Below, in pieces: positions 1 through 42,454 of a stretch of 42,454 nt of DNA. The stretch is from Actinomycetes bacterium. Its GTDB lineage: Bacteria; Actinomycetota; Acidimicrobiia; Acidimicrobiales; Palsa-688. The notes beneath the pieces were generated by a model. That model had not been told where the DNA came from. It searched no databases and saw only the letters and a program-made list of their open reading frames with translations. The stretch is from the NCBI GenBank assembly GCA_021799445.1, contig JAJZAM010000006.1, positions 1-42,454 of the forward strand, read 5' to 3'. Position 1 is the first letter of the stretch, and every line of letters begins with the position of its first letter. Both the position numbers and the translations under genes were made by a program.

Positions 1-1
1 C

Positions 2-766
2 GTGGGGGGGTTGCTCTACTACGACGGGGCGAACCTGAACGCGATACTCGGGGTGACACGCCCAGGTGATATGGGTTTCGACATCGTTCACATGAACCTT
101 CACAAGACTTTCGCCGTGCCCCACGGCGGTGGCGGTCCCGGCGCCGGCCCGGTGGCGGTGTCGGAGCGTCTCGCGGCGTTCCTGCCCGGTCCGCTGCCAC
201 GCCGATCTGACAACGGCAGCTTCGAGTGGTACACCCCGGCGAGCTCGGTTGGCAGAGTGCACGCCTGGCACGGCAACGCCCTCGCCTTGGCACGGGCGTG
301 GACGTACGTCTTGCTAAACGGTGGGGACGGACTGCGGAGCGTGGCCCAGGCGGCGGTGCTCAACTCGAACTGGCTCCGCCAGCGCCTGAGAGGCTCCTAC
401 GACATCCCCTTCGACCGGCCTGCGATGCACGAGTTCGTGGCTTCCACGGCGACCCTGAAGAAGTCGAACGGACTTCGTGCGCTCGACGTCGCCAAGCGAA
501 TGTTAGAGGAGGGCTTCCATGCTCCTACGGTGTACTTCCCGTTGGTCGTCGAGGAGGCGTTGATGATCGAGCCCACGGAGACCGAAAGCCTCGAAACGCT
601 TTCAGCCTTGGCCGACTCTCTGATTTCTATCGCCACCGAACCGCCTGGCGAGGCTGCCCTCGCCCCGCGTTCGACGCCGGTCGGGAGGGTGGACGAGGCT
701 CTCGCCGCCAGGCGCCTGCAGGCCACTTGGGACGCGGTGCTCGCCGACGAGAGGCGAACGGGGTAG
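2..766 (+). CDS. gcvPB: Glycine dehydrogenase (decarboxylating) subunit 2, C-terminal part
   Basis: This is the C-terminal 254 residues of the PLP-dependent P-protein subunit 2 of the glycine cleavage system, which decarboxylates glycine and passes the aminomethyl group to the lipoyl H-protein. The fragment begins in the large PLP-binding domain. The motif HMNLHKTF followed by a run of glycines (HGGGGPG, about residues 31-45) holds the lysine that forms the Schiff base with PLP. The C-terminal small domain follows, including the FVASTATLKKSNGLRALDVAK stretch typical of the family in a form split here by no gap. The reading frame is open to the left edge, so the apparent first codon is probably internal and the 5' part lies outside the window. 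It ends 6 bp before a convergent prepilin gene. The last 73 bp, coding for the extreme C-terminus, are duplicated near 19.8 kb. Confidence 0.93.
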   Translation: MGGLLYYDGANLNAILGVTRPGDMGFDIVHMNLHKTFAVPHGGGGPGAGPVAVSERLAAFLPGPLPRRSDNGSFEWYTPASSVGRVHAWHGNALALARAWTYVLLNGGDGLRSVAQAAVLNSNWLRQRLRGSYDIPFDRPAMHEFVASTATLKKSNGLRALDVAKRMLEEGFHAPTVYFPLVVEEALMIEPTETESLETLSALADSLISIATEPPGEAALAPRSTPVGRVDEALAARRLQATWDAVLADERRTG

Positions 767-767
767 G
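695..767 (+). repeat. 73-bp repeat, copy 1 (gcvPB 3' end)
   Basis: This stretch, covering the last codons and stop of gcvPB, recurs at 19773-19845 with a single difference (C at 742, T at 19820). Both copies are read in the same translational frame and encode the same C-terminal peptide (EALAARRLQATWDAV...). Confidence 0.95.
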
Positions 768-772
768 CGGCC

Positions 773-2557
773 TCAGCTTTCGTAGGTGTTAGCGATGTTG
801 GAAGCTCCGTAGTCGGGCGGGGCGTTCCACTTCTGGGTGAGGTTCCCGTCGCAAGCGGCGACCTGCAGCATCGTCCAGCTTGCACCTGATCCCGGGGTGT
901 CCGAAGGGTACACGATCCCGTAAGCGTCGTTAGCTTGCAGACAGTAGCCGCGGTAGTCCTGGTAAGTGTAGATGATCGACGAGCCACCCGTCGAGCCGTT
1001 GGAGGTCCAGATCTGCGCAGAGTTGCCGACCAGAGCGGCCTGCCCTTGGCTTGCGAGGTTGGAGATTAGCGTCGAGCAGTTCTGCACTGTGACGGCGGTG
1101 GCACCAGCCGACGGGTAGACGATCGGGTACCCACCCAACGGTTTGTCGGCGGGATCAGTCGCAGGGTCGCTGGCGGTCGTCAGGCAATAGGGTGTTACCC
1201 CGCCGGGCGGGGCTAGGGGATTGGACGGACAACCGGTGCTGGCGTTCTGGGGGGTGTATAGAAGTACGGCGTTGGCCGGCTCGCCGTAAGCGCTTAGCGG
1301 CACGGTGCACCACCTCTGGTTCCAGATCGGATATGCGGAGGTGTCAGGAAACTGCTTGCAGGTGTAGTCGATGAGAGCACCGAAGTTGACGTCCTGGTTG
1401 GTGACGTCGATGCAGCGGCCGAACTCAGCGTAGTTGACCAGCTGATCTGTGGGGCCGATAGTCCCTGGGACCGGGTTCGAACCGCCAGCACCGACTGTCG
1501 CCTGCATGGTCCACGTCTGGTCGGTAGCGAAGCCACCTTGTCCGCAGTTATTGCCGATGTAGGTCGCCGACCCATTCGGGTTGTAATTGGCGGGACTGTT
1601 GGACGGTATCGAGTTGTCAAGGCACCAGCCGTTGGGACCACCCGAGGAGTTGACGCCTTCGATAGCGTCGGAGTCGTTGACACCCCACTGCTGGGACAGT
1701 GGGGCCGGTGACACGCAGGGCGCAACGTAGACGGTGGTGCTCGAAGGGCTCGTCGCGGTTGTGGACCCGCTCTGGCCCGGGTCGACGAGGCAGTAGGCGA
1801 CGCCGCCGACGAAGGTTTGCAACGTGTAGTCCTGCTGGTAGGAGAAAACGAGCGATGGGCTCGGGTTCGAAGGGTTGCAACTCGACGACATGACCACTTC
1901 GTAGCCAGTGGAGAATGCCGGGCCCACCTGGACGCAGAATGTTTGGCCGGTGGCGTCCGGGTAGGTGTAGATCAGCCCTCCGGGGATGTTGGCATCTGTC
2001 GGGGACGAGAAGTCGTAGGTGGAGTTTTCAGTCCGTGTTATGCTGCCGGAGGCTGAAAGGTTGTCGCCTCCCACTGAAGTTATTAGCGCATCTTTAACGC
2101 TGAACGCAACGGTCGACGACGACGGCAGAGGGCCGGATCCTGTCACGCACGAAGCGGCCGGGATCGTGCCGGCCGCTGTCTGAAGCTGGTAGGAGATAGT
2201 CGCCTTGTAAGAGATCGTCTTGCCGTCCGAGCTGCTGGATGACACGGTCCCGTCGATGGGACCGCAAGGCAGGGCTGCGACGTCGCCGACCACGTGAGAG
2301 CCGGTGCCGGTGGTCGCCGAGCGGATAGCGGCTACTGCCGCTTGGACTCCGGCGAGGGCGCCTTGCAGGGCGTCGTTGCGCTGGTTGGATTGGGTCGCCT
2401 GGCCGAGACTGAAGAACGCCTGATTGGCGACGGAAGCGAGGACGATAGAGGCGATCATGAGCAGCGTTAGAGCCATGACAAGCGAACCGCGTTCGTCGTC
2501 GCGGCGTGCTAGGCGTTGGCAGTCGTATAGGCGGGTGGTCGAAGACGTTAGCGTCAT
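773..2557 (-). CDS. Prepilin-like (PilX-type) protein with ricin-B-like lectin region
   Basis: A protein of about 594 residues. Near the N-terminus a hydrophilic leader runs into ERGSLVMALTLLMIAS (about residues 20-40), which resembles the N-terminal helix of PilX/PulK-type minor pilins but lacks a textbook GFTLxE cleavage motif. The long C-terminal part is rich in Ser, Gly, Asn and Cys. It has repeated QxW-type motifs (QQW, QRW, QKW) with GxCID and YCLQ segments, as in ricin-B beta-trefoil lectins, so a carbohydrate-binding role outside the cell is likely. The ATG at 2557 is chosen because it overlaps the stop of the upstream prepilin gene by 4 bp (ATGA); a longer frame to 2779 would run deep into that gene. 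It is last in a three-gene prepilin operon and converges with gcvPB. Lectin assignment is from motifs only. Confidence 0.72.
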   Translation of the reverse strand: MTLTSSTTRLYDCQRLARRDDERGSLVMALTLLMIASIVLASVANQAFFSLGQATQSNQRNDALQGALAGVQAAVAAIRSATTGTGSHVVGDVAALPCGPIDGTVSSSSSDGKTISYKATISYQLQTAAGTIPAASCVTGSGPLPSSSTVAFSVKDALITSVGGDNLSASGSITRTENSTYDFSSPTDANIPGGLIYTYPDATGQTFCVQVGPAFSTGYEVVMSSSCNPSNPSPSLVFSYQQDYTLQTFVGGVAYCLVDPGQSGSTTATSPSSTTVYVAPCVSPAPLSQQWGVNDSDAIEGVNSSGGPNGWCLDNSIPSNSPANYNPNGSATYIGNNCGQGGFATDQTWTMQATVGAGGSNPVPGTIGPTDQLVNYAEFGRCIDVTNQDVNFGALIDYTCKQFPDTSAYPIWNQRWCTVPLSAYGEPANAVLLYTPQNASTGCPSNPLAPPGGVTPYCLTTASDPATDPADKPLGGYPIVYPSAGATAVTVQNCSTLISNLASQGQAALVGNSAQIWTSNGSTGGSSIIYTYQDYRGYCLQANDAYGIVYPSDTPGSGASWTMLQVAACDGNLTQKWNAPPDYGASNIANTYES

Positions 2558-3222
2558 GACAGGGGGCACGCCGAGGAGGTAGGAGGAGTAGCCGCAATCG
2601 AGTTGACGGCGGTGAAGGTGACCTGAGCGGTGGAAGAGACAGCCGGCGACGTGCCGGCGGAGGACGAAGCGAGCGACACGGTCACTTGTTGGCGGACAAT
2701 AGATCCGCTGGCAGCGTCGGGAACTGTGAAGACCGCCTCGGAAGGCGACGTCGACAGGCCCGAGCCGATGATCGACCATCCGCTAGCTCCTGACACGGAT
2801 CCCGTAGCGTTCCAAGTCCGCTGTTCGAGCAGTCCTTTGGCGGTGTCGTAGAGGAGCTCGGTGCACTGCGGGTGACCCAGCGTAGCGGTGGTGTATGTAG
2901 AGTAGAAGGTGAGAGCGTAGTCGCCGCTCGGAACGGACGAGGCGTCGCTCGGAGCTGACGAGCAGGGCCCTGCACTGGCGCTCGTCCAGCCGTAGGGACA
3001 GTCGATGGTCGCTGCGTAACGGACCTCTTTGTCCAAGGCTATGAAGGCGAGGCCAACTTGCGACGAAGTGCGATCCAAGGAGGCCGCCTCGTTCTGCTGT
3101 GTCATGACGTTTACCAACGACACGAGCACCATCACCGCTACCAGAGCCATGATCGCGGTAGTTACGAGGAGCTCTATGAGGGTGAAACCCTCCTCGGTTC
3201 GCGATTCGCTCACAGCGACCAT
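2554..3222 (-). CDS. Type IV prepilin-like protein (GFTLIE motif)
   Basis: A minor pilin of about 222 residues. The N-terminus carries the class III leader and cleavage site EEGFTLIELL (about residues 10-19) followed by a hydrophobic helix of about 20 residues (VTTAIMALVAVMVLVSLV). A prepilin peptidase would cut before the Phe, and the helix would pack into the pilus core. The remainder is a Ser/Thr/Ala-rich globular part with a Cys pair (CPYG...PCSS). The start is ambiguous. ATG at 3222 has a purine run too close to it. GTG at 3213 overlaps the previous stop as GTGA and has AAGG about 10 nt upstream, so it may be the true start. It sits between two other prepilin genes with overlapping ends, which suggests translational coupling. 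Confidence 0.82.
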   Translation of the reverse strand: MVAVSESRTEEGFTLIELLVTTAIMALVAVMVLVSLVNVMTQQNEAASLDRTSSQVGLAFIALDKEVRYAATIDCPYGWTSASAGPCSSAPSDASSVPSGDYALTFYSTYTTATLGHPQCTELLYDTAKGLLEQRTWNATGSVSGASGWSIIGSGLSTSPSEAVFTVPDAASGSIVRQQVTVSLASSSAGTSPAVSSTAQVTFTAVNSIAATPPTSSACPLS

Positions 3223-4532
3223 GCCTTGGTAGCGCCGTAGGCAGTCACGTTGGAGCTCCACGTGCTTTGCGAACCGGAAGCGTAAAGGGTGGCCACCTGT
3301 GAGCTCGACAACGCCGACGGGAAGAACGCCGCATCTGAAAGCGAACCTTGCAGGAACGCCTGGCCGGGGTGGTCTGGCCATCCGGAGGAGTTGTCCCAGC
3401 CGATGTTCCAGTAACCAGTATAAGGTTGGGAAGATGTAACAGACGAGTTGGAGGCCACTAGCGAACCGTCGACGTATAGGGCCATGCCCGAAGTGGTGCT
3501 GATCGACGCGACCGCTAGGTGCCAGTCTCCGCCGTCGAGGCTGTCGGGGCTATTGATCTCCACCGTATTGCCGGTGTAGACGCCGAACACGACGCGACCT
3601 TTGTTGTCCACCCAGAGCATCTTGTCCCAGCTGGTGCCACCCGACCCGGTGGCCGTGTCTGCGAAACCCATCAGCACCCCAGGGTTGGAAGTCTTGAACC
3701 ATATTGCTATCGTGAAACTGGTGTTAGAGGGTCCAGGCGAGCTGTTGAGCTCCGATCCATACGATCCCGAGTCGCCTGAGAAGTTGACCGAGCTCGAGGA
3801 AGGGGTGGAGTCGGCGAAAGGCCCGGAGTTCGCTTGGTCTGATGCCCCGTAGACACACATGGGGTCGCCCGCCGCTGCGCTGTCGGCTAACGCCGTAGCC
3901 CCCGGCGGGCATAGCGGTGTCGGCGCCGTCCCCGACGGGAGGACCTCGCTGAACTTCGGGTCGTTACCGGTGCTGATGAGGCTGGACGTGACGTAATCGC
4001 ACACGTTGCCGGCACAGACACCTTTGGCGGGCCACGACACGGCGACGACCGCCCGCACCATCGGAGCGGCCGAGCTGGTCGTAGTGCACGAGGCACCGGC
4101 CGCGGCCTGCTGAAGGTAGCAGACCCCCATGAAAGTCTGCGTGGTGAAGGTGTAATTGTCGATCACGGTAGTGGTCGACAATGGCACCGCCGGTGTGCCG
4201 GCGCTGACGTCGAACTGGTCGGTGTTGGCCAGGCTTACACCTGCCGGTAACGTGGCGGGCCCACCGGAGCTTCTGCCGTCTAGGAGTTGGCTCGGGTCTA
4301 TGGCTCGTGTGAAGTCGAGGGCGGTGTCGGCGAGGACGGACGCGACTTGGCGGATCCGCCCCTGGTTGCCTGCCTGGGTTCCGCTCGTAGCAGCGGAGAG
4401 GAACATCGGGAACAACAAGGCGAGTATCGCCACTGCGATAACGGTCTCTACCAGGGTGAAGCCACTGTCGCTGTCGGCCGCACCTTTACGTCTTCGACGC
4501 ATAGCGCGTTTCGCTATGTGGACCCAGCTCAC
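3210..4532 (-). CDS. Type IV prepilin-like protein with C-terminal LamG-like domain
   Basis: A 440-residue protein, first of the three prepilin genes. A basic leader of about 23 residues ends at DSGFTLVETVIAVAILAL, a classical prepilin peptidase site with a hydrophobic helix. After a Ser/Thr-rich middle with several cysteines, residues of about 245-430 look like a LamG/concanavalin-like jellyroll: FTIAIWFKTS, GRVVFGVY, DGGDWHLAVASI, GMALYVDGSLVAS and GSLSDAAFFPSALSSSQV are the usual strand signatures. LamG domains commonly bind glycans or other surface ligands, so this could be an adhesive pilus subunit. It lies 105 bp downstream of the response-regulator gene on the same strand, with no gene between, so it may have its own promoter or be co-transcribed. 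The modular pilin-plus-lectin design is unusual. Confidence 0.8.
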   Translation of the reverse strand: MSWVHIAKRAMRRRRKGAADSDSGFTLVETVIAVAILALLFPMFLSAATSGTQAGNQGRIRQVASVLADTALDFTRAIDPSQLLDGRSSGGPATLPAGVSLANTDQFDVSAGTPAVPLSTTTVIDNYTFTTQTFMGVCYLQQAAAGASCTTTSSAAPMVRAVVAVSWPAKGVCAGNVCDYVTSSLISTGNDPKFSEVLPSGTAPTPLCPPGATALADSAAAGDPMCVYGASDQANSGPFADSTPSSSSVNFSGDSGSYGSELNSSPGPSNTSFTIAIWFKTSNPGVLMGFADTATGSGGTSWDKMLWVDNKGRVVFGVYTGNTVEINSPDSLDGGDWHLAVASISTTSGMALYVDGSLVASNSSVTSSQPYTGYWNIGWDNSSGWPDHPGQAFLQGSLSDAAFFPSALSSSQVATLYASGSQSTWSSNVTAYGATKAWSL

Positions 4533-4637
4533 CGTGTAGCTGTCGGCAGGAGCGCCCGGGCCCTTAACTTGACCTCTTCTCGAACTATGAAGATTGCGAA
4601 GCAGGCCGAGTGCTCCGCCGCCGTGGCCGTTGGCCTT

Positions 4638-5351
4638 CTAGGTCAGAGGGTCCTGGGGTGGGGGAGTTACGAGCCGGTATCCGACCCCGCGGACGGTCTG
4701 GATTAGAGGTGTCATCCCCGGCAGGTCGATCTTGCGCCGGAGGTAACCTACGTACACGTCGACTACGTTGGAGCCTGGCTCGAAGCTGTAGCTCCACACG
4801 TTGTTTAGGATTTGGGATCGTGAGAGAACCTGGCCGGGATGTCTCATGAAGAGCTCCAGGAGTACCCACTCTCGCGGGGCGAGCTCGATTCGGCGACCGT
4901 TACGGCTAGCTACTTTTGTAAGCAAGTCGAGGCTGAGGTCTCCCACCCTCAAATCGGTTGCGGAGGGCTCTCCCGGCCTGCGGCAGACAGCCCGAATACG
5001 TGCTAAGAGCTCATCGAAGGCAAACGGTTTGGTCATGTAGTCGTTAGCACCAGAGTCGAGGCCTCTTATCTTGTCCTCTAGCTCGTCCCGGGCGCTCAAT
5101 ACGATCACGGGAGCGAGGAAACCGTGATTGCGGGCATCGCGCAGCAGGTCCACTCCGTCGCCGTCAGGGAGTCGGAGGTCGAGAAGGACGAGGTCGAAGC
5201 CCATAGAGGACGCTGCAAGCCAGTGTTCCGCCGCGGCCTTGGTCGGCGCGACCGTGACGGCGTGACCCTCGCAGCGGAGGCCTTTTTCTAGGAAGGACGC
5301 GATTCGGTCGTCGTCCTCGACGACAAGGACCTGCAACTCAAGCTCCTCCAA
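4638..5351 (-). CDS. OmpR/PhoB-family response regulator
   Basis: A 237-residue DNA-binding response regulator. The receiver domain covers about residues 7-120. It has the acidic pocket (VVEDDD), phospho-acceptor Asp58 in LLDLRLPDGDG, Ser86 in VLSAR and Lys108 in TKPF. The winged-helix effector domain (about 135-230) shows the usual APREWVLLELFMRHPGQVLSR and TVRGVGYRL signatures. The gene overlaps the 3' end of the histidine kinase gene by 14 bp, so the two form a two-component pair. The prepilin operon follows directly downstream and the glycan operon lies upstream on the same strand, so these are reasonable candidate targets (inference). Confidence 0.95.
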   Translation of the reverse strand: MEELELQVLVVEDDDRIASFLEKGLRCEGHAVTVAPTKAAAEHWLAASSMGFDLVLLDLRLPDGDGVDLLRDARNHGFLAPVIVLSARDELEDKIRGLDSGANDYMTKPFAFDELLARIRAVCRRPGEPSATDLRVGDLSLDLLTKVASRNGRRIELAPREWVLLELFMRHPGQVLSRSQILNNVWSYSFEPGSNVVDVYVGYLRRKIDLPGMTPLIQTVRGVGYRLVTPPPQDPLT

Positions 5352-6783
5352 CCTGGTTGTAACTCGGTGACCACGATGGATCGGGCAGCGGAACCGCTAG
5401 GACTGCGCGACAGCCACCTAAGGGCGAGTCGCCGATGTCGACGTACCCTCGATGTGCGCGCGCAACAGCTGCGACGATGGCCAACCCAATACCGGAACCT
5501 CCTGGGTGGCTCTGAGCTGTCCGGCCGAAGCGGTCGAGGATCGTGTGACGGACGTCCTTTGGAACACCGGGACCCGAGTCGTCCACGACCAGCTCGATGT
5601 AGCGTTCGTTGTTGCGCGACGCCAAGACAGCCGACAGCCGTATCGTGTCGGCCTGTGAGGTGGCCTTAGCAGCGTTGTCGACAAGATTGAGGAGAGCGCT
5701 CCTTAGTTTGTCGAGGTCGGCGACGATCACGATGTCTGGGATGTCTCCTACATCCCATCTTCGCGGCGCAAGTGCTCTCGCCACTTGGTCGACGTCGAGG
5801 ATCAAGGAGCGCACGTCTACTGGGCAAGCGTCCTTTAGGTCGCCTTCGATGGACCGTCCGAGCAGGAGGAGCCTCTCGATCATCCTGCGCATATGGTCGA
5901 GTTCGTCTATGACGGCGACGACGATCTCCTTGCGCGATAGCGGGTCTGCGAGATCGTCGTTGCTCATGACCTCCAAGTGACCTCTAGCGGCGGTGAGAGG
6001 CGTCCGCAGCTGGTGCGACACGGTCGCCATCATCTGCTTCTGGGCCTTCATAGTCGATTCGATCTTGTCGATCATCGCGTTGAACGTCGCTGTCATCTCG
6101 CCCACCTCGTCCCTGGAATCCTGGGCGTCCAGTCGCATGCCCAAGTCCCCTTCGAGCGCGATCCCGGCGGCCGTTCGAGTTAACCTGCGGACCGTGCCGA
6201 GGAGGCGACGTAACAGCAGGTAGACGCTGACGAACGCAGCGATCACGGCGATTGCACCTTCGGCGACGGCTAGCTCCACCGCCCGTCGCTGAACAGCCTG
6301 GAAGTTTACAAGGCTGCCGGTTGTGAAGAAGGTGCCGGCCGGCCGTCCGGCTACGTCGATCGGCACTGCGAGGACAAGCGTCGGGACGCCAGCAACCGTG
6401 ACCGTTCTCATCGTCGACTGCGAGGGAGCCGCCACGCTTAGCGACCGGACGACGGGCACGGACATGAGAGCAGCCACCCCTGGGGAGCCCAGCGTCGTGT
6501 GAAAGGCGGGAAGGGCGATCGCCAGTTGATCACCGCCTGTCTCGCCGTGGGAGGCAAGGAAGGCCCGAGCGAAAGCGGGAAGCCTTTGCGACGGGGGCCT
6601 TGTTGCGGCCGCTCGGTCGAAAGCCGCGACGTTTTCGAAAAGATCCCGCGTGATGGTCGCCCGATAGCGATTCGAGAACTCCAAGGTGAGCTGCAGCGCC
6701 ACGATCGCGAGCACTGACGCGACCACCAGCGCGTGAAAGCCAGCGAGCCTTCCTACCGTGCCGATGTGCGGCAGCCGACGCAA
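5338..6783 (-). CDS. HAMP-domain sensor histidine kinase
   Basis: A 481-residue membrane sensor kinase, partner of the overlapping OmpR-type regulator. A first membrane helix lies at about 13-33 and a second at about 168-192, enclosing an extracytoplasmic sensor segment of about 130 residues with no recognised domain. A HAMP linker follows, then the HisKA dimerisation domain with phospho-acceptor His257 in ATVSHQLRTPL. The HATPase domain shows the N box (LLNLVDNAAKAT), G1 (DDSGPGVP) and G2 (GGSGIGLAIV). It begins 8 bp downstream of the Ser/Thr-rich anchored protein gene, which suggests they share a transcript. The input signal cannot be inferred from sequence, but the location points to control of surface glycan or pili. 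Confidence 0.94.
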   Translation of the reverse strand: MRRLPHIGTVGRLAGFHALVVASVLAIVALQLTLEFSNRYRATITRDLFENVAAFDRAAATRPPSQRLPAFARAFLASHGETGGDQLAIALPAFHTTLGSPGVAALMSVPVVRSLSVAAPSQSTMRTVTVAGVPTLVLAVPIDVAGRPAGTFFTTGSLVNFQAVQRRAVELAVAEGAIAVIAAFVSVYLLLRRLLGTVRRLTRTAAGIALEGDLGMRLDAQDSRDEVGEMTATFNAMIDKIESTMKAQKQMMATVSHQLRTPLTAARGHLEVMSNDDLADPLSRKEIVVAVIDELDHMRRMIERLLLLGRSIEGDLKDACPVDVRSLILDVDQVARALAPRRWDVGDIPDIVIVADLDKLRSALLNLVDNAAKATSQADTIRLSAVLASRNNERYIELVVDDSGPGVPKDVRHTILDRFGRTAQSHPGGSGIGLAIVAAVARAHRGYVDIGDSPLGGCRAVLAVPLPDPSWSPSYNQVGGA

Positions 6784-6791
6784 CGAGGGCC

Positions 6792-7382
6792 TCAGTTGTC
6801 CCTCGATGATGTTGGAGGGACCGCAGTCGTCGAAGTCGACGACGAGTCTGGGGACGGCGACGTGGCATCGCCGGAAGAAGAGCTCGCCGGCATCCCAGAT
6901 GTAGTCGTCGTCGCAGGCTTCGCAGGAGCGACGCTGGTTGTCGGCGAACTTTCTTTGGTGGCCACCTCCACGACATCACGGGATGGCTGTACCACCAATG
7001 GCGACGACCCCATCCCGCTCGGATATGGTGCCACGGTCGCGGGCGGGGAGTGAGAGATCCCAGACGGTGTGACAGTTGACGTCGTGGTAGTCGCGTCCGG
7101 CGCGCCGGGTGCGGGGCCAGGCCACGAGTCCTTAGGAGGGGAACTTTGAGTCACGTTGGAGGCCTGGGATAGTCGCGAAGTCGAAGCTTGTTCTGACTGC
7201 GTGACGGCGGGAGACGACGCATCTATGGGTCCTGGTAGGGGCCTCGACGTGATCTTGAAGCTCGTGCCTGCGATGGCGGCGGCCGCAACTGCGAAGACCA
7301 GAAATCCGACGTAGAGCGCTGGAAGACCTCGTAGTGCCTTCGAGCTAGTCGTGAACGCTTTCAGCCAGTTCCACGTTGACAA
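6792..7382 (-). CDS. Membrane-anchored Ser/Thr/Pro-rich protein of unknown function
   Basis: A 196-residue protein with a short cytoplasmic N-terminus, one strong membrane helix (about residues 21-42, LYVGFLVFAVAAAAIAG) and a long external tail made almost entirely of Ser, Thr, Pro, Ala and Gly (for example DATTTTSTVTPSG). No enzymatic domain is visible. The tail is mucin-like and could be a stalk, a wall-spanning spacer or a substrate for O-glycosylation. It lies between the UDP-glucose dehydrogenase gene (16 bp upstream) and the histidine kinase gene (8 bp downstream), so it is probably part of the same operon and may act in glycan assembly or sensing. I do not recognise a named family. Confidence 0.7.
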   Translation of the reverse strand: MSTWNWLKAFTTSSKALRGLPALYVGFLVFAVAAAAIAGTSFKITSRPLPGPIDASSPAVTQSEQASTSRLSQASNVTQSSPPKDSWPGPAPGAPDATTTTSTVTPSGISHSPPATVAPYPSGMGSSPLVVQPSRDVVEVATKESSPTTSVAPAKPATTTTSGMPASSSSGDATSPSPDSSSTSTTAVPPTSSRDN

Positions 7383-7398
7383 GGACTTACTCCCTATT

Positions 7399-8802
7399 TC
7401 AGTAGACGGCGTCGGCCGGCATCCCGACCGTCCAACATAGCGGCGGCCACACTACCGGGTAGAAGGCGCTTGGCGTCCCGCGTCCCACACCGTAGACGGT
7501 CAAGCCTGCCTTACCCCATGAGACGAGGTTACATGCCCCTGCTGCGTCGAAGACGACGTCACCCGACATCATCTGGGCTACTTTCAGTGGGTCGAGGCTG
7601 CGGTACTGCTCGGAATCGACTCCGATCACGACAGCGTCGGCTCCGTCGATAACTTCGAACGACGACATCATACGTGTTACTCCTGCAGGTGTCGCGCTTC
7701 GAGGAACTAGTGGGTCGTGCGCGTAAACTTCGGCGCCGCCAGCTACGAGATCGTCGGCTATCTGCACGCTCGGGGAGTCTCGAAGGTCGTCTGTGCCTTC
7801 CTTGAAGGCGAGTCCGAGAAGGCCTATTCGCTTCCCGCTCAGGGTCCCGAGCGCTTTCCCAAGGCGAGCGGAGATGCTATTGCGGGCGTGAAAGTTTTGT
7901 TCTTGAGCCGCCGAGGCGAGCGAGGTTCGAACTCCCGCTGACCTTCCCAAAGCTATGAATCCCGACACATCCTTGGGCAGGCACGAACCTCCGTAGCCTG
8001 GGCCGGGATTTAGGAACTGCCTGCCTATCCTGGCGTCTGCGCCGACTCCGTCGAGCACGTCAAAGGCGTCCGTGCCGAGCGCGTCGCATAGCTGCGCGAC
8101 TTCGTTAGCGAAAGAAATCTTTATAGCGAGGAACGTGTTTGCAGCGTACTTGACGAGCTCGGCCCCCCGTCGGTCGCATCTGACTACCGGGCTGGCTGGA
8201 GGGTAGAGACTCGCTACGAGGTCAGCGACCTCAGGGTCGCTCGCACCGACTACGACACGGTCGGGGCTGAGGAAGTCCTCCACGGCACGCGACTCGCGAA
8301 GGAACTCGGGGCTCGACGCGACCCTGATAGACACGCCTGGCCTGGCTTCCTCCGCGCAGATGAGCTCGATCGCCTCGCACGAACCCGGCGGAACCGTGCT
8401 CTTGACCACCACGACCAGGCTCTGTGTGGCGGCCCGGCCGACCTGGCGGGCGGCCTCTGCAAGCTGCGTCAAGTCTGGCTGGCCGCTTGGTGACGGAGGA
8501 GTGCCTACACACAGCAGCACTATTTGAGCGTCTCCCAGACCGGAGGCGACATCTGCTGCCCAGCGCAGTCTGGTGTTGGCAACTTGTTCCGAGACGAGCT
8601 CACCAAGACCGGGCTCGTGGATCGGTATGCCTCCGCCTCTTAGGACCTCAAGGCGACCCGGGTTTGCCTCTACGCAGGTAACGCTATGGCCCAGGTGTGC
8701 TAGGCACGCCGCTGCGGTAAGGCCGACATAACCTGCGCCCACGACGCACACCCTCTGCGCCCTAGGGTGGGAGGTCCTGCCAGCTGCCGACGAGTCAGGC
8801 AC
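7399..8802 (-). CDS. UDP-glucose/UDP-sugar 6-dehydrogenase
   Basis: An NAD-dependent UDP-sugar dehydrogenase that oxidises a UDP-hexose at C6 to the uronate (UDP-glucose to UDP-glucuronate in the best-known members). The N-terminal Rossmann motif is VCVVGAGYVGLTAAACLAHL. The catalytic cysteine is in NPGPGYGGSCLPKDV (Cys274 from this start), and the C-terminal UDP-binding domain contains LGLAFKEGTDDLRDSPS. The start is uncertain. GTG at 8802 gives an 8-bp overlap with the ABC exporter gene and about 20 residues before the Rossmann strand, while the ATG at 8880 would overlap that gene by 86 bp and add an unusual leader. It supplies an acidic sugar donor for the glycosyltransferases upstream in the operon. 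UDP-ManNAc dehydrogenase activity is an alternative. Confidence 0.9.
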   Translation of the reverse strand: MPDSSAAGRTSHPRAQRVCVVGAGYVGLTAAACLAHLGHSVTCVEANPGRLEVLRGGGIPIHEPGLGELVSEQVANTRLRWAADVASGLGDAQIVLLCVGTPPSPSGQPDLTQLAEAARQVGRAATQSLVVVVKSTVPPGSCEAIELICAEEARPGVSIRVASSPEFLRESRAVEDFLSPDRVVVGASDPEVADLVASLYPPASPVVRCDRRGAELVKYAANTFLAIKISFANEVAQLCDALGTDAFDVLDGVGADARIGRQFLNPGPGYGGSCLPKDVSGFIALGRSAGVRTSLASAAQEQNFHARNSISARLGKALGTLSGKRIGLLGLAFKEGTDDLRDSPSVQIADDLVAGGAEVYAHDPLVPRSATPAGVTRMMSSFEVIDGADAVVIGVDSEQYRSLDPLKVAQMMSGDVVFDAAGACNLVSWGKAGLTVYGVGRGTPSAFYPVVWPPLCWTVGMPADAVY

Positions 8803-10573
8803 CGGGCGCTGCACCTGTCGAGGCGACAAGAAGAGCGTTGTATGCGGAGCTTGATTCGACGAGGTCGCTATGAGTTCCATGTTCGATAATCCTTCCTCTG
8901 TCCATTACGGTGATGGAGTCGACCTCGCGCACCGAGGCGAGGTTATGTGTGACCATCACAGTGGTCCGCGCCTCACTCAGACGGGCTAGGGCCTCTACGA
9001 CTACCGCATGTGTAGCTGCGTCCATCCCCGTGGTCGGCTCGTCTAGGAGGATCAGCCGGCCACCCTTCGCCATCGCCCTGGCGACGGCGATACACTGCCG
9101 TTGCCCACCCGACAGGGCGGAGCCCGCTTCCCCAACGGAAGTGTCGTACCCGTCTCGCAGACCCGCTATGACTTCGTGAACGCCGACGGCGCGAGCAGCC
9201 GCTATAGCCTCACTGCGACTGGTCAGGTCCGACCCATAGATTATGTTCTCCCAAACGGTTGGTCGCAGAAGCGCCGACTCTTGAGGTACGAAGGAGATCT
9301 GACGTCGAAGCCAGCGGACGTCGAGCGCTCGAAGGTCCTCGCCGTCTAGGAGCACCCGCCCGGTGTCGGGATCTGCGAAGCGCAGCGCCAGTCGTAAGAG
9401 AGTGCTCTTTCCGGAACCGGTCGGTCCTACGATTGCGTGACGTGATCCAGCGTCGACTGTGAGATTAATCCCGTCAAGCAAGACCGACCGGCCGGGGTAG
9501 GAGAAAGAGATCGACTCGAATTCGAGCCGCCCGTGTAGCCTCAAGGGACGCACCGGGACCTTGGCCTCCGGCGTCTCGTCGTGGGTGTGAAGTATCTCGA
9601 GGACCCGCTCGGCTGAGGCTTGGCCCCTCCCCATCGTCCCAGCAAGCTTCGCCAGCTGACGGACGGGTGTGTACATGCTCCTGAAGTAGGAACTAAAAAG
9701 TAGGAGATCTCCCGGGGTGAGTCGCCCTGAGACAACCTCGCGTCCTCCTATGAGGACGACCACTGCTGTAGACGTGGTCATTACGAACGTTACTAGCGGG
9801 GTGAAGCGTGATTGCAACACGACGGCGAACTTGCTTGCCCGCAGTGCCTCTAGCGCATTGGCCCTATAGCGTTCGACTTCGCCGTCCTCAGCACAGGCCG
9901 ATTGAACAACTGGCAATCCGACCACCACTTGTTGAGCGATAGAGCTTGAGGCTCCCTCCGCCCGCCGTGCGATCCGCTGGGCGCTTCTGATTGTGGAGAG
10001 ATAATGACGAACAAGGACTCCCAGTGCGGGAATGACGCAAATTGCGAGAAGGCTGAACTGCCAGTCGACGATCGTCATGATGACGAGCATGCCGGCGACG
10101 GTCAGGGTGTTCTCCGCTACGACGGGCAACACGTTGACCACGGCGCTTTGCATCGCTTGAGCGTCACCGCCGAGGCGTGCGAGCAGGTCGCCGACTGGCC
10201 TGTTGGTGTAGAAATGACGCGACTGGCGTGTTAGGTGGGCGAACAGCCGGCAGCGTAAGTCCACGACTACACGTTGTCCGGCTACGGCGAGCAGGACGGC
10301 GGCAGCGTAAGAGCACGCACCTAGGAGCGCTGCTATGACGATCATCAGGCCGCACAGGCTGTAAAGGAGCGGCAATCTGCCCGCCGGAAGCCACCGCAGT
10401 TCGAGGGGCAGCGGATGAGTGCCAAGCACACTGTCGAAGACAACCTTGAGCGGCACTGGCGCCAGCCATTGCAGGACTGCCCTGGCGAGGGAAAACCCCA
10501 GCCCTGCCAGGAGTGGTATCTTGACGCTAGCCAAGTCAAGTTCCCACGCATTCATAGACAGGCGGCGGCTCAC
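8795..10573 (-). CDS. ABC exporter, fused permease and ATPase (MsbA-type)
   Basis: A 592-residue half-transporter. The N-terminal 310 residues form the six-helix type I exporter membrane domain. The ATPase domain (about 345-580) contains Walker A GPTGSGKSTL, the Q-loop FVPQE, signature ALSGGQRQ, Walker B LILLDEPT and the switch histidine in VTHN. Such exporters move lipids, lipid-linked sugars, peptides or drugs. Placed between glycosyltransferases and a UDP-sugar dehydrogenase, it most likely flips or exports a glycolipid or lipid-linked saccharide (inference from context). The GTG start overlaps the upstream stop as GTGA, so translation is probably coupled. Confidence 0.92.
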   Translation of the reverse strand: MSRRLSMNAWELDLASVKIPLLAGLGFSLARAVLQWLAPVPLKVVFDSVLGTHPLPLELRWLPAGRLPLLYSLCGLMIVIAALLGACSYAAAVLLAVAGQRVVVDLRCRLFAHLTRQSRHFYTNRPVGDLLARLGGDAQAMQSAVVNVLPVVAENTLTVAGMLVIMTIVDWQFSLLAICVIPALGVLVRHYLSTIRSAQRIARRAEGASSSIAQQVVVGLPVVQSACAEDGEVERYRANALEALRASKFAVVLQSRFTPLVTFVMTTSTAVVVLIGGREVVSGRLTPGDLLLFSSYFRSMYTPVRQLAKLAGTMGRGQASAERVLEILHTHDETPEAKVPVRPLRLHGRLEFESISFSYPGRSVLLDGINLTVDAGSRHAIVGPTGSGKSTLLRLALRFADPDTGRVLLDGEDLRALDVRWLRRQISFVPQESALLRPTVWENIIYGSDLTSRSEAIAAARAVGVHEVIAGLRDGYDTSVGEAGSALSGGQRQCIAVARAMAKGGRLILLDEPTTGMDAATHAVVVEALARLSEARTTVMVTHNLASVREVDSITVMDRGRIIEHGTHSDLVESSSAYNALLVASTGAAPGA

Positions 10574-11835
10574 CTGCCAGCTCCTTTTCGCGATCCGATC
10601 CGCAGGCCACGCGAAGCCGATGCCTCGCTTGAGGCGTCTAAGGCTGCGAAGATCTCAGCGACCAGCGCTTCGGCTACGGATGACCAACTCGATCGTTCGA
10701 CGGCGCGTGCTCTTGCAGATGATCCGAGGATGTCACGCGCGTTGGCATCGCTGACAAGGGCGTACAAGGCCTGCGCGAGCGAGTGGCTGGACCCAGGTGA
10801 CACCAAGACCCCGGTCTCCCCGACGAGCTGGCGTATTGGTGGAAAGTCCGACGCTACCACGGCACGCCCAGCGGCCATCGCTTCTACAACTTTGAGAGGA
10901 CAGAAGTAGAAGGTATCGGTGGCCACGTACGGAGCCGCAGCGATGTCCATCGCCGCGACATACTCCGGTACCCGCGAGAACGCGACCGCGCCCGTCGTTG
11001 CGACAGTCACGCCATCTGGGAGCCGTCGCAGCAAGTCTGTGACCCGTGCCCGTTCGGGGCCGTCGCCGACTATCAGCAGACCAAGCTGGACCGATCCGGC
11101 GATGAGTGCCACCGCATCGATTAGTACGTCTAGTCCGTGCCATGGTTTGAAGCTTCCCGCGAAACCGATAACAGGCTGGGACATGGAGAAGCCAAGCCGC
11201 CTCCTGGTCCTTGGAGCCAGAAGTGAAAGACGGCTCGGGTCAAGCCCGTCGACGTCAGCTCCGTTGGCGACTACTGAGGCGGTACTGGCACCCATCCCGA
11301 TAGCCCAACTGGCCAGCGGCGCTGACACGGCGACGACCCGAGCGTTGCTTAGAGCACGGTGCTCCGCTCGGCAGGCCTCCTCTTCGAAGCGAAGCCCGAA
11401 ATGACGTCTGCGTTCCTCGGCTACTGGGGCATTGACCTCGACGACGCGTGCTACGCCAAGAGACTTGGCAAGCTCAGCTCCGCGGCCTGCAAACAGGCTC
11501 AGCCGCTCGACGATACAGCTCGGTTTGCGTGCTGTCAGATGGCGTTCTACGCCGTCGAAGAACGTCTCTATAGCGCTGATGCGAGTGGCTTCCGCTTTCG
11601 CCCCCGACGCTACCGGACCGACGTCTATCGGTATTACGCGCACGGTGTCAGACCCTCGCGACGTCATAGGCCCCGACACACGAGCGGCGTAGAGCGTCAC
11701 GTCGACACCTAGACGAGACAGGGCTGCACAAAGTGATTCGACGTGCACCGACGCACCCTTAGTGCCGCCGACTGGAATGCCTGGATCGGGAAGCAGGTAA
11801 GCCACCTCGAGCCCGGCGGAGCCCCGAACGTTCAC
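10570..11835 (-). CDS. GT4-type glycosyltransferase
   Basis: A retaining GT-B glycosyltransferase of about 421 residues. The N-terminal donor/acceptor domain begins EVAYLLPDPGIPVGGTKGASVHV, with the glycine-rich GG loop typical of GT4. The C-terminal nucleotide-sugar domain has IGFAGSFKPWHGLDVLIDA, LLIVGDGPERARV and the E-x7-E-like motif PLKVVEAMAAGRAVVASD. The GTG at 11835 is chosen because it forms a GTGA overlap with the preceding glycosyltransferase; a longer frame to 11931 would overlap by 100 bp. The sugar and linkage cannot be read from sequence. It is one of three consecutive glycosyltransferases in the surface-glycan operon. Confidence 0.9.
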   Translation of the reverse strand: MNVRGSAGLEVAYLLPDPGIPVGGTKGASVHVESLCAALSRLGVDVTLYAARVSGPMTSRGSDTVRVIPIDVGPVASGAKAEATRISAIETFFDGVERHLTARKPSCIVERLSLFAGRGAELAKSLGVARVVEVNAPVAEERRRHFGLRFEEEACRAEHRALSNARVVAVSAPLASWAIGMGASTASVVANGADVDGLDPSRLSLLAPRTRRRLGFSMSQPVIGFAGSFKPWHGLDVLIDAVALIAGSVQLGLLIVGDGPERARVTDLLRRLPDGVTVATTGAVAFSRVPEYVAAMDIAAAPYVATDTFYFCPLKVVEAMAAGRAVVASDFPPIRQLVGETGVLVSPGSSHSLAQALYALVSDANARDILGSSARARAVERSSWSSVAEALVAEIFAALDASSEASASRGLRIGSRKGAGR

Positions 11836-13208
11836 GCGTGTGATCCTGACGTTGCGAGACGGGCCGGATCTGGCGGGGATATGTAGCCGTAATGGTTGGG
11901 GCACAGCATGTTCGCGATTGGGACAATACACGTTTGCTTCGCCAAGTGCGCCGTCACGTAGCGTCGGGCCGCCGATGAGAGCTTTGCGCGTACTTCGGGG
12001 TCGGCTGCGAGCTCCCCTATCGCTCGGGCGAGCGCCGCAGGGTTTGCTGGGGGGACCAAAAGGCCCGTGATTTTGTGGTCGATCACTTCGGGTATACCCG
12101 CTACCGAGGACGCCACCACGGCTAGTCCGCAGGCCATGGCTTCGAGGACGGAGTTCGGGATGCCGTCACGGTCACCGTTAGGGGTGATCACGCTTGCTTG
12201 CACGAAAATGTCGGCTTGGTGGTACTCCTCGATGATCTGGTCTTGGGTGAGGGAACCCAAGAAGCTCACGTTTGAGCTCAGCTCCAAAGCAGCCATTTGC
12301 GCTACAAGGCAGTCTCGCAGGTCACCGCCCCCCACGATCCGGCACTCGAAAGCCTCCCCCTGATCCCGAAGCAGTCTTAGGGCCTCGAGAAGAGTCGAGT
12401 AGCCCTTTTTGGGCACGAGTCGCCCGACCGCTAGGATCCGAAGCGGCCTTGGCCGGGAGGCTTCGTCGCTCAACGCGATGCCCGCGGGCTGGAAGCGGTC
12501 CGTGTTTACGCCGTGGGGCGCGTAAATGATCTTAGGGCAGCGACCTTTGGAGTCCGGTGACTGATGGGAGTCGATTATGCGTTGAAGCTCGTTCGCTGCG
12601 CCGTGCGAGCAGACAAGGACGAACTCGGCAGCGGAGGCCTTTACAGTGAGGATGTCCGGGCTCGAAAGGTATAGGTCCTTGGCGTGCGCAGCGAAGGAGA
12701 ACGTCCCTCCAGTGAGCATGGACACGAAGTGGGCGACGGTGGCTGGTCCGTTTGCGAATGCGGCGTGGATGTGCTTGGCGCCGATGCGGTCCATTTCTCT
12801 CGCCATGGGACCTGCCTCGAGGAGGTGACGCAGCGTGGAGCGGTGTCTCCGGGATAGGATCACGTGGCCGACGACCGCAAGCCATCGCAACGGGTGGTGC
12901 AGTAGAAGGGCTGCGTGGGCGAACGCGAATCGGGCGTTGTCACTGAAAGCGCCTGCTCGTCCTGTTCCGCGGCGGAGGTAAGTGACAGGACTGACGACGT
13001 CGGCCACCCTTTTTTGGAATTGGCGCTCCGCCGGGTGGGCGATGGCGAAAAGCCTCACGGGGACCCCTTCGGACTCCAGTCCGAGGATCTCGTCGAGAAT
13101 GAATGTCTCGGATAGCCGGGGAAAGCGCTTTGTTAGGTAGCAGACCGTCGCGGCGCTTGCGGGGGTTTTGGGTGGCAGTTGCTCGCCGTCACGGCTACGT
13201 CGCGTCAC
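11832..13208 (-). CDS. GT4-type glycosyltransferase (colanic-acid WcaL-like)
   Basis: A 458-residue GT-B glycosyltransferase. The N-terminal CYLTKRFPRLSETFILDEIL motif is characteristic of exopolysaccharide transferases of the WcaL/AmsK type. The C-terminal domain has PLRILAVGRLVPKKGYSTLLEAL, CRIVGGGDLRDCL, and the donor-site motif GIPNSVLEAMACGLAVVASSVAGIPEV in two adjoining parts. The GTG start overlaps the preceding gene's stop by 4 bp (GTGA). It probably adds one sugar of the repeat or glycolipid head group built by this operon. Specificity is unknown. Confidence 0.91.
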   Translation of the reverse strand: MTRRSRDGEQLPPKTPASAATVCYLTKRFPRLSETFILDEILGLESEGVPVRLFAIAHPAERQFQKRVADVVSPVTYLRRGTGRAGAFSDNARFAFAHAALLLHHPLRWLAVVGHVILSRRHRSTLRHLLEAGPMAREMDRIGAKHIHAAFANGPATVAHFVSMLTGGTFSFAAHAKDLYLSSPDILTVKASAAEFVLVCSHGAANELQRIIDSHQSPDSKGRCPKIIYAPHGVNTDRFQPAGIALSDEASRPRPLRILAVGRLVPKKGYSTLLEALRLLRDQGEAFECRIVGGGDLRDCLVAQMAALELSSNVSFLGSLTQDQIIEEYHQADIFVQASVITPNGDRDGIPNSVLEAMACGLAVVASSVAGIPEVIDHKITGLLVPPANPAALARAIGELAADPEVRAKLSSAARRYVTAHLAKQTCIVPIANMLCPNHYGYISPPDPARLATSGSHA

Positions 13209-14401
13209 GCCGGGATCCTTGCCAGCACGGTGTCGTCTTTGCGGTTGGCAAGACGGCTGAGGTGTGCGACGGCTTGTTGCGCGCCTCCCAAGTCGAGAGG
13301 ATCCCTACTGCGCTTCGCGGTCTGTCCGCTCAAAATCTTCGGTAGGGTCGAGTGGAGGCCGCGACTTTCTTCTACTAATGCTACGAGGCCGCGCTTGGCG
13401 AGGGCGGCAGCTCTTAGTACCTGCTCTATGCGCGGCGCTCGGCGCGGGACTACGATTGTAGGTACGCCCAGGCCAATCAGCTCGCAGAGGCTGTTGTAAC
13501 CTCCTCGGGTTACCACTGCAACAGCCTTCGCAGCGACTGCGGCCGGCTCGGCCAGGTGCTCTACCGTGTACACCTCCCCAAGCTGTGCTGTTGCACGCTC
13601 CAGGCGCTCACGATCGGCGCGCGGCATGAGAGGACCTGTGCACAAGACGCATGCGACTCCGGCGGTGGTGGCTGCTAGGGCCGTATCAATCAGCACTTGC
13701 ACACCGTCGCCGCCGCCTCCGATCATGGCAAAGACGAACCGCTTAGGTATGGGGATATCCGCCGGTAACGGAACTGTCATAGGTTGCGGAGTCGTGACAT
13801 AGCCGCAGTACACAAGACGATCGGCAATCTGTGAAGGAAGGCGGTATAGCGTTGCTATGTCGAAGACGTCTCGTTGGCCGTATACCATCACCGAGTTGTA
13901 GACGTTCTCGAGAGTCGAATAGACACCTTCGGCTGTCCAAGACTCGATGACCTTCTCGGGTTCGTCTAGGATGTCCCGCAGGCCGAGAACCAGTCTCGTG
14001 GCGAGCCCGGTACTTCTTATGTAGTCGAAGACGGGAAGGAGCTCGCCCTGCATCCCGTGGGGGGAATGATCTACGAGCAGGACATCTGGCTTCCAGCGTT
14101 CCACTACGTCGAGAAGTACGGCTGAACGTGCGCGCCGGACGATGGAAAGCCCGAGCCGGCCGTCGAGGGGTCGGTAGTCGCCTTGAGGTGTCTTCGTTAC
14201 GGGCGGCAGCATTGCTGTGACCAATCCACTAGGAAAAGAGACCCGGGAGATTGCCGGCGAGCCGGAAGCGAGAACCACCCGTGGGGGCTTGGCCACGCTC
14301 AGAAGCTGCCGTGCTATTGACAGATTTCTCCTGAGGTGCCCGAGCCCGTAAGTGTCGTGAGAGTACAACAGCACACGCTGGAGAGACCGCGATGTCGTCA
14401 C
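13205..14401 (-). CDS. MurG/GT28-like glycosyltransferase
   Basis: A protein of about 398 residues. The N-terminal motif VLLYSHDTYGLGHLRRNLSIA is the glycine-rich loop of MurG/UGT-like GT-B enzymes. The C-terminal half has FVFAMIGGGGDGVQVL and GLGVPTIVVPRRAP near the expected UDP-sugar pocket (RGGYNSLCEL). The GTG at 14401 makes a GTGA overlap with the epimerase gene. An upstream extension to 14443 exists but is less economical. It is part of the same coupled gene string. Donor and acceptor are unknown, and similar proteins are often annotated only as glycosyltransferases of this fold. Confidence 0.84.
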   Translation of the reverse strand: MTTSRSLQRVLLYSHDTYGLGHLRRNLSIARQLLSVAKPPRVVLASGSPAISRVSFPSGLVTAMLPPVTKTPQGDYRPLDGRLGLSIVRRARSAVLLDVVERWKPDVLLVDHSPHGMQGELLPVFDYIRSTGLATRLVLGLRDILDEPEKVIESWTAEGVYSTLENVYNSVMVYGQRDVFDIATLYRLPSQIADRLVYCGYVTTPQPMTVPLPADIPIPKRFVFAMIGGGGDGVQVLIDTALAATTAGVACVLCTGPLMPRADRERLERATAQLGEVYTVEHLAEPAAVAAKAVAVVTRGGYNSLCELIGLGVPTIVVPRRAPRIEQVLRAAALAKRGLVALVEESRGLHSTLPKILSGQTAKRSRDPLDLGGAQQAVAHLSRLANRKDDTVLARIPA

Positions 14402-15408
14402 ACTGGTACCCCCACCTTTTGCTCCAAGCGTTCTCGTAGCCACGCAACTTCCCTTTCGTAGCCCACTTCGAACGGAACGACAGGTGAAAATCCGAGCAGC
14501 CGCCGGGCTCGGCCCAGATCAGCCGAAGTCGTCTTTACGTCGCCACGGGCAAAGGGCTGGCGGTCGATTCGTAACCTGTTACCGGTCAAGCGGGCAAGTA
14601 TGTCTAGTACTTCTGTGATGCTAAACGCGCACCCACCCCCGACGTTGACCGCCATCCCTGCCACCGGAGCGTCTGCCGCGGCGATGGTAGCGCCGACGAC
14701 GTCAGTTACGTAGGTGAAGTCACGACGTTGGGTGCCGTCCCCTAGCAGCGTGATCACACCGCATGTCAGAGCAGCCTCGGCGAACAGTCTAAGACCCATG
14801 TCTGGTCGCTGGCCAGGGCCGAACACGGTGAAGTATCGCAGGGCCGTGGTCTCGAGATCTCGCCCGTGGGAGTCTAGGCATGCTCGTTCCGCTTCGAGTT
14901 TGCTCTTGGCGTACGGCGAGATCGGCGATAGGAGAGCGTCTTCGCGAAAAGGCACCTCGCCGTCGCCGTAAACTGACGACGACGAAGCGTATACTATGCG
15001 TCGAACCCCTGCCTTGCGGGCGGCTCCCAGCAGCCGCTCGGTGGCGATCACATTGTCTCGAATGTAAAGCTCCTCCGAGGAGAAGCTGGCCCGCACCCCA
15101 GCTCGCCCGGCAAGGTGGAATAGGACTTCGACGCCATCTAAGTAGGAATCCAACTCCATGTCGGCAAGGTTCCCAACCGCTAAGGTCATCCCGGCGAGGC
15201 GTGCGAGGGATGCCGCCCGCATCAGCTTTTCCACCGGGTCGTAGCTGTCCGTGAAGCCGTCTATCCCTGTCACCATCCAACCGCCGCGCACCAAGGTGCG
15301 ACAGACGTGGCTTCCGATGAATCCCGCAGCCCCGGTCACCAAAGCCCGCCGCCCGACGTTCGACAGTTCCACGTCGAAGCTGGCAGGGACATCCGAAATT
15401 TCTGTCAC
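14398..15408 (-). CDS. NAD-dependent epimerase/dehydratase (extended SDR)
   Basis: A 336-residue sugar-nucleotide epimerase of the extended short-chain dehydrogenase family, close in pattern to UDP-glucuronate or UDP-glucose 4-epimerases. It has the Rossmann motif VTGAAGFIGSHVCRTL, the DxxD-type region LFHLAGRAGVRASF, catalytic Ser in YASSSSVYGD and the YxxxK pair in SPYAKSKLEAE. The start is GTG at 15408, preceded by a strong AGGGAGG at 15414-15420 with 5-nt spacing; longer frames lack such a site. It is the first gene of the tight minus-strand glycan operon, whose next four junctions are 4-bp or 8-bp overlaps. Working with the UDP-glucose dehydrogenase it could make UDP-galacturonate (inference). 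Confidence 0.91.
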   Translation of the reverse strand: MTEISDVPASFDVELSNVGRRALVTGAAGFIGSHVCRTLVRGGWMVTGIDGFTDSYDPVEKLMRAASLARLAGMTLAVGNLADMELDSYLDGVEVLFHLAGRAGVRASFSSEELYIRDNVIATERLLGAARKAGVRRIVYASSSSVYGDGEVPFREDALLSPISPYAKSKLEAERACLDSHGRDLETTALRYFTVFGPGQRPDMGLRLFAEAALTCGVITLLGDGTQRRDFTYVTDVVGATIAAADAPVAGMAVNVGGGCAFSITEVLDILARLTGNRLRIDRQPFARGDVKTTSADLGRARRLLGFSPVVPFEVGYEREVAWLRERLEQKVGVPV

Positions 15409-15841
15409 AGTGACCTCCCTCGCTGCGTCTGCTAAGCAGCGTCGTGCTTGTAGTGGGATACATAGACAGTGTCGGCGCAGTAGGTGACGCCTCGATGACG
15501 CTCTAGTGAGAAAATGTTCATGTTCCCCGGGTCCCCGGTGGCCAACTCGCTGGCAACGCTCGCAGTCCGGGCCATTGAAGTCAGAGGCTTGTACTCCAAG
15601 AATTCGTGCCGGTAGAACGAAACCGTACCGTGCTATGACTGCATGGAGCAGGCAAGGACCTCGTCGGCTAGGGCTTCCGGACCGAGGGATGAGGTTGCAC
15701 ATCCCCCACTCGAGGGGGTCCGGCGATGGACTCTGTGGTTCCTACCAGAGAGCCAAGGAGCCCATCACCGTGACCCCAGCAGAGATCATCTACCGCCGAC
15801 AGCGGCGCTACTACCAACGACAACACACCTGGAGTTATCCA
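15409..15841. other. Intergenic region upstream of the glycan operon
   Basis: About 430 bp with no gene I can support. On the minus strand it should hold the glycan-operon promoter. A small stem (CGCTGC...GCAGCG, 15421-15441) lies in the presumed leader. Near the right end the frame of the following MFS gene is open upstream of its ATG (encoding ITVTPAEIIYRRQRRYY), possibly a remnant of an earlier gene end; I cannot identify it. Confidence 0.5.
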
Positions 15842-17145
15842 ATGAGTTTATCGACGCGCTTCGACGTTACCCGTGGCGATTCGACGCAGGGCCCGCCACG
15901 GTGGCTGGCTTTGGCCATCATCGCGGTATCACAGCTGATGATCGTTCTCGACGCCTCCATCGTGAACATAGTCTTGCCTTCCGCCCAGCATGCGCTGCAC
16001 ATCTCCACTGCGAACCGCCAATGGGTGGTTACGGCCTACATGCTGAGCTTCGGCGGCTCGTCCTTCTCGGCGGTCGCGTCGCGGACTACCTGGGCCGCAA
16101 ACGGGTGTTCATCGTCGAACTCGTCGAACTCGTCGGCTTCGCGGCTGCTTCCACACTGGGCGGCTTTGCCCCTGACTCCGCGGCGCTCTTCGCTGCACGG
16201 GCGCTCCAAGGGGCTTTCGCGGCGCTCATGGCCCCGGCGGCGCTCTACGTCGTGCGTGATAGCAGCACCGAGAGGAGCAGAGGGCACTACGACGTTCCTG
16301 GTGCGCTGACGTCTACTCTCGGGCTCGTAGCGCTGGTCTACGCCTTCACCCAGGCAGAGACGACAGGATGGCTGTCTGCGGGAACTCTGCTACTTCTCGC
16401 AGGGGCCGGGCTGCTGCTCGGGGCGTTCGTGGTCGTGGAGTTGCGTTCGCAACGTCCACTGCTTCCCCTGCGAGTCGTTCTCGATCGTGACCGTGGAGGG
16501 TCGTATCCGAAGTCGCTATTGGTCGGGCTCGCACTGTTCGGAATGTTTCTGTTCCTCACTTACTACCTGCAGGGGACGCTTCACTATTCGGCGCTCAAGA
16601 CGGGTTTTGCATTCCTGCCTTTATCCTTGGGTATCGTCATCAGCTCCGCAGTGGCGGCCCAACTTCTACCTCGTGTCGGGCCGAGAGCTTTGATGGTCAC
16701 AGGGATGGTGATGGCGACGGCCGGGCTGGTCTTGTTCACCCGACTGGGTGTCCACTCAGGCTACGTGGCCGAAGTCCTGCCGCCGATCCTTGTCACAAGC
16801 CTTGGTATGGGCCCCGTGTTCGTCCCTCTCAGCAGCACGGCACTTATCGGCGTCGACGAAAGCTACACCGGGGTGGCGAGTGCGCTGGTCAACACGACCC
16901 AGCAGGTTGGAGGTTCACTAGGCACGGCGCTGCTGAATACTGTCGCCGTTACCACGACGGCAAGCTTCCTGCAATCCCACGCAGCGACGACGGCGTCAAA
17001 GGCCACAGCCGTCGTCCACGGCTACGGCGTGGCGTTCGGCGTCAGTGCCGTCCTGCTCGGCGTCGGAGCGCTCGCTGCGTTGGTGCTCGTGCGGGCCAAC
17101 TGCAGTGACCTTGAAACGTCCAGCTTTGCTCCCGAAGCGGCATGA
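15842..17145 (+). pseudogene. MFS drug-efflux transporter (EmrB/QacA type), frameshifted and internally deleted
   Basis: The ATG at 15842 has GGAG 7 nt upstream. The first part reads MSLSTRFDVTRG through QLMIVLDASIVNIVLPSAQ and NRQWVVTAYMLSFGG, typical of the first two helices of the DHA2 family. At about 16051-16056 the frame must shift by one base to continue as LVLLGGRVADYLGRKRVF, the conserved loop 2-3 motif. The second frame then runs to 17145. After RALQGAFAALMAPAALYVV the usual segment covering about two or three helices is missing and the sequence resumes at GHYDVPGALTSTLG, so there is an internal deletion as well. The remaining helices are well preserved, which suggests recent inactivation. 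Such pumps normally export drugs or toxic compounds. This copy should not be functional. Confidence 0.85.
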
Positions 17146-17212
17146 TCAGGCTGAACCCTATTGTCGCGCGCACCCTGGCGAGTAGGCTCGGGGTTCAAAG
17201 GGGAGGAGAGCA

Positions 17213-17240
17213 ATGGCTAGGGTAAGCACCTATCTGAATT
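17213..17240 (+). pseudogene. VOC/PhnB-like gene, 5' stub cut by the IS
   Basis: ATG at 17213 with GGGGAGGAG just upstream encodes MARVSTYLN, after which the insertion sequence begins. Joining this stub to the sequence after the second target duplication at 19038 restores an uninterrupted frame (STYLNFKGNAEDAFEFY). A weak promoter-like pair, TTGTCG and TAGGCT 16 bp apart, lies at 17161-17188. Confidence 0.9.
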
Positions 17241-17403
17241 GGGCGCGGCGCTGTAGGAGTGAGAGACTGCGGTGCCGTGACCGGGGAGTTCGGTCATTGC
17301 CCTGAGCCGAGCTGCCGGGGAGCACCCCGTCGATAGCGGCCAGTTCGCCTGCGAGCGCTCTGCGGGTCGCCTCCCACGGCATGTGGGTCTCTCTGTCGGC
17401 CAT
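17230..17403 (-). CDS. Short passenger ORF at left end of the IS (DUF6788-like fragment)
   Basis: A 57-residue frame with a good ribosome-binding site (AAGGAG, 5 nt before ATG at 17403). The segment RALAGELAAIDGVLPGS resembles the beginning of the small DUF6788 proteins (pattern LAAL..VLPGS, then a cysteine motif), but the CGKxxCxC part expected next is absent and replaced by an Arg/Ser-rich tail that runs off the end of the IS into the target sequence. It is probably a truncated passenger gene of the element rather than a functional protein. The family match is from memory and weak. Confidence 0.4.
   Translation of the reverse strand: MADRETHMPWEATRRALAGELAAIDGVLPGSSAQGNDRTPRSRHRSLSLLQRRAQFR
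17232..17240 (+). repeat. Target site duplication, left copy (ATCTGAATT)
   Basis: Nine bases directly before the left IS end, repeated exactly at 19029-19037 directly after the right IS end. They belong to the coding sequence of the interrupted VOC gene. Confidence 0.95.
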
Positions 17404-19028
17404 CGAATCTCCTTCCTGCCTTCGAGCATCCCCCAGCCGTGATCTTATAGCGGTAACGCTGGAGGGCACCCGGCACGGTGCCGTGGATGCTTGGAAGGAG
17501 ATCCGATGGTGACTGCCCAGGAAGAGACCGACACCTTCGCCAAGGCCGGCGCCAGCTTCGAGGAGATGCTCTGTTGGCTCGAAGGGACCGAGTCGGCAGC
17601 TCTCACCCACGCGGAGCTCGAGGACCAGGTGGAGCGACGCGGCAGCGAGGTGCAACGCCTCATGTTCCAAGATCACCTGGACCTGCGCGCCCTTCGCGAG
17701 GACCGCGTCCGGGTCGTGGACGCTGTGGGGATCGTGCATGCGAGCGTGGAGCCCGCCCATGGCCGCCAGCTCTCGACGGTCGTTGGCACCGTGAGCGTCA
17801 GCCGCCTCGCCTACCGCCAGCTCGGACCCTCTAATCTGCACCCCGCCGCCGGCGTCTTGAACCTGCCGGTCGAGCTGCACTCGCACGGCCTGCGCCGATT
17901 GGCCGCGATCGAGTCGACCCGAGGATCCTTCGACGACGCCAGCGCGGCCATCGAACGATCGACTGGGGTAGCTGTCGCCAAGCGCCAAGTGGAGTCCCTC
18001 ACCGCCGCCGCAGCCGACGTCGAGGACTTCTACGCGCAGAGGGCCCCCGAGCCCGACACCAGCACCGACGTGGTGGTGATCTCCGTCGACGGCAAGGGGA
18101 TCGTCATGAGGCCCGACGCGCTGCGCGAAGCGACCGCGAAGGCAGCCTCCGCGGCGACCCGAAGGCTCGAGACCCGCCTGTCCAAGGGCGAGAAGCGCTA
18201 CCGAAAGCGGATGGCCGAGGTGGGTGCGGTCTACGACCTCGAGCCCGTAGCCCGCAGCGCCGCCGACGTGCTCGCCTCCAAGCACGACGACAGCGCGTCA
18301 GCGCCACCTGCACCCAAGGCCACCGGCAAGTGGGTGACCGCGAGTGTGGCCGAAGACGCCGCAGAGGTGGTCGCCCGTGTCTTTGACGAGGCAGAGCGGC
18401 GTGACCCAGGGCACCAGCGGTGTTGGGTAGCGCTCGTCGATGGTAACAACCATCAGATCGACCGTATCAACGCAGAAGCTGAGAACCGCGAGCTGACCGT
18501 CACCGTCCTCGTTGATCTGATCCACGTCATGGAGTACATCTGGTCGGCCGCGTGGTGCTTCTTCGCCCAAGGGGACCAGGCCGCGGAGGACTGGGTGCGC
18601 GCCAAGACCCTCGCCGTGCTCGAAGGCAACGCCCGTGATGTCGCCGCAGGGATCCGACGGAGAGCCAGCACCGCCCGCCTCACCAAGGCGAAGCGCAAGA
18701 ACGCCGACGCGTGTGCCACCTACCTGACCAACAAGGCTCCCTACTTCGACTACCCCAGCGCGTTGGCGGCCGGGTGGCCCATCGCCACGGGGATCATCGA
18801 AGGGACGTGTCGCTACCTTGTCGCTGACCGAATGGACATCACCGGCGCCCGCTGGTCGGTCGACGGCGCCGAAGCGGTTCTCAAGCTACGGGCCATACAA
18901 GCCAACGGCGACTTCAACGACTACTGGTGCTTCCATCTCGACCACGAGCGACAACGAGTCCACGAAACCCGCTACGCGGGCGGGGTCATTCCCCTCGCGG
19001 CGTAGGTCACTCCTGTAGCGCCGCACCC
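17241..19028 (+). mobile_element. ISKra4-type insertion sequence, 1788 bp, complete
   Basis: Both ends are defined by the sequence. The left end begins GGGCGCGGCGCTGTAGGAG and the right end, read inward, begins GGGTGCGGCGCTACAGGAG. They form imperfect inverted repeats of about 22 bp (17241-17262 and 19007-19028) with three differences. A 9-bp direct duplication flanks the element. It carries one intact transposase gene and, on the other strand near the left end, a short truncated passenger frame. The ends starting GGG, the transposase family and the length agree with what I recall of the ISKra4 family. The perfect target duplication and intact transposase point to a recent insertion. Confidence 0.95.
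17506..19005 (+). CDS. ISKra4-family transposase
   Basis: A 499-residue transposase that fills most of the 1788-bp element. ATG at 17506 is preceded by AAGGAG with a 6-nt gap. The C-terminal half carries the family hallmarks: VALVDGNNHQI with the central Asp, LIDLIHVMEYIW-like sequence (LVDLIHVMEYIWSAAWCFF), and near the end ATGIIEGTCRYLVADRMDIT followed by GARWSVDGAEAVLKLRA. These correspond to the DDE-type catalytic core of the ISKra4/ISAzba1 group. The frame is intact and the element has both ends, so it is likely still mobile. The preceding 265 bp of the element hold only the truncated passenger frame on the other strand. Confidence 0.95.
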   Translation: MVTAQEETDTFAKAGASFEEMLCWLEGTESAALTHAELEDQVERRGSEVQRLMFQDHLDLRALREDRVRVVDAVGIVHASVEPAHGRQLSTVVGTVSVSRLAYRQLGPSNLHPAAGVLNLPVELHSHGLRRLAAIESTRGSFDDASAAIERSTGVAVAKRQVESLTAAAADVEDFYAQRAPEPDTSTDVVVISVDGKGIVMRPDALREATAKAASAATRRLETRLSKGEKRYRKRMAEVGAVYDLEPVARSAADVLASKHDDSASAPPAPKATGKWVTASVAEDAAEVVARVFDEAERRDPGHQRCWVALVDGNNHQIDRINAEAENRELTVTVLVDLIHVMEYIWSAAWCFFAQGDQAAEDWVRAKTLAVLEGNARDVAAGIRRRASTARLTKAKRKNADACATYLTNKAPYFDYPSALAAGWPIATGIIEGTCRYLVADRMDITGARWSVDGAEAVLKLRAIQANGDFNDYWCFHLDHERQRVHETRYAGGVIPLAA

Positions 19029-19037
19029 ATCTGAATT
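19029..19037 (+). repeat. Target site duplication, right copy (ATCTGAATT)
   Basis: Exact repeat of 17232-17240, immediately after the right end of the IS; the VOC gene continues from here. Confidence 0.95.
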
Positions 19038-19450
19038 TCAAAGGTAACGCAGAGGATGCCTTCGAGTTCTACCGTCGCGTCTTCGGTACCGAATACATCG
19101 GAGAGATCCAAAGGATGGGCGAGGTCCCCTTCGACGCGAGCGGCCCGTCGCTGTCAGAGGACGAGAAGCAGATGGTGATGCACGTCGAGCTTCCGATCCT
19201 CGACGGACATGTGATCATGGCAACCGACATGCTCGAGTCGCTGGGCCCCGAGCTACGGATCGGCAACAACACGACGATCAACTTTGAGCCCGAAACCCTC
19301 GAAGAGACGAGGCGGCTTTACGACGCCCTGTCGGAAGGCTCGGCCGAAGGGGCTCCGCTAACCAAGATGTTCTGGGGTACTACCTGGGGAACCTGCCTCG
19401 ATCGTTTCGGTGTCCGCTGGATGTTCAACTTCAACCCGGCCACCGCGTAA
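19029..19450 (+). pseudogene. VOC/PhnB-like protein, 3' part cut off by the IS
   Basis: The remaining 130 or so codons of the interrupted gene. The translation (GNAEDAFEFYRRVFGTEYIG, then FDASGPSLSEDEKQMVMHVE, GHVIMATDM, NTTINFEPETLEETRRLYDAL, and MFWGTTWGTCLDRFGVRWMFNF at the end) is typical of PhnB-like members of the vicinal-oxygen-chelate superfamily. These are small proteins of about 140 residues, often of unknown substrate. The frame is otherwise undamaged, so the IS is the only lesion. A shorter protein from an internal ATG at 19115 would lack the first beta-alpha-beta unit and is unlikely to work. Confidence 0.9.
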
Positions 19451-19485
19451 CGCGCTTGTCCGGTCTTTTTAGGTCAGGAGGATAT

Positions 19486-19844
19486 ATGACGGGCGTGCAA
19501 GTCTCGGTGGCACCCAGAAGGGCGCTTTCGTACTGAGCGCCGGCGGGCGGCGTAAGACGTGGGAGGTGACTGCGGTCTGCGCTTTAAGAGTTGGGACGTC
19601 TACGACGTGGTGGCTCCCGCCGGGGCCTCGATGAGACGCTGCAGCCTGGTAGTTCCGGCGTGTCTAGCGGCTCCGGTCTTCGGACACCGATCCAGACACG
19701 GTCTTTCCGGGTGTCGAAGACGCGATTTCGCTCATGTCGATCGACCCTGGAGAGTCCGGGGAGGAGCTTCAAGAGGCTCTCGCCGCCAGGCGCCTGCAGG
19801 CCACTTGGGACGCGGTGCTTGCCGACGAGAGGCGAACGGGGTAG
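19486..19844 (+). pseudogene. Sialidase/Asp-box protein remnant, frameshifted and fused to gcvPB tail
   Basis: ATG at 19486 follows AGGAGG. Read with several frameshifts the sequence gives MTGVQVSV, then GTQKGAFVLSAGGRRKTWEVT (one base lost), then FKSWDVYDVVA, and later PDTVFPGVEDAISL and IDPGESGEELQ. These match in order the N-terminal blades of the WD40/BNR-type glycosyl hydrolase (exo-sialidase-like) proteins common in actinobacteria (pattern GTRKGxFxL..W.V.GP.F..W.VY, then PDTxYAGVE.A.LFRS.DGG.SW.EL). From 19773 the frame continues directly into the duplicated gcvPB C-terminus and its stop codon. The gene is therefore decayed and chimeric. Family identity rests on my recollection of the motif pattern. 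Confidence 0.65.
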
Positions 19845-19845
19845 G
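19773..19845 (+). repeat. 73-bp repeat, copy 2 (gcvPB 3'-end copy)
   Basis: Identical to 695-767 except at 19820. It ends at the same base after the stop codon (TAGG) and is joined in frame to the sialidase-like remnant. Confidence 0.95.
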
Positions 19846-19911
19846 GAAGAGCGCGCAAGTCCGCCTGCTGCTTGAGCGGATCGGCATGCCCTGTGCGCAG
19901 GTGAACGCCTC

Positions 19912-21069
19912 GTGTTAGATGCGTCCTCGATTCGGATGATACCCGGTTGGGTAAGACCAACGTTTGTGAGCTTGTTGGGAGTAGCCATTATGGTGGCGTC
20001 CGCCCTAGTCGGCTTGGCTGCCGCCGAGATCGTAGGCTGGCTGGCGCGCACAGCGGAGGCGAAGGCGGCCAAGTTACGCTCGCGGTCTCCTAGCCCTTCG
20101 GCGGGGACGTCCGAGAGTCGCCCACGGCGGCCGGACAGCGGCGCTAAGTGGCTGGGCGCCTATCTGGGCGTGCTGTTAGGCCCGCTGCGAGCGATCATGC
20201 CGCTAATCGCTATGGGAGTAGCCGTTGGCGCCGTGGGTCTGACCTCGCACCAGCTGTCCTTAGCGTTGCACGCCCTTTTCATCGCGTTGGTTGTCGCGCT
20301 GGGATGGTTGCTCGCCAGGGTCGCCCGGGTGGGTGAGCTGTGGCTTTCAGACCATTTCGACCTGTCTCAGTCCGACAACCTGCGAGCCCGGCAGGCACGG
20401 ACGCAGATGAAGATCCTCCGCCGAGTTCTTAACGTCTTGATCAGCCTGCTCGTCGTTTCTATTTGTCTGCTCAGTTTTCCTGAGGTGCGCTCTGCTGGCG
20501 CCGGGCTTCTCGCAAGTGCCGGCATCTTGGGGATCGTGGCCGGGCTGGCAGCCAAGCCGATCGCAACGAACGTGCTCGCCGGCCTGCAGCTGGCGTTGAC
20601 GCAGCCGATTCGCGTTGACGACGTCGTCGTCGTCGACGGACACTGGGGTCGCATCGAGGAGCTCTACCTGACCTACGTCGTGGTTAGGGTGTGGGATCTT
20701 CGCCGCCTGGTCGTGCCGATCTCGTATTTCATCGAGAACCCGTTCGAGAACTGGACATACCGCAGCTCGAAAGTGCTCGGCTGGGCGCACCTCGAGGTGG
20801 ACTATTCGACGCCGGTCGCCGAGGTTAGGCGCGAACTCGAGCGGCTCGTCCGAGGATCGCCTGACTGGGACGGAGACGTTGTCGTCCTGCAGGTCACCGG
20901 CGCTGGGCCTTCGACCATTCAGCTGCGGGCGCTGATGAGCGCCGCCGACTCCAGCGCCAGCTGGAACTTGCAATGCCAGGTGCGCGAAGGCCTGATCTCG
21001 TGGTTGCAGGAAAACCATCCCGGAGCACTTCCCCGACTCAGAACGGAACTGTCCTCTCCGGCGAGATGA
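19912..21069 (+). CDS. MscS-family mechanosensitive ion channel
   Basis: A 385-residue membrane channel of the small-conductance mechanosensitive family, which opens under membrane tension to release solutes during osmotic downshock. Hydrophobic helices lie at about 15-40, 78-105, 112-135 and 168-190. The pore-lining TM3 region is ASAGILGIVAGLAAKPIATNVLAGLQLAL, seen here in adjoining parts (about residues 203-230). The beta domain follows with QPIRVDDVVVVDGHWGRIEE, TYVVVRVWDLRRLVVPI and YFIENPFENWT. The GTG start at 19912 lacks a strong ribosome-binding site, and an ATG at 19936 is a possible alternative. The gene stands alone between pseudogene debris and the BlaI/M56 pair. Confidence 0.93.
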   Translation: MLDASSIRMIPGWVRPTFVSLLGVAIMVASALVGLAAAEIVGWLARTAEAKAAKLRSRSPSPSAGTSESRPRRPDSGAKWLGAYLGVLLGPLRAIMPLIAMGVAVGAVGLTSHQLSLALHALFIALVVALGWLLARVARVGELWLSDHFDLSQSDNLRARQARTQMKILRRVLNVLISLLVVSICLLSFPEVRSAGAGLLASAGILGIVAGLAAKPIATNVLAGLQLALTQPIRVDDVVVVDGHWGRIEELYLTYVVVRVWDLRRLVVPISYFIENPFENWTYRSSKVLGWAHLEVDYSTPVAEVRRELERLVRGSPDWDGDVVVLQVTGAGPSTIQLRALMSAADSSASWNLQCQVREGLISWLQENHPGALPRLRTELSSPAR

Positions 21070-21081
21070 CCGCTTTTGTCT

Positions 21082-21094
21082 GTAGTGTGGCTAC
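21082..21094. promoter_or_regulatory. Dyad upstream of blaI-like gene, candidate operator
   Basis: GTAG-TGTGG-CTAC, an inverted repeat 23-30 bp before the BlaI-type start. BlaI/MecI repressors bind such short dyads and usually autoregulate, so this is a plausible operator. Confidence 0.4.
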
Positions 21095-21119
21095 GACGGT
21101 TGAGTAGGAGGTTGTGGTG

Positions 21120-21497
21120 GTGAGACGGCTGGTGGCTGGTCGGCGGGTTGGTGCGTTGGAGTATGCGGTTCTGGTGGTGTTGTGGGATGGGGGCGGCTGG
21201 TTGAGCGGCCGGGAGGTGTGGGAACGCCTTGGTGATGAGAGCCGGGCTTATACGACGGTGATGACTATTCTGGGTCGTCTGGTGGATAAGGGGCTGGTGG
21301 AGCGGGGGGAGGGGGGCAGAGGTCATGTTTACCGGGCTGCGGGTGATGCTGATGAGTTGACGGCGCGGGCGATCAGTTCGCTGCTGGCTGCTACGGCGGA
21401 TCCCCGCTCGGCGTTGGCGCATTTCGTTGAGGGTCTTGATGATCCTGGGCTGGTGGCGGAGTTGGCGGACGTGGTGGACAGGGTGCGTCGAAGGTGA
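21120..21497 (+). CDS. BlaI/MecI/CopY-family transcriptional regulator
   Basis: A winged-helix repressor of about 125 residues. LEYAVLVVLWDGGGWLSGREVWERL and AYTTVMTILGRLVDKGLVER form the conserved helix-turn-helix and wing. The C-terminal part (AISSLLAATADPRSALAHFVEGL) is the dimerisation segment where M56-type proteases cleave. Three consecutive GTG codons (21114, 21117, 21120) follow AGGAGG at 21106-21111; the third has the best spacing (8 nt). The stop overlaps the M56 peptidase gene by 4 bp. In known pairs the membrane protease senses a signal, cleaves the repressor and releases target promoters. Likely targets here are its own operon and the adjacent CC-motif/thioredoxin operon (inference). 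Confidence 0.92.
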   Translation: MRRLVAGRRVGALEYAVLVVLWDGGGWLSGREVWERLGDESRAYTTVMTILGRLVDKGLVERGEGGRGHVYRAAGDADELTARAISSLLAATADPRSALAHFVEGLDDPGLVAELADVVDRVRRR

Positions 21498-22504
21498 CGG
21501 CGGCTTTGACGGGGGGTGGTTTGTTCGTTTTACTAGTGGTCCTGCCGGTCGTGATCGGCCGGTGGCGGGGGGTTTCGCCGAGGGTGGCGGCCGGGGCGTA
21601 CCTGGTGGATCTGGTGGGTTGGGGTTTGCTGCCTGCGGTGTGGTTGGCGTGTCTGGGCGGCACGGTCGGCTTGTGGCTGGCCGGTGTGCGCGTGGCGGGT
21701 GGCGGGTGCCTGATGGGGTTTTCGAAGGGTGAGTGGCAGCTGGCGGGCTACCTGCCTGCGGTGGGGGCGTTCGGGGTGTTGGTCTGGCACGGGGTTCGCC
21801 TTGCGGTGACGGCACGGCGCTGTGAACTGAGAGGTGTGGCGCTGGCCGGTTCGGCCCGTCTTGGCGTTAGCGGGGGTGGCTCGGTGTGGGTGGTTCCATC
21901 GGCGCAGCCGGCCGCGTTCGCGGGCGGCTTGTGGCGCTCCAGGGCTGTGGTGACGTCGGCTGTTTTGGCGCCTCTCGATGAAGTGGAACGCCGAGCGGTG
22001 TGTGAGCACGAGGCGGCGCATGTCCGCCTGGGCCATCCCAGAGTGCTGGTGGCCGGCGGGGCGGTGGCCGCGGCTTACGGTTGGTTGTCTCCGGTGGGTC
22101 GGGCGTGGGACGGGTTGCGCCGGGAACTGGAGGCGGCCGCCGATGACGAGGCTGTGGGGGTGGTGGGCCGGGCGGCGGTGATCTCAGCGCTGGCGCGGGT
22201 CGCGCTGCTCGCAGGGGGCGCGCCGACCGCCGCCGTGTCTGGTCGGGGGACGGTCGCTTTTGGCGATGTGGAGCATCTCCGCTACCGGATCGCTCGTCTG
22301 GAGGACGGTGGGGCTGTTCGGGCGGCGCCGACGGCGCTGGTGGGTTCGACAGCAGCTTTGGTGGTGTCGGTGATGGCTTGGTCGGCGTGCGTGCTGGCTG
22401 GAGCGGACGCGACGACCGTCGGTGTCGTCGCATGCGGCAGTGCTATCGCGGCGGTCGGGTTGCGGCCGACTTGGGCGTGGGGGCTTCGCATCGTAGGCCG
22501 CTAA
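21494..22504 (+). CDS. M56-family membrane metallopeptidase (BlaR1/MecR1-like protease part)
   Basis: A 336-residue integral membrane protease. Hydrophobic segments lie at about 5-20, 30-70, 85-105, 185-205 and at the C-terminus (about 280-330). The zinc motif is HEAAH (His172-Glu173-x-x-His176) within CEHEAAHVRLGHPRVL, and ELEAAADDEAV follows with the third ligand glutamate and the ADD triad typical of M56. No penicillin-binding sensor domain is attached, unlike BlaR1. The GTG start overlaps the BlaI-type gene (GTGA). It probably inactivates the BlaI-like repressor. Base composition in this pair is strikingly G/T-rich on the plus strand compared with neighbouring genes. Confidence 0.92.
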   Translation: MTAALTGGGLFVLLVVLPVVIGRWRGVSPRVAAGAYLVDLVGWGLLPAVWLACLGGTVGLWLAGVRVAGGGCLMGFSKGEWQLAGYLPAVGAFGVLVWHGVRLAVTARRCELRGVALAGSARLGVSGGGSVWVVPSAQPAAFAGGLWRSRAVVTSAVLAPLDEVERRAVCEHEAAHVRLGHPRVLVAGGAVAAAYGWLSPVGRAWDGLRRELEAAADDEAVGVVGRAAVISALARVALLAGGAPTAAVSGRGTVAFGDVEHLRYRIARLEDGGAVRAAPTALVGSTAALVVSVMAWSACVLAGADATTVGVVACGSAIAAVGLRPTWAWGLRIVGR

Positions 22505-22576
22505 CCGGCGGGGGGTTGGCTCGCGTCATCTCTCGGCGACTTTCCCGGAAGTGTAGGTCGATCCCACCGGCCCGAC

Positions 22577-22604
22577 TTGACTTGCTTTTACGGATATGTA
22601 GTAG
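22577..22604 (+). promoter_or_regulatory. Candidate promoter of the CC-motif/thioredoxin operon
   Basis: TTGACT and TAGTAG separated by 16 bp, about 80 bp before the first gene. The spacer contains TAC-GGATAT-GTA, a possible BlaI-type dyad. Confidence 0.5.
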
Positions 22605-22681
22605 GATTGTTGGTGGTTGGCGGTGGCTTGCCGGCTGAGTTCGACCTGCTGTCGGACTGTCGATTGTTTTAGGAGACTGTC

Positions 22682-22981
22682 ATGGCTTTACCCCAGGTCG
22701 ATCCCCGAGACGGTGTCGTGGGAACGCAGCCGGCACCGGCGGTCGGTCAGAAAAAGGATGGGCCGGGTGCTGCGATCTTGTTGGTGCTGGCCCCTCTGTT
22801 GTGTTGCGGGGGACCTTTGATTCTTGGGGTTCTGGCCACGGCCAGCGCAGCGACGTTGGGGACGCTCGGCGCGGTGGTAGGCGTGGTTCTCCTGGCTGGC
22901 GCCGCCGCTGTGTGGGCGCGCCGCCGTCGTCGGGCTGGGATGGGCTGCTGCCCGCCGGCGGGCGGGGCGTGGCGCCAGTGA
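22682..22981 (+). CDS. Small membrane protein with MerT-like CCxxP motif
   Basis: A 99-residue protein with two hydrophobic helices (about 29-55 and 58-78). The first contains LLCCGGPLILGVLATASAATLG. The vicinal cysteines followed by G-P-L resemble the CC-LGPL motif in the first helix of the mercuric ion transporter MerT, but the protein is shorter and a full MerT pattern is not present. The C-terminus has another CC pair (GCCPP). AGGAG lies 6 nt before the ATG. The stop overlaps the next gene as GTGA. It is first in an operon with another CC-motif membrane protein and thioredoxin-fold proteins, near merA, so a role in metal or thiol transport is plausible but unproven. Confidence 0.72.
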   Translation: MALPQVDPRDGVVGTQPAPAVGQKKDGPGAAILLVLAPLLCCGGPLILGVLATASAATLGTLGAVVGVVLLAGAAAVWARRRRRAGMGCCPPAGGAWRQ

Positions 22982-23601
22982 GCGCACCGACTGTTCGCCG
23001 GGAGCGTCGGGGTGCTCTTGGCGGGGCGTTAGTCGAGGTGCTCGGCTCGCCGGGCCGCCTAGCCGGTTTTGCAGGGATGACCGCCGTGGTGGCTTTGTTG
23101 TACACGATCCTGCTGCCGTTCGATTACACGCAGCGTTTCGAGCTGGCGAACTGGGACTACCTCAGCGTTGATCTGATTGTCTGGGCGGTAGTTCTGGGCT
23201 CTGGGATGGCGTTGGTGGCCAGCGTGCAGGTTTACGCGATGCGCCGTGTCGCGCGGGCCCGTGCGGCAGCTGGCACTGCCGGCGGGATAGCTTTCGTCGC
23301 CAGCCTGCTGCCGAGCTTTTTGTGTTGCACGCCTATCATTCCTAGCTTCCTCGCCTTCGTCGGCGTGTCAGGGATCGGTTTGTATGACACTACCGGCACC
23401 GTGCAGCATTTCTTTGCCGTCCATCAGACCGAGTTCCTCGCTGCCAGCATGGCTGTGTTGGTGCTCGCCGGCTGGTGGGGTTTGCGCAAGGTGGCGACCG
23501 CCGCCTGCCTATCCGAGGAGGGCTGCGAGATCGACAGCTCATCCGAGTCGCAGACCCCGGTGGGGTGCGCCGAGCCGGTCGAGGAAGGAGCTCTGCTGTG
23601 A
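22978..23601 (+). CDS. Membrane protein with LCCTP motif, possible metal transporter
   Basis: A protein of about 207 residues starting at GTG 22978, which overlaps the preceding stop. Four likely membrane helices lie at about 27-50, 60-85, 100-135 and 145-165. The third contains LPSFLCCTPIIPSFLAFVGV, whose CC-T-P recalls the cysteine motif of MerF-type transporters (CCFTP). The C-terminal tail has two more cysteines (CLSEEGCE). The stop overlaps the next gene (GTGA), with AAGGAG placed to serve that start. I do not recognise an exact family. The shared design with the first gene suggests that the two act together at the membrane. Confidence 0.7.
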   Translation: MSAPTVRRERRGALGGALVEVLGSPGRLAGFAGMTAVVALLYTILLPFDYTQRFELANWDYLSVDLIVWAVVLGSGMALVASVQVYAMRRVARARAAAGTAGGIAFVASLLPSFLCCTPIIPSFLAFVGVSGIGLYDTTGTVQHFFAVHQTEFLAASMAVLVLAGWWGLRKVATAACLSEEGCEIDSSSESQTPVGCAEPVEEGALL

Positions 23602-24245
23602 ACCAGACCCGCACTACCCGCCAGGCGGGATCGGCCCGAGCCCGCCGTCAGGCGGCCGAAGCAGCCGCACGGAGGCGGCGGCGTTGGGGTTTCGGGGGTG
23701 CCGGGCTGGCCGTGCTTGTGATCGGCGGCGTGGTCGTCGGCCTGCACTACAGCGCGCGGTCCGCGACCCAAGCCGGTACGGCCGGGGCGGCAATTCCACC
23801 AGCAGGCCAGGCGGCGCCGCCTGGCACCTTCACCACACTGGCCGGCCAGAACGTCAACGTGGCCTCTCTCGTGGGTCAGCCCACCTTGTTGTGGTTCGTA
23901 TCGACGTGGTGCTCGTCGTGCCAGGCCGGCACCCAGGCGATGGCCCAGAACCTCGCCGAGCTGCACGCTGACGGGGTCAGAGTCGACGAGGTAGAGCTCT
24001 ACGCCGACCTCGGCCAGTCCGGCCCGTCGATGGGCTCCTTCGCGAAAGCTCTCGCCGGGGCGCAATACGGCAACCCGGCGTGGACTTTCGGCGTGTCGTC
24101 ACCTGGCCTGACCCGCACCTACGACCCGCAGAGCTACCTCGACATCTACTATCTGCTCAACGCCAAAGGCCAGATCGACTACGTGAACAGCTCCCCGGCA
24201 TCCACCATGCCCCAGCTGCTCGCGGCGGCCGGCAAGATCGCGTGA
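23598..24245 (+). CDS. Membrane-anchored thioredoxin-fold protein (TlpA-like), CSSC active site
   Basis: A 215-residue protein beginning at GTG 23598 (AAGGAG 7 nt upstream). A basic N-terminus and one membrane helix (about 36-55) place the rest outside the cytoplasm. The thioredoxin domain contains FTTLAGQNVNVASLVGQPTL in its first strands, then the active site WCSSC (Trp104, Cys105, Cys108), and ends STMPQLLAAAGKIA. It could reduce or shuttle thiols, or bind a soft metal, taking the place MerP has in classical mer operons (inference). The TGA stop is followed in the same frame by a second thioredoxin domain. Confidence 0.9.
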   Translation: MNQTRTTRQAGSARARRQAAEAAARRRRRWGFGGAGLAVLVIGGVVVGLHYSARSATQAGTAGAAIPPAGQAAPPGTFTTLAGQNVNVASLVGQPTLLWFVSTWCSSCQAGTQAMAQNLAELHADGVRVDEVELYADLGQSGPSMGSFAKALAGAQYGNPAWTFGVSSPGLTRTYDPQSYLDIYYLLNAKGQIDYVNSSPASTMPQLLAAAGKIA

Positions 24246-24875
24246 GCGTCGCCGAACCGCCCGCCGGCCGAGAGCCGGTCAACGGCAGCGAAACCCGGCC
24301 GGGCCGCTGCAGCTCCTGCTGGGGCGCTTCCGTCGGCGGGGAAGGGGAGCACGGCGCCGCTAGCTCCGAACGGCACTTTCGTTACGCCGGCTGGTATCAC
24401 CGAGACGGTGGCGTCGTTTCGTGGGGAGCCGACCATGGTGTGGTTCGTGATCGGCGGTTGTGCCAGCTGCGAGGCGAGCATCCCAGCTGTCGCCGGGCAC
24501 CTCGGCCAGGTCACCGGCGACGGTGTCAGGGTGGTCACCCTCGGCCTTTACGGGGCGTTCCCGGGCGGCGAAGCGGGCGCCGGCCAACTCGTCAGCTTCG
24601 GGAGGGCAGCCGCAGGCGGCAGCGTAAAGCGTCCGGGTTGGACGTGGGGGATGGCATCGGAATCCCTCTCCGTGGCTTATGACCCGACGGGCACCCCCGA
24701 CGTCTACATTCTCATTGGCCCCCGAGGGCACATCCGATACCGAAACAGCGTCCCTGCTTCAACGATGCCCCAGCTCCTCGCCGCCATCTCCGCGCTGGGC
24801 GGGCATTCTCAAACGACGGTGCCGACCCGTACCGAAGCGACCAGCGCCGCCAGCACGGAAGCGACCCTGCCGTGA
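24246..24875 (+). pseudogene. Second thioredoxin-fold domain, in frame after a TGA, no start codon
   Basis: The frame of the preceding gene stays open right after its TGA (24243-24245). It encodes an Ala/Pro-rich linker of about 35 residues and then a second TlpA-like domain: APNGTFVTPAGITETVASFR, MVWFVIGGCASCEAS, DVYILIGPRGHIRYRNS, and PASTMPQLLAAI, which parallels the first domain. The active-site Trp is replaced by Gly (GGCASC). There is no ATG or GTG before 24408, and starting at that GTG would remove the first strand and the membrane anchor. It is therefore either the second half of a tandem-domain protein made by stop readthrough or, more likely, the remnant of a fusion broken by a nonsense mutation. 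Confidence 0.65.
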
Positions 24876-25126
24876 CGCTTCACGCCCCGAACGGCACGGT
24901 TTCACCTCTAGCGGTAAGACGATGTCACTGGCCGTTCCATCGGGCCAACCCTTTCGTCGCGACGGCCGCGCTCGCCACGGTTGTGTCCGCCCAGTCGGGG
25001 GTCACCAAAATGTTCGCCCGGGACCTCGCCGCCGGGAATAACCCCGAGGCGATGTACACTAATGCGACCGTCGAGGCGGTTGCGGTCCACGGCTGCCGGG
25101 CCAGCCTCACCCTCGAGTTGTACTAG
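24872..25126 (+). CDS. Hypothetical protein at the end of the thioredoxin operon
   Basis: An 84-residue frame whose GTG overlaps the preceding stop (GTGA), the same junction type used throughout this operon. It has one modest hydrophobic segment (FVATAALATVVSA, about 28-40) and a C-terminal part, GNNPEAMYTNATVEAVAVHGC, with no family I recognise. The coupling supports translation, but the sequence alone is not convincing and it may be decayed. Confidence 0.35.
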   Translation: MTLHAPNGTVSPLAVRRCHWPFHRANPFVATAALATVVSAQSGVTKMFARDLAAGNNPEAMYTNATVEAVAVHGCRASLTLELY

Positions 25127-25379
25127 CCGGGCGGCCGCAGCTTGCACTACGTGTCCTCGTGAGTGAGGCCCTTCCACCGGGTCGCGCTATCCCAAGCCAG
25201 CCGACACGCGGCAGGATCGACGTCATTGCACGCCGGGAACCTAGCAGCGTTGGCGGTTACCCAGTACGCGCCGTGGCAGTTCGTCGGCGATAACCGTGTC
25301 GGTGGGGTGGACACACCGTGCGGGATCTAACGTCGGACGTCACTGCGCCGGCTCTTAGGGTGACGCCCACCCGGGCGGC

Positions 25380-25625
25380 GTGCGTCGAACCATGGCCGCT
25401 CTCGACGCCGAGCGGGCGGTGAGAGGAGTCGAGGTGACCGCCCCGGGACGCCTACTGGTCCACTATGAAAGTGCTTGGGTCGCCGTCGAGAAGCTGACCG
25501 AGGTTGCCCGTGACGCCTTGGAAGCCGACCCTCACAATCCCGCCCCGGTCACGTTGCGCTTCGGCACGCCACTAGCGCAGAACTCGAGCAGGGCGAGGCG
25601 GGTGGGGTCCGCTAGCCCCCGGTAG
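25380..25625 (+). CDS. Hypothetical small protein with weak HMA-like pattern
   Basis: An 81-residue frame from GTG 25380. The stretch RAVRGVEVTAPGRLLVHYES followed by AVEKLTEVARDALEA resembles the second half of degenerate heavy-metal-associated domains (GVxxVxxxPxTGRLLVHYD...LLxxVRxAL), without the metal-binding CxxC. It lies between the thioredoxin operon and the convergent merA gene. The 253 bp before it contain nothing I can identify. This could be a remnant of a metal-handling gene, and confidence is low. Confidence 0.3.
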   Translation: MRRTMAALDAERAVRGVEVTAPGRLLVHYESAWVAVEKLTEVARDALEADPHNPAPVTLRFGTPLAQNSSRARRVGSASPR

Positions 25626-25775
25626 AAGCGGGCGACAGTTCGCGCCCGGCGGGCTGTGCTGGGACGGCAGGCTCGGCTACCCGTGGAGCGGTCTGACGCT
25701 GGTTGGTTTCGAGGGCTGGCCGGGGCGGCGCGCCTGGGTCGCCGCGCCGGCGTCGGGAGGTGACGGTCGAGCTGG

Positions 25776-27161
25776 TTACGCTGCGCAGCATGACAGTTTG
25801 GCGACGTCGGTGCGAAATGACTGGGCTGCCAGTTTGATGCCTTCGGCCATGGTCAGGTAGGGAGCCCAGGTGGAGGCGAGCTGGTCGACGGTCATGCCCG
25901 CTTCTAGGGCGTAGGTGGCTGCGAGTATGGCATCCCCGGCGTTCGCGGCGGCTATGTGGATGCCGACTACCCTCCCGGTTCCGACTTCGGCGACGATCTT
26001 GACCACTCCGCGGGTGTCCCGGTTGACGATGGCCCGGGGCACGTAAGCCAAGGGGAGCACCCGGCAGGTGCAGTCGATGCCAGCCTCGGCCACCTGGGCG
26101 TCTGTGAGACCGACCGCGGCCAGGTTCGGGGTGGTGAAGGTCACCCTGGGCAGGTGGGAATAGTTAACCTTGCGTCCGGCGTTGCTGAATGCGTTGTCGA
26201 CGACCATCGCCCCGTGCGCGCCGGCGACGTACACGAACTGGGCTGCACCGGTGACGTCCCCGGCCGCCCAGATCCTCGGGTTGGTGCTGCGCAACGTGTC
26301 GTCGACCACAACTTCGCCCGCCCTGCCGGTCCTCACTCCCACAGCTTCGAGCCCGAGGCCGGCGGTGAGCGGCCGGCGGCCCGTGGCCATCAAGATCGCG
26401 TCGGCGCGCACCTCCCGGCCGTCGGCGACCCGGGCGACCACCCTGCCATCTTCGCTTGCCACACCCGCAAGGCTCGCGGATGTCCAGATGTCGACGCCCT
26501 CGTCTGCGAGCACGCCGGCGATCACCTCTGACAGCTCGGGCTCTTCGCCCGGAGCGAGACGGTCCAAAGCTTCGATCAACGTCACGGAGCTGCCGAGACG
26601 GGCGAAGGTCTGGCCCATCTCCAAACCAACGTAGTTGCCACCCACCACGATCAGCGAGCCCGGCAGCTCGGCGAGCTCCAGCGCGGTCGTCGAAGTCAGA
26701 TAACCGGTCTCCTCCAAGCCAGGTACCGGCGGAACCCACGGAGCCGCCCCCGACGCGATCAGATACTGCGCCGCCTCGATGCGTTCACCTTCGACAACCA
26801 ACGCCGGGCCGTCCACGAAACGGGCGTCACCGCGGAGGACCTCCCAGCCGTAATCAAGCGCGAGATCCTCGTACTTCTCCCGGCGTAACATCCCCACGAT
26901 CTCGGCCTTCCCGCCGATCAGCGCAGCCATGTTGGTCGGAGCCGCCGAAGCCACGACACCAGGGAAGCGGTCCTCGACGCTGACATGGCGCGCCTCGGCG
27001 GCGGCTAAAAGAGCCTTGGAGGGGATGCAGCCGACGTTCACGCACGTCCCTCCCATCGTGGACCGCTCGACCATGACCGCCCGCAAGCCCCTCGTAGTCG
27101 CGGCGATCGCCGCAGCGAAACCCGCCCCTCCCGAACCGATGATCGCCAAGTCATAAACCAT
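25776..27161 (-). CDS. merA: Mercuric reductase
   Basis: A 461-residue flavoprotein disulfide reductase that reduces Hg(II) to volatile Hg(0) with NADPH. The FAD motif is IIGSGGAGFAAAIAA. The redox-active pair is Cys40 and Cys45 in GGTCVNVGCIPSK, and an NAD(P) motif is IVVGGNYVGLEMGQTFARLG. The C-terminal vicinal cysteines (Cys458-Cys459, KLSCCAA) distinguish MerA from dihydrolipoamide dehydrogenases by passing Hg(II) to the active site of the partner subunit. There is no N-terminal metal-binding (HMA) domain, as in many actinobacterial forms. ATG 27161 is chosen because AAGGGAG lies 6 nt upstream; an upstream ATG at 27203 has no such site. No merR lies next to it. Confidence 0.95.
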   Translation of the reverse strand: MVYDLAIIGSGGAGFAAAIAATTRGLRAVMVERSTMGGTCVNVGCIPSKALLAAAEARHVSVEDRFPGVVASAAPTNMAALIGGKAEIVGMLRREKYEDLALDYGWEVLRGDARFVDGPALVVEGERIEAAQYLIASGAAPWVPPVPGLEETGYLTSTTALELAELPGSLIVVGGNYVGLEMGQTFARLGSSVTLIEALDRLAPGEEPELSEVIAGVLADEGVDIWTSASLAGVASEDGRVVARVADGREVRADAILMATGRRPLTAGLGLEAVGVRTGRAGEVVVDDTLRSTNPRIWAAGDVTGAAQFVYVAGAHGAMVVDNAFSNAGRKVNYSHLPRVTFTTPNLAAVGLTDAQVAEAGIDCTCRVLPLAYVPRAIVNRDTRGVVKIVAEVGTGRVVGIHIAAANAGDAILAATYALEAGMTVDQLASTWAPYLTMAEGIKLAAQSFRTDVAKLSCCAA

Positions 27162-27200
27162 GAGTCGCTCCCTTGAATTAGTGATTGATATTCGAATAAA
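27162..27200 (-). promoter_or_regulatory. merA ribosome-binding site and palindromic candidate operator
   Basis: The perfect palindrome TATTCGAATA (27189-27198) lies in an AT-rich stretch 28 bp before the merA start. AT-rich dyads with TTCGAA or TTGAA cores are typical of ArsR/SmtB-family operators, and some actinobacterial mer operons are controlled by ArsR-type regulators. TAGTAT just upstream on the minus strand could be a -10 element. Confidence 0.5.
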
Positions 27201-27203
27201 CAA

Positions 27204-27539
27204 ATACTAGCATCTTTGTGTCTTTGGGCTGAGGGGAGGCTCTCTCATGTCGGCGACAGTTGGGCCAGGTCGGGTGGTCTCAGGTCAGGAGCAAAAGGTC
27301 CCTCGGGGATGACAGCGAGAGCGGTCAAGTTGAGATGGCAAAAGACTGCGCCGAAGTCGGCCACTCTCTTCGACCACGCCGAGTGCGTGGTTTGCTCGTT
27401 GCAGCCGGCCTCACCAGGTCGTTCTACGACGCTAAGTCAGCCAGAGGTGAGCGGAGTTGAGACGGCTGTCTAGGCTGCGAAGTGTCGTGTCCAGCGCTCC
27501 GGGTTAGTCGCCAACCGCGAATCGAGACCACAAGTAGAC
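27204..27539. other. Region without supported genes
   Basis: About 336 bp between the merA promoter and the decayed GNAT toxin. Several short frames exist on the plus strand but none has a recognisable domain. An antitoxin of the DUF1778 type, expected upstream of a TacT-like toxin, was looked for here and not seen. Confidence 0.4.
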
Positions 27540-28033
27540 GTGTACTGCCAACAGGAGTACAAAATCGTCTGTCTGAGAGTCGTTCCGAACGGTTTGTCGT
27601 GCGGTAAGTCGGAGCTCGATTAGTGGCTGCTCAAGCGTGCGCTGGTAAATCAAGCCAATGGGGCGGCCAAGACACATGTAGTCGAAGCCGATGGCCGAGT
27701 CGTCGGCTACTTCTCACTGGCAAGCATCGCTGTCGCACACCAGGACGTCAAAGGACGCGTCCGGCGCAACATGCCAAACCCAATCCCACCGTCTTACTGG
27801 CACGTTTTGCGATCGACCAGCAACACCAGGGCCAAGGTTTGGGATCGGCGATGCTCGCCGCAGCGGTAGAGACCGCCAGGGAGGCAGCCGAGCGGATCGG
27901 TATCGCATGCATGATCGTCCACGCCAGACACGAGGACGCCCGCAACTTCTACCTCCACCACGACTTCGACCCGTCCCCTACGGATCCGATGCACCTGATC
28001 CTGCTATTCAAGGACCTGCCTCCCGAGGGCTGA
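27540..28033 (+). pseudogene. TacT-like GNAT acetyltransferase toxin, nonsense and frameshift
   Basis: Read through two lesions, the sequence matches the aminoacyl-tRNA acetylating TacT/AtaT type of GNAT toxin. It begins near LSCGKSELD, where TAG at 27621 interrupts the usual ELDxWL motif, and continues WLLKRALVNQANGAAKTHVV, GRVVGYFSLASIAVA and RVRRNMPNPIP. Then one base is missing at about 27785 and the next frame gives TVLLARFAIDQQHQGQGLG (the acetyl-CoA loop QGQGLG), MIVHARHEDARNFYLHHDF, and PSPTDPMHLILLFKDL at the end. Intact relatives inhibit translation by acetylating the amino acid on charged tRNA and are paired with a DUF1778 antitoxin. None is visible here and the toxin is dead as written. 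Confidence 0.8.
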
Positions 28034-28476
28034 GAATCCGCGCTCGACGGATAGCAAATCCCTGCCACCGGCGTATCTCTAGGGTCGCATGGAACCGCAA
28101 CACACGACCCAGGACCAAGCTGCCGAAAACTGCACTGATAGGTGTTGAGCCGTGCCGCGTTGTCGAGGTGGTCTCAGCGGCGCGACGCTCCTCCAGCGCG
28201 TCGATCGTCCAGATCGTTGGCGGACGGCCACGTGCTCGTCACATCAGAAAGATTGCCTGAGGTCTGCAGTAACTCCGTGAGCGTCGCGCGTGGAGGTGCT
28301 AAGTACGCAGTACAAAAAGTTGTTTCCCCGTAGGAACGCTCGGTGGCGTCCCTCCCTGGGCCTTTTCTACTGCTGCACATTCGCAATGGGCGGCGATGAG
28401 GTCGATGTTATCGGCGGGTTGCTCCACAGTCCCCAGATTCCGACCTGGCTGTCGGTCGCGCCGGCACAGCTCGCTT
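28034..28476. other. Region without supported genes
   Basis: About 440 bp between the TacT remnant and the 3' end of the SRPBCC gene. Short frames occur on both strands but none shows a domain, a good start or consistent codon use. It is probably decayed DNA. Confidence 0.4.
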
Positions 28477-28920
28477 TCAAGTGGCGTTGGGGAGGCCTTG
28501 GCCTTTCGTGATGAGTGGGCGGAGGCTGTCGTTGAGGTAGTAGCTCCAAGCACTCGAACAGTCTTTGTAGCATTCAAGCGCAGGGACTAGTCCTTTGTGG
28601 GTGAAACGGACTTCGGTCTGTCCCTCCCGGGGTGAGATTTCAAACTCGATTTCTGTACCTGTCCACTCGTGCGGGTCGCTCGTAAAGTTGAGGGAGGAGT
28701 CAACTACCAGCCATGTGACTGTCTCTCCGGGTTGGAGTTTGGTGATCTGTTGTTTCGAGTAGTGAAGGTCTTCGTGGCGATAGACAAACTGGGCTCCGAG
28801 TGAGTCGGTAGTTCCCTCGACAGTGCCCGACCACCATCGTCTCACATCGGTAATCGCATCGAAGACCTCAGTCGGATTCCGGTCAACCAGGAAGGTAGCG
28901 GTGAAGCTCTCAGCGCTCAT
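28477..28920 (-). CDS. SRPBCC/AHSA1-family protein
   Basis: A 147-residue START-like fold protein of the AHSA1 group, which has a hydrophobic ligand cavity; members act in stress responses or in binding small lipophilic molecules. Typical features are ATFLVDRNPTEVFDAITDVRRWW at the N-terminus (in adjoining parts) and TEVRFTHKGLVPALECYKDC with SSAWSYYLNDSLRPLITKG at the C-terminus. ATG 28920 is preceded by GGAGGA with 7-nt spacing, so it is preferred over ATG 28953. It is divergent from an HxlR-type regulator, a common arrangement in which the regulator controls both genes. Confidence 0.88.
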   Translation of the reverse strand: MSAESFTATFLVDRNPTEVFDAITDVRRWWSGTVEGTTDSLGAQFVYRHEDLHYSKQQITKLQPGETVTWLVVDSSLNFTSDPHEWTGTEIEFEISPREGQTEVRFTHKGLVPALECYKDCSSAWSYYLNDSLRPLITKGQGLPNAT

Positions 28921-28946
28921 GTTCAACTCCTCCGATTTAGTCGCGT

Positions 28947-28992
28947 GATACAACTAACAAAGAATAGAGCAGCTGGTTCTATGATGCAACTA
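28947..28992. promoter_or_regulatory. Direct repeat GATRCAACTA in the divergent promoter region
   Basis: GATACAACTA (28947-28956) and GATGCAACTA (28983-28992) lie 36 bp apart between the SRPBCC and HxlR genes. They are good candidates for HxlR binding sites. TACTAT at 28991-28996 may be the -10 of the regulator gene. Confidence 0.5.
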
Positions 28993-29012
28993 CTATGTTA
29001 AGCTCTGGGGGC

Positions 29013-29501
29013 ATGTTGGGAAATCGCTATGAACGCGAGATCTGTTCCGCAGCTCGTAGTCTGGAGGTGGTCGGCGAGCGTTGGAGCTTGCTGATAATCC
29101 GGGACGCCCTCTTTGCGGGAGTGAGTCGCTTCAGCGACTTCGCTCGACGACTCGGTATGGCTAGGAACATCCTCGCCGCTAGGCTGGAGTCGTTCGTCGA
29201 GGCTGGGATCATGGAACGTAGGAGTTCGGACGACTCTGCTTATGATCAGTATTTTCTAACTGACAAAGGTCGGGATTTAGCTCCGATCATCGTGGCGTTG
29301 ACCAAGTGGGGAGACAAGTGGCAAGCCCCAAACGGGCCTCCGATTATTTATCGCCACGTAGCCTGCGGGACTGAGGTGGAACAGTACGTGCAGTGCCCAA
29401 GGTGCAACTACAACGTAAAGCCTGACGAGCTAGGTGTGACTCGTGGCCCGGGCTTTGGGTCCGGGCCCTTAGCTAATCGTTGGGCGTTAGGCCGCCATTG
29501 A
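29013..29501 (+). CDS. HxlR-family transcriptional regulator
   Basis: A 162-residue winged-helix regulator. It has the family hallmarks NRYEREICSAARSLEVVGERW, SLLIIRDALFAGVSRFSDFARR and LGMARNILAARLESFVEAGI, then YFLTDKGRDLAPIIVALTKW. The C-terminal part has four cysteines (VACGTEV, QCPRCNYN) that could bind a metal or react with oxidants or electrophiles, as in redox-sensing relatives. ATG 29013 fits the usual family N-terminus (MLGNRYE); an in-frame ATG at 28995 would overlap the -10 element. It is divergent from the SRPBCC gene and probably controls that gene and itself. Confidence 0.9.
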   Translation: MLGNRYEREICSAARSLEVVGERWSLLIIRDALFAGVSRFSDFARRLGMARNILAARLESFVEAGIMERRSSDDSAYDQYFLTDKGRDLAPIIVALTKWGDKWQAPNGPPIIYRHVACGTEVEQYVQCPRCNYNVKPDELGVTRGPGFGSGPLANRWALGRH

Positions 29502-29618
29502 CACGGTCGGCCTTCCGCAGATGGTAGGCAGTCAACGCAAGAGAAACGTATCCTGAGCAGGACATACGTATGCGACGGCCGGCCAGGTCGTGTTACTACA
29601 GGACCGGAGGGTCCCTGG

Positions 29619-29846
29619 TCAGGGAGCTGAGGCCCGCTCCGGGTCGGCGGTCGGCGTGAAGTCGAAGAAGCGGGGTGGCTCGCCGAGCTTGAGCGTGCCG
29701 AGGATGCGGCGCTGACCCGGCGTGAGCTCGCTTCGCTGGGAGACGGTGCCTTTGGAGGTTGTCATCGTGACGAGGTGCATCCGGTCGAGCTCGTTTCGGA
29801 TGTTGCGCCAGGTGTCTGTGACTTCAACTTCGGCGACACGCATCAA
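29619..29846 (-). pseudogene. Transposase fragment, C-terminal (IS1634-like)
   Basis: About 75 codons giving TWRNIRNELDRMHLVTM, GTVSQRSELTPGQRRIL and LGEPPRFFDFTP, the C-terminal pattern of IS1634-type DDE transposases. The catalytic core is absent. It directly adjoins an N-terminal transposase fragment in another frame, so together they form a deleted remnant. A short stem (GGACC...GGTCC, 29601-29614) follows. Confidence 0.6.
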
Positions 29847-30186
29847 CAGACTTCTTCAGGTTCAACCCGACGTTGGCCCGCCCCGGGGCGTCGCCCAAAT
29901 CCACCAGCCCGTCGACCAACTCCCTCACACCAAGGCGCCCCGCCAAGCTCATCGGTAGAACCAGGCCCCCGTTAGTGACCGCGTTGTCGTCGTCGAAGAC
30001 CACCTCCATGCGCTCCAGAACCTGCAATGATCTCTGCATCGAAAAGGTGCCTCCGACCTTGGGCCAAATAGTCGCTTCGCAACCGCTATTATCCCAGTTC
30101 AGGGCTCCGTTTCCGCGGACGGTCGAAAGCGCTAGGGCCACCAAATCAGTGGATCCAGGCTTAGCTGGAATGCTCTTTTTTGCCAA
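29824..30186 (-). pseudogene. Transposase fragment, N-terminal (IS1380-like)
   Basis: The part reading ERMEVVFDDDNAVTNGGLVL, then LAGRLGVRELVDGLVDLGDA and PGRANVG resembles the N-terminal domain of IS1380-type transposases. After about residue 110 the similarity stops and the frame ends. The catalytic domain is missing. It joins a C-terminal fragment at about 29847. The two ends may come from one element with an internal deletion or from two different elements. Confidence 0.6.
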
Positions 30187-30195
30187 CGTCAGCTG

Positions 30196-30573
30196 TTACA
30201 CGCTGACGATTGCGAGATCATTGTCGAGGCGGCGGATATCGTCGGGATCCGAGGTGATCACTCGACCATGATGACTCCGTGCGGCGATGACCACGGAGGC
30301 GTCGACGATGTCTGAGATGCCAGTTGTCCCGCACAGCTGTCCAGCGGCCCGAGCAGCGTGATCGTCGAGGGCGAGTACCGTGCAGATCTGCGAGCCCAGA
30401 AGCCGGGCCAAGCGCGTCTGGCGTCGACCGTCCCTCCATGTTTGGGCTACTACGCCGGCGGGCACGACTAGGGGGTCGTGGTGTTTGAGCGCCCGAGCCA
30501 CGATTGCCACCACGAAGCGGTCGTTTCGCTCGAAAGCGATGAGTGCACCGGCGTCGAGGATCGCTGTGCTCAC
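30196..30573 (-). CDS. vapC: PIN-domain ribonuclease toxin (VapC-like)
   Basis: A 125-residue PIN-domain protein. The acidic metal-binding residues are in ILDAGALIAFER (Asp7, Glu15), ISDIVDASVVIAA and ITSDPDDIRRL. VapC toxins cleave tRNA or rRNA using Mg2+ or Mn2+ and are neutralised by a partner antitoxin. The gene overlaps the antitoxin gene by 4 bp (ATGA-type junction) on the minus strand. A perfect 7-bp stem (CGTCAGC/GCTGACG, 30187-30208) overlaps the stop codon, without a T-run that would make it a clear terminator. Confidence 0.92.
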   Translation of the reverse strand: MSTAILDAGALIAFERNDRFVVAIVARALKHHDPLVVPAGVVAQTWRDGRRQTRLARLLGSQICTVLALDDHAARAAGQLCGTTGISDIVDASVVIAARSHHGRVITSDPDDIRRLDNDLAIVSV

Positions 30574-30800
30574 CGGCCGAGTGCCTCGTCGGCGGCCTGG
30601 GTTTCCTCGTCCGTTAGGGGACCACCGGTCTCGGCGAGCATTTCGTCGAGAAGAGAGGCGAGGTCATCAAGCTTTGTCTGCTCTTCGAGGGCATGAGCTA
30701 CGTAGGCGCTAACGCTCGTGGCTCGACCTTCGGCCACTGCGTGCTGTGCATGTGCGACGAGCTCCGGCGGGAGGCTAACAGCAATTTTAACACTAGTCAT
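30570..30800 (-). CDS. vapB: Ribbon-helix-helix antitoxin (VapB-like)
   Basis: A 76-residue antitoxin. VKIAVSLPPELVAHAQHAVA and SVSAYVAHALEE form a ribbon-helix-helix DNA-binding fold. The acidic C-terminal half (LDDLASLLDEMLAETGGPLT) would wrap the toxin. Two ATGs are possible, 30812 and 30800; the second begins just before the first strand as in relatives. No ribosome-binding site is at the right distance, but AT-rich -10-like sequence lies a few bases upstream, so a leaderless mRNA is possible. It precedes and overlaps the PIN toxin gene. Confidence 0.85.
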   Translation of the reverse strand: MTSVKIAVSLPPELVAHAQHAVAEGRATSVSAYVAHALEEQTKLDDLASLLDEMLAETGGPLTDEETQAADEALGR

Positions 30801-30840
30801 ACCATTGATCATACTATCTAGAGCTGCTTCCTCCGATGGG

Positions 30841-30852
30841 TCGTAGCTACGA
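30841..30852. promoter_or_regulatory. 12-bp palindrome upstream of vapB, candidate operator
   Basis: TCGTAGCTACGA is a perfect palindrome about 30-40 bp before the VapB-like start. VapBC complexes usually autoregulate through such sites. Confidence 0.45.
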
Positions 30853-30869
30853 GAGGTTCCCCCTCCGCG

Positions 30870-30905
30870 ATATAGTCTCGATAACCCACATTATCGAGAC
30901 TATAT
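30870..30905. repeat. Dif-like site 1: perfect 15-bp inverted repeat with 6-bp spacer
   Basis: ATATAGTCTCGATAA, spacer CCCACA, TTATCGAGACTATAT. The arms are perfectly complementary. The inner layout (11-bp arms ending ATAA and starting TTAT around a 6-bp centre) is that of XerCD/dif recombination sites. It lies between the divergent VapBC and Xre-RES pairs. A degenerate copy with the same spacing lies at 32092-32119 before the tyrosine recombinase gene. It could instead be an operator; there is no T-run for a terminator. Confidence 0.65.
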
Positions 30906-31083
30906 TGGTCCAGCACTGCCGCCCCAGGGGCCACTCATACAACGAAACTCCGAAAGCTCCGCGTCACTGACCGACACGCTGGTGGCGGCCTAAGGCGGGT
31001 GGCCCGCCGCACGGCACGCCCTGGAGGCCCCCTCCGCAGGGACACCACCTATAGCTCCGAAACGGCGAGCAGACCTCTGCCTA

Positions 31084-31122
31084 GCCCAATGAGATTCGTT
31101 GGGCGGGAACTATGCTGTTTGT
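31084..31122 (+). promoter_or_regulatory. Inverted repeat and leaderless-type promoter of the Xre-RES operon
   Basis: GCCCAA (31084-31089) and TTGGGC (31099-31104) form an inverted repeat with a 9-bp centre. TATGCT at 31110-31115 lies 7 bp before ATG 31123, the spacing expected for a leaderless transcript. The repeat probably binds the antitoxin for autoregulation. Confidence 0.5.
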
Positions 31123-31509
31123 ATGCCAGCCCGTGCCGCTAGGACCGCCACCGAACCCAAGGTTCGCTTCGAAGGTTTCAACGCAGGTATCGAAGCAAAA
31201 GTCGACCGGCTAGTGGCCGTGTACGGTGTCAACGGCCTCGCCTCTCTGCTCGTCGTTTCCGCGTCCCAGCCCACCCGGTGGCGCCAGGGCAAGGAACGCC
31301 CAGGCGAAACGGCGACCGGGCGGCTATTGGCCTTGGAGTACCTGACGTCGCGGCTCGCTGAGGTGTTCACTGCTCGCCAGGCCCAGGCCTGGCTGACCAG
31401 CCCCAATCCCTATCTGGGGGGGTCGACTCCCGCCCAAGTTTTCACCGACTTCGGCGGCCCGGCTGTCGAGGTGGCTATCTCCGCCGTCGAAGTCGGAGCC
31501 GCTGTATAG
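31123..31509 (+). CDS. Xre/MbcA/ParS-type antitoxin (DUF2384)
   Basis: A 128-residue protein of the antitoxin family paired with RES toxins. The N-terminal part (VDRLVAVYGVNGLASLLVVS, ASQPTRWRQGKE) is the helix-turn-helix-like region. The C-terminus has TARQAQAWLTSPNPYLGGST and PAQVFTDFGG, the conserved NPYLGG.P core of the MbcA/ParS domain that blocks the toxin's NAD site. The ATG at 31123 is preceded by a -10-like element only, with no ribosome-binding site. It is followed after 3 bp by the RES toxin gene, with a hairpin across the junction. Confidence 0.88.
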   Translation: MPARAARTATEPKVRFEGFNAGIEAKVDRLVAVYGVNGLASLLVVSASQPTRWRQGKERPGETATGRLLALEYLTSRLAEVFTARQAQAWLTSPNPYLGGSTPAQVFTDFGGPAVEVAISAVEVGAAV

Positions 31510-31524
31510 GCGGTGCGCCTATAC
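31504..31524 (+). promoter_or_regulatory. Perfect 9-bp hairpin across the antitoxin stop and toxin start
   Basis: GTATAGGCG, loop GTG, CGCCTATAC. The antitoxin stop codon TAG (31507-31509) is in the 5' arm and the toxin start codon GTG (31513-31515) is exactly the loop. It is likely to couple toxin translation to termination of antitoxin translation. Confidence 0.65.
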
Positions 31525-32070
31525 CGGGTTTGCCCAATCGATCCCGCCGCAGCGAGAGGAAACCCGTATCATCCCGGGTTCGTTCCCCGGTCCACCGGAC
31601 AGCACCGCGTCGACAACCCCGACCGCTACAACACGCTGTACCTGGCGGGCTGCCCCGCAGGGGCTGTCGCAGAACGTTTCGGTGCTTTCGCCCACTGGGG
31701 CGACTGGCTGCTGGAACACCCGAGAGGCTTCACCGCCCGGCTGATCACCTTCGACCTGTCCGACGACCGTCGAGTGCTCGACCTCGACAGCCCTGACGAG
31801 CTAGCGGCCAGAATGCTGCGCCCGTCGCGGGTAGTGACCCGTGACCGGACCACCACCCAGGCTTGGGCCGCCCGCGTACACGACGAGGCTCGCTGGTTTG
31901 GGGTGTCATGGTGGTCGTTCTACAATCCGGAGTGGACGGCCTGCGGGCTGTGGAGCCCGCCGGACGCGACCACCGTCGAGGGACTCGCAGTGGTGCACGT
32001 CGAAACGTTGGACGGCGACCATCCGGCCGTCGTCGAAGCTGGCCGCTGCCTCCTCCGGCGCTGGACCTGA
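31513..32070 (+). CDS. RES-domain toxin (MbcT-like NAD+ phosphorylase/glycohydrolase family)
   Basis: A 185-residue RES-domain protein. It starts MRLYRVCPID, with R, E and S family residues in RYNTLYLAGCPAGAVAERFG and later in WAARVHDEARWFGVSWWSF. Family members such as M. tuberculosis MbcT deplete cellular NAD+. The GTG start at 31513 lies 3 bp after the antitoxin stop, lacks a ribosome-binding site and is inside a hairpin loop, so translation probably depends on ribosomes finishing the antitoxin. The pair lies between two dif-like sites and just upstream of a tyrosine recombinase gene. Confidence 0.9.
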   Translation: MRLYRVCPIDPAAARGNPYHPGFVPRSTGQHRVDNPDRYNTLYLAGCPAGAVAERFGAFAHWGDWLLEHPRGFTARLITFDLSDDRRVLDLDSPDELAARMLRPSRVVTRDRTTTQAWAARVHDEARWFGVSWWSFYNPEWTACGLWSPPDATTVEGLAVVHVETLDGDHPAVVEAGRCLLRRWT

Positions 32071-32091
32071 CTCGACGAGGCTTAGGTATGA

Positions 32092-32119
32092 CTTCTCGAT
32101 AACGAGGATTATATAGACT
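32092..32119. repeat. Dif-like site 2, immediately upstream of the tyrosine recombinase gene
   Basis: CTTCTCGATAA, spacer CGAGGA, TTATATAGACT. It matches site 1 at 9 of 11 positions in each arm, with the same 6-bp spacing but a different spacer sequence. It ends 11 bp before the recombinase ATG and overlaps a probable -10 region (GACTAT), so binding by the recombinase could also repress its own gene. Confidence 0.6.
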
Positions 32120-32130
32120 ATTGTAGGGCG

Positions 32131-33168
32131 ATGGCCGCCACCCGACGATTGTCTCCTGAGGCTCGCCTAGCGGAGGTCGTCGACAGCTGGCTGTTCCATC
32201 TGGGCGCTACTAAGCCGTCACCGCGCACTCTCGCCGCTTATCGTGCTGACGTCGAGGGCGTCGCCCGGCGTATAGACGCTGAAGGGGCGGCCGTTTTGGC
32301 CATCGAGGATTTGACGAAGCGGGCTTTGCGGGCCGCGTTCGCTTCGTGGGCGGCCGACCACGCAGCGTCCTCGGTGCTACGCGCTCACTCAGCGTGGTCG
32401 TCACTGTTTGATTTTCTCGTGGCCGAGGACCTCGTCGATGGCAACCCGATGTCTGCCGTGGGTAAACCCCGCCTGGCCCCGTCTGCTCCCAAAGCCATCA
32501 AAGCCGACGACGCAGCCGGCCGCCTTCTCGCTACAGCCTCAACCGCTGACAGCACCGCCAGGGACCCCTGGCCGGAGCGTGACACGGCGCTCGTCGCGCT
32601 GTTCTTGGTGTCAGGCATCCGCGAAGGAGAAGCCGTCTCGCTCGGCATGGCGTCCATTGCCGGTCCGGTGGGCGCCCGGCACCTAGAAGTGACCGGTAAA
32701 GGTAACAAGACCCGCTCCATCCCCATCGACCCGACCCTCGAAGAAGTCCTCGCCGCCTACCAGATCAGCCGGGCCGCCCGCTTCCCCGAACATGACCTAG
32801 ACCACCCGGCCACTCCCCTGCTCGTAGACACCCGAGGACGCCGCCTCGCCGCCCACCAAATTCGCTATCTCGTCGAACGCCTCTACACCAGAGCCGGCAT
32901 CCGCTCGCGGATACCCGCAGGGGCGATGGTCCACGCTCTGCGTCACAGTTTCGCCACAGACGCCCTCCAAGCTGGCGCCGACGTGGTGGAGCTCCAGGCC
33001 CTGCTCGGGCACGCCTCGCTTGACACCACGCGACGTTACCTCGACGCAAGCGGCGAAGGCCTCAGAGAGGTCATCAAAAGCCACCCGAGCCAAACCGCGC
33101 TACGAGAACACACACGCAAACAACAAAGCCGGCGATCGCCGCCCTCACCCATCCCCCAGCCGAGCTAG
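32131..33168 (+). CDS. Tyrosine recombinase (XerC/D-like integrase)
   Basis: A 345-residue recombinase with a complete active site. The N-terminal core-binding (SAM-like) domain covers about 10-110 (SPRTLAAYRADVEGVARRI). The catalytic domain has Arg164 (SGIREGE), Lys190 (VTGKGNKTR), His268 and Arg271 (HALRHSFAT), His294 (LGHASLDTTRRYL) and the nucleophile Tyr303. Length and layout are like XerC/XerD, which act on 28-bp dif sites. A dif-like site lies just before the ATG and a related one beyond the Xre-RES pair. There is little sign of a ribosome-binding site (TAGGG). The C-terminal tail after Tyr303 is basic and somewhat longer than in Xer proteins. Probably part of a mobile module rather than the housekeeping XerC/D, though this cannot be excluded. 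Confidence 0.92.
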   Translation: MAATRRLSPEARLAEVVDSWLFHLGATKPSPRTLAAYRADVEGVARRIDAEGAAVLAIEDLTKRALRAAFASWAADHAASSVLRAHSAWSSLFDFLVAEDLVDGNPMSAVGKPRLAPSAPKAIKADDAAGRLLATASTADSTARDPWPERDTALVALFLVSGIREGEAVSLGMASIAGPVGARHLEVTGKGNKTRSIPIDPTLEEVLAAYQISRAARFPEHDLDHPATPLLVDTRGRRLAAHQIRYLVERLYTRAGIRSRIPAGAMVHALRHSFATDALQAGADVVELQALLGHASLDTTRRYLDASGEGLREVIKSHPSQTALREHTRKQQSRRSPPSPIPQPS

Positions 33169-33628
33169 GCGAGATCAACCGGCACGTCACCGTCATCACC
33201 ACCAGGCCGTGAAAGGCGTGCCGTGCGAAGCGTCCGGGACACCCCGATTCCAAGTCACGACAAGGCCTTATAACCGCGACTTGTAACAGCATCGTGATTT
33301 GGAACGACGGTTTGGAGGTCTACTCGGCGGCTTGCGAAGCGGGGGGTGTCGTGCTTGGCGCAACCAGCGAGGATAGCTGCGCTGCGCAGCTCGAAAGAGC
33401 GGGACAGTGGGCGCGGATGCGGCCCACGTCGAAGTTGGAGATGGTGTCGTCCACTAGACCAACTTCTAGTAGGCCCGAATGGGAAGGCCGGCAACAAGTG
33501 ATTACCCTGGCCTCGATGACGTCGACCTGCACACCCACGACGCCGGCGCAAGACCCATCGGCCGTCACCGCTTCGCACACGCCGCTTCGCAACCGTGCAG
33601 ATTCTGTGCGTGCTCAACGGATAACTGT
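33169..33628. other. Region between the recombinase and lipoprotein genes
   Basis: About 460 bp without a gene I can support. A minus-strand frame (33320-33592, 90 codons) is open but has no recognised domain. A short inverted repeat ACTAGA-CCAACT-TCTAGT lies at 33452-33469. No further copy of the dif-like site was found here. Confidence 0.45.
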
Positions 33629-34972
33629 ATGAAAGCCGGTAAGGGGAGCAATCCTGCGGACTCCGGGCGCAAAAAGGCTCCGCTCGCCAAGAGCTTCAGG
33701 TTCTTATTCGTGGCGGCTCTAGCAGTCCTTTCCGGATGCACCACTACTTCAGGCCAGGGAACCGCCTCCGACACCGGGCCCACGGTGCCGCCGGCGTCGA
33801 CCGCGTCCAGTTCTCTCAGCCCGCCGGCATCGCAGGTCCCGTCGACCGTCCCCAGCCCGGCAGGCGCGGGCGTTGCGAAAGTCGGATCGGTACCCGCTGG
33901 TTTCAGCCCCGTTTCGTTTAGCGCCGTTAGTGCCAGCCAGTGGTGGATCCTAGGATGGGCTCCCTGCGGGTCCTACTCGTGCCCTACGGTCCTGGAAACC
34001 ACCGACGGCGGGACTAGCTTCGTTGCTCTCCCCGCCCCGGGAGGTCCCTACGATGGCAAGGCCGGCACCTACCCGGCTGTGTCGCAGATCCGTTTCGCTA
34101 ACCCTCAGGATGGTTGGGTGTTCGACCCGGACCTCTACGCAACCCACGACGGCGGTGAGCACTGGAGCGAGATCCGTCTGAGCGGATCGGTCTTATCGCT
34201 AGCGGCAGGTCTCGACAGCGTCTTCGCGCTCGTCGCCCCGCCTTACAACCCTTGCTCGCATACAGCCACCTGCTCCCCCAGCACGCCCCACCCAGAACTT
34301 TGGCGGGCGGTCCCGTCAAGCAATGACTGGCAGCCCGACGTCGCGGCGGGCTGCGTCAGCGGCGGGCTCGCTGTCCACCAGCGCCAGGTTTGGGTCATGA
34401 ACTGCGCGGACACGCCGGACGGAGCGGCGATCGGCTCCGGCCTACTTCACTCGGGCAACTCTGGCGGGACTTTCAGCCTCGAAGCCCAGCCGACCGACTC
34501 ACTCCCCTGCCAGTACCGGCCGGTCAGCGACAGCGTCGTGTGGGATTACTGCAGCGGCGGTCACTTCATGTTCGCCGGGATCTCAACCGACGGCGGAGCC
34601 CACTTCACCGCCACGGCGGACTCGCAGGCATCGCCGACAGCCGACGGCTGCCCGAACGGATCATCGCTCATCGCCGCGTCTGTTGAGCGGGCCGTAGCTG
34701 CCTGTAACCTTCCAGGTGACCCTCTGCTGCTGACAGTTAACCAAGGGGTGACTTGGACCGTCGTCGAACGGGCGGTCAACCCGAGCTCGGAGTGGAAACC
34801 CATCGGGTTCACCACAACCCAGGTTGGCTATGCGTTCTTGTCCGGACCGTCTTCAAGCTCGGCAGTTCCCCCAGCATGTCGACCTGGCACGGCAGGGTGC
34901 GCCGATACGGTTCAACTTTGGAGGACGCTGGACGGGGGCAGCACCTGGCAGCAGGTACCCCTCGTGTCGTGA
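33629..34972 (+). CDS. Lipoprotein with Asp-box (BNR) beta-propeller repeats
   Basis: A 447-residue secreted lipoprotein. A basic N-terminus and hydrophobic core (FRFLFVAALAVLSGC) end at the lipobox Cys37, followed by a Ser/Thr/Pro-rich linker. The rest has several Asp-box motifs of the type S/T-x-D-x-G-x-x-F/W: ETTDGGTSF, THDGGEHW, STDGGAHF and TLDGGSTW, which mark the blades of a sialidase-like or photosynthesis-assembly-type beta-propeller. Several cysteines suggest disulfides. No catalytic residues for a sialidase can be assigned with confidence, so it may be a binding protein. It stands alone on the plus strand. Confidence 0.83.
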   Translation: MKAGKGSNPADSGRKKAPLAKSFRFLFVAALAVLSGCTTTSGQGTASDTGPTVPPASTASSSLSPPASQVPSTVPSPAGAGVAKVGSVPAGFSPVSFSAVSASQWWILGWAPCGSYSCPTVLETTDGGTSFVALPAPGGPYDGKAGTYPAVSQIRFANPQDGWVFDPDLYATHDGGEHWSEIRLSGSVLSLAAGLDSVFALVAPPYNPCSHTATCSPSTPHPELWRAVPSSNDWQPDVAAGCVSGGLAVHQRQVWVMNCADTPDGAAIGSGLLHSGNSGGTFSLEAQPTDSLPCQYRPVSDSVVWDYCSGGHFMFAGISTDGGAHFTATADSQASPTADGCPNGSSLIAASVERAVAACNLPGDPLLLTVNQGVTWTVVERAVNPSSEWKPIGFTTTQVGYAFLSGPSSSSAVPPACRPGTAGCADTVQLWRTLDGGSTWQQVPLVS

Positions 34973-35106
34973 TGGCGTGCCCGGTGCCACGGCGTCAGTC
35001 ACGCGGGGCGGTAACACTCGGCACATCCCGGTGTTCTCTCACGGCTCCGCCGGTAGGTTAAGGAGGCTGAGACTGCTGTTGTGGTAGTGCCAGGTCGGCG
35101 GTAGCG

Positions 35107-36147
35107 TTGGGACGAGTGTCAATTCCGGTTTTGCTCACCTCAGCAACCACACCCTCGATGGGCTCGATGGGTGGCATGCGGCCCGTCGCGTTCAGCTGGC
35201 ACGCAGCTCTGACGGACTGGCAGACAGGTCCGTTCCCGCTGGTGACTGTGTTGGTGCTCTGCGCCGTTGCCTACTGGTACCTTCGATCCGACTGGCGCCT
35301 AGCGGGCCGAGGACGGCGCTGGCCGGCTCGGCGGACCGCTGCGTTCATGGCCGGCCTGTTCAGCGTCGACCTGGCTGTGCAGTCCCCTGTAGCGACGTTC
35401 ACGGCGTCTTACTTCCAGGCTCACGTCATCCAGCACCTGCTGCTGATGGTCGTAGCCCCTCCACTTTTGGCCCTCGGCGCTCCTTCCACCCTTCTTTTGC
35501 AGACCTCCTCCCGGAGGGTCAAGACGGCGTGGCTGAAGGTCCTCAAGTCCCGGGGTTTCGCCGTGCTCACTTTCCCCGGAACGGTTTTCTGCCTGTATTT
35601 CGGGGTGATGTTCGCTTTCTTCCTCACGTCTTTGATCAACACCGCGATGCTTCACATGTGGCTCATGGACGTGTTCAACGTCGTCTTCTTCTTCGGTGCG
35701 ACGTTGTACTGGTGGCCTCTGGTTGGGCTCGACCCGATAGTGCACTGGCGTATGGGGTACGGCGCCCGGATGCTAAGCGTCCTTCTGGGAGGTCCACCGG
35801 AAGTGATCCTCGGCTTGGCGATCCTCTCTTCGAGCCATCCCATCGCTTCGATGTACAGCCTCGCCAGCACACGCGCAGGCGGCGGAATGCTGTGGGTGGC
35901 GACCGAGGCGTCAGCCCTGATCGGTTTTGTGCCGATCTTCCTGCAGTGGGCTAGAGCCGACGAGCGGGCAGCCAAACGAATCGACGAGAGTCGAGCAGTT
36001 CGTTCGAACAACCTGGCGGGTCACTCTCTGCCGACCGCGTCCGCAACGCTCAGCCCCGACGACGAAGCCTGGAAGGCGTACTGGATGGCCCGCGCTGGCA
36101 CCGTCCCCTCGACGCAAGAGTGGGTACCTAACGCACCCCACGAGTGA
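35107..36147 (+). CDS. CtaG-type cytochrome c oxidase assembly protein
   Basis: A 346-residue multi-pass membrane protein of the caa3 CtaG family, which helps insert copper or assemble the CuA/CuB centres of heme-copper oxidases in Bacillus and actinobacteria. Hydrophobic helices lie at about 40-57, 78-95, 107-127, 157-178, 190-210, 228-250 and 265-285. Conserved features include FQAHVIQHLLLMVVAPPLLALGAP, LHMWLMDVFNVVFFFGATLYWW (in adjoining parts) and a His/Met-rich N-terminus (TTPSMGSMGGM). The start is uncertain: TTG 35107, GTG 35116 or ATG 35158, none with a strong ribosome-binding site. No oxidase genes are in the window. Confidence 0.9.
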   Translation: MGRVSIPVLLTSATTPSMGSMGGMRPVAFSWHAALTDWQTGPFPLVTVLVLCAVAYWYLRSDWRLAGRGRRWPARRTAAFMAGLFSVDLAVQSPVATFTASYFQAHVIQHLLLMVVAPPLLALGAPSTLLLQTSSRRVKTAWLKVLKSRGFAVLTFPGTVFCLYFGVMFAFFLTSLINTAMLHMWLMDVFNVVFFFGATLYWWPLVGLDPIVHWRMGYGARMLSVLLGGPPEVILGLAILSSSHPIASMYSLASTRAGGGMLWVATEASALIGFVPIFLQWARADERAAKRIDESRAVRSNNLAGHSLPTASATLSPDDEAWKAYWMARAGTVPSTQEWVPNAPHE

Positions 36148-36185
36148 CGGGACCACCTGATCTAAGGCTGAATCAGAACCCAGGC

Positions 36186-36311
36186 CTAACTTGACGTTGA
36201 CGAAGCCTTGCGCGTCTGGGAACGCAAGGCTCTAGCCCTCGCGTCGCGCGCCTTCTTCCGGCGGGTTCGGTCATGCTTCCAGCGCACGGTCGAGCGTGCT
36301 CCACGGCCCAT
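36186..36311 (-). CDS. Small very basic protein (41 residues)
   Basis: ATG 36311 is preceded by AGGA with 7-nt spacing. The peptide begins MGRGARSTVRWKHDRTRRKK and is about one third Arg/Lys. Such composition suggests RNA or ribosome binding, similar in character to tiny ribosome-associated proteins, but I cannot assign a family. It lies 37 bp downstream of the alpha/beta hydrolase gene on the same strand. Confidence 0.5.
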   Translation of the reverse strand: MGRGARSTVRWKHDRTRRKKARDARARALRSQTRKASSTSS

Positions 36312-36348
36312 GACCCAATCCTAGCATCCGAATAGGCTGACCAGCTTC

Positions 36349-37035
36349 CTACCCCCTCAGGGACAGAAACTCGACCGTTCCAGCTAGGAACCTGAAGTCC
36401 TTGGGCGTTGAGAAGTGGTCCGCGCCGGGCATGTTGACCAGGCGGGCGTCGGGCAGGCTGGCGACCAGCTCGGTGGCTGGTCCGGCGAAGTCACGGTCCC
36501 CGAGAACGACGAGCACGGGACAGGTGACCTTCGACAGTTCAGCAGGGCTAAGCGGCGAGCTTGGACGCCGCAAGCAGGCGGCTAAGGCAGCCGGGTCGTT
36601 GTCGGGTGAGCGAGCGAACCTGGCGAAGGCTCCCGCGGCTTGGTGGTCAGCGTCGCCGGGTGAGCCCGTTTCAACGGCCCGGGCGAGGGTCTCGGCATCC
36701 GACTCCCGAAGAGCGCTGTCGCCGACTCCTCCGATCACGATCCGCCGAAAAGCCGCCGGGCGTTTGGAAGCCACCCGCAGAAGAAGCTGACCGCCCATGC
36801 TGAACCCTACGGCGTCGACCAACGGCTGAGTCTCCAGCACGTCTTCTATAGCGCTCGCGATGTTCGTGTACGCCCCAGGATCCGTTGGCTTGGGGGACGT
36901 GCCATGCCCGAGAAGGTCCACTCCGATCACAGCTCGTCCCTCGTCCTCCAGCACGCTCACCCAGCCCGGTTCCCGCCAGTTCCGTTCGAACGACGAGGCG
37001 AAGCCATGCACCAAAAGGACAGGGACGTCGCTCAT
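36349..37035 (-). CDS. Alpha/beta hydrolase
   Basis: A 228-residue hydrolase. It has the oxyanion loop VLLVHGFASSF, a nucleophile elbow VGFSMGGQLLL (Ser in G-F-S-M-G), the acid in VLVVLGDRDFAGP and the catalytic histidine in GADHFSTPKD. This is the full triad of small esterase or lipase-like proteins, with a short cap. The substrate is unknown. It is divergent from the gene at 37088; the 52 bp between them must hold both promoters. Confidence 0.9.
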   Translation of the reverse strand: MSDVPVLLVHGFASSFERNWREPGWVSVLEDEGRAVIGVDLLGHGTSPKPTDPGAYTNIASAIEDVLETQPLVDAVGFSMGGQLLLRVASKRPAAFRRIVIGGVGDSALRESDAETLARAVETGSPGDADHQAAGAFARFARSPDNDPAALAACLRRPSSPLSPAELSKVTCPVLVVLGDRDFAGPATELVASLPDARLVNMPGADHFSTPKDFRFLAGTVEFLSLRG

Positions 37036-37087
37036 CGCATCATGTTAGTGCCTTGGGTGTCGGGCCGACCGATACTCCTGTAGCGTA

Positions 37088-38512
37088 GTGAGCGTGGCTC
37101 GGCGAATCGAGATTGAACTTACCAGCTCCCGCCCCGACGGAACTTGGACTTGGCGTGCCGCCGGCGCGCGAGAGCCCAAAGGAGTCCTCGGCGTCGGTTT
37201 AGCCCCTGAGGGCGCAAAACCCGGTGACGTCTTCCGCGTCGAGGCGGACTTCGAACTGGAAGGCATCGTCGTGACGAGCGTCCTCGCCCCCAAGGATGCA
37301 CCGAAGGTAGATCCGGTGCGGATCGAGTTAATCGGCCCTTCCTCGTCGGACCAACCTGGGGTAACGACTCAGCTCGTCGGCCGGGCAGCTCGCCGTCCGC
37401 GTGGCGACGACCGCAGGCCGACCGGCACAGCCGCGGGTCGCAGCTCCGGGCGTCCCGCCTCGGGGTCTGAAAGGGCGCCGGGCGGTTCCCGTCGCTCCCA
37501 GAGCGTACGTGAAGGGCAAGGTGGGCGCGCCGGGCGCGGTGGTGTTGAGAGGTCCGGCCCCCAGGGTGGCACCGATCCGCAGAGCCGTCGACCGGGACGG
37601 TCGCCGGCGAACGGTCCAGGGCGAGCAGCGGGTGAGGTCACCGCTAGCTCTCGACGCAACGCAGAGCGAAACCAGGCGCCAGGAGCTGACCACTCTGCGA
37701 CGAGGGGGGCTCCACGCAGACAATCGAACCGTCTCAACCCTTCGATGCGACATCGCAAGGCCGTCATCGACTCCCTGCCACCCGAGCAGCACCCGATCGC
37801 CGAGGAGCTGCTGCGGGGTGGCATTCCGGCTTTGCGCGCAGCATTGCACCTCGAACGTGAGAAGGCTGCGGCCGAAGGCCGCGTACCTCCCAACACCGAC
37901 GAGCTTCTCGCCCTCGCCGAGCGTCTCTTGCCCAGACTGCGAGCCGCAACGTGGAGGGACCGCGCTGACGCTGCCCTCGCAGCCGCCGAGACGGTCTCAC
38001 TGCGGGACCTGAGGTCAGTGCTTGCAAGCGCTGACGTAGCACGCGACGAGGAGTCACGGGCTGCCGCAGCGTCTCTCACCGAGGTTCTCGACCGGCGGGT
38101 GGCTGCAGCTAAGGAGGCTTGGCTAGCTGAGATCGCGAGCCTGCTGGATGAAGGCAAGGTGGTGCGGGCGCTGCGCGTGTCGGCTCGTACGCCCGATCCT
38201 TCGATCAGCCTCGACGCCTCTCTCGCCGACCGACTGACGCAGGCCGCCAGCGACACCCTCTCACCCAAGACCCGAAGTGACCTTTGGGTTGCAGCGATGG
38301 AAGCCGCCGCCGAGTCCCCGGTCAGGAGGACCGTGGCGCCCTCAGGGCTGCCCGACAGTGCGAGCCCCGAACTTCGCAAAGCCGCCCACCAGATGTCTGG
38401 GCGCCTCCCCGGACTGGCAAAGCTGCTGGGAGTGACGATCCCACCCCCGCCGCGGCCAGCCCTACAGCGCAGCGAAGCGAAAGCTCCCGCTCCCCTGCCG
38501 GCAGGGGCCTAA
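37088..38512 (+). CDS. Conserved-looking protein with N-terminal small domain, basic linker and helical C-terminus
   Basis: A 474-residue protein I cannot assign to a named family. Residues 1-85 (RRIEIELTSSRPDGTWTWRA, then GDVFRVEADFELEGIVVTSV) look like a compact beta-rich domain. Residues of about 95-215 are a disordered Arg/Gly/Ser/Pro-rich linker with many positive charges, suggestive of nucleic-acid binding. The C-terminal 250 residues are mostly amphipathic helices (ALRAALHLEREKAAAEG, LLALAERLLPRLRAATWRDRAD). It starts at GTG 37088 and converges with the GNAT gene, 14 bp apart. The layout suggests a cytoplasmic scaffold or RNA-related protein, but no function can be claimed. Confidence 0.7.
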   Translation: MSVARRIEIELTSSRPDGTWTWRAAGAREPKGVLGVGLAPEGAKPGDVFRVEADFELEGIVVTSVLAPKDAPKVDPVRIELIGPSSSDQPGVTTQLVGRAARRPRGDDRRPTGTAAGRSSGRPASGSERAPGGSRRSQSVREGQGGRAGRGGVERSGPQGGTDPQSRRPGRSPANGPGRAAGEVTASSRRNAERNQAPGADHSATRGAPRRQSNRLNPSMRHRKAVIDSLPPEQHPIAEELLRGGIPALRAALHLEREKAAAEGRVPPNTDELLALAERLLPRLRAATWRDRADAALAAAETVSLRDLRSVLASADVARDEESRAAAASLTEVLDRRVAAAKEAWLAEIASLLDEGKVVRALRVSARTPDPSISLDASLADRLTQAASDTLSPKTRSDLWVAAMEAAAESPVRRTVAPSGLPDSASPELRKAAHQMSGRLPGLAKLLGVTIPPPPRPALQRSEAKAPAPLPAGA

Positions 38513-38526
38513 GCGAAGCAGTGGCC

Positions 38527-39003
38527 TCAGCTTCTAGCCGGTCGGTCGAAGCTGCGTCGCATCACCAAAAGTCGCGCCCTGAAACCGTGCGACTCAAAAA
38601 ACGACTTAGCGGCCCGGTCGCCGGGCAGTGCGGGCGCGTCGATCGCCGTGACATCCCAGCCGGACGTCTCTTCTAAGAGCACGCCCAGCATCGCATCAGC
38701 CAGGCCGACGCGTCGCGCTTCGAGCTCCACGAAGACCACCTCAAGGCTGAGAACGCGCTCTGCGCCTGTCCTGCGCAGCTCAGCGTACGAGAGCCCGACC
38801 GGGACACCGTCGACGCAGCCGAGGACCACAATTCGGCCCGGTCGCAGCAAGATCGACGGGATGTCCCGAAAGGGATAGCGCTCGCTCAGGCTGGCGGCTA
38901 GTGTCGTGCCTCCTCGGAGTCCGGCGAGGCCCGCTACGGACTCCCGCCAAAGCCGGGATAGCTCTGCCCCATCCTGCTCGCCTGCGACCCGGGCGCTTAG
39001 CAA
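38527..39003 (-). CDS. GNAT-family N-acetyltransferase
   Basis: A 158-residue acetyltransferase. The core pattern is present: IVVLGCVDGVPVGLSYAEL (strands 2-4), LSLEVVFVELEARRVGLADAML (acetyl-CoA loop region with R-x-x-G-L-A-like sequence), DVTAIDAPALPGDRAAKSFFESHGFRARLLVM for the last strands. The pyrophosphate-binding loop is a little degenerate. The substrate is unknown. It is the last of a three-gene minus-strand set with the hypothetical gene at 39028 and the acidic zinc-ribbon gene. Confidence 0.82.
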   Translation of the reverse strand: MLSARVAGEQDGAELSRLWRESVAGLAGLRGGTTLAASLSERYPFRDIPSILLRPGRIVVLGCVDGVPVGLSYAELRRTGAERVLSLEVVFVELEARRVGLADAMLGVLLEETSGWDVTAIDAPALPGDRAAKSFFESHGFRARLLVMRRSFDRPARS

Positions 39004-39027
39004 GCCGGCCTCCCTTGAGACGCCGGC

Positions 39028-39576
39028 TCAGACCTGAAGCTGCCGGACGCGGTTCATCACCGTGCGACGTCCGCGGTGCGAAGCTTCGTACTCGGCGACC
39101 TCGGCGAGCTCTTCGGACGTCAACCCGGCTAGTCGGCTCACGACCTGCGACGCTGAGAGCGAGTCGTAGCCGGGTATAGCGAGGTGGAGGTCTTCGGAGG
39201 GTGCCGCCAGCTTCGACGCGCCTTCCCCCGCACCGCGGCCGACCGAGCGCGCAGGTTCGGGCGGTGATTCCGAGGCGCCTACCTCCTCGCAGGGCGACGG
39301 TTCGTCGGGGGGAGGTGTCGTGGCGTGCGGTGCCGTCGCTCCGCCGTTTTCGGCGGAACCGTAGGAAGCTTGCCTGCGCCGGCGCGCAAGCTCCCGACGG
39401 CCCTGGTTGACAGCGAAGCGACCGACGATGCGGGCGGCTGTAACCTGCGAGCTCAGCCTTACACGGCCTTTCTCGGCCAGCTCGGGAAGCTGCTCCGTGG
39501 CCGTTATAACCAGACCGAGCGGCGCGTACAACATCACGTCGAGCGCCGCATCAATAGGGCTTCGATCTTCGGCCAT
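39028..39576 (-). CDS. Conserved actinobacterial protein, two short domains with linker
   Basis: A 182-residue protein. The N-terminal helix region VMLYAPLGLVITATEQLPEL and GRVRLSSQVTAARIVGRFAV resembles small lipid- or membrane-associated actinobacterial proteins. A Pro/Ser/Glu-rich linker covers about 70-120. The C-terminus, IPGYDSLSASQVVSRLAGL and TSEELAEVAEYEASHRGRRT, is a short helical module that recurs at the ends of several actinobacterial proteins. The function is unknown. It lies 13 bp downstream of the acidic zinc-ribbon gene. Confidence 0.78.
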   Translation of the reverse strand: MAEDRSPIDAALDVMLYAPLGLVITATEQLPELAEKGRVRLSSQVTAARIVGRFAVNQGRRELARRRRQASYGSAENGGATAPHATTPPPDEPSPCEEVGASESPPEPARSVGRGAGEGASKLAAPSEDLHLAIPGYDSLSASQVVSRLAGLTSEELAEVAEYEASHRGRRTVMNRVRQLQV

Positions 39577-39589
39577 CTAGTTCATTCTC

Positions 39590-40048
39590 TCACACGCAGT
39601 CACGGCACAGTTGTGCGTCGGCGTCGGCAAGCTGGCTGGCGTGCTTGACGAGAAAGCATGACTGGCATACGAACTCCCCCGGCTGCTTGGGCAGAACACG
39701 TGTCGTCGTCTCGCCGCGATCGTCGGTGTCGTCGTCCTCGTCGTCGTCGTCATCGTCGACCACGACGAGGCGCTCCTTCAGGATCACGTCGAGGCTCGCT
39801 TCAACCTCGTCGAAGTCCTCGTCGTCCTCGTCGTCCTCGTCGTCGTCCCTGACCGGCTTGATCGGTACAGGGAGCTCGTCCACCTCGTCGATCACGTCGA
39901 GGTCGTCCAGGGGGACCTCGTCGTCGGCGTCGTCGATGTCTGCTATCTCGTCGTCTTCATCTTCGAGGTCGACGAGCTCCTCGTCGTCGAGCTCGTCGGG
40001 TAGAACCTCGGTGTCTTCGATGTCGTCGTCCAAGTCGTCTATTGGCAT
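39590..40048 (-). CDS. DUF4193-type acidic protein with C-terminal zinc ribbon
   Basis: A 152-residue protein. The first 115 residues are dominated by Asp and Glu, with only short hydrophobic breaks (PLDDLDVIDEVDELPVPI), giving a long GTC/GAC-type triplet repeat in the DNA (39720-40040). The C-terminus is TTRVLPKQPGEFVCQSCFLV, then HASQLADADAQLCRDC, a CxxC...CxxC zinc ribbon typical of DUF4193 proteins found throughout actinobacteria. GAGGA lies 7 nt before the ATG. The acidic part is longer than in the common form (about 95-100 residues). The function is unknown; the acidity would suit an interaction with basic proteins. Confidence 0.85.
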   Translation of the reverse strand: MPIDDLDDDIEDTEVLPDELDDEELVDLEDEDDEIADIDDADDEVPLDDLDVIDEVDELPVPIKPVRDDDEDDEDDEDFDEVEASLDVILKERLVVVDDDDDDEDDDTDDRGETTTRVLPKQPGEFVCQSCFLVKHASQLADADAQLCRDCV

Positions 40049-40205
40049 GGGGCGGTCCTCGGGGTGTCGTCCGTTTCAGCCGACCGGCGTTCTGCCGGTA
40101 TCCGCTGGCGCCGGATCATAGACAACCTTGAGGCCATAGCGCGCACATCTCAGCGATAAAATCCGTCTCAGCTTCGAGCAAGGTCCGTGGTTCGGGTCCG
40201 GCTCG

Positions 40206-41069
40206 TCAGGTGAAGTCGGGTATTAGGGCTTCGATGTCTGAGACGTAGACCCTTGCGTCAGGGAGAAGTCCGTAGGTTTGCAGTTCCAGCGGCCCCTCGT
40301 AGTACGCGGCGAGAGTGGCGCACACGTTCGATCCTTCCACTCTCGACAGGTAGGCGAGGTAGGCCGCTGACATCTCGATGTTGTCTGACAAGGAGTAGGA
40401 GTTGAGCTGCCGTCCGATCAGGACTTGCGAGACGAACTGCGCCGTTCCAGGTTCGATCTGGCCGACCCCGACAGCCCCAGTGGGTGAGACCGCACCCTGG
40501 TACCAGCCTGACTCCTGCCAGGTGACGGCCTCGAAAAGGCCGAGGGGTATACCGTAGGTGCCGGCCCACTCGCTGAGCAGCTGTTGGACCTGCCTTAGAG
40601 CCGGGTCTGCGGCGACGAGGTCAGCCAGGCTTCCAGGCGCACCGGCGGGAGACGAAACGGCCACGTTGCAGCCGCCGGCAGCCCCACCCGCAAAAACGGC
40701 CGTCGGGGCGGAAGAGCTCGCAGCCGAGCCGGCAGCCGCGCCTGACTGGCTCCGGCCCGAACCGTCCGGAATGGTGAGAAGCCTGCCAATGGGAAGAATC
40801 GCGTTCGGGTCAAGTCCGTTCGCTGCAGCAAGCTGCGAAACGGTAATCCCACGGGCCGTAGCGATCGCCCAGAGGGAGTCCCCAGCCCTGACCGTGTAAG
40901 TCGAAGGTCCCGACGACCAGCCAGCTGCGGCGAGCCCGACAACTGACGCCGTAGCGACGATCAGCGCCACGCTACGCGAGCTAAGAGCGCGGCGTGCCCG
41001 GCGGGCGAAGCTACCGGCGGCGGACCTGACTTTCTGCGTCACGGCAGGTAAGAAAGACACTTGCAGCAC
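40206..41069 (-). CDS. LysM and lytic transglycosylase (SLT) domain protein
   Basis: A secreted or membrane-anchored cell-wall hydrolase of about 287 residues. A basic N-terminus precedes one membrane helix (SVALIVATASVVGLAAAGW). A LysM domain follows, with YTVRAGDSLWAIATARGITV and SQLAAANGLDPNAILPIG, which binds peptidoglycan. After an Ala/Ser-rich linker comes a C-terminal SLT-type domain with the catalytic Glu in FEAVTWQESGWYQGAVSPTG and the AVGVGQIEPGT motif. It would cleave the glycan strand of peptidoglycan. The GTG at 41069 is preferred because GGAGG lies 9 nt upstream; a frame from 41105 lacks this. A structured leader precedes it. Confidence 0.88.
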   Translation of the reverse strand: MLQVSFLPAVTQKVRSAAGSFARRARRALSSRSVALIVATASVVGLAAAGWSSGPSTYTVRAGDSLWAIATARGITVSQLAAANGLDPNAILPIGRLLTIPDGSGRSQSGAAAGSAASSSAPTAVFAGGAAGGCNVAVSSPAGAPGSLADLVAADPALRQVQQLLSEWAGTYGIPLGLFEAVTWQESGWYQGAVSPTGAVGVGQIEPGTAQFVSQVLIGRQLNSYSLSDNIEMSAAYLAYLSRVEGSNVCATLAAYYEGPLELQTYGLLPDARVYVSDIEALIPDFT

Positions 41070-41189
41070 AGCTCCGATCCTCCGTCCGTCGAAAACCTTG
41101 GACACCTAAGGTTTCGGCTTTTGGCGTTGCTTTCTTGAGTTTCCCCGAAAGCTCCGCCTGGTCGACCGTCGAAACGGCGAGCTTGGGGG
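41070..41189 (-). other. Structured 5' leader of the LysM/SLT gene
   Basis: On the minus strand this 120-nt region can form CCGT-TTCG-ACGG (41166-41177), a GCTTTC/GAAAGC stem enclosed by GGCG/CGCC (41125-41158), and CGAAACCTT pairing with AAGGTTTTCG. Alternative pairing of TTTCGG with CCGAAA excludes two of these, so a switching RNA is possible. The words AAAC, GAAAG, ACGCCAAAAGCC and AAACC recall the c-di-GMP-I aptamer but do not fit it well. Confidence 0.35.
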
Positions 41190-42454
41190 CTAGCGGGCCC
41201 GTTGGGATCTCGAAGCGGCGATGCGGTTCTCGGATGTAAGGCGTTCCAAAGCAGCTGTCGAGTAGTCAGAGCTGTCAACGAAGGACATGGCGGCGGCAAG
41301 GGCTTTGTGCCCGGCGACGGAGGCGATCTGCTCGTGCATCTGCTGGCAGACTTTGCGGTACTCGGGATGACCTTGAGAGCTTGTTCTCAGCTCGGTGACG
41401 TGCATCGCTTCCCTAGCGTTGAGCTGCATCGAATAGCGGATCCTAAAAGCCAGCGCAACCGCGTACGCCGCTTGCTTGGCGTCGAAGTTCCCTCGTAGCG
41501 CGTCCCACAGCAGGGCGGAGCGCTCCATAGCCTCGGCGAACGTCGCGCCCACGCCGGCGTCGGCGATCGAGGCGGGCATGGAGTAGCCGTGGCAAGCTGT
41601 GAGACCCTGCCATTCGATGCTTAGCAGCCTGTGGCGTTGCAGGTCTCGGAAGGCTCCGTAGTCGGAGACCACTTCGAAACGGTACTCGGTGCGCTCTAAG
41701 GCTCGACCCGGCCGGTGACGTCGGTTGCGCCTCTCCCCTACGTAACGCAGGAAGACTTGCATGCGCTCTTCGCCTGACATTGAGGCGGCACGGGCGAGGA
41801 TCGCTTCTTCCCCGAGGTGACTGTAGGGGTACAGCATCGCAGCGACGACTTTTATCTCCCCGTCCGGGTCGAAGTCGGTCAGGTGCACCTCAGGGGCTTC
41901 GGCGACCGACACGTCGACGCGGTCGGAACCGTCGGAGCCGAACAACTCCTCGGCTAGGTCCCCCATGGCGGCGGCATTACGCTCGATGTACTCCGAGTGG
42001 GCTACTCCCCTGTCGGCTACGTCCACGCGCCGCACCCACGAAGGGATCACCTTGCGCAGCTCGGCGAGGATCATGTCCGCGTAGAGTCGCGACTCAGGAA
42101 GAGGATCAGACCGCATCCGGATCAGCAGCGACTCGTAAGCTTGACCGCTGCCGTAGACCCCCAGGTTGGAGGTGGCACCCGCCGGCAGCACTCCTCGCAC
42201 CGCGTCGTACGCTTTCGCTCTCACCGACTGGCGCCACGCCAGGTCGGAGTCGCCTGAGGCTTTCGGAAACATCTCGGCGAAGTGGACTGTCATTGCGGCG
42301 AGGATCTCACCGTAGGCGTCGAAAAGTCGGTCCATGTCGCCGACGTAGCGGGCCCCGAGCGGGGACTCGAGGATCTCCTGGTCCCGGTAGTAACGGTAGC
42401 GGCCGTTGCTCAGGCGGCTGTCGTAGGCGACGTAGCGGGTCGACTTCTCCATGT
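41190..42454 (-). CDS. ThyX-like (FAD-dependent thymidylate synthase family) protein, partial
   Basis: At least 420 residues, open at the right edge so the N-terminus may lie outside the window. The sequence has two repeats of a ThyX-like fold. The first contains LPAGATSNLGVYGSGQAYES and the second contains FRDLQRHRLLSIEWQ, a variant of the RHRxxS FAD/dUMP motif, with LALAFRIRYSMQLNAREAMH and a final HPEYRKVCQQMHEQI. This double-length form, about 500 residues in other actinobacteria and relatives, is annotated as a ThyX homologue, but the motif after RHR differs from classical ThyX, so true thymidylate synthesis is uncertain. Confidence 0.82.
   Translation of the reverse strand, partial: MEKSTRYVAYDSRLSNGRYRYYRDQEILESPLGARYVGDMDRLFDAYGEILAAMTVHFAEMFPKASGDSDLAWRQSVRAKAYDAVRGVLPAGATSNLGVYGSGQAYESLLIRMRSDPLPESRLYADMILAELRKVIPSWVRRVDVADRGVAHSEYIERNAAAMGDLAEELFGSDGSDRVDVSVAEAPEVHLTDFDPDGEIKVVAAMLYPYSHLGEEAILARAASMSGEERMQVFLRYVGERRNRRHRPGRALERTEYRFEVVSDYGAFRDLQRHRLLSIEWQGLTACHGYSMPASIADAGVGATFAEAMERSALLWDALRGNFDAKQAAYAVALAFRIRYSMQLNAREAMHVTELRTSSQGHPEYRKVCQQMHEQIASVAGHKALAAAMSFVDSSDYSTAALERLTSENRIAASRSQRAR

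What the first reader, a model, noticed from the sequence alone, without database searches (positions are those of the whole stretch)
773..4532. Operon of prepilins carrying lectin-type modules
Three overlapping genes encode prepilin-like N-termini. One has a C-terminal LamG-like jellyroll and one has ricin-B-like QxW repeats. Minor pilins with glycan-binding tips are uncommon, and these follow a two-component system and a glycan synthesis/export operon on the same strand. The pili may bind the cell's own glycan or that of other cells.
Basis: partly seen in the sequence, partly recalled or inferred. Interest (0 to 1): 0.65.

Follow-up and report, generated by a model that had tools for sequence, protein, structure and literature searches.

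The report
Type IV pilus tip with lectin-like modules
Three adjacent genes of an uncultured acidimicrobial bacterium encode the likely tip subunits of its type IV pilus, two of which carry sugar-binding-type domains; this is a new variant of the known "modular pilin" adhesins, notable because one domain is swapped between related species while the other stays fixed.

Summary
Three overlapping minus-strand genes (4532-773) encode PilV/GspI-like, PilW/GspJ-like and PilX/GspK-like prepilins. The first ends in a LamG domain (Pfam E=3.8e-17; AlphaFold2 pLDDT 88.7; pentraxin/LamG fold). The third carries six QxW-type repeats that read as two tandem ricin-type trefoils, supported by orthologues over Pfam's cut-off, internal duplication and profile comparison; no usable trefoil model was obtained. 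The draft genome encodes PilB, PilT, PilC, PilA, PilM, PilO and PilD, and no secretin was found. Full-length trefoil PilX proteins occur in 10 of 32 sampled genomes of the family, one genome of another family of the order, and no other of 396 sampled across the phylum. The trefoil half is constant. The PilV C-terminus changes at one sharp boundary: LamG, Fn3, F5/8C or nothing. The LamG module's nearest relatives are secreted non-pilin proteins, so it was probably grafted. Best reading: a tip complex with one fixed and one exchangeable adhesion module. LamG-type modular pilins are already known (one is a proven lectin in Streptococcus sanguinis), so "uncommon" is not right. Binding to the cell's own glycan is untested and rests on gene order seen only in this genus.

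The parts
3210..4532 (-). Gene A: PilV/GspI-like modular prepilin, 440 aa, GTG start
   Evidence: N_methyl PF07963 and Laminin_G_3 PF13385; GspI/PilV/ComGE weak hits
3918..4532 (-). Pilin part of A (residues 1-205), conserved in relatives
   Evidence: alignment of 8 family members with one common end of the pilin part
3213..3917 (-). Grafted LamG module of A (residues 206-440; Pfam core 262-414 = 3749-3291)
   Evidence: AlphaFold2 model of residues 235-440; Foldseek; homology to non-pilin secreted proteins starts about residue 210 and runs to the last residue
2554..3222 (-). Gene B: PilW/GspJ-like prepilin, 222 aa, no extra module
   Evidence: N_methyl 1.3e-6; TIGR01711 gspJ 1.6e-5, below its cut-off
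773..2557 (-). Gene C: PilX/GspK-like prepilin, 594 aa, lacks Glu5
   Evidence: GspK 0.016; PilX_N matched by 4 of 10 family members, below the cut-off where scores were shown
1472..1987 (-). First ricin-type trefoil of C, repeats R1-R3 (residues 191-362)
   Evidence: orthologues hit PF00652 here; hhalign to independent ricin-type domains prob 76%, P=2.3e-5
803..1471 (-). Second ricin-type trefoil of C, repeats R4-R6 (residues 363-585); the R4 core CIDV...LIDYxCKQF...NQRW (1450-1298) is the most invariant stretch
   Evidence: invariant columns; PF00652 2.6e-4 in the L057 orthologue; hhalign T1/T2 P=2.8e-4
4638..5351 (-). OmpR-type response regulator directly upstream (105 bp gap), candidate regulator
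   Evidence: PF00072, PF00486; same gene upstream in G001
5338..6783 (-). Histidine kinase of the same two-component system
   Evidence: PF00512, PF02518, PF00672

Best explanation
The trio is the I-J-K-type minor pilin set of a monoderm type IVa-like pilus. The three are processed by the prepilin peptidase, form a complex that starts the filament and stays at its tip, with the Glu5-less C protein as the cap. C presents two tandem ricin-type beta-trefoils, a fixed module with one well-conserved candidate sugar site (repeat R4). A presents an exchangeable module, here LamG, grafted on at the end of the pilin part. The pilus then attaches to glycan-bearing surfaces (other cells, polymers, biofilm matrix) and PilT can retract it. 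Shown here: gene anatomy, LamG fold, machinery, co-inheritance of the trio, module exchange. Inferred: trefoil fold of C in the window, tip location, glycan binding, retraction, the actual ligand.
For: Signal peptides and LamG; LamG model and fold match; gene order I-J-K with matching weak family hits; Glu5 missing in C, which fits the published rule that tip complexes are capped by a subunit without Glu5 (PMC10191384). Machinery: PilB (1.5e-141), a second PF00437 ATPase read as PilT, T2SSF/PilC, PilA, PilM, PilO, PilD; no secretin, with positive controls. A and B are the only N_methyl proteins found besides two major pilins. In G006 and G005 the trio lies near PilM-PilO and PilA. Pairwise distances of A, B and C across 8 genomes agree, r=0.97-0.98. 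Trefoil evidence. Module exchange in A. Precedent: S. sanguinis PilA-PilB-PilC with a proven lectin module (PMC9934059).
Against: No structure model of the trefoils (pLDDT 45); the window's own C has no Pfam ricin hit. Trio and assembly genes lie on different contigs of a 76.6% complete draft, so the link in this species is by inference. LamG and ricin-type folds also occur without sugar binding. No PilY1 was found, but that search had no working control. GspK/PilX_N similarity of C is weak.
Confidence: 0.62

Rival explanations
1. The trio is the minor pilin set, but its modules bind proteins or surfaces rather than glycans; LamG and trefoil folds are used as generic adhesion scaffolds.
For: Modules that replace LamG in relatives are Fn3 and F5/8C, which are not always glycan binders; several trefoil repeats are degenerate.
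Against: Repeat R4 keeps an invariant C-x-D-V ... N-Q-x-W type pattern, as in sugar-binding ricin-type repeats (general knowledge); the LamG-type module of S. sanguinis PilC is a lectin (PMC9934059).
Confidence: 0.2
2. The pili bind the cell's own exopolysaccharide made by the upstream glycan operon, as a matrix- or neighbour-recognition device.
For: Glycan synthesis/export genes and a two-component system precede the trio on the same strand; the response regulator is next to the trio in sister species G001 too.
Against: Outside the genus the trio has other neighbours (PilA/PilM/PilO and roadblock/GTPase genes) while the C module is kept; gene order alone is the only support.
Confidence: 0.1
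3. The trio belongs to a secretion-type pseudopilus (type II-like) rather than a surface pilus.
For: Best family hits are GspI/GspJ/GspK.
Against: Two major-pilin genes, a PilT-like second ATPase, PilM/PilO and no secretin: a monoderm T4P set, not a T2SS.
Confidence: 0.04
4. The trio is a decayed or unexpressed set.
For: None beyond the draft state of the genome.
Against: Intact reading frames kept in relatives with coupled divergence.
Confidence: 0.03

Closest known systems
Streptococcus sanguinis T4P tip complex PilA-PilB-PilC (PMC9934059, PMC8179133)
   Same: Monoderm T4P; small set of minor pilins, two of them modular; one module is a ConA-like/LamG-type lectin; one subunit (PilA) resembles the I subunit
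   Different: Here the modular subunits are the I-like and K-like ones in a pilVWX/gspIJK-type gene order; the second module is a tandem ricin-type trefoil rather than vWA; no detectable sequence relation of the modules to any PDB chain
Modular pilins with PF13385 (global survey in PMC8179133)
   Same: N_methyl plus Laminin_G_3 architecture
   Different: Part of an operon in which the K-like partner also carries lectin-type domains, with the module exchanged between related genera
PilV-PilW-PilX / GspI-GspJ-GspK minor (pseudo)pilins
   Same: Gene order, N-terminal types, Glu5 missing in the last one
   Different: Similarity is weak and under family cut-offs; C-terminal modules are extra
Myxococcus Kil (Tad) pilus interchangeable tips (PMC12075869)
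   Same: Minor pilin trios with variable exposed domains at the tip
   Different: Tad machinery, predation function, several tips in one genome; here T4aP-like machinery and exchange between species

Membership tests
Type IV (class III signal peptide) prepilin | Leader ending in Gly, then ~20 hydrophobic residues with Glu5, matching PF07963 | tested here: met
   A and B meet it. C has G^S plus a hydrophobic stretch but no Glu5 and no PF07963 hit, as in PilX/GspK
Modular pilin (definition of PMC8179133) | N-terminal pilin module plus a C-terminal domain not specific to T4P | tested here: met
   A: N_methyl + Laminin_G_3, boundary at about residue 205. C: only by homology, pilin-like N-terminus plus trefoils
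Laminin_G_3 / LamG domain | PF13385 over cut-off; jellyroll sandwich | tested here: met
   63.3 bits vs 27.6; pLDDT 88.7 model matching pentraxin/LamG folds
Ricin-type beta-trefoil lectin (PF00652) | PF00652 match and three QxW repeats per trefoil | tested here: inconclusive
   Window C has no PF00652 hit; two orthologues over the cut-off, two halves homologous and profile match; no fold model
Ricin-type beta-trefoil lectin (PF00652) | Carbohydrate binding | not testable with these tools
   needs a binding assay
PilX/GspK | PilX_N (PF14341) or GspK family over cut-off | tested here: not met
   PilX_N 0.0003-0.0008 in relatives, below cut-off; GspK 0.016 in window C: like PilX/GspK, not filed as a member
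Type IV pilus system (monoderm) | PilB, PilC, PilD, major pilin, PilM/N/O in the genome | tested here: met
   (PilN only by reading of the PilM fusion tail, PilT by position)
Tip-located minor pilin complex | Complex formation and location at the filament end | not testable with these tools
   needs complex prediction, cryo-EM or pull-down

The most novel reading that the evidence does not exclude
A pilus tip built of one constant two-trefoil lectin cap (K-like position) and one hot-swappable adhesion slot (I-like position) into which unrelated secreted-protein domains are grafted at a fixed boundary, giving each acidimicrobial lineage its own surface specificity while the capping subunit stays the same.
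Probability: 0.35. Interest if true: 0.55.

Novelty: new variant of a known kind. Interest (0 to 1): 0.42.

Why it matters
Where modules sit in a T4P tip and how they are exchanged is known mainly from one species, S. sanguinis. This lineage gives a natural series in which the same three-subunit tip carries LamG, Fn3, F5/8C or no module on one subunit with the partner unchanged, so the contribution of one module to adhesion can be tested. It also points to pilus-based surface attachment in uncultured Acidimicrobiales, where the held literature has almost nothing.

Tried and rejected
AlphaFold2 of all of C with 10 sequences: pLDDT 45, not usable for the fold. PDB sequence search with the C profile and with the LamG module: no hit. 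PilY1 search of the genome: nothing, but the controls did not ring either, so no conclusion. Weak hits of the C profile in other families of the order (f10, f30, f47) and in other genomes of the family (e.g. G022, G007) cover only the pilin N-terminus and were not counted as trefoil PilX. LamG hits elsewhere in the order are mostly not pilins. One alignment row for L031 gene A was out of frame and was corrected before the distance analysis.

Full report
Observation. The three ORFs are present as described: A 4532-3210 (440 aa), B 3222-2554 (222 aa), C 2557-773 (594 aa), all on the minus strand. A and B overlap by 13 bp, B and C by ATGA. A and B have canonical class III signal peptides over Pfam's cut-off. 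C begins ...DERG^SLVMALTLLMIAS, which lacks Glu5; the NCBIfam hits are GspI-, GspJ- and GspK-like in that order but under the cut-offs. So the trio reads as the I-J-K (PilV-PilW-PilX) type of minor pilin set.

LamG. PF13385 matches A at 3.8e-17. A model built on 32 homologous domains has pLDDT 88.7 and pTM 0.88 and is a beta-sandwich. Foldseek's best PDB matches are pentraxin and LamG/LNS domains, best E about 1e-9, TM about 0.5-0.65.

Trefoils. The window's C has no Pfam hit. Its orthologues do: Ricin_B_lectin at 8.9e-10 (39.3 bits, cut-off 29) and 1.1e-6, and 2.6e-4 (below the cut-off) on the second half of the L057 orthologue. By eye there are six C..C..QxW-like units. A profile comparison of the two halves aligns R2-R3 with R5-R6 at P=2.8e-4. 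Both halves match a small independent set of ricin-type domains from other family genomes (scores 36.6 and 26.5; the best of 40 column shuffles each 16.0 and 16.7). Repeat R4 is the most invariant stretch in the family (C382, D384, V385, L395, I396, Y398, C400-P404, W412-R415). AlphaFold2 on the whole protein failed (pLDDT 45), so the trefoil fold is inferred, not modelled.

Machinery. The draft genome (3.0 Mb, 332 contigs, 76.6% complete) holds PilB, a second PF00437 ATPase read as PilT, T2SSF/PilC and a major pilin on one contig, a second major pilin with PilM and PilO on another and a prepilin peptidase. No secretin was found although the search rang in six control genomes, as expected for a monoderm. 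The trio's A and B are the only other N_methyl proteins found.

Relatives. Full-length C is found in 10 of 32 sampled genomes of the family, in one genome of family f45 of the same order, and in no other of 396 genomes spread over the phylum. Named records are Actinomycetes/Acidimicrobiales metagenome assemblies; one is labelled Acidobacteriota. In G006 the trio follows PilA-PilM-PilO and a roadblock-type module; in G005 it lies on the same contig as PilM/PilO and a major pilin. Distances of A's pilin part, B and C agree across 8 genomes (r=0.97-0.98; a rough measure, since the pairs are not independent).

Module exchange. A's pilin part ends at one boundary (...CDYVTSTLIS.ADPxF...). After it come LamG (G000, G001; the LamG tail is also seen in G002, whose contig starts inside A), one Fn3 (G006 at 2.7e-10; G008 and G028 weak, below the cut-off), four Fn3 (G014, truncated contig), a Thr-rich linker plus F5/8C (G005, 3.4e-9) or nothing (G024, G015). 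The LamG module's nearest relative outside the genus is in a non-pilin secreted protein of the same family (L063, 47% identity), followed by multi-LamG proteins of the order; the similarity starts at about residue 210, right after the pilin part, and runs to the last residue. Two other LamG pilins with different N-termini occur in the order (L070, L086). I infer that the LamG module was grafted onto an existing PilV-like pilin.

Mechanism. The published picture is that conserved minor pilins form a tip complex from which the filament grows, capped by a subunit without Glu5 (PMC10191384), and that in S. sanguinis two of three tip pilins carry adhesive modules, one a proven lectin (PMC9934059). 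The trio fits this picture with modules on the I-like and K-like subunits. Tip location, sugar binding and ligand are inferred.

'Uncommon' is not right: PF13385 is among the 15 most frequent modules of over 1,200 modular pilins (PMC8179133). The upstream glycan genes (epimerase, three glycosyltransferases, ABC exporter, UDP-sugar dehydrogenase) and two-component system are real, but the arrangement is not seen beyond the genus in the contigs at hand, so own-glycan binding has no independent support.

Verdict. A sound observation; a new variant of a known kind. The interesting part is the constant trefoil pilin paired with an exchangeable module on its partner.

Noticed in passing
L063, L064-L069, L071, L074, L077, L079: A group of secreted LamG proteins, several with similar N-terminal parts (TM segment, then ...SSGSLLLxDTIxxxxC...), in the order; apparent relatives or donors of the pilin LamG module
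   Followed up: partly
L057:736-1917: A sortase (PF04203, 1.3e-16) sits between the repeat-bearing ORF upstream and gene B in the f45 relative
   Followed up: no
window 31099-32070: Xre/MbcA-type antitoxin gene followed by a RES-domain toxin gene, a typical toxin-antitoxin pair
   Followed up: no
window 32131-33168: Tyrosine recombinase (Phage_integrase) next to the RES-Xre pair; may mark a mobile region
   Followed up: no
window 25776-27203: Pyridine nucleotide-disulphide oxidoreductase with a C-terminal CC motif, resembling mercuric reductase (Pfam supports only the oxidoreductase fold)
   Followed up: no
window 17491-19005: 504-aa ORF that reads like a transposase of an insertion sequence; no Pfam hit under 0.001
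   Followed up: no
window 6792-7382: 196-aa Ser/Thr/Pro-rich protein with one TM segment between the UDP-sugar dehydrogenase and the histidine kinase; no Pfam hit
   Followed up: no
L030:7141-8510: Roadblock/LC7 protein and a small GTPase-like gene between the pil genes and the trio in G006, a possible polarity or regulation module
   Followed up: no

Follow-up and report, generated by a model that had tools for sequence, protein, structure and literature searches.

Organization of the locus

The window, that is, the whole 42,454-nt stretch of DNA analysed here from genome G000, carries a toxin-antitoxin operon between two palindromic sites, followed by the gene of a tyrosine recombinase (Table 1). 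A preliminary description of this DNA had reported a perfect 15-bp inverted repeat with a 6-bp centre (here, site 1) and a second copy (site 2) 11 bp before the recombinase gene, with different spacers in the two. All of this was confirmed, the recombinase ATG at 32131 lying 11 bp past site 2. The sites are in direct orientation and share 18 of 22 arm positions. In 60 simulated first-order Markov sequences of the size and composition of the window, perfect arms (spacers of 4 to 8) reached at most 12, compared with 15 in the window, and the best arm match to site 1 was 16/22, compared with the 18/22 of site 2. Searching the whole assembly (3.0 Mb, 76.6% complete) for CTCGATAA-N6-TTAT returned sites 1 and 2 as sole matches.

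The toxin-antitoxin pair described between the sites also holds: the Xre and RES domains both score above the Pfam cutoff and the genes are adjacent, as in an Xre-RES type II system. Note that the NCBIfam Xre_ParS match of the antitoxin is under its cutoff (35/90 bits), and that its start is probably ATG 31123 rather than TTG 31099. A second pair, made up of a PIN-domain toxin and a small protein without a significant Pfam match, abuts site 1 on the side away from Xre-RES. PADLOC gave no match for seven window proteins.

Table 1. Features of the locus in window coordinates, and GGGGGAG polarity switches in contigs of five related genomes (contig coordinates)
Feature	Position	Strand	Description
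PIN-domain (VapC-like) toxin	30196..30573	-	PF01850, E 2.1e-7
Small antitoxin-like protein	30570..30812	-	Partner of PIN gene, by position and eye
Site 1	30870-30905	+	Perfect 15-6-15 palindrome, ATATAGTCTCGATAA-CCCACA-TTATCGAGACTATAT; arms 15/15 complementary
Site 1, 28-bp core	30874-30901	+	Spacer CCCACA; probable chromosomal dif
Exchanged toxin-antitoxin block	30939..32080	+	92-96% identity to G254; flanks less similar
Xre-family antitoxin	31099..31509	+	PF09722 (Xre_MbcA_ParS_C), E 3.6e-6
RES-domain toxin	31513..32070	+	PF08808, E 1.2e-8
Site 2, dif-like	32092-32119	+	CTTCTCGATAA-CGAGGA-TTATATAGACT; 9/11 in each arm vs site 1
Lone Xer tyrosine recombinase	32131..33168	+	345 aa; Pfam Phage_integrase/SAM
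ctaG	35107..36147	+	Marker of chromosomal dif neighbourhood
Alpha/beta hydrolase	36349..37035	-	Neighbourhood marker
GGGGGAG switch, G234	100,748-109,598		Site at 107,043, inside interval
GGGGGAG switch, G189	194,199-198,364		Site at 196,039, inside interval
GGGGGAG switch, G164	51,639-54,729		Site at 52,088, inside interval
GGGGGAG switch, G069	52,774-54,330		Site at 52,841, inside interval
GGGGGAG switch, G041 (motif source)	345,713-347,125		Site at 341,910, about 4-5 kb off

A lone Xer in place of XerC and XerD

Aligned with its relatives (17 rows, alignment A2), the recombinase has R164, K190, H268, R271, H294 and Y303 as invariant positions, which we take to be the catalytic residues of the lone Xer. 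XerC and XerD were its top-scoring NCBIfam models, and all equivalog cutoffs were missed (XerC 179/335, XerD 148/330, XerS 83/267 bits). The integron-like arrangement that had been proposed was rejected, given an IntI score of 55 against a cutoff of 265 bits and only two sites in the assembly. In a tree, the lone Xers fell on one side of a branch and XerC plus XerD on the other, with support (94/94) slightly below the tool's mark for strong support.

Across the window's family, lone Xer and XerCD computationally replace one another. The lone Xer was found in 17 of 32 genomes, G000 included, the other 16 proteins being 57-93% identical to that of G000. Recognisable XerC or XerD was absent from all 17, with no XerD-model match >188 bits. 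XerD was detected in ten other family genomes (298-338 bits) and an XerC-type match likewise in ten (226-272 bits), giving 13 genomes with XerC- and/or XerD-type proteins, none of them lone-Xer; G269 was classed as XerCD from a single 226-bit match. In G260 and G248, this scoring covered 52 of 104 and 52 of 53 candidates, respectively. Two incomplete family genomes had neither type, and among those at least 90% complete, nine were lone-Xer versus five XerCD. The canonical actinobacterial dif, searched as a consensus with up to 3 mismatches, occurred in 6 of the 32 family genomes and in none of the 17 with a lone Xer. The FtsK gamma domain was detected in 14 of these 17.

Genomes with relatives of the recombinase in families f40 (six), f17 (seven), f41 (one) and f15 (two) likewise gave no XerD-model match >192 bits. 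The wider recombinase family is not exclusive of XerCD, because an XerD or XerC-type Xer coexists with 39-43% relatives in G257, G263, G055 and G037. No relative was found on viral contigs by tblastn, and those on plasmids and phages were all <60% identical.

Linkage of site and gene in relatives

The pattern GATAAC-N4-ATTAT was present on the recombinase contig in 14 of the 17 lone-Xer genomes, in every case 5′ of the gene, in the same orientation and 11 bp to 12 kb away. The family consensus reads ATTACGGATAA-CTGTGA-TTATCCGGAA, and the window form is AGTCTCGATAA-CCCACA-TTATCGAGACT. The spacer of site 2 also obeys the C-N4-A rule of this pattern. Two earlier proposals are borne out, that the sites are of the Xer/dif type and that the recombinase is their partner enzyme. 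The check suggested earlier, whether close homologues always have the site upstream, gave these 14 of 17 genomes with the site on the same contig.

Might the palindromes instead be operators of the toxin-antitoxin pairs or of the recombinase gene? In the PIN pair, the small gene does have site 1 ~60 bp upstream of it, and only 11 bp separate site 2 from the recombinase start. Across the 14 genomes, however, spacing, the C-N4-A spacer and orientation are constant while recombinase distance and neighbours vary, and in five contigs the polarity of GGGGGAG flips at or near the site (see below). We therefore rejected this reading, which we regard as extremely improbable.

The surroundings of the site recur in part. 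In G252 and G069, a run of genes for an SDR, a QueA-family protein, a wHTH protein and xer begins at the site and ends with xer (QueA and wHTH of the G252 run were assigned by Pfam). ctaG is also close to the site in G253 (sequence match) and G252 (by eye), and a protein sharing the N-terminal motif of the hydrolase was seen by eye near the site in G189, G137, G164 and G069. Next to the gene in f40 and f17, no dif was recognised, only GC-rich or coding palindromes being found; nor was a palindromic dif recognised by the gene in G270. In f15, one dif candidate, GGCGATAA-TTCTGC-TTATGG, occurred in two genomes. On viral contigs, the site patterns matched 114 and at least 120 stretches, which we took, without a control, as chance; two of the viral loci scanned (L227-L306) had family-like spacers.

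Of the two sites in the window, site 1 is most likely the working dif. Its 28-mer is identical in the congener G254, spacer included, and it differs by one spacer mismatch from the site of G041 (spacer CACACA), whose recombinase, of those found in other genera, is the closest. By manual count, the G041 site matches site 1 at 21 of 28 positions and site 2 at 16 of 28. Conversely, site 2 could be the working dif, site 1 having arrived with the toxin-antitoxin segment: site 2 adjoins the recombinase gene, and its spacers CGAGGA in G000 and CTAGGA in G254 resemble CGATGA and CTATGA of the family. We consider this doubtful, since G254 keeps site 2 as CTTCTCGATAA-CTAGGA-TTATCACAACT, with a right arm that is not the same as in G000, while site 1 is unchanged between the species.

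In relatives, a polarized motif converges at or near the site

An 8-mer polarity scan was run on G041 and G234; GGGGGAG, an FtsK-guide-like motif, was chosen from that of G041 and then tested in four further contigs. Its polarity flips at or within ~5 kb of the site in all five contigs, one of which is the discovery contig (Table 1), with Fisher p values at the site of 3e-4 to 2e-8 in G234, G189, G164 and G069. Pooled over the five contigs by our own sum, the counts were +173/-49 on the left and +35/-172 on the right. Permuted G-rich control motifs, pooled over the same contigs, had the same tendency but weaker, the strongest being GGGGAGG (left +148/-94, right +89/-170). The window itself holds six copies of GGGGGAG, too few for polarity at its own sites. 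In the XerCD genome G213, 41 copies (+38/-3) lie to the left of dif and none to the right. In G041 and G234, GC skew was weak and did not switch at the site, and variants of the E. coli KOPS gave no clear polarity switch.

Exchange of the toxin-antitoxin segment

Compared between G000 and G254, the segment between the sites behaves as an exchanged cassette with its own transfer history. Four genes entered the dS comparison (a BNR-type ORF was dropped, its non-synonymous proportion being 0.67 and its dS undefined, probably owing to the frame used): Xre (0.069) and RES (0.081) contrast with Xer (0.432) and CtaG (0.581). This contrast provides the separate transfer history between two Xer sites that characterizes a dif module/IMEX. 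The block of high identity begins 33 bp after site 1 and stops 11 bp before site 2, and the G254 locus has extra stretches of 135, 135 and 83 bp; the ends are thus not exact Xer crossovers.

The pair is, in addition, not tied to a dif-like site. A search of the order (397 genomes) found RES relatives in 14; within the sample searched, three family genomes had RES (G000, G254 and the XerCD genome G015). The nearest RES outside the genus (74%, G043) lacked a dif-like site from 1.5 kb before it to 0.5 kb after it. In G253, a site without adjoining Xre-RES occurs with another recombinase type and another toxin-antitoxin pair, the contig ending 1 kb further on, and the Xre-RES DNA had no match in that genome. 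Of the earlier idea of a mobile toxin-antitoxin cassette, the exchange history survives and the tie to the site does not.

These data also bear on the view that the whole locus is mobile, as a cassette or in the manner of an integron, and brings along its recombinase, an adjoining attachment site and a toxin-antitoxin cargo. Two direct dif-like sites do enclose the pair, the dS of the pair is 5-8 times below that of its neighbours, and each of three congeners has a different toxin-antitoxin-like pair directly adjoining the site. Against this, the recombinase far exceeds RES in distribution (17/32 family genomes versus three in the sample searched), the Xre-RES DNA is unmatched in G253, the gene closes the run that starts at the site in G252 and G069, and the site of relatives is at or near the convergence of the FtsK motif. 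We regard such an element as improbable and, as regards the recombinase, largely refuted. The enzyme is the lone chromosomal Xer of a clade of Acidimicrobiales rather than one encoded with the cassette, and the data essentially give the situation that the preliminary description had itself named as contrary to its proposal, a site that is the chromosomal dif and a gene that is the sole Xer.

A probable single-recombinase Xer/dif system

We are confident that this is a chromosome-dimer-resolution locus of an Acidimicrobiales bacterium, at which a lone Xer would act on its own dif, the site towards which FtsK would be guided, with toxin-antitoxin genes exchanged between the sites. What distinguishes a single-recombinase system was found here: one Xer without XerC or XerD, a dif by its gene and, in relatives, a dif at or near the motif convergence. 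The single Xer would catalyse recombination without XerC/XerD on an almost symmetric 11-6-11 dif, to which polarised GGGGGAG copies converging on the site may guide FtsK. In the genus, the locus comprises two direct dif-like sites, the Xre-RES operon between them having been exchanged horizontally after the species split, and the unlike spacers may prevent excision of the segment.

A more tentative proposal, less likely than not, is that in G000 and G254 a portable dif-TA-xer module took the place of an earlier resident system for resolving chromosome dimers. Their enzyme and site are unlike the type of their congener G253, a type found in neither assembly, and instead resemble the enzyme and site of G041 (82% identity), a member of another family. 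The addictive toxin-antitoxin pair, lying between a dif and a xer that would both be newly acquired, would help to fix such a swap.

Known systems resemble the locus in part. With XerS/difSL of streptococci and lactococci and XerH/difH of epsilon-proteobacteria, it shares the replacement of XerCD by one Xer and a dif located close to its gene; for XerS, the text available (PMC5357621) also discusses motifs that orient FtsK. However, difSL has 31 bp with an 11-bp centre, against 11-6-11 with almost symmetric arms here, the hosts belong to a different phylum, and the XerS score is far under the cutoff. A single recombinase also serves XerL/dif of Legionellales, where, in the portions available, LME-1, an integrating mobile element, is flanked at dif by an intact and a modified dif that differ in the arms (PMC9765430). 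Unlike LME-1, the sites here, as judged from sequence, enclose only a toxin-antitoxin operon and differ in their spacers too. The dif (pdif) modules of Acinetobacter plasmids similarly hold accessory genes between Xer sites, toxin-antitoxin genes being mentioned in the accessible text, and use host XerC/XerD on plasmids, in contrast to a lone chromosomal Xer with its own dif at the locus. XerCD with the canonical actinobacterial dif has an identical core layout, with ATAA...TTAT at the inner ends; unlike it, the lone-Xer genomes searched have neither XerC, XerD nor the canonical 28-bp site. No counterpart was found in the literature searched, and the locus would add a new member to the single-recombinase Xer/dif systems.

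XerCD/dif is regarded as near-universal in Actinobacteria, and dif was predicted in 66/66 single-chromosome genomes, according to the available part of Kono 2011 (PMC3025954). In a group of acid-loving actinobacteria, this two-enzyme machine for chromosome resolution appears to have been replaced by a single Xer and a palindromic site. Having both states inside one family offers a natural comparison, in which the two-enzyme asymmetry is lost and FtsK is retained, and the toxin-antitoxin operon swapped in beside dif ties cassette exchange to chromosome segregation.

A lone recombinase and its locus

The preliminary description had placed an Xre-RES toxin-antitoxin (TA) pair between two dif-like palindromes, followed by a recombinase, and sequence and domain checks bore out these positions; both sites exceeded chance level in 60 simulations. 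The source assembly comprises 3.0 Mb in 332 contigs (76.6% complete), the window being contig C327.

Features of the window locus
Feature	Positions	Placement	Strand
Site 1	30870-30905		
Xre-RES pair	31099-32070		
Site 2	32092-32119		
Recombinase	32131-33168		
PIN-domain gene and small antitoxin-like gene		Opposite side of site 1 from Xre-RES	Minus

The recombinase has SAM-like and catalytic domains, as in simple tyrosine recombinases, and scores well under the listed NCBIfam Xer cutoffs. Relatives at 42 to 82% identity occur in 19 genomes besides the window's own (families f1, f17, f40 and f41; 248 genomes of the order searched), and within the window's family 17 of 32 genomes carry the gene (at least 57% identity). 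Scanning genome contigs yielded 42 loci with relatives, 35 of them titled Acidimicrobiales, Acidimicrobiia, Acidimicrobiaceae, Acidiferrimicrobium or Actinomycetes. The gene order site, SDR, QueA-family, winged-HTH, xer, assigned partly by eye, recurs in two genera (L132:2285-6002 and L053:8886-12842), suggesting that the recombinase is part of a housekeeping gene run.

A MAG titled Solirubrobacteraceae (L139) holds a 51% relative, and the gene upstream of 5001 resembles, by eye, the DoxX-like gene (L051:10273-10851) beside the recombinase of G041, a genome of another family; this suggests horizontal transfer or mis-binning. In a Thermomicrobiales-titled MAG (L150), a 69% relative with a seemingly broken reading frame is immediately preceded by a TAGTC...GACTA palindrome of other spacing. 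Contigs C79 (L037, low end) and C177 (L063, start) of the congener G254 overlap by ~125 bp in the 3′ part of the recombinase gene; they differ at 2 positions, so this MAG may combine two alleles or strains.

A lone Xer in place of XerC and XerD

No XerD-model match exceeded 188 bits in the 17 lone-Xer family genomes, where this enzyme stands in place of XerC/XerD. Among the remaining 15, XerD (298 to 338 bits) and an XerC-type match (226 to 272 bits) were each found in 10, together 13 genomes, with G269 counted on a single 226-bit match only; neither was found in the incomplete G255 (61%) and G259 (75%). For G260 and G248 this scoring covered 52 of 104 and 52 of 53 candidates, respectively. 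Likewise, 16 genomes of f40, f17, f41 and f15 with relatives gave no match above 192 bits. G166 (f17), which lacks the close relative, has a 232-bit match. Exceptions in the wider family are G257, G263, G055 and G037, which combine XerD or XerC-type proteins with 39 to 43% relatives (L112 and L111 in the first two, L024 and L025 in the others). Those of G257 and G263, possibly mobile relatives, group next to the lone Xers of f17. In the tree, a branch with 94/94 support separates lone Xers from XerC and XerD; the branch of L123, an XerCD row, is very long, and those of L139 and L160 are long as well.

A palindromic site is linked to the gene

A pattern search found GATAAC-N4-ATTAT across the window's family, with a few matches lying elsewhere (e.g., G137:C22). 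In 14 of the 17 lone-Xer genomes, site and gene share a contig, with the site always upstream, orientation matching and the distance ranging from 11 bp to 12 kb; in G253 and G265 the site lies on a different contig, and in G270 this pattern was not found. In G041 the site lies 1.3 kb upstream. The consensus is ATTACGGATAA-CTGTGA-TTATCCGGAA (18 sites, with site 2 omitted for both the window and G254). Read in gene direction, all listed spacers are C-N4-A; the genome search imposed neither base, and the list was drawn with C-N4-A required except for the sites of G254 and the window's genome. Canonical actinobacterial dif (at most 3 mismatches to the consensus) was found in none of the 17 lone-Xer genomes and in 6 of the 32 family genomes, G266 being doubtful.

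In two f15 genomes, a conserved GGCGATAA-TTCTGC-TTATGG lies just upstream of a 37 to 38% relative (L026:1245-1272 and L027:2542-2569). Both lack an XerCD-level match, and this site is a candidate dif.

A polarized motif converges on the site in relatives

GC skew gave no signal at the site (G041, G234). An 8-mer polarity scan of G041 returned CGGGGGAG, from which GGGGGAG was taken and then counted on contigs of four further genomes.

GGGGGAG counts (+/-) on either side of the site
Genome	Left	Right
G234	+23/-6	+15/-62
G189	+57/-11	+3/-13
G164	+11/-4	+6/-28
G069	+13/-3	+0/-12
G041 (contig where motif was picked)	+69/-25	+11/-57

In G234, G189, G164 and G069 the site falls inside the best switch interval; in G041 that interval is 4 to 5 kb away. 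Permuted control motifs show the same lean, more weakly. Such a pattern would be expected if the motif oriented FtsK around dif. In 14 of the 17 lone-Xer genomes a search matched the FtsK gamma domain; it gave no match in the window's genome, G252 or G261.

A possible system replacement and a TA exchange within the genus

In the congener G253, the recombinase (57% identity) and the site, ATTACGGATAA-CTAACA-TTATCCGCAAT, are both of the type common in the family, whereas recombinase and site of the window's genome and G254 group with G041. Site, xer and ctaG run in one direction in the window's genome; in G252 and G253, ctaG and site orientations diverge. Together, these comparisons suggest that enzyme and site were replaced jointly.

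G254 shares the window's order (site 1, Xre-RES, site 2, recombinase), with an identical site 1 28-mer and a site 2 spacer of CTAGGA. The two species are 96% identical across 31056-32080 and 92% across 30939-31055, versus 88% in the recombinase and 79 to 84% further right; dS is 0.069 for Xre and 0.081 for RES versus 0.432 for Xer (320 codons) and 0.581 for CtaG. The TA segment was thus exchanged after the species split, and the adjoining genes were not. Since the block starts 33 bp past site 1 and ends 11 bp short of site 2, and G254 has additional 135-, 135- and 83-bp stretches, its ends do not point to an exact Xer crossover.

TA-like pairs were noted, as a descriptive tally, at 4 of 15 site loci inspected. 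Left of site 1, the window's PIN pair points away, and G254 has a different small pair pointing towards the site, with an RHH-like member (E 0.013) and a partner that looks PIN-like by eye and had zero matches in a Pfam search. Phd-PIN adjoins the site in G253, and a PemK/MazF-like gene lies ~0.8 kb from it in G260. G041 has an HTH gene with a metallopeptidase-like partner nearby. Among 397 genomes of the order, 14 have RES relatives, and the closest of these beyond the genus has no dif-like site in its vicinity.

Working model

Searches of open papers turned up XerS, XerH, XerA and XerL; a lone Xer of Acidimicrobiales was absent among the matches listed, and none of the open papers searched linked acidimicrobial bacteria to chromosome dimers. 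The literature considered comprised PMC9765430, PMC5357621, PMC3025954 and PMC8138268.

In our model, site 1 would be dif and site 2 a diverged second site, their unlike spacers presumably keeping the TA segment from being lost. FtsK would arrive along GGGGGAG-oriented DNA, and the lone Xer would act at the septum, pairing the two dif copies of a chromosome dimer and resolving it.
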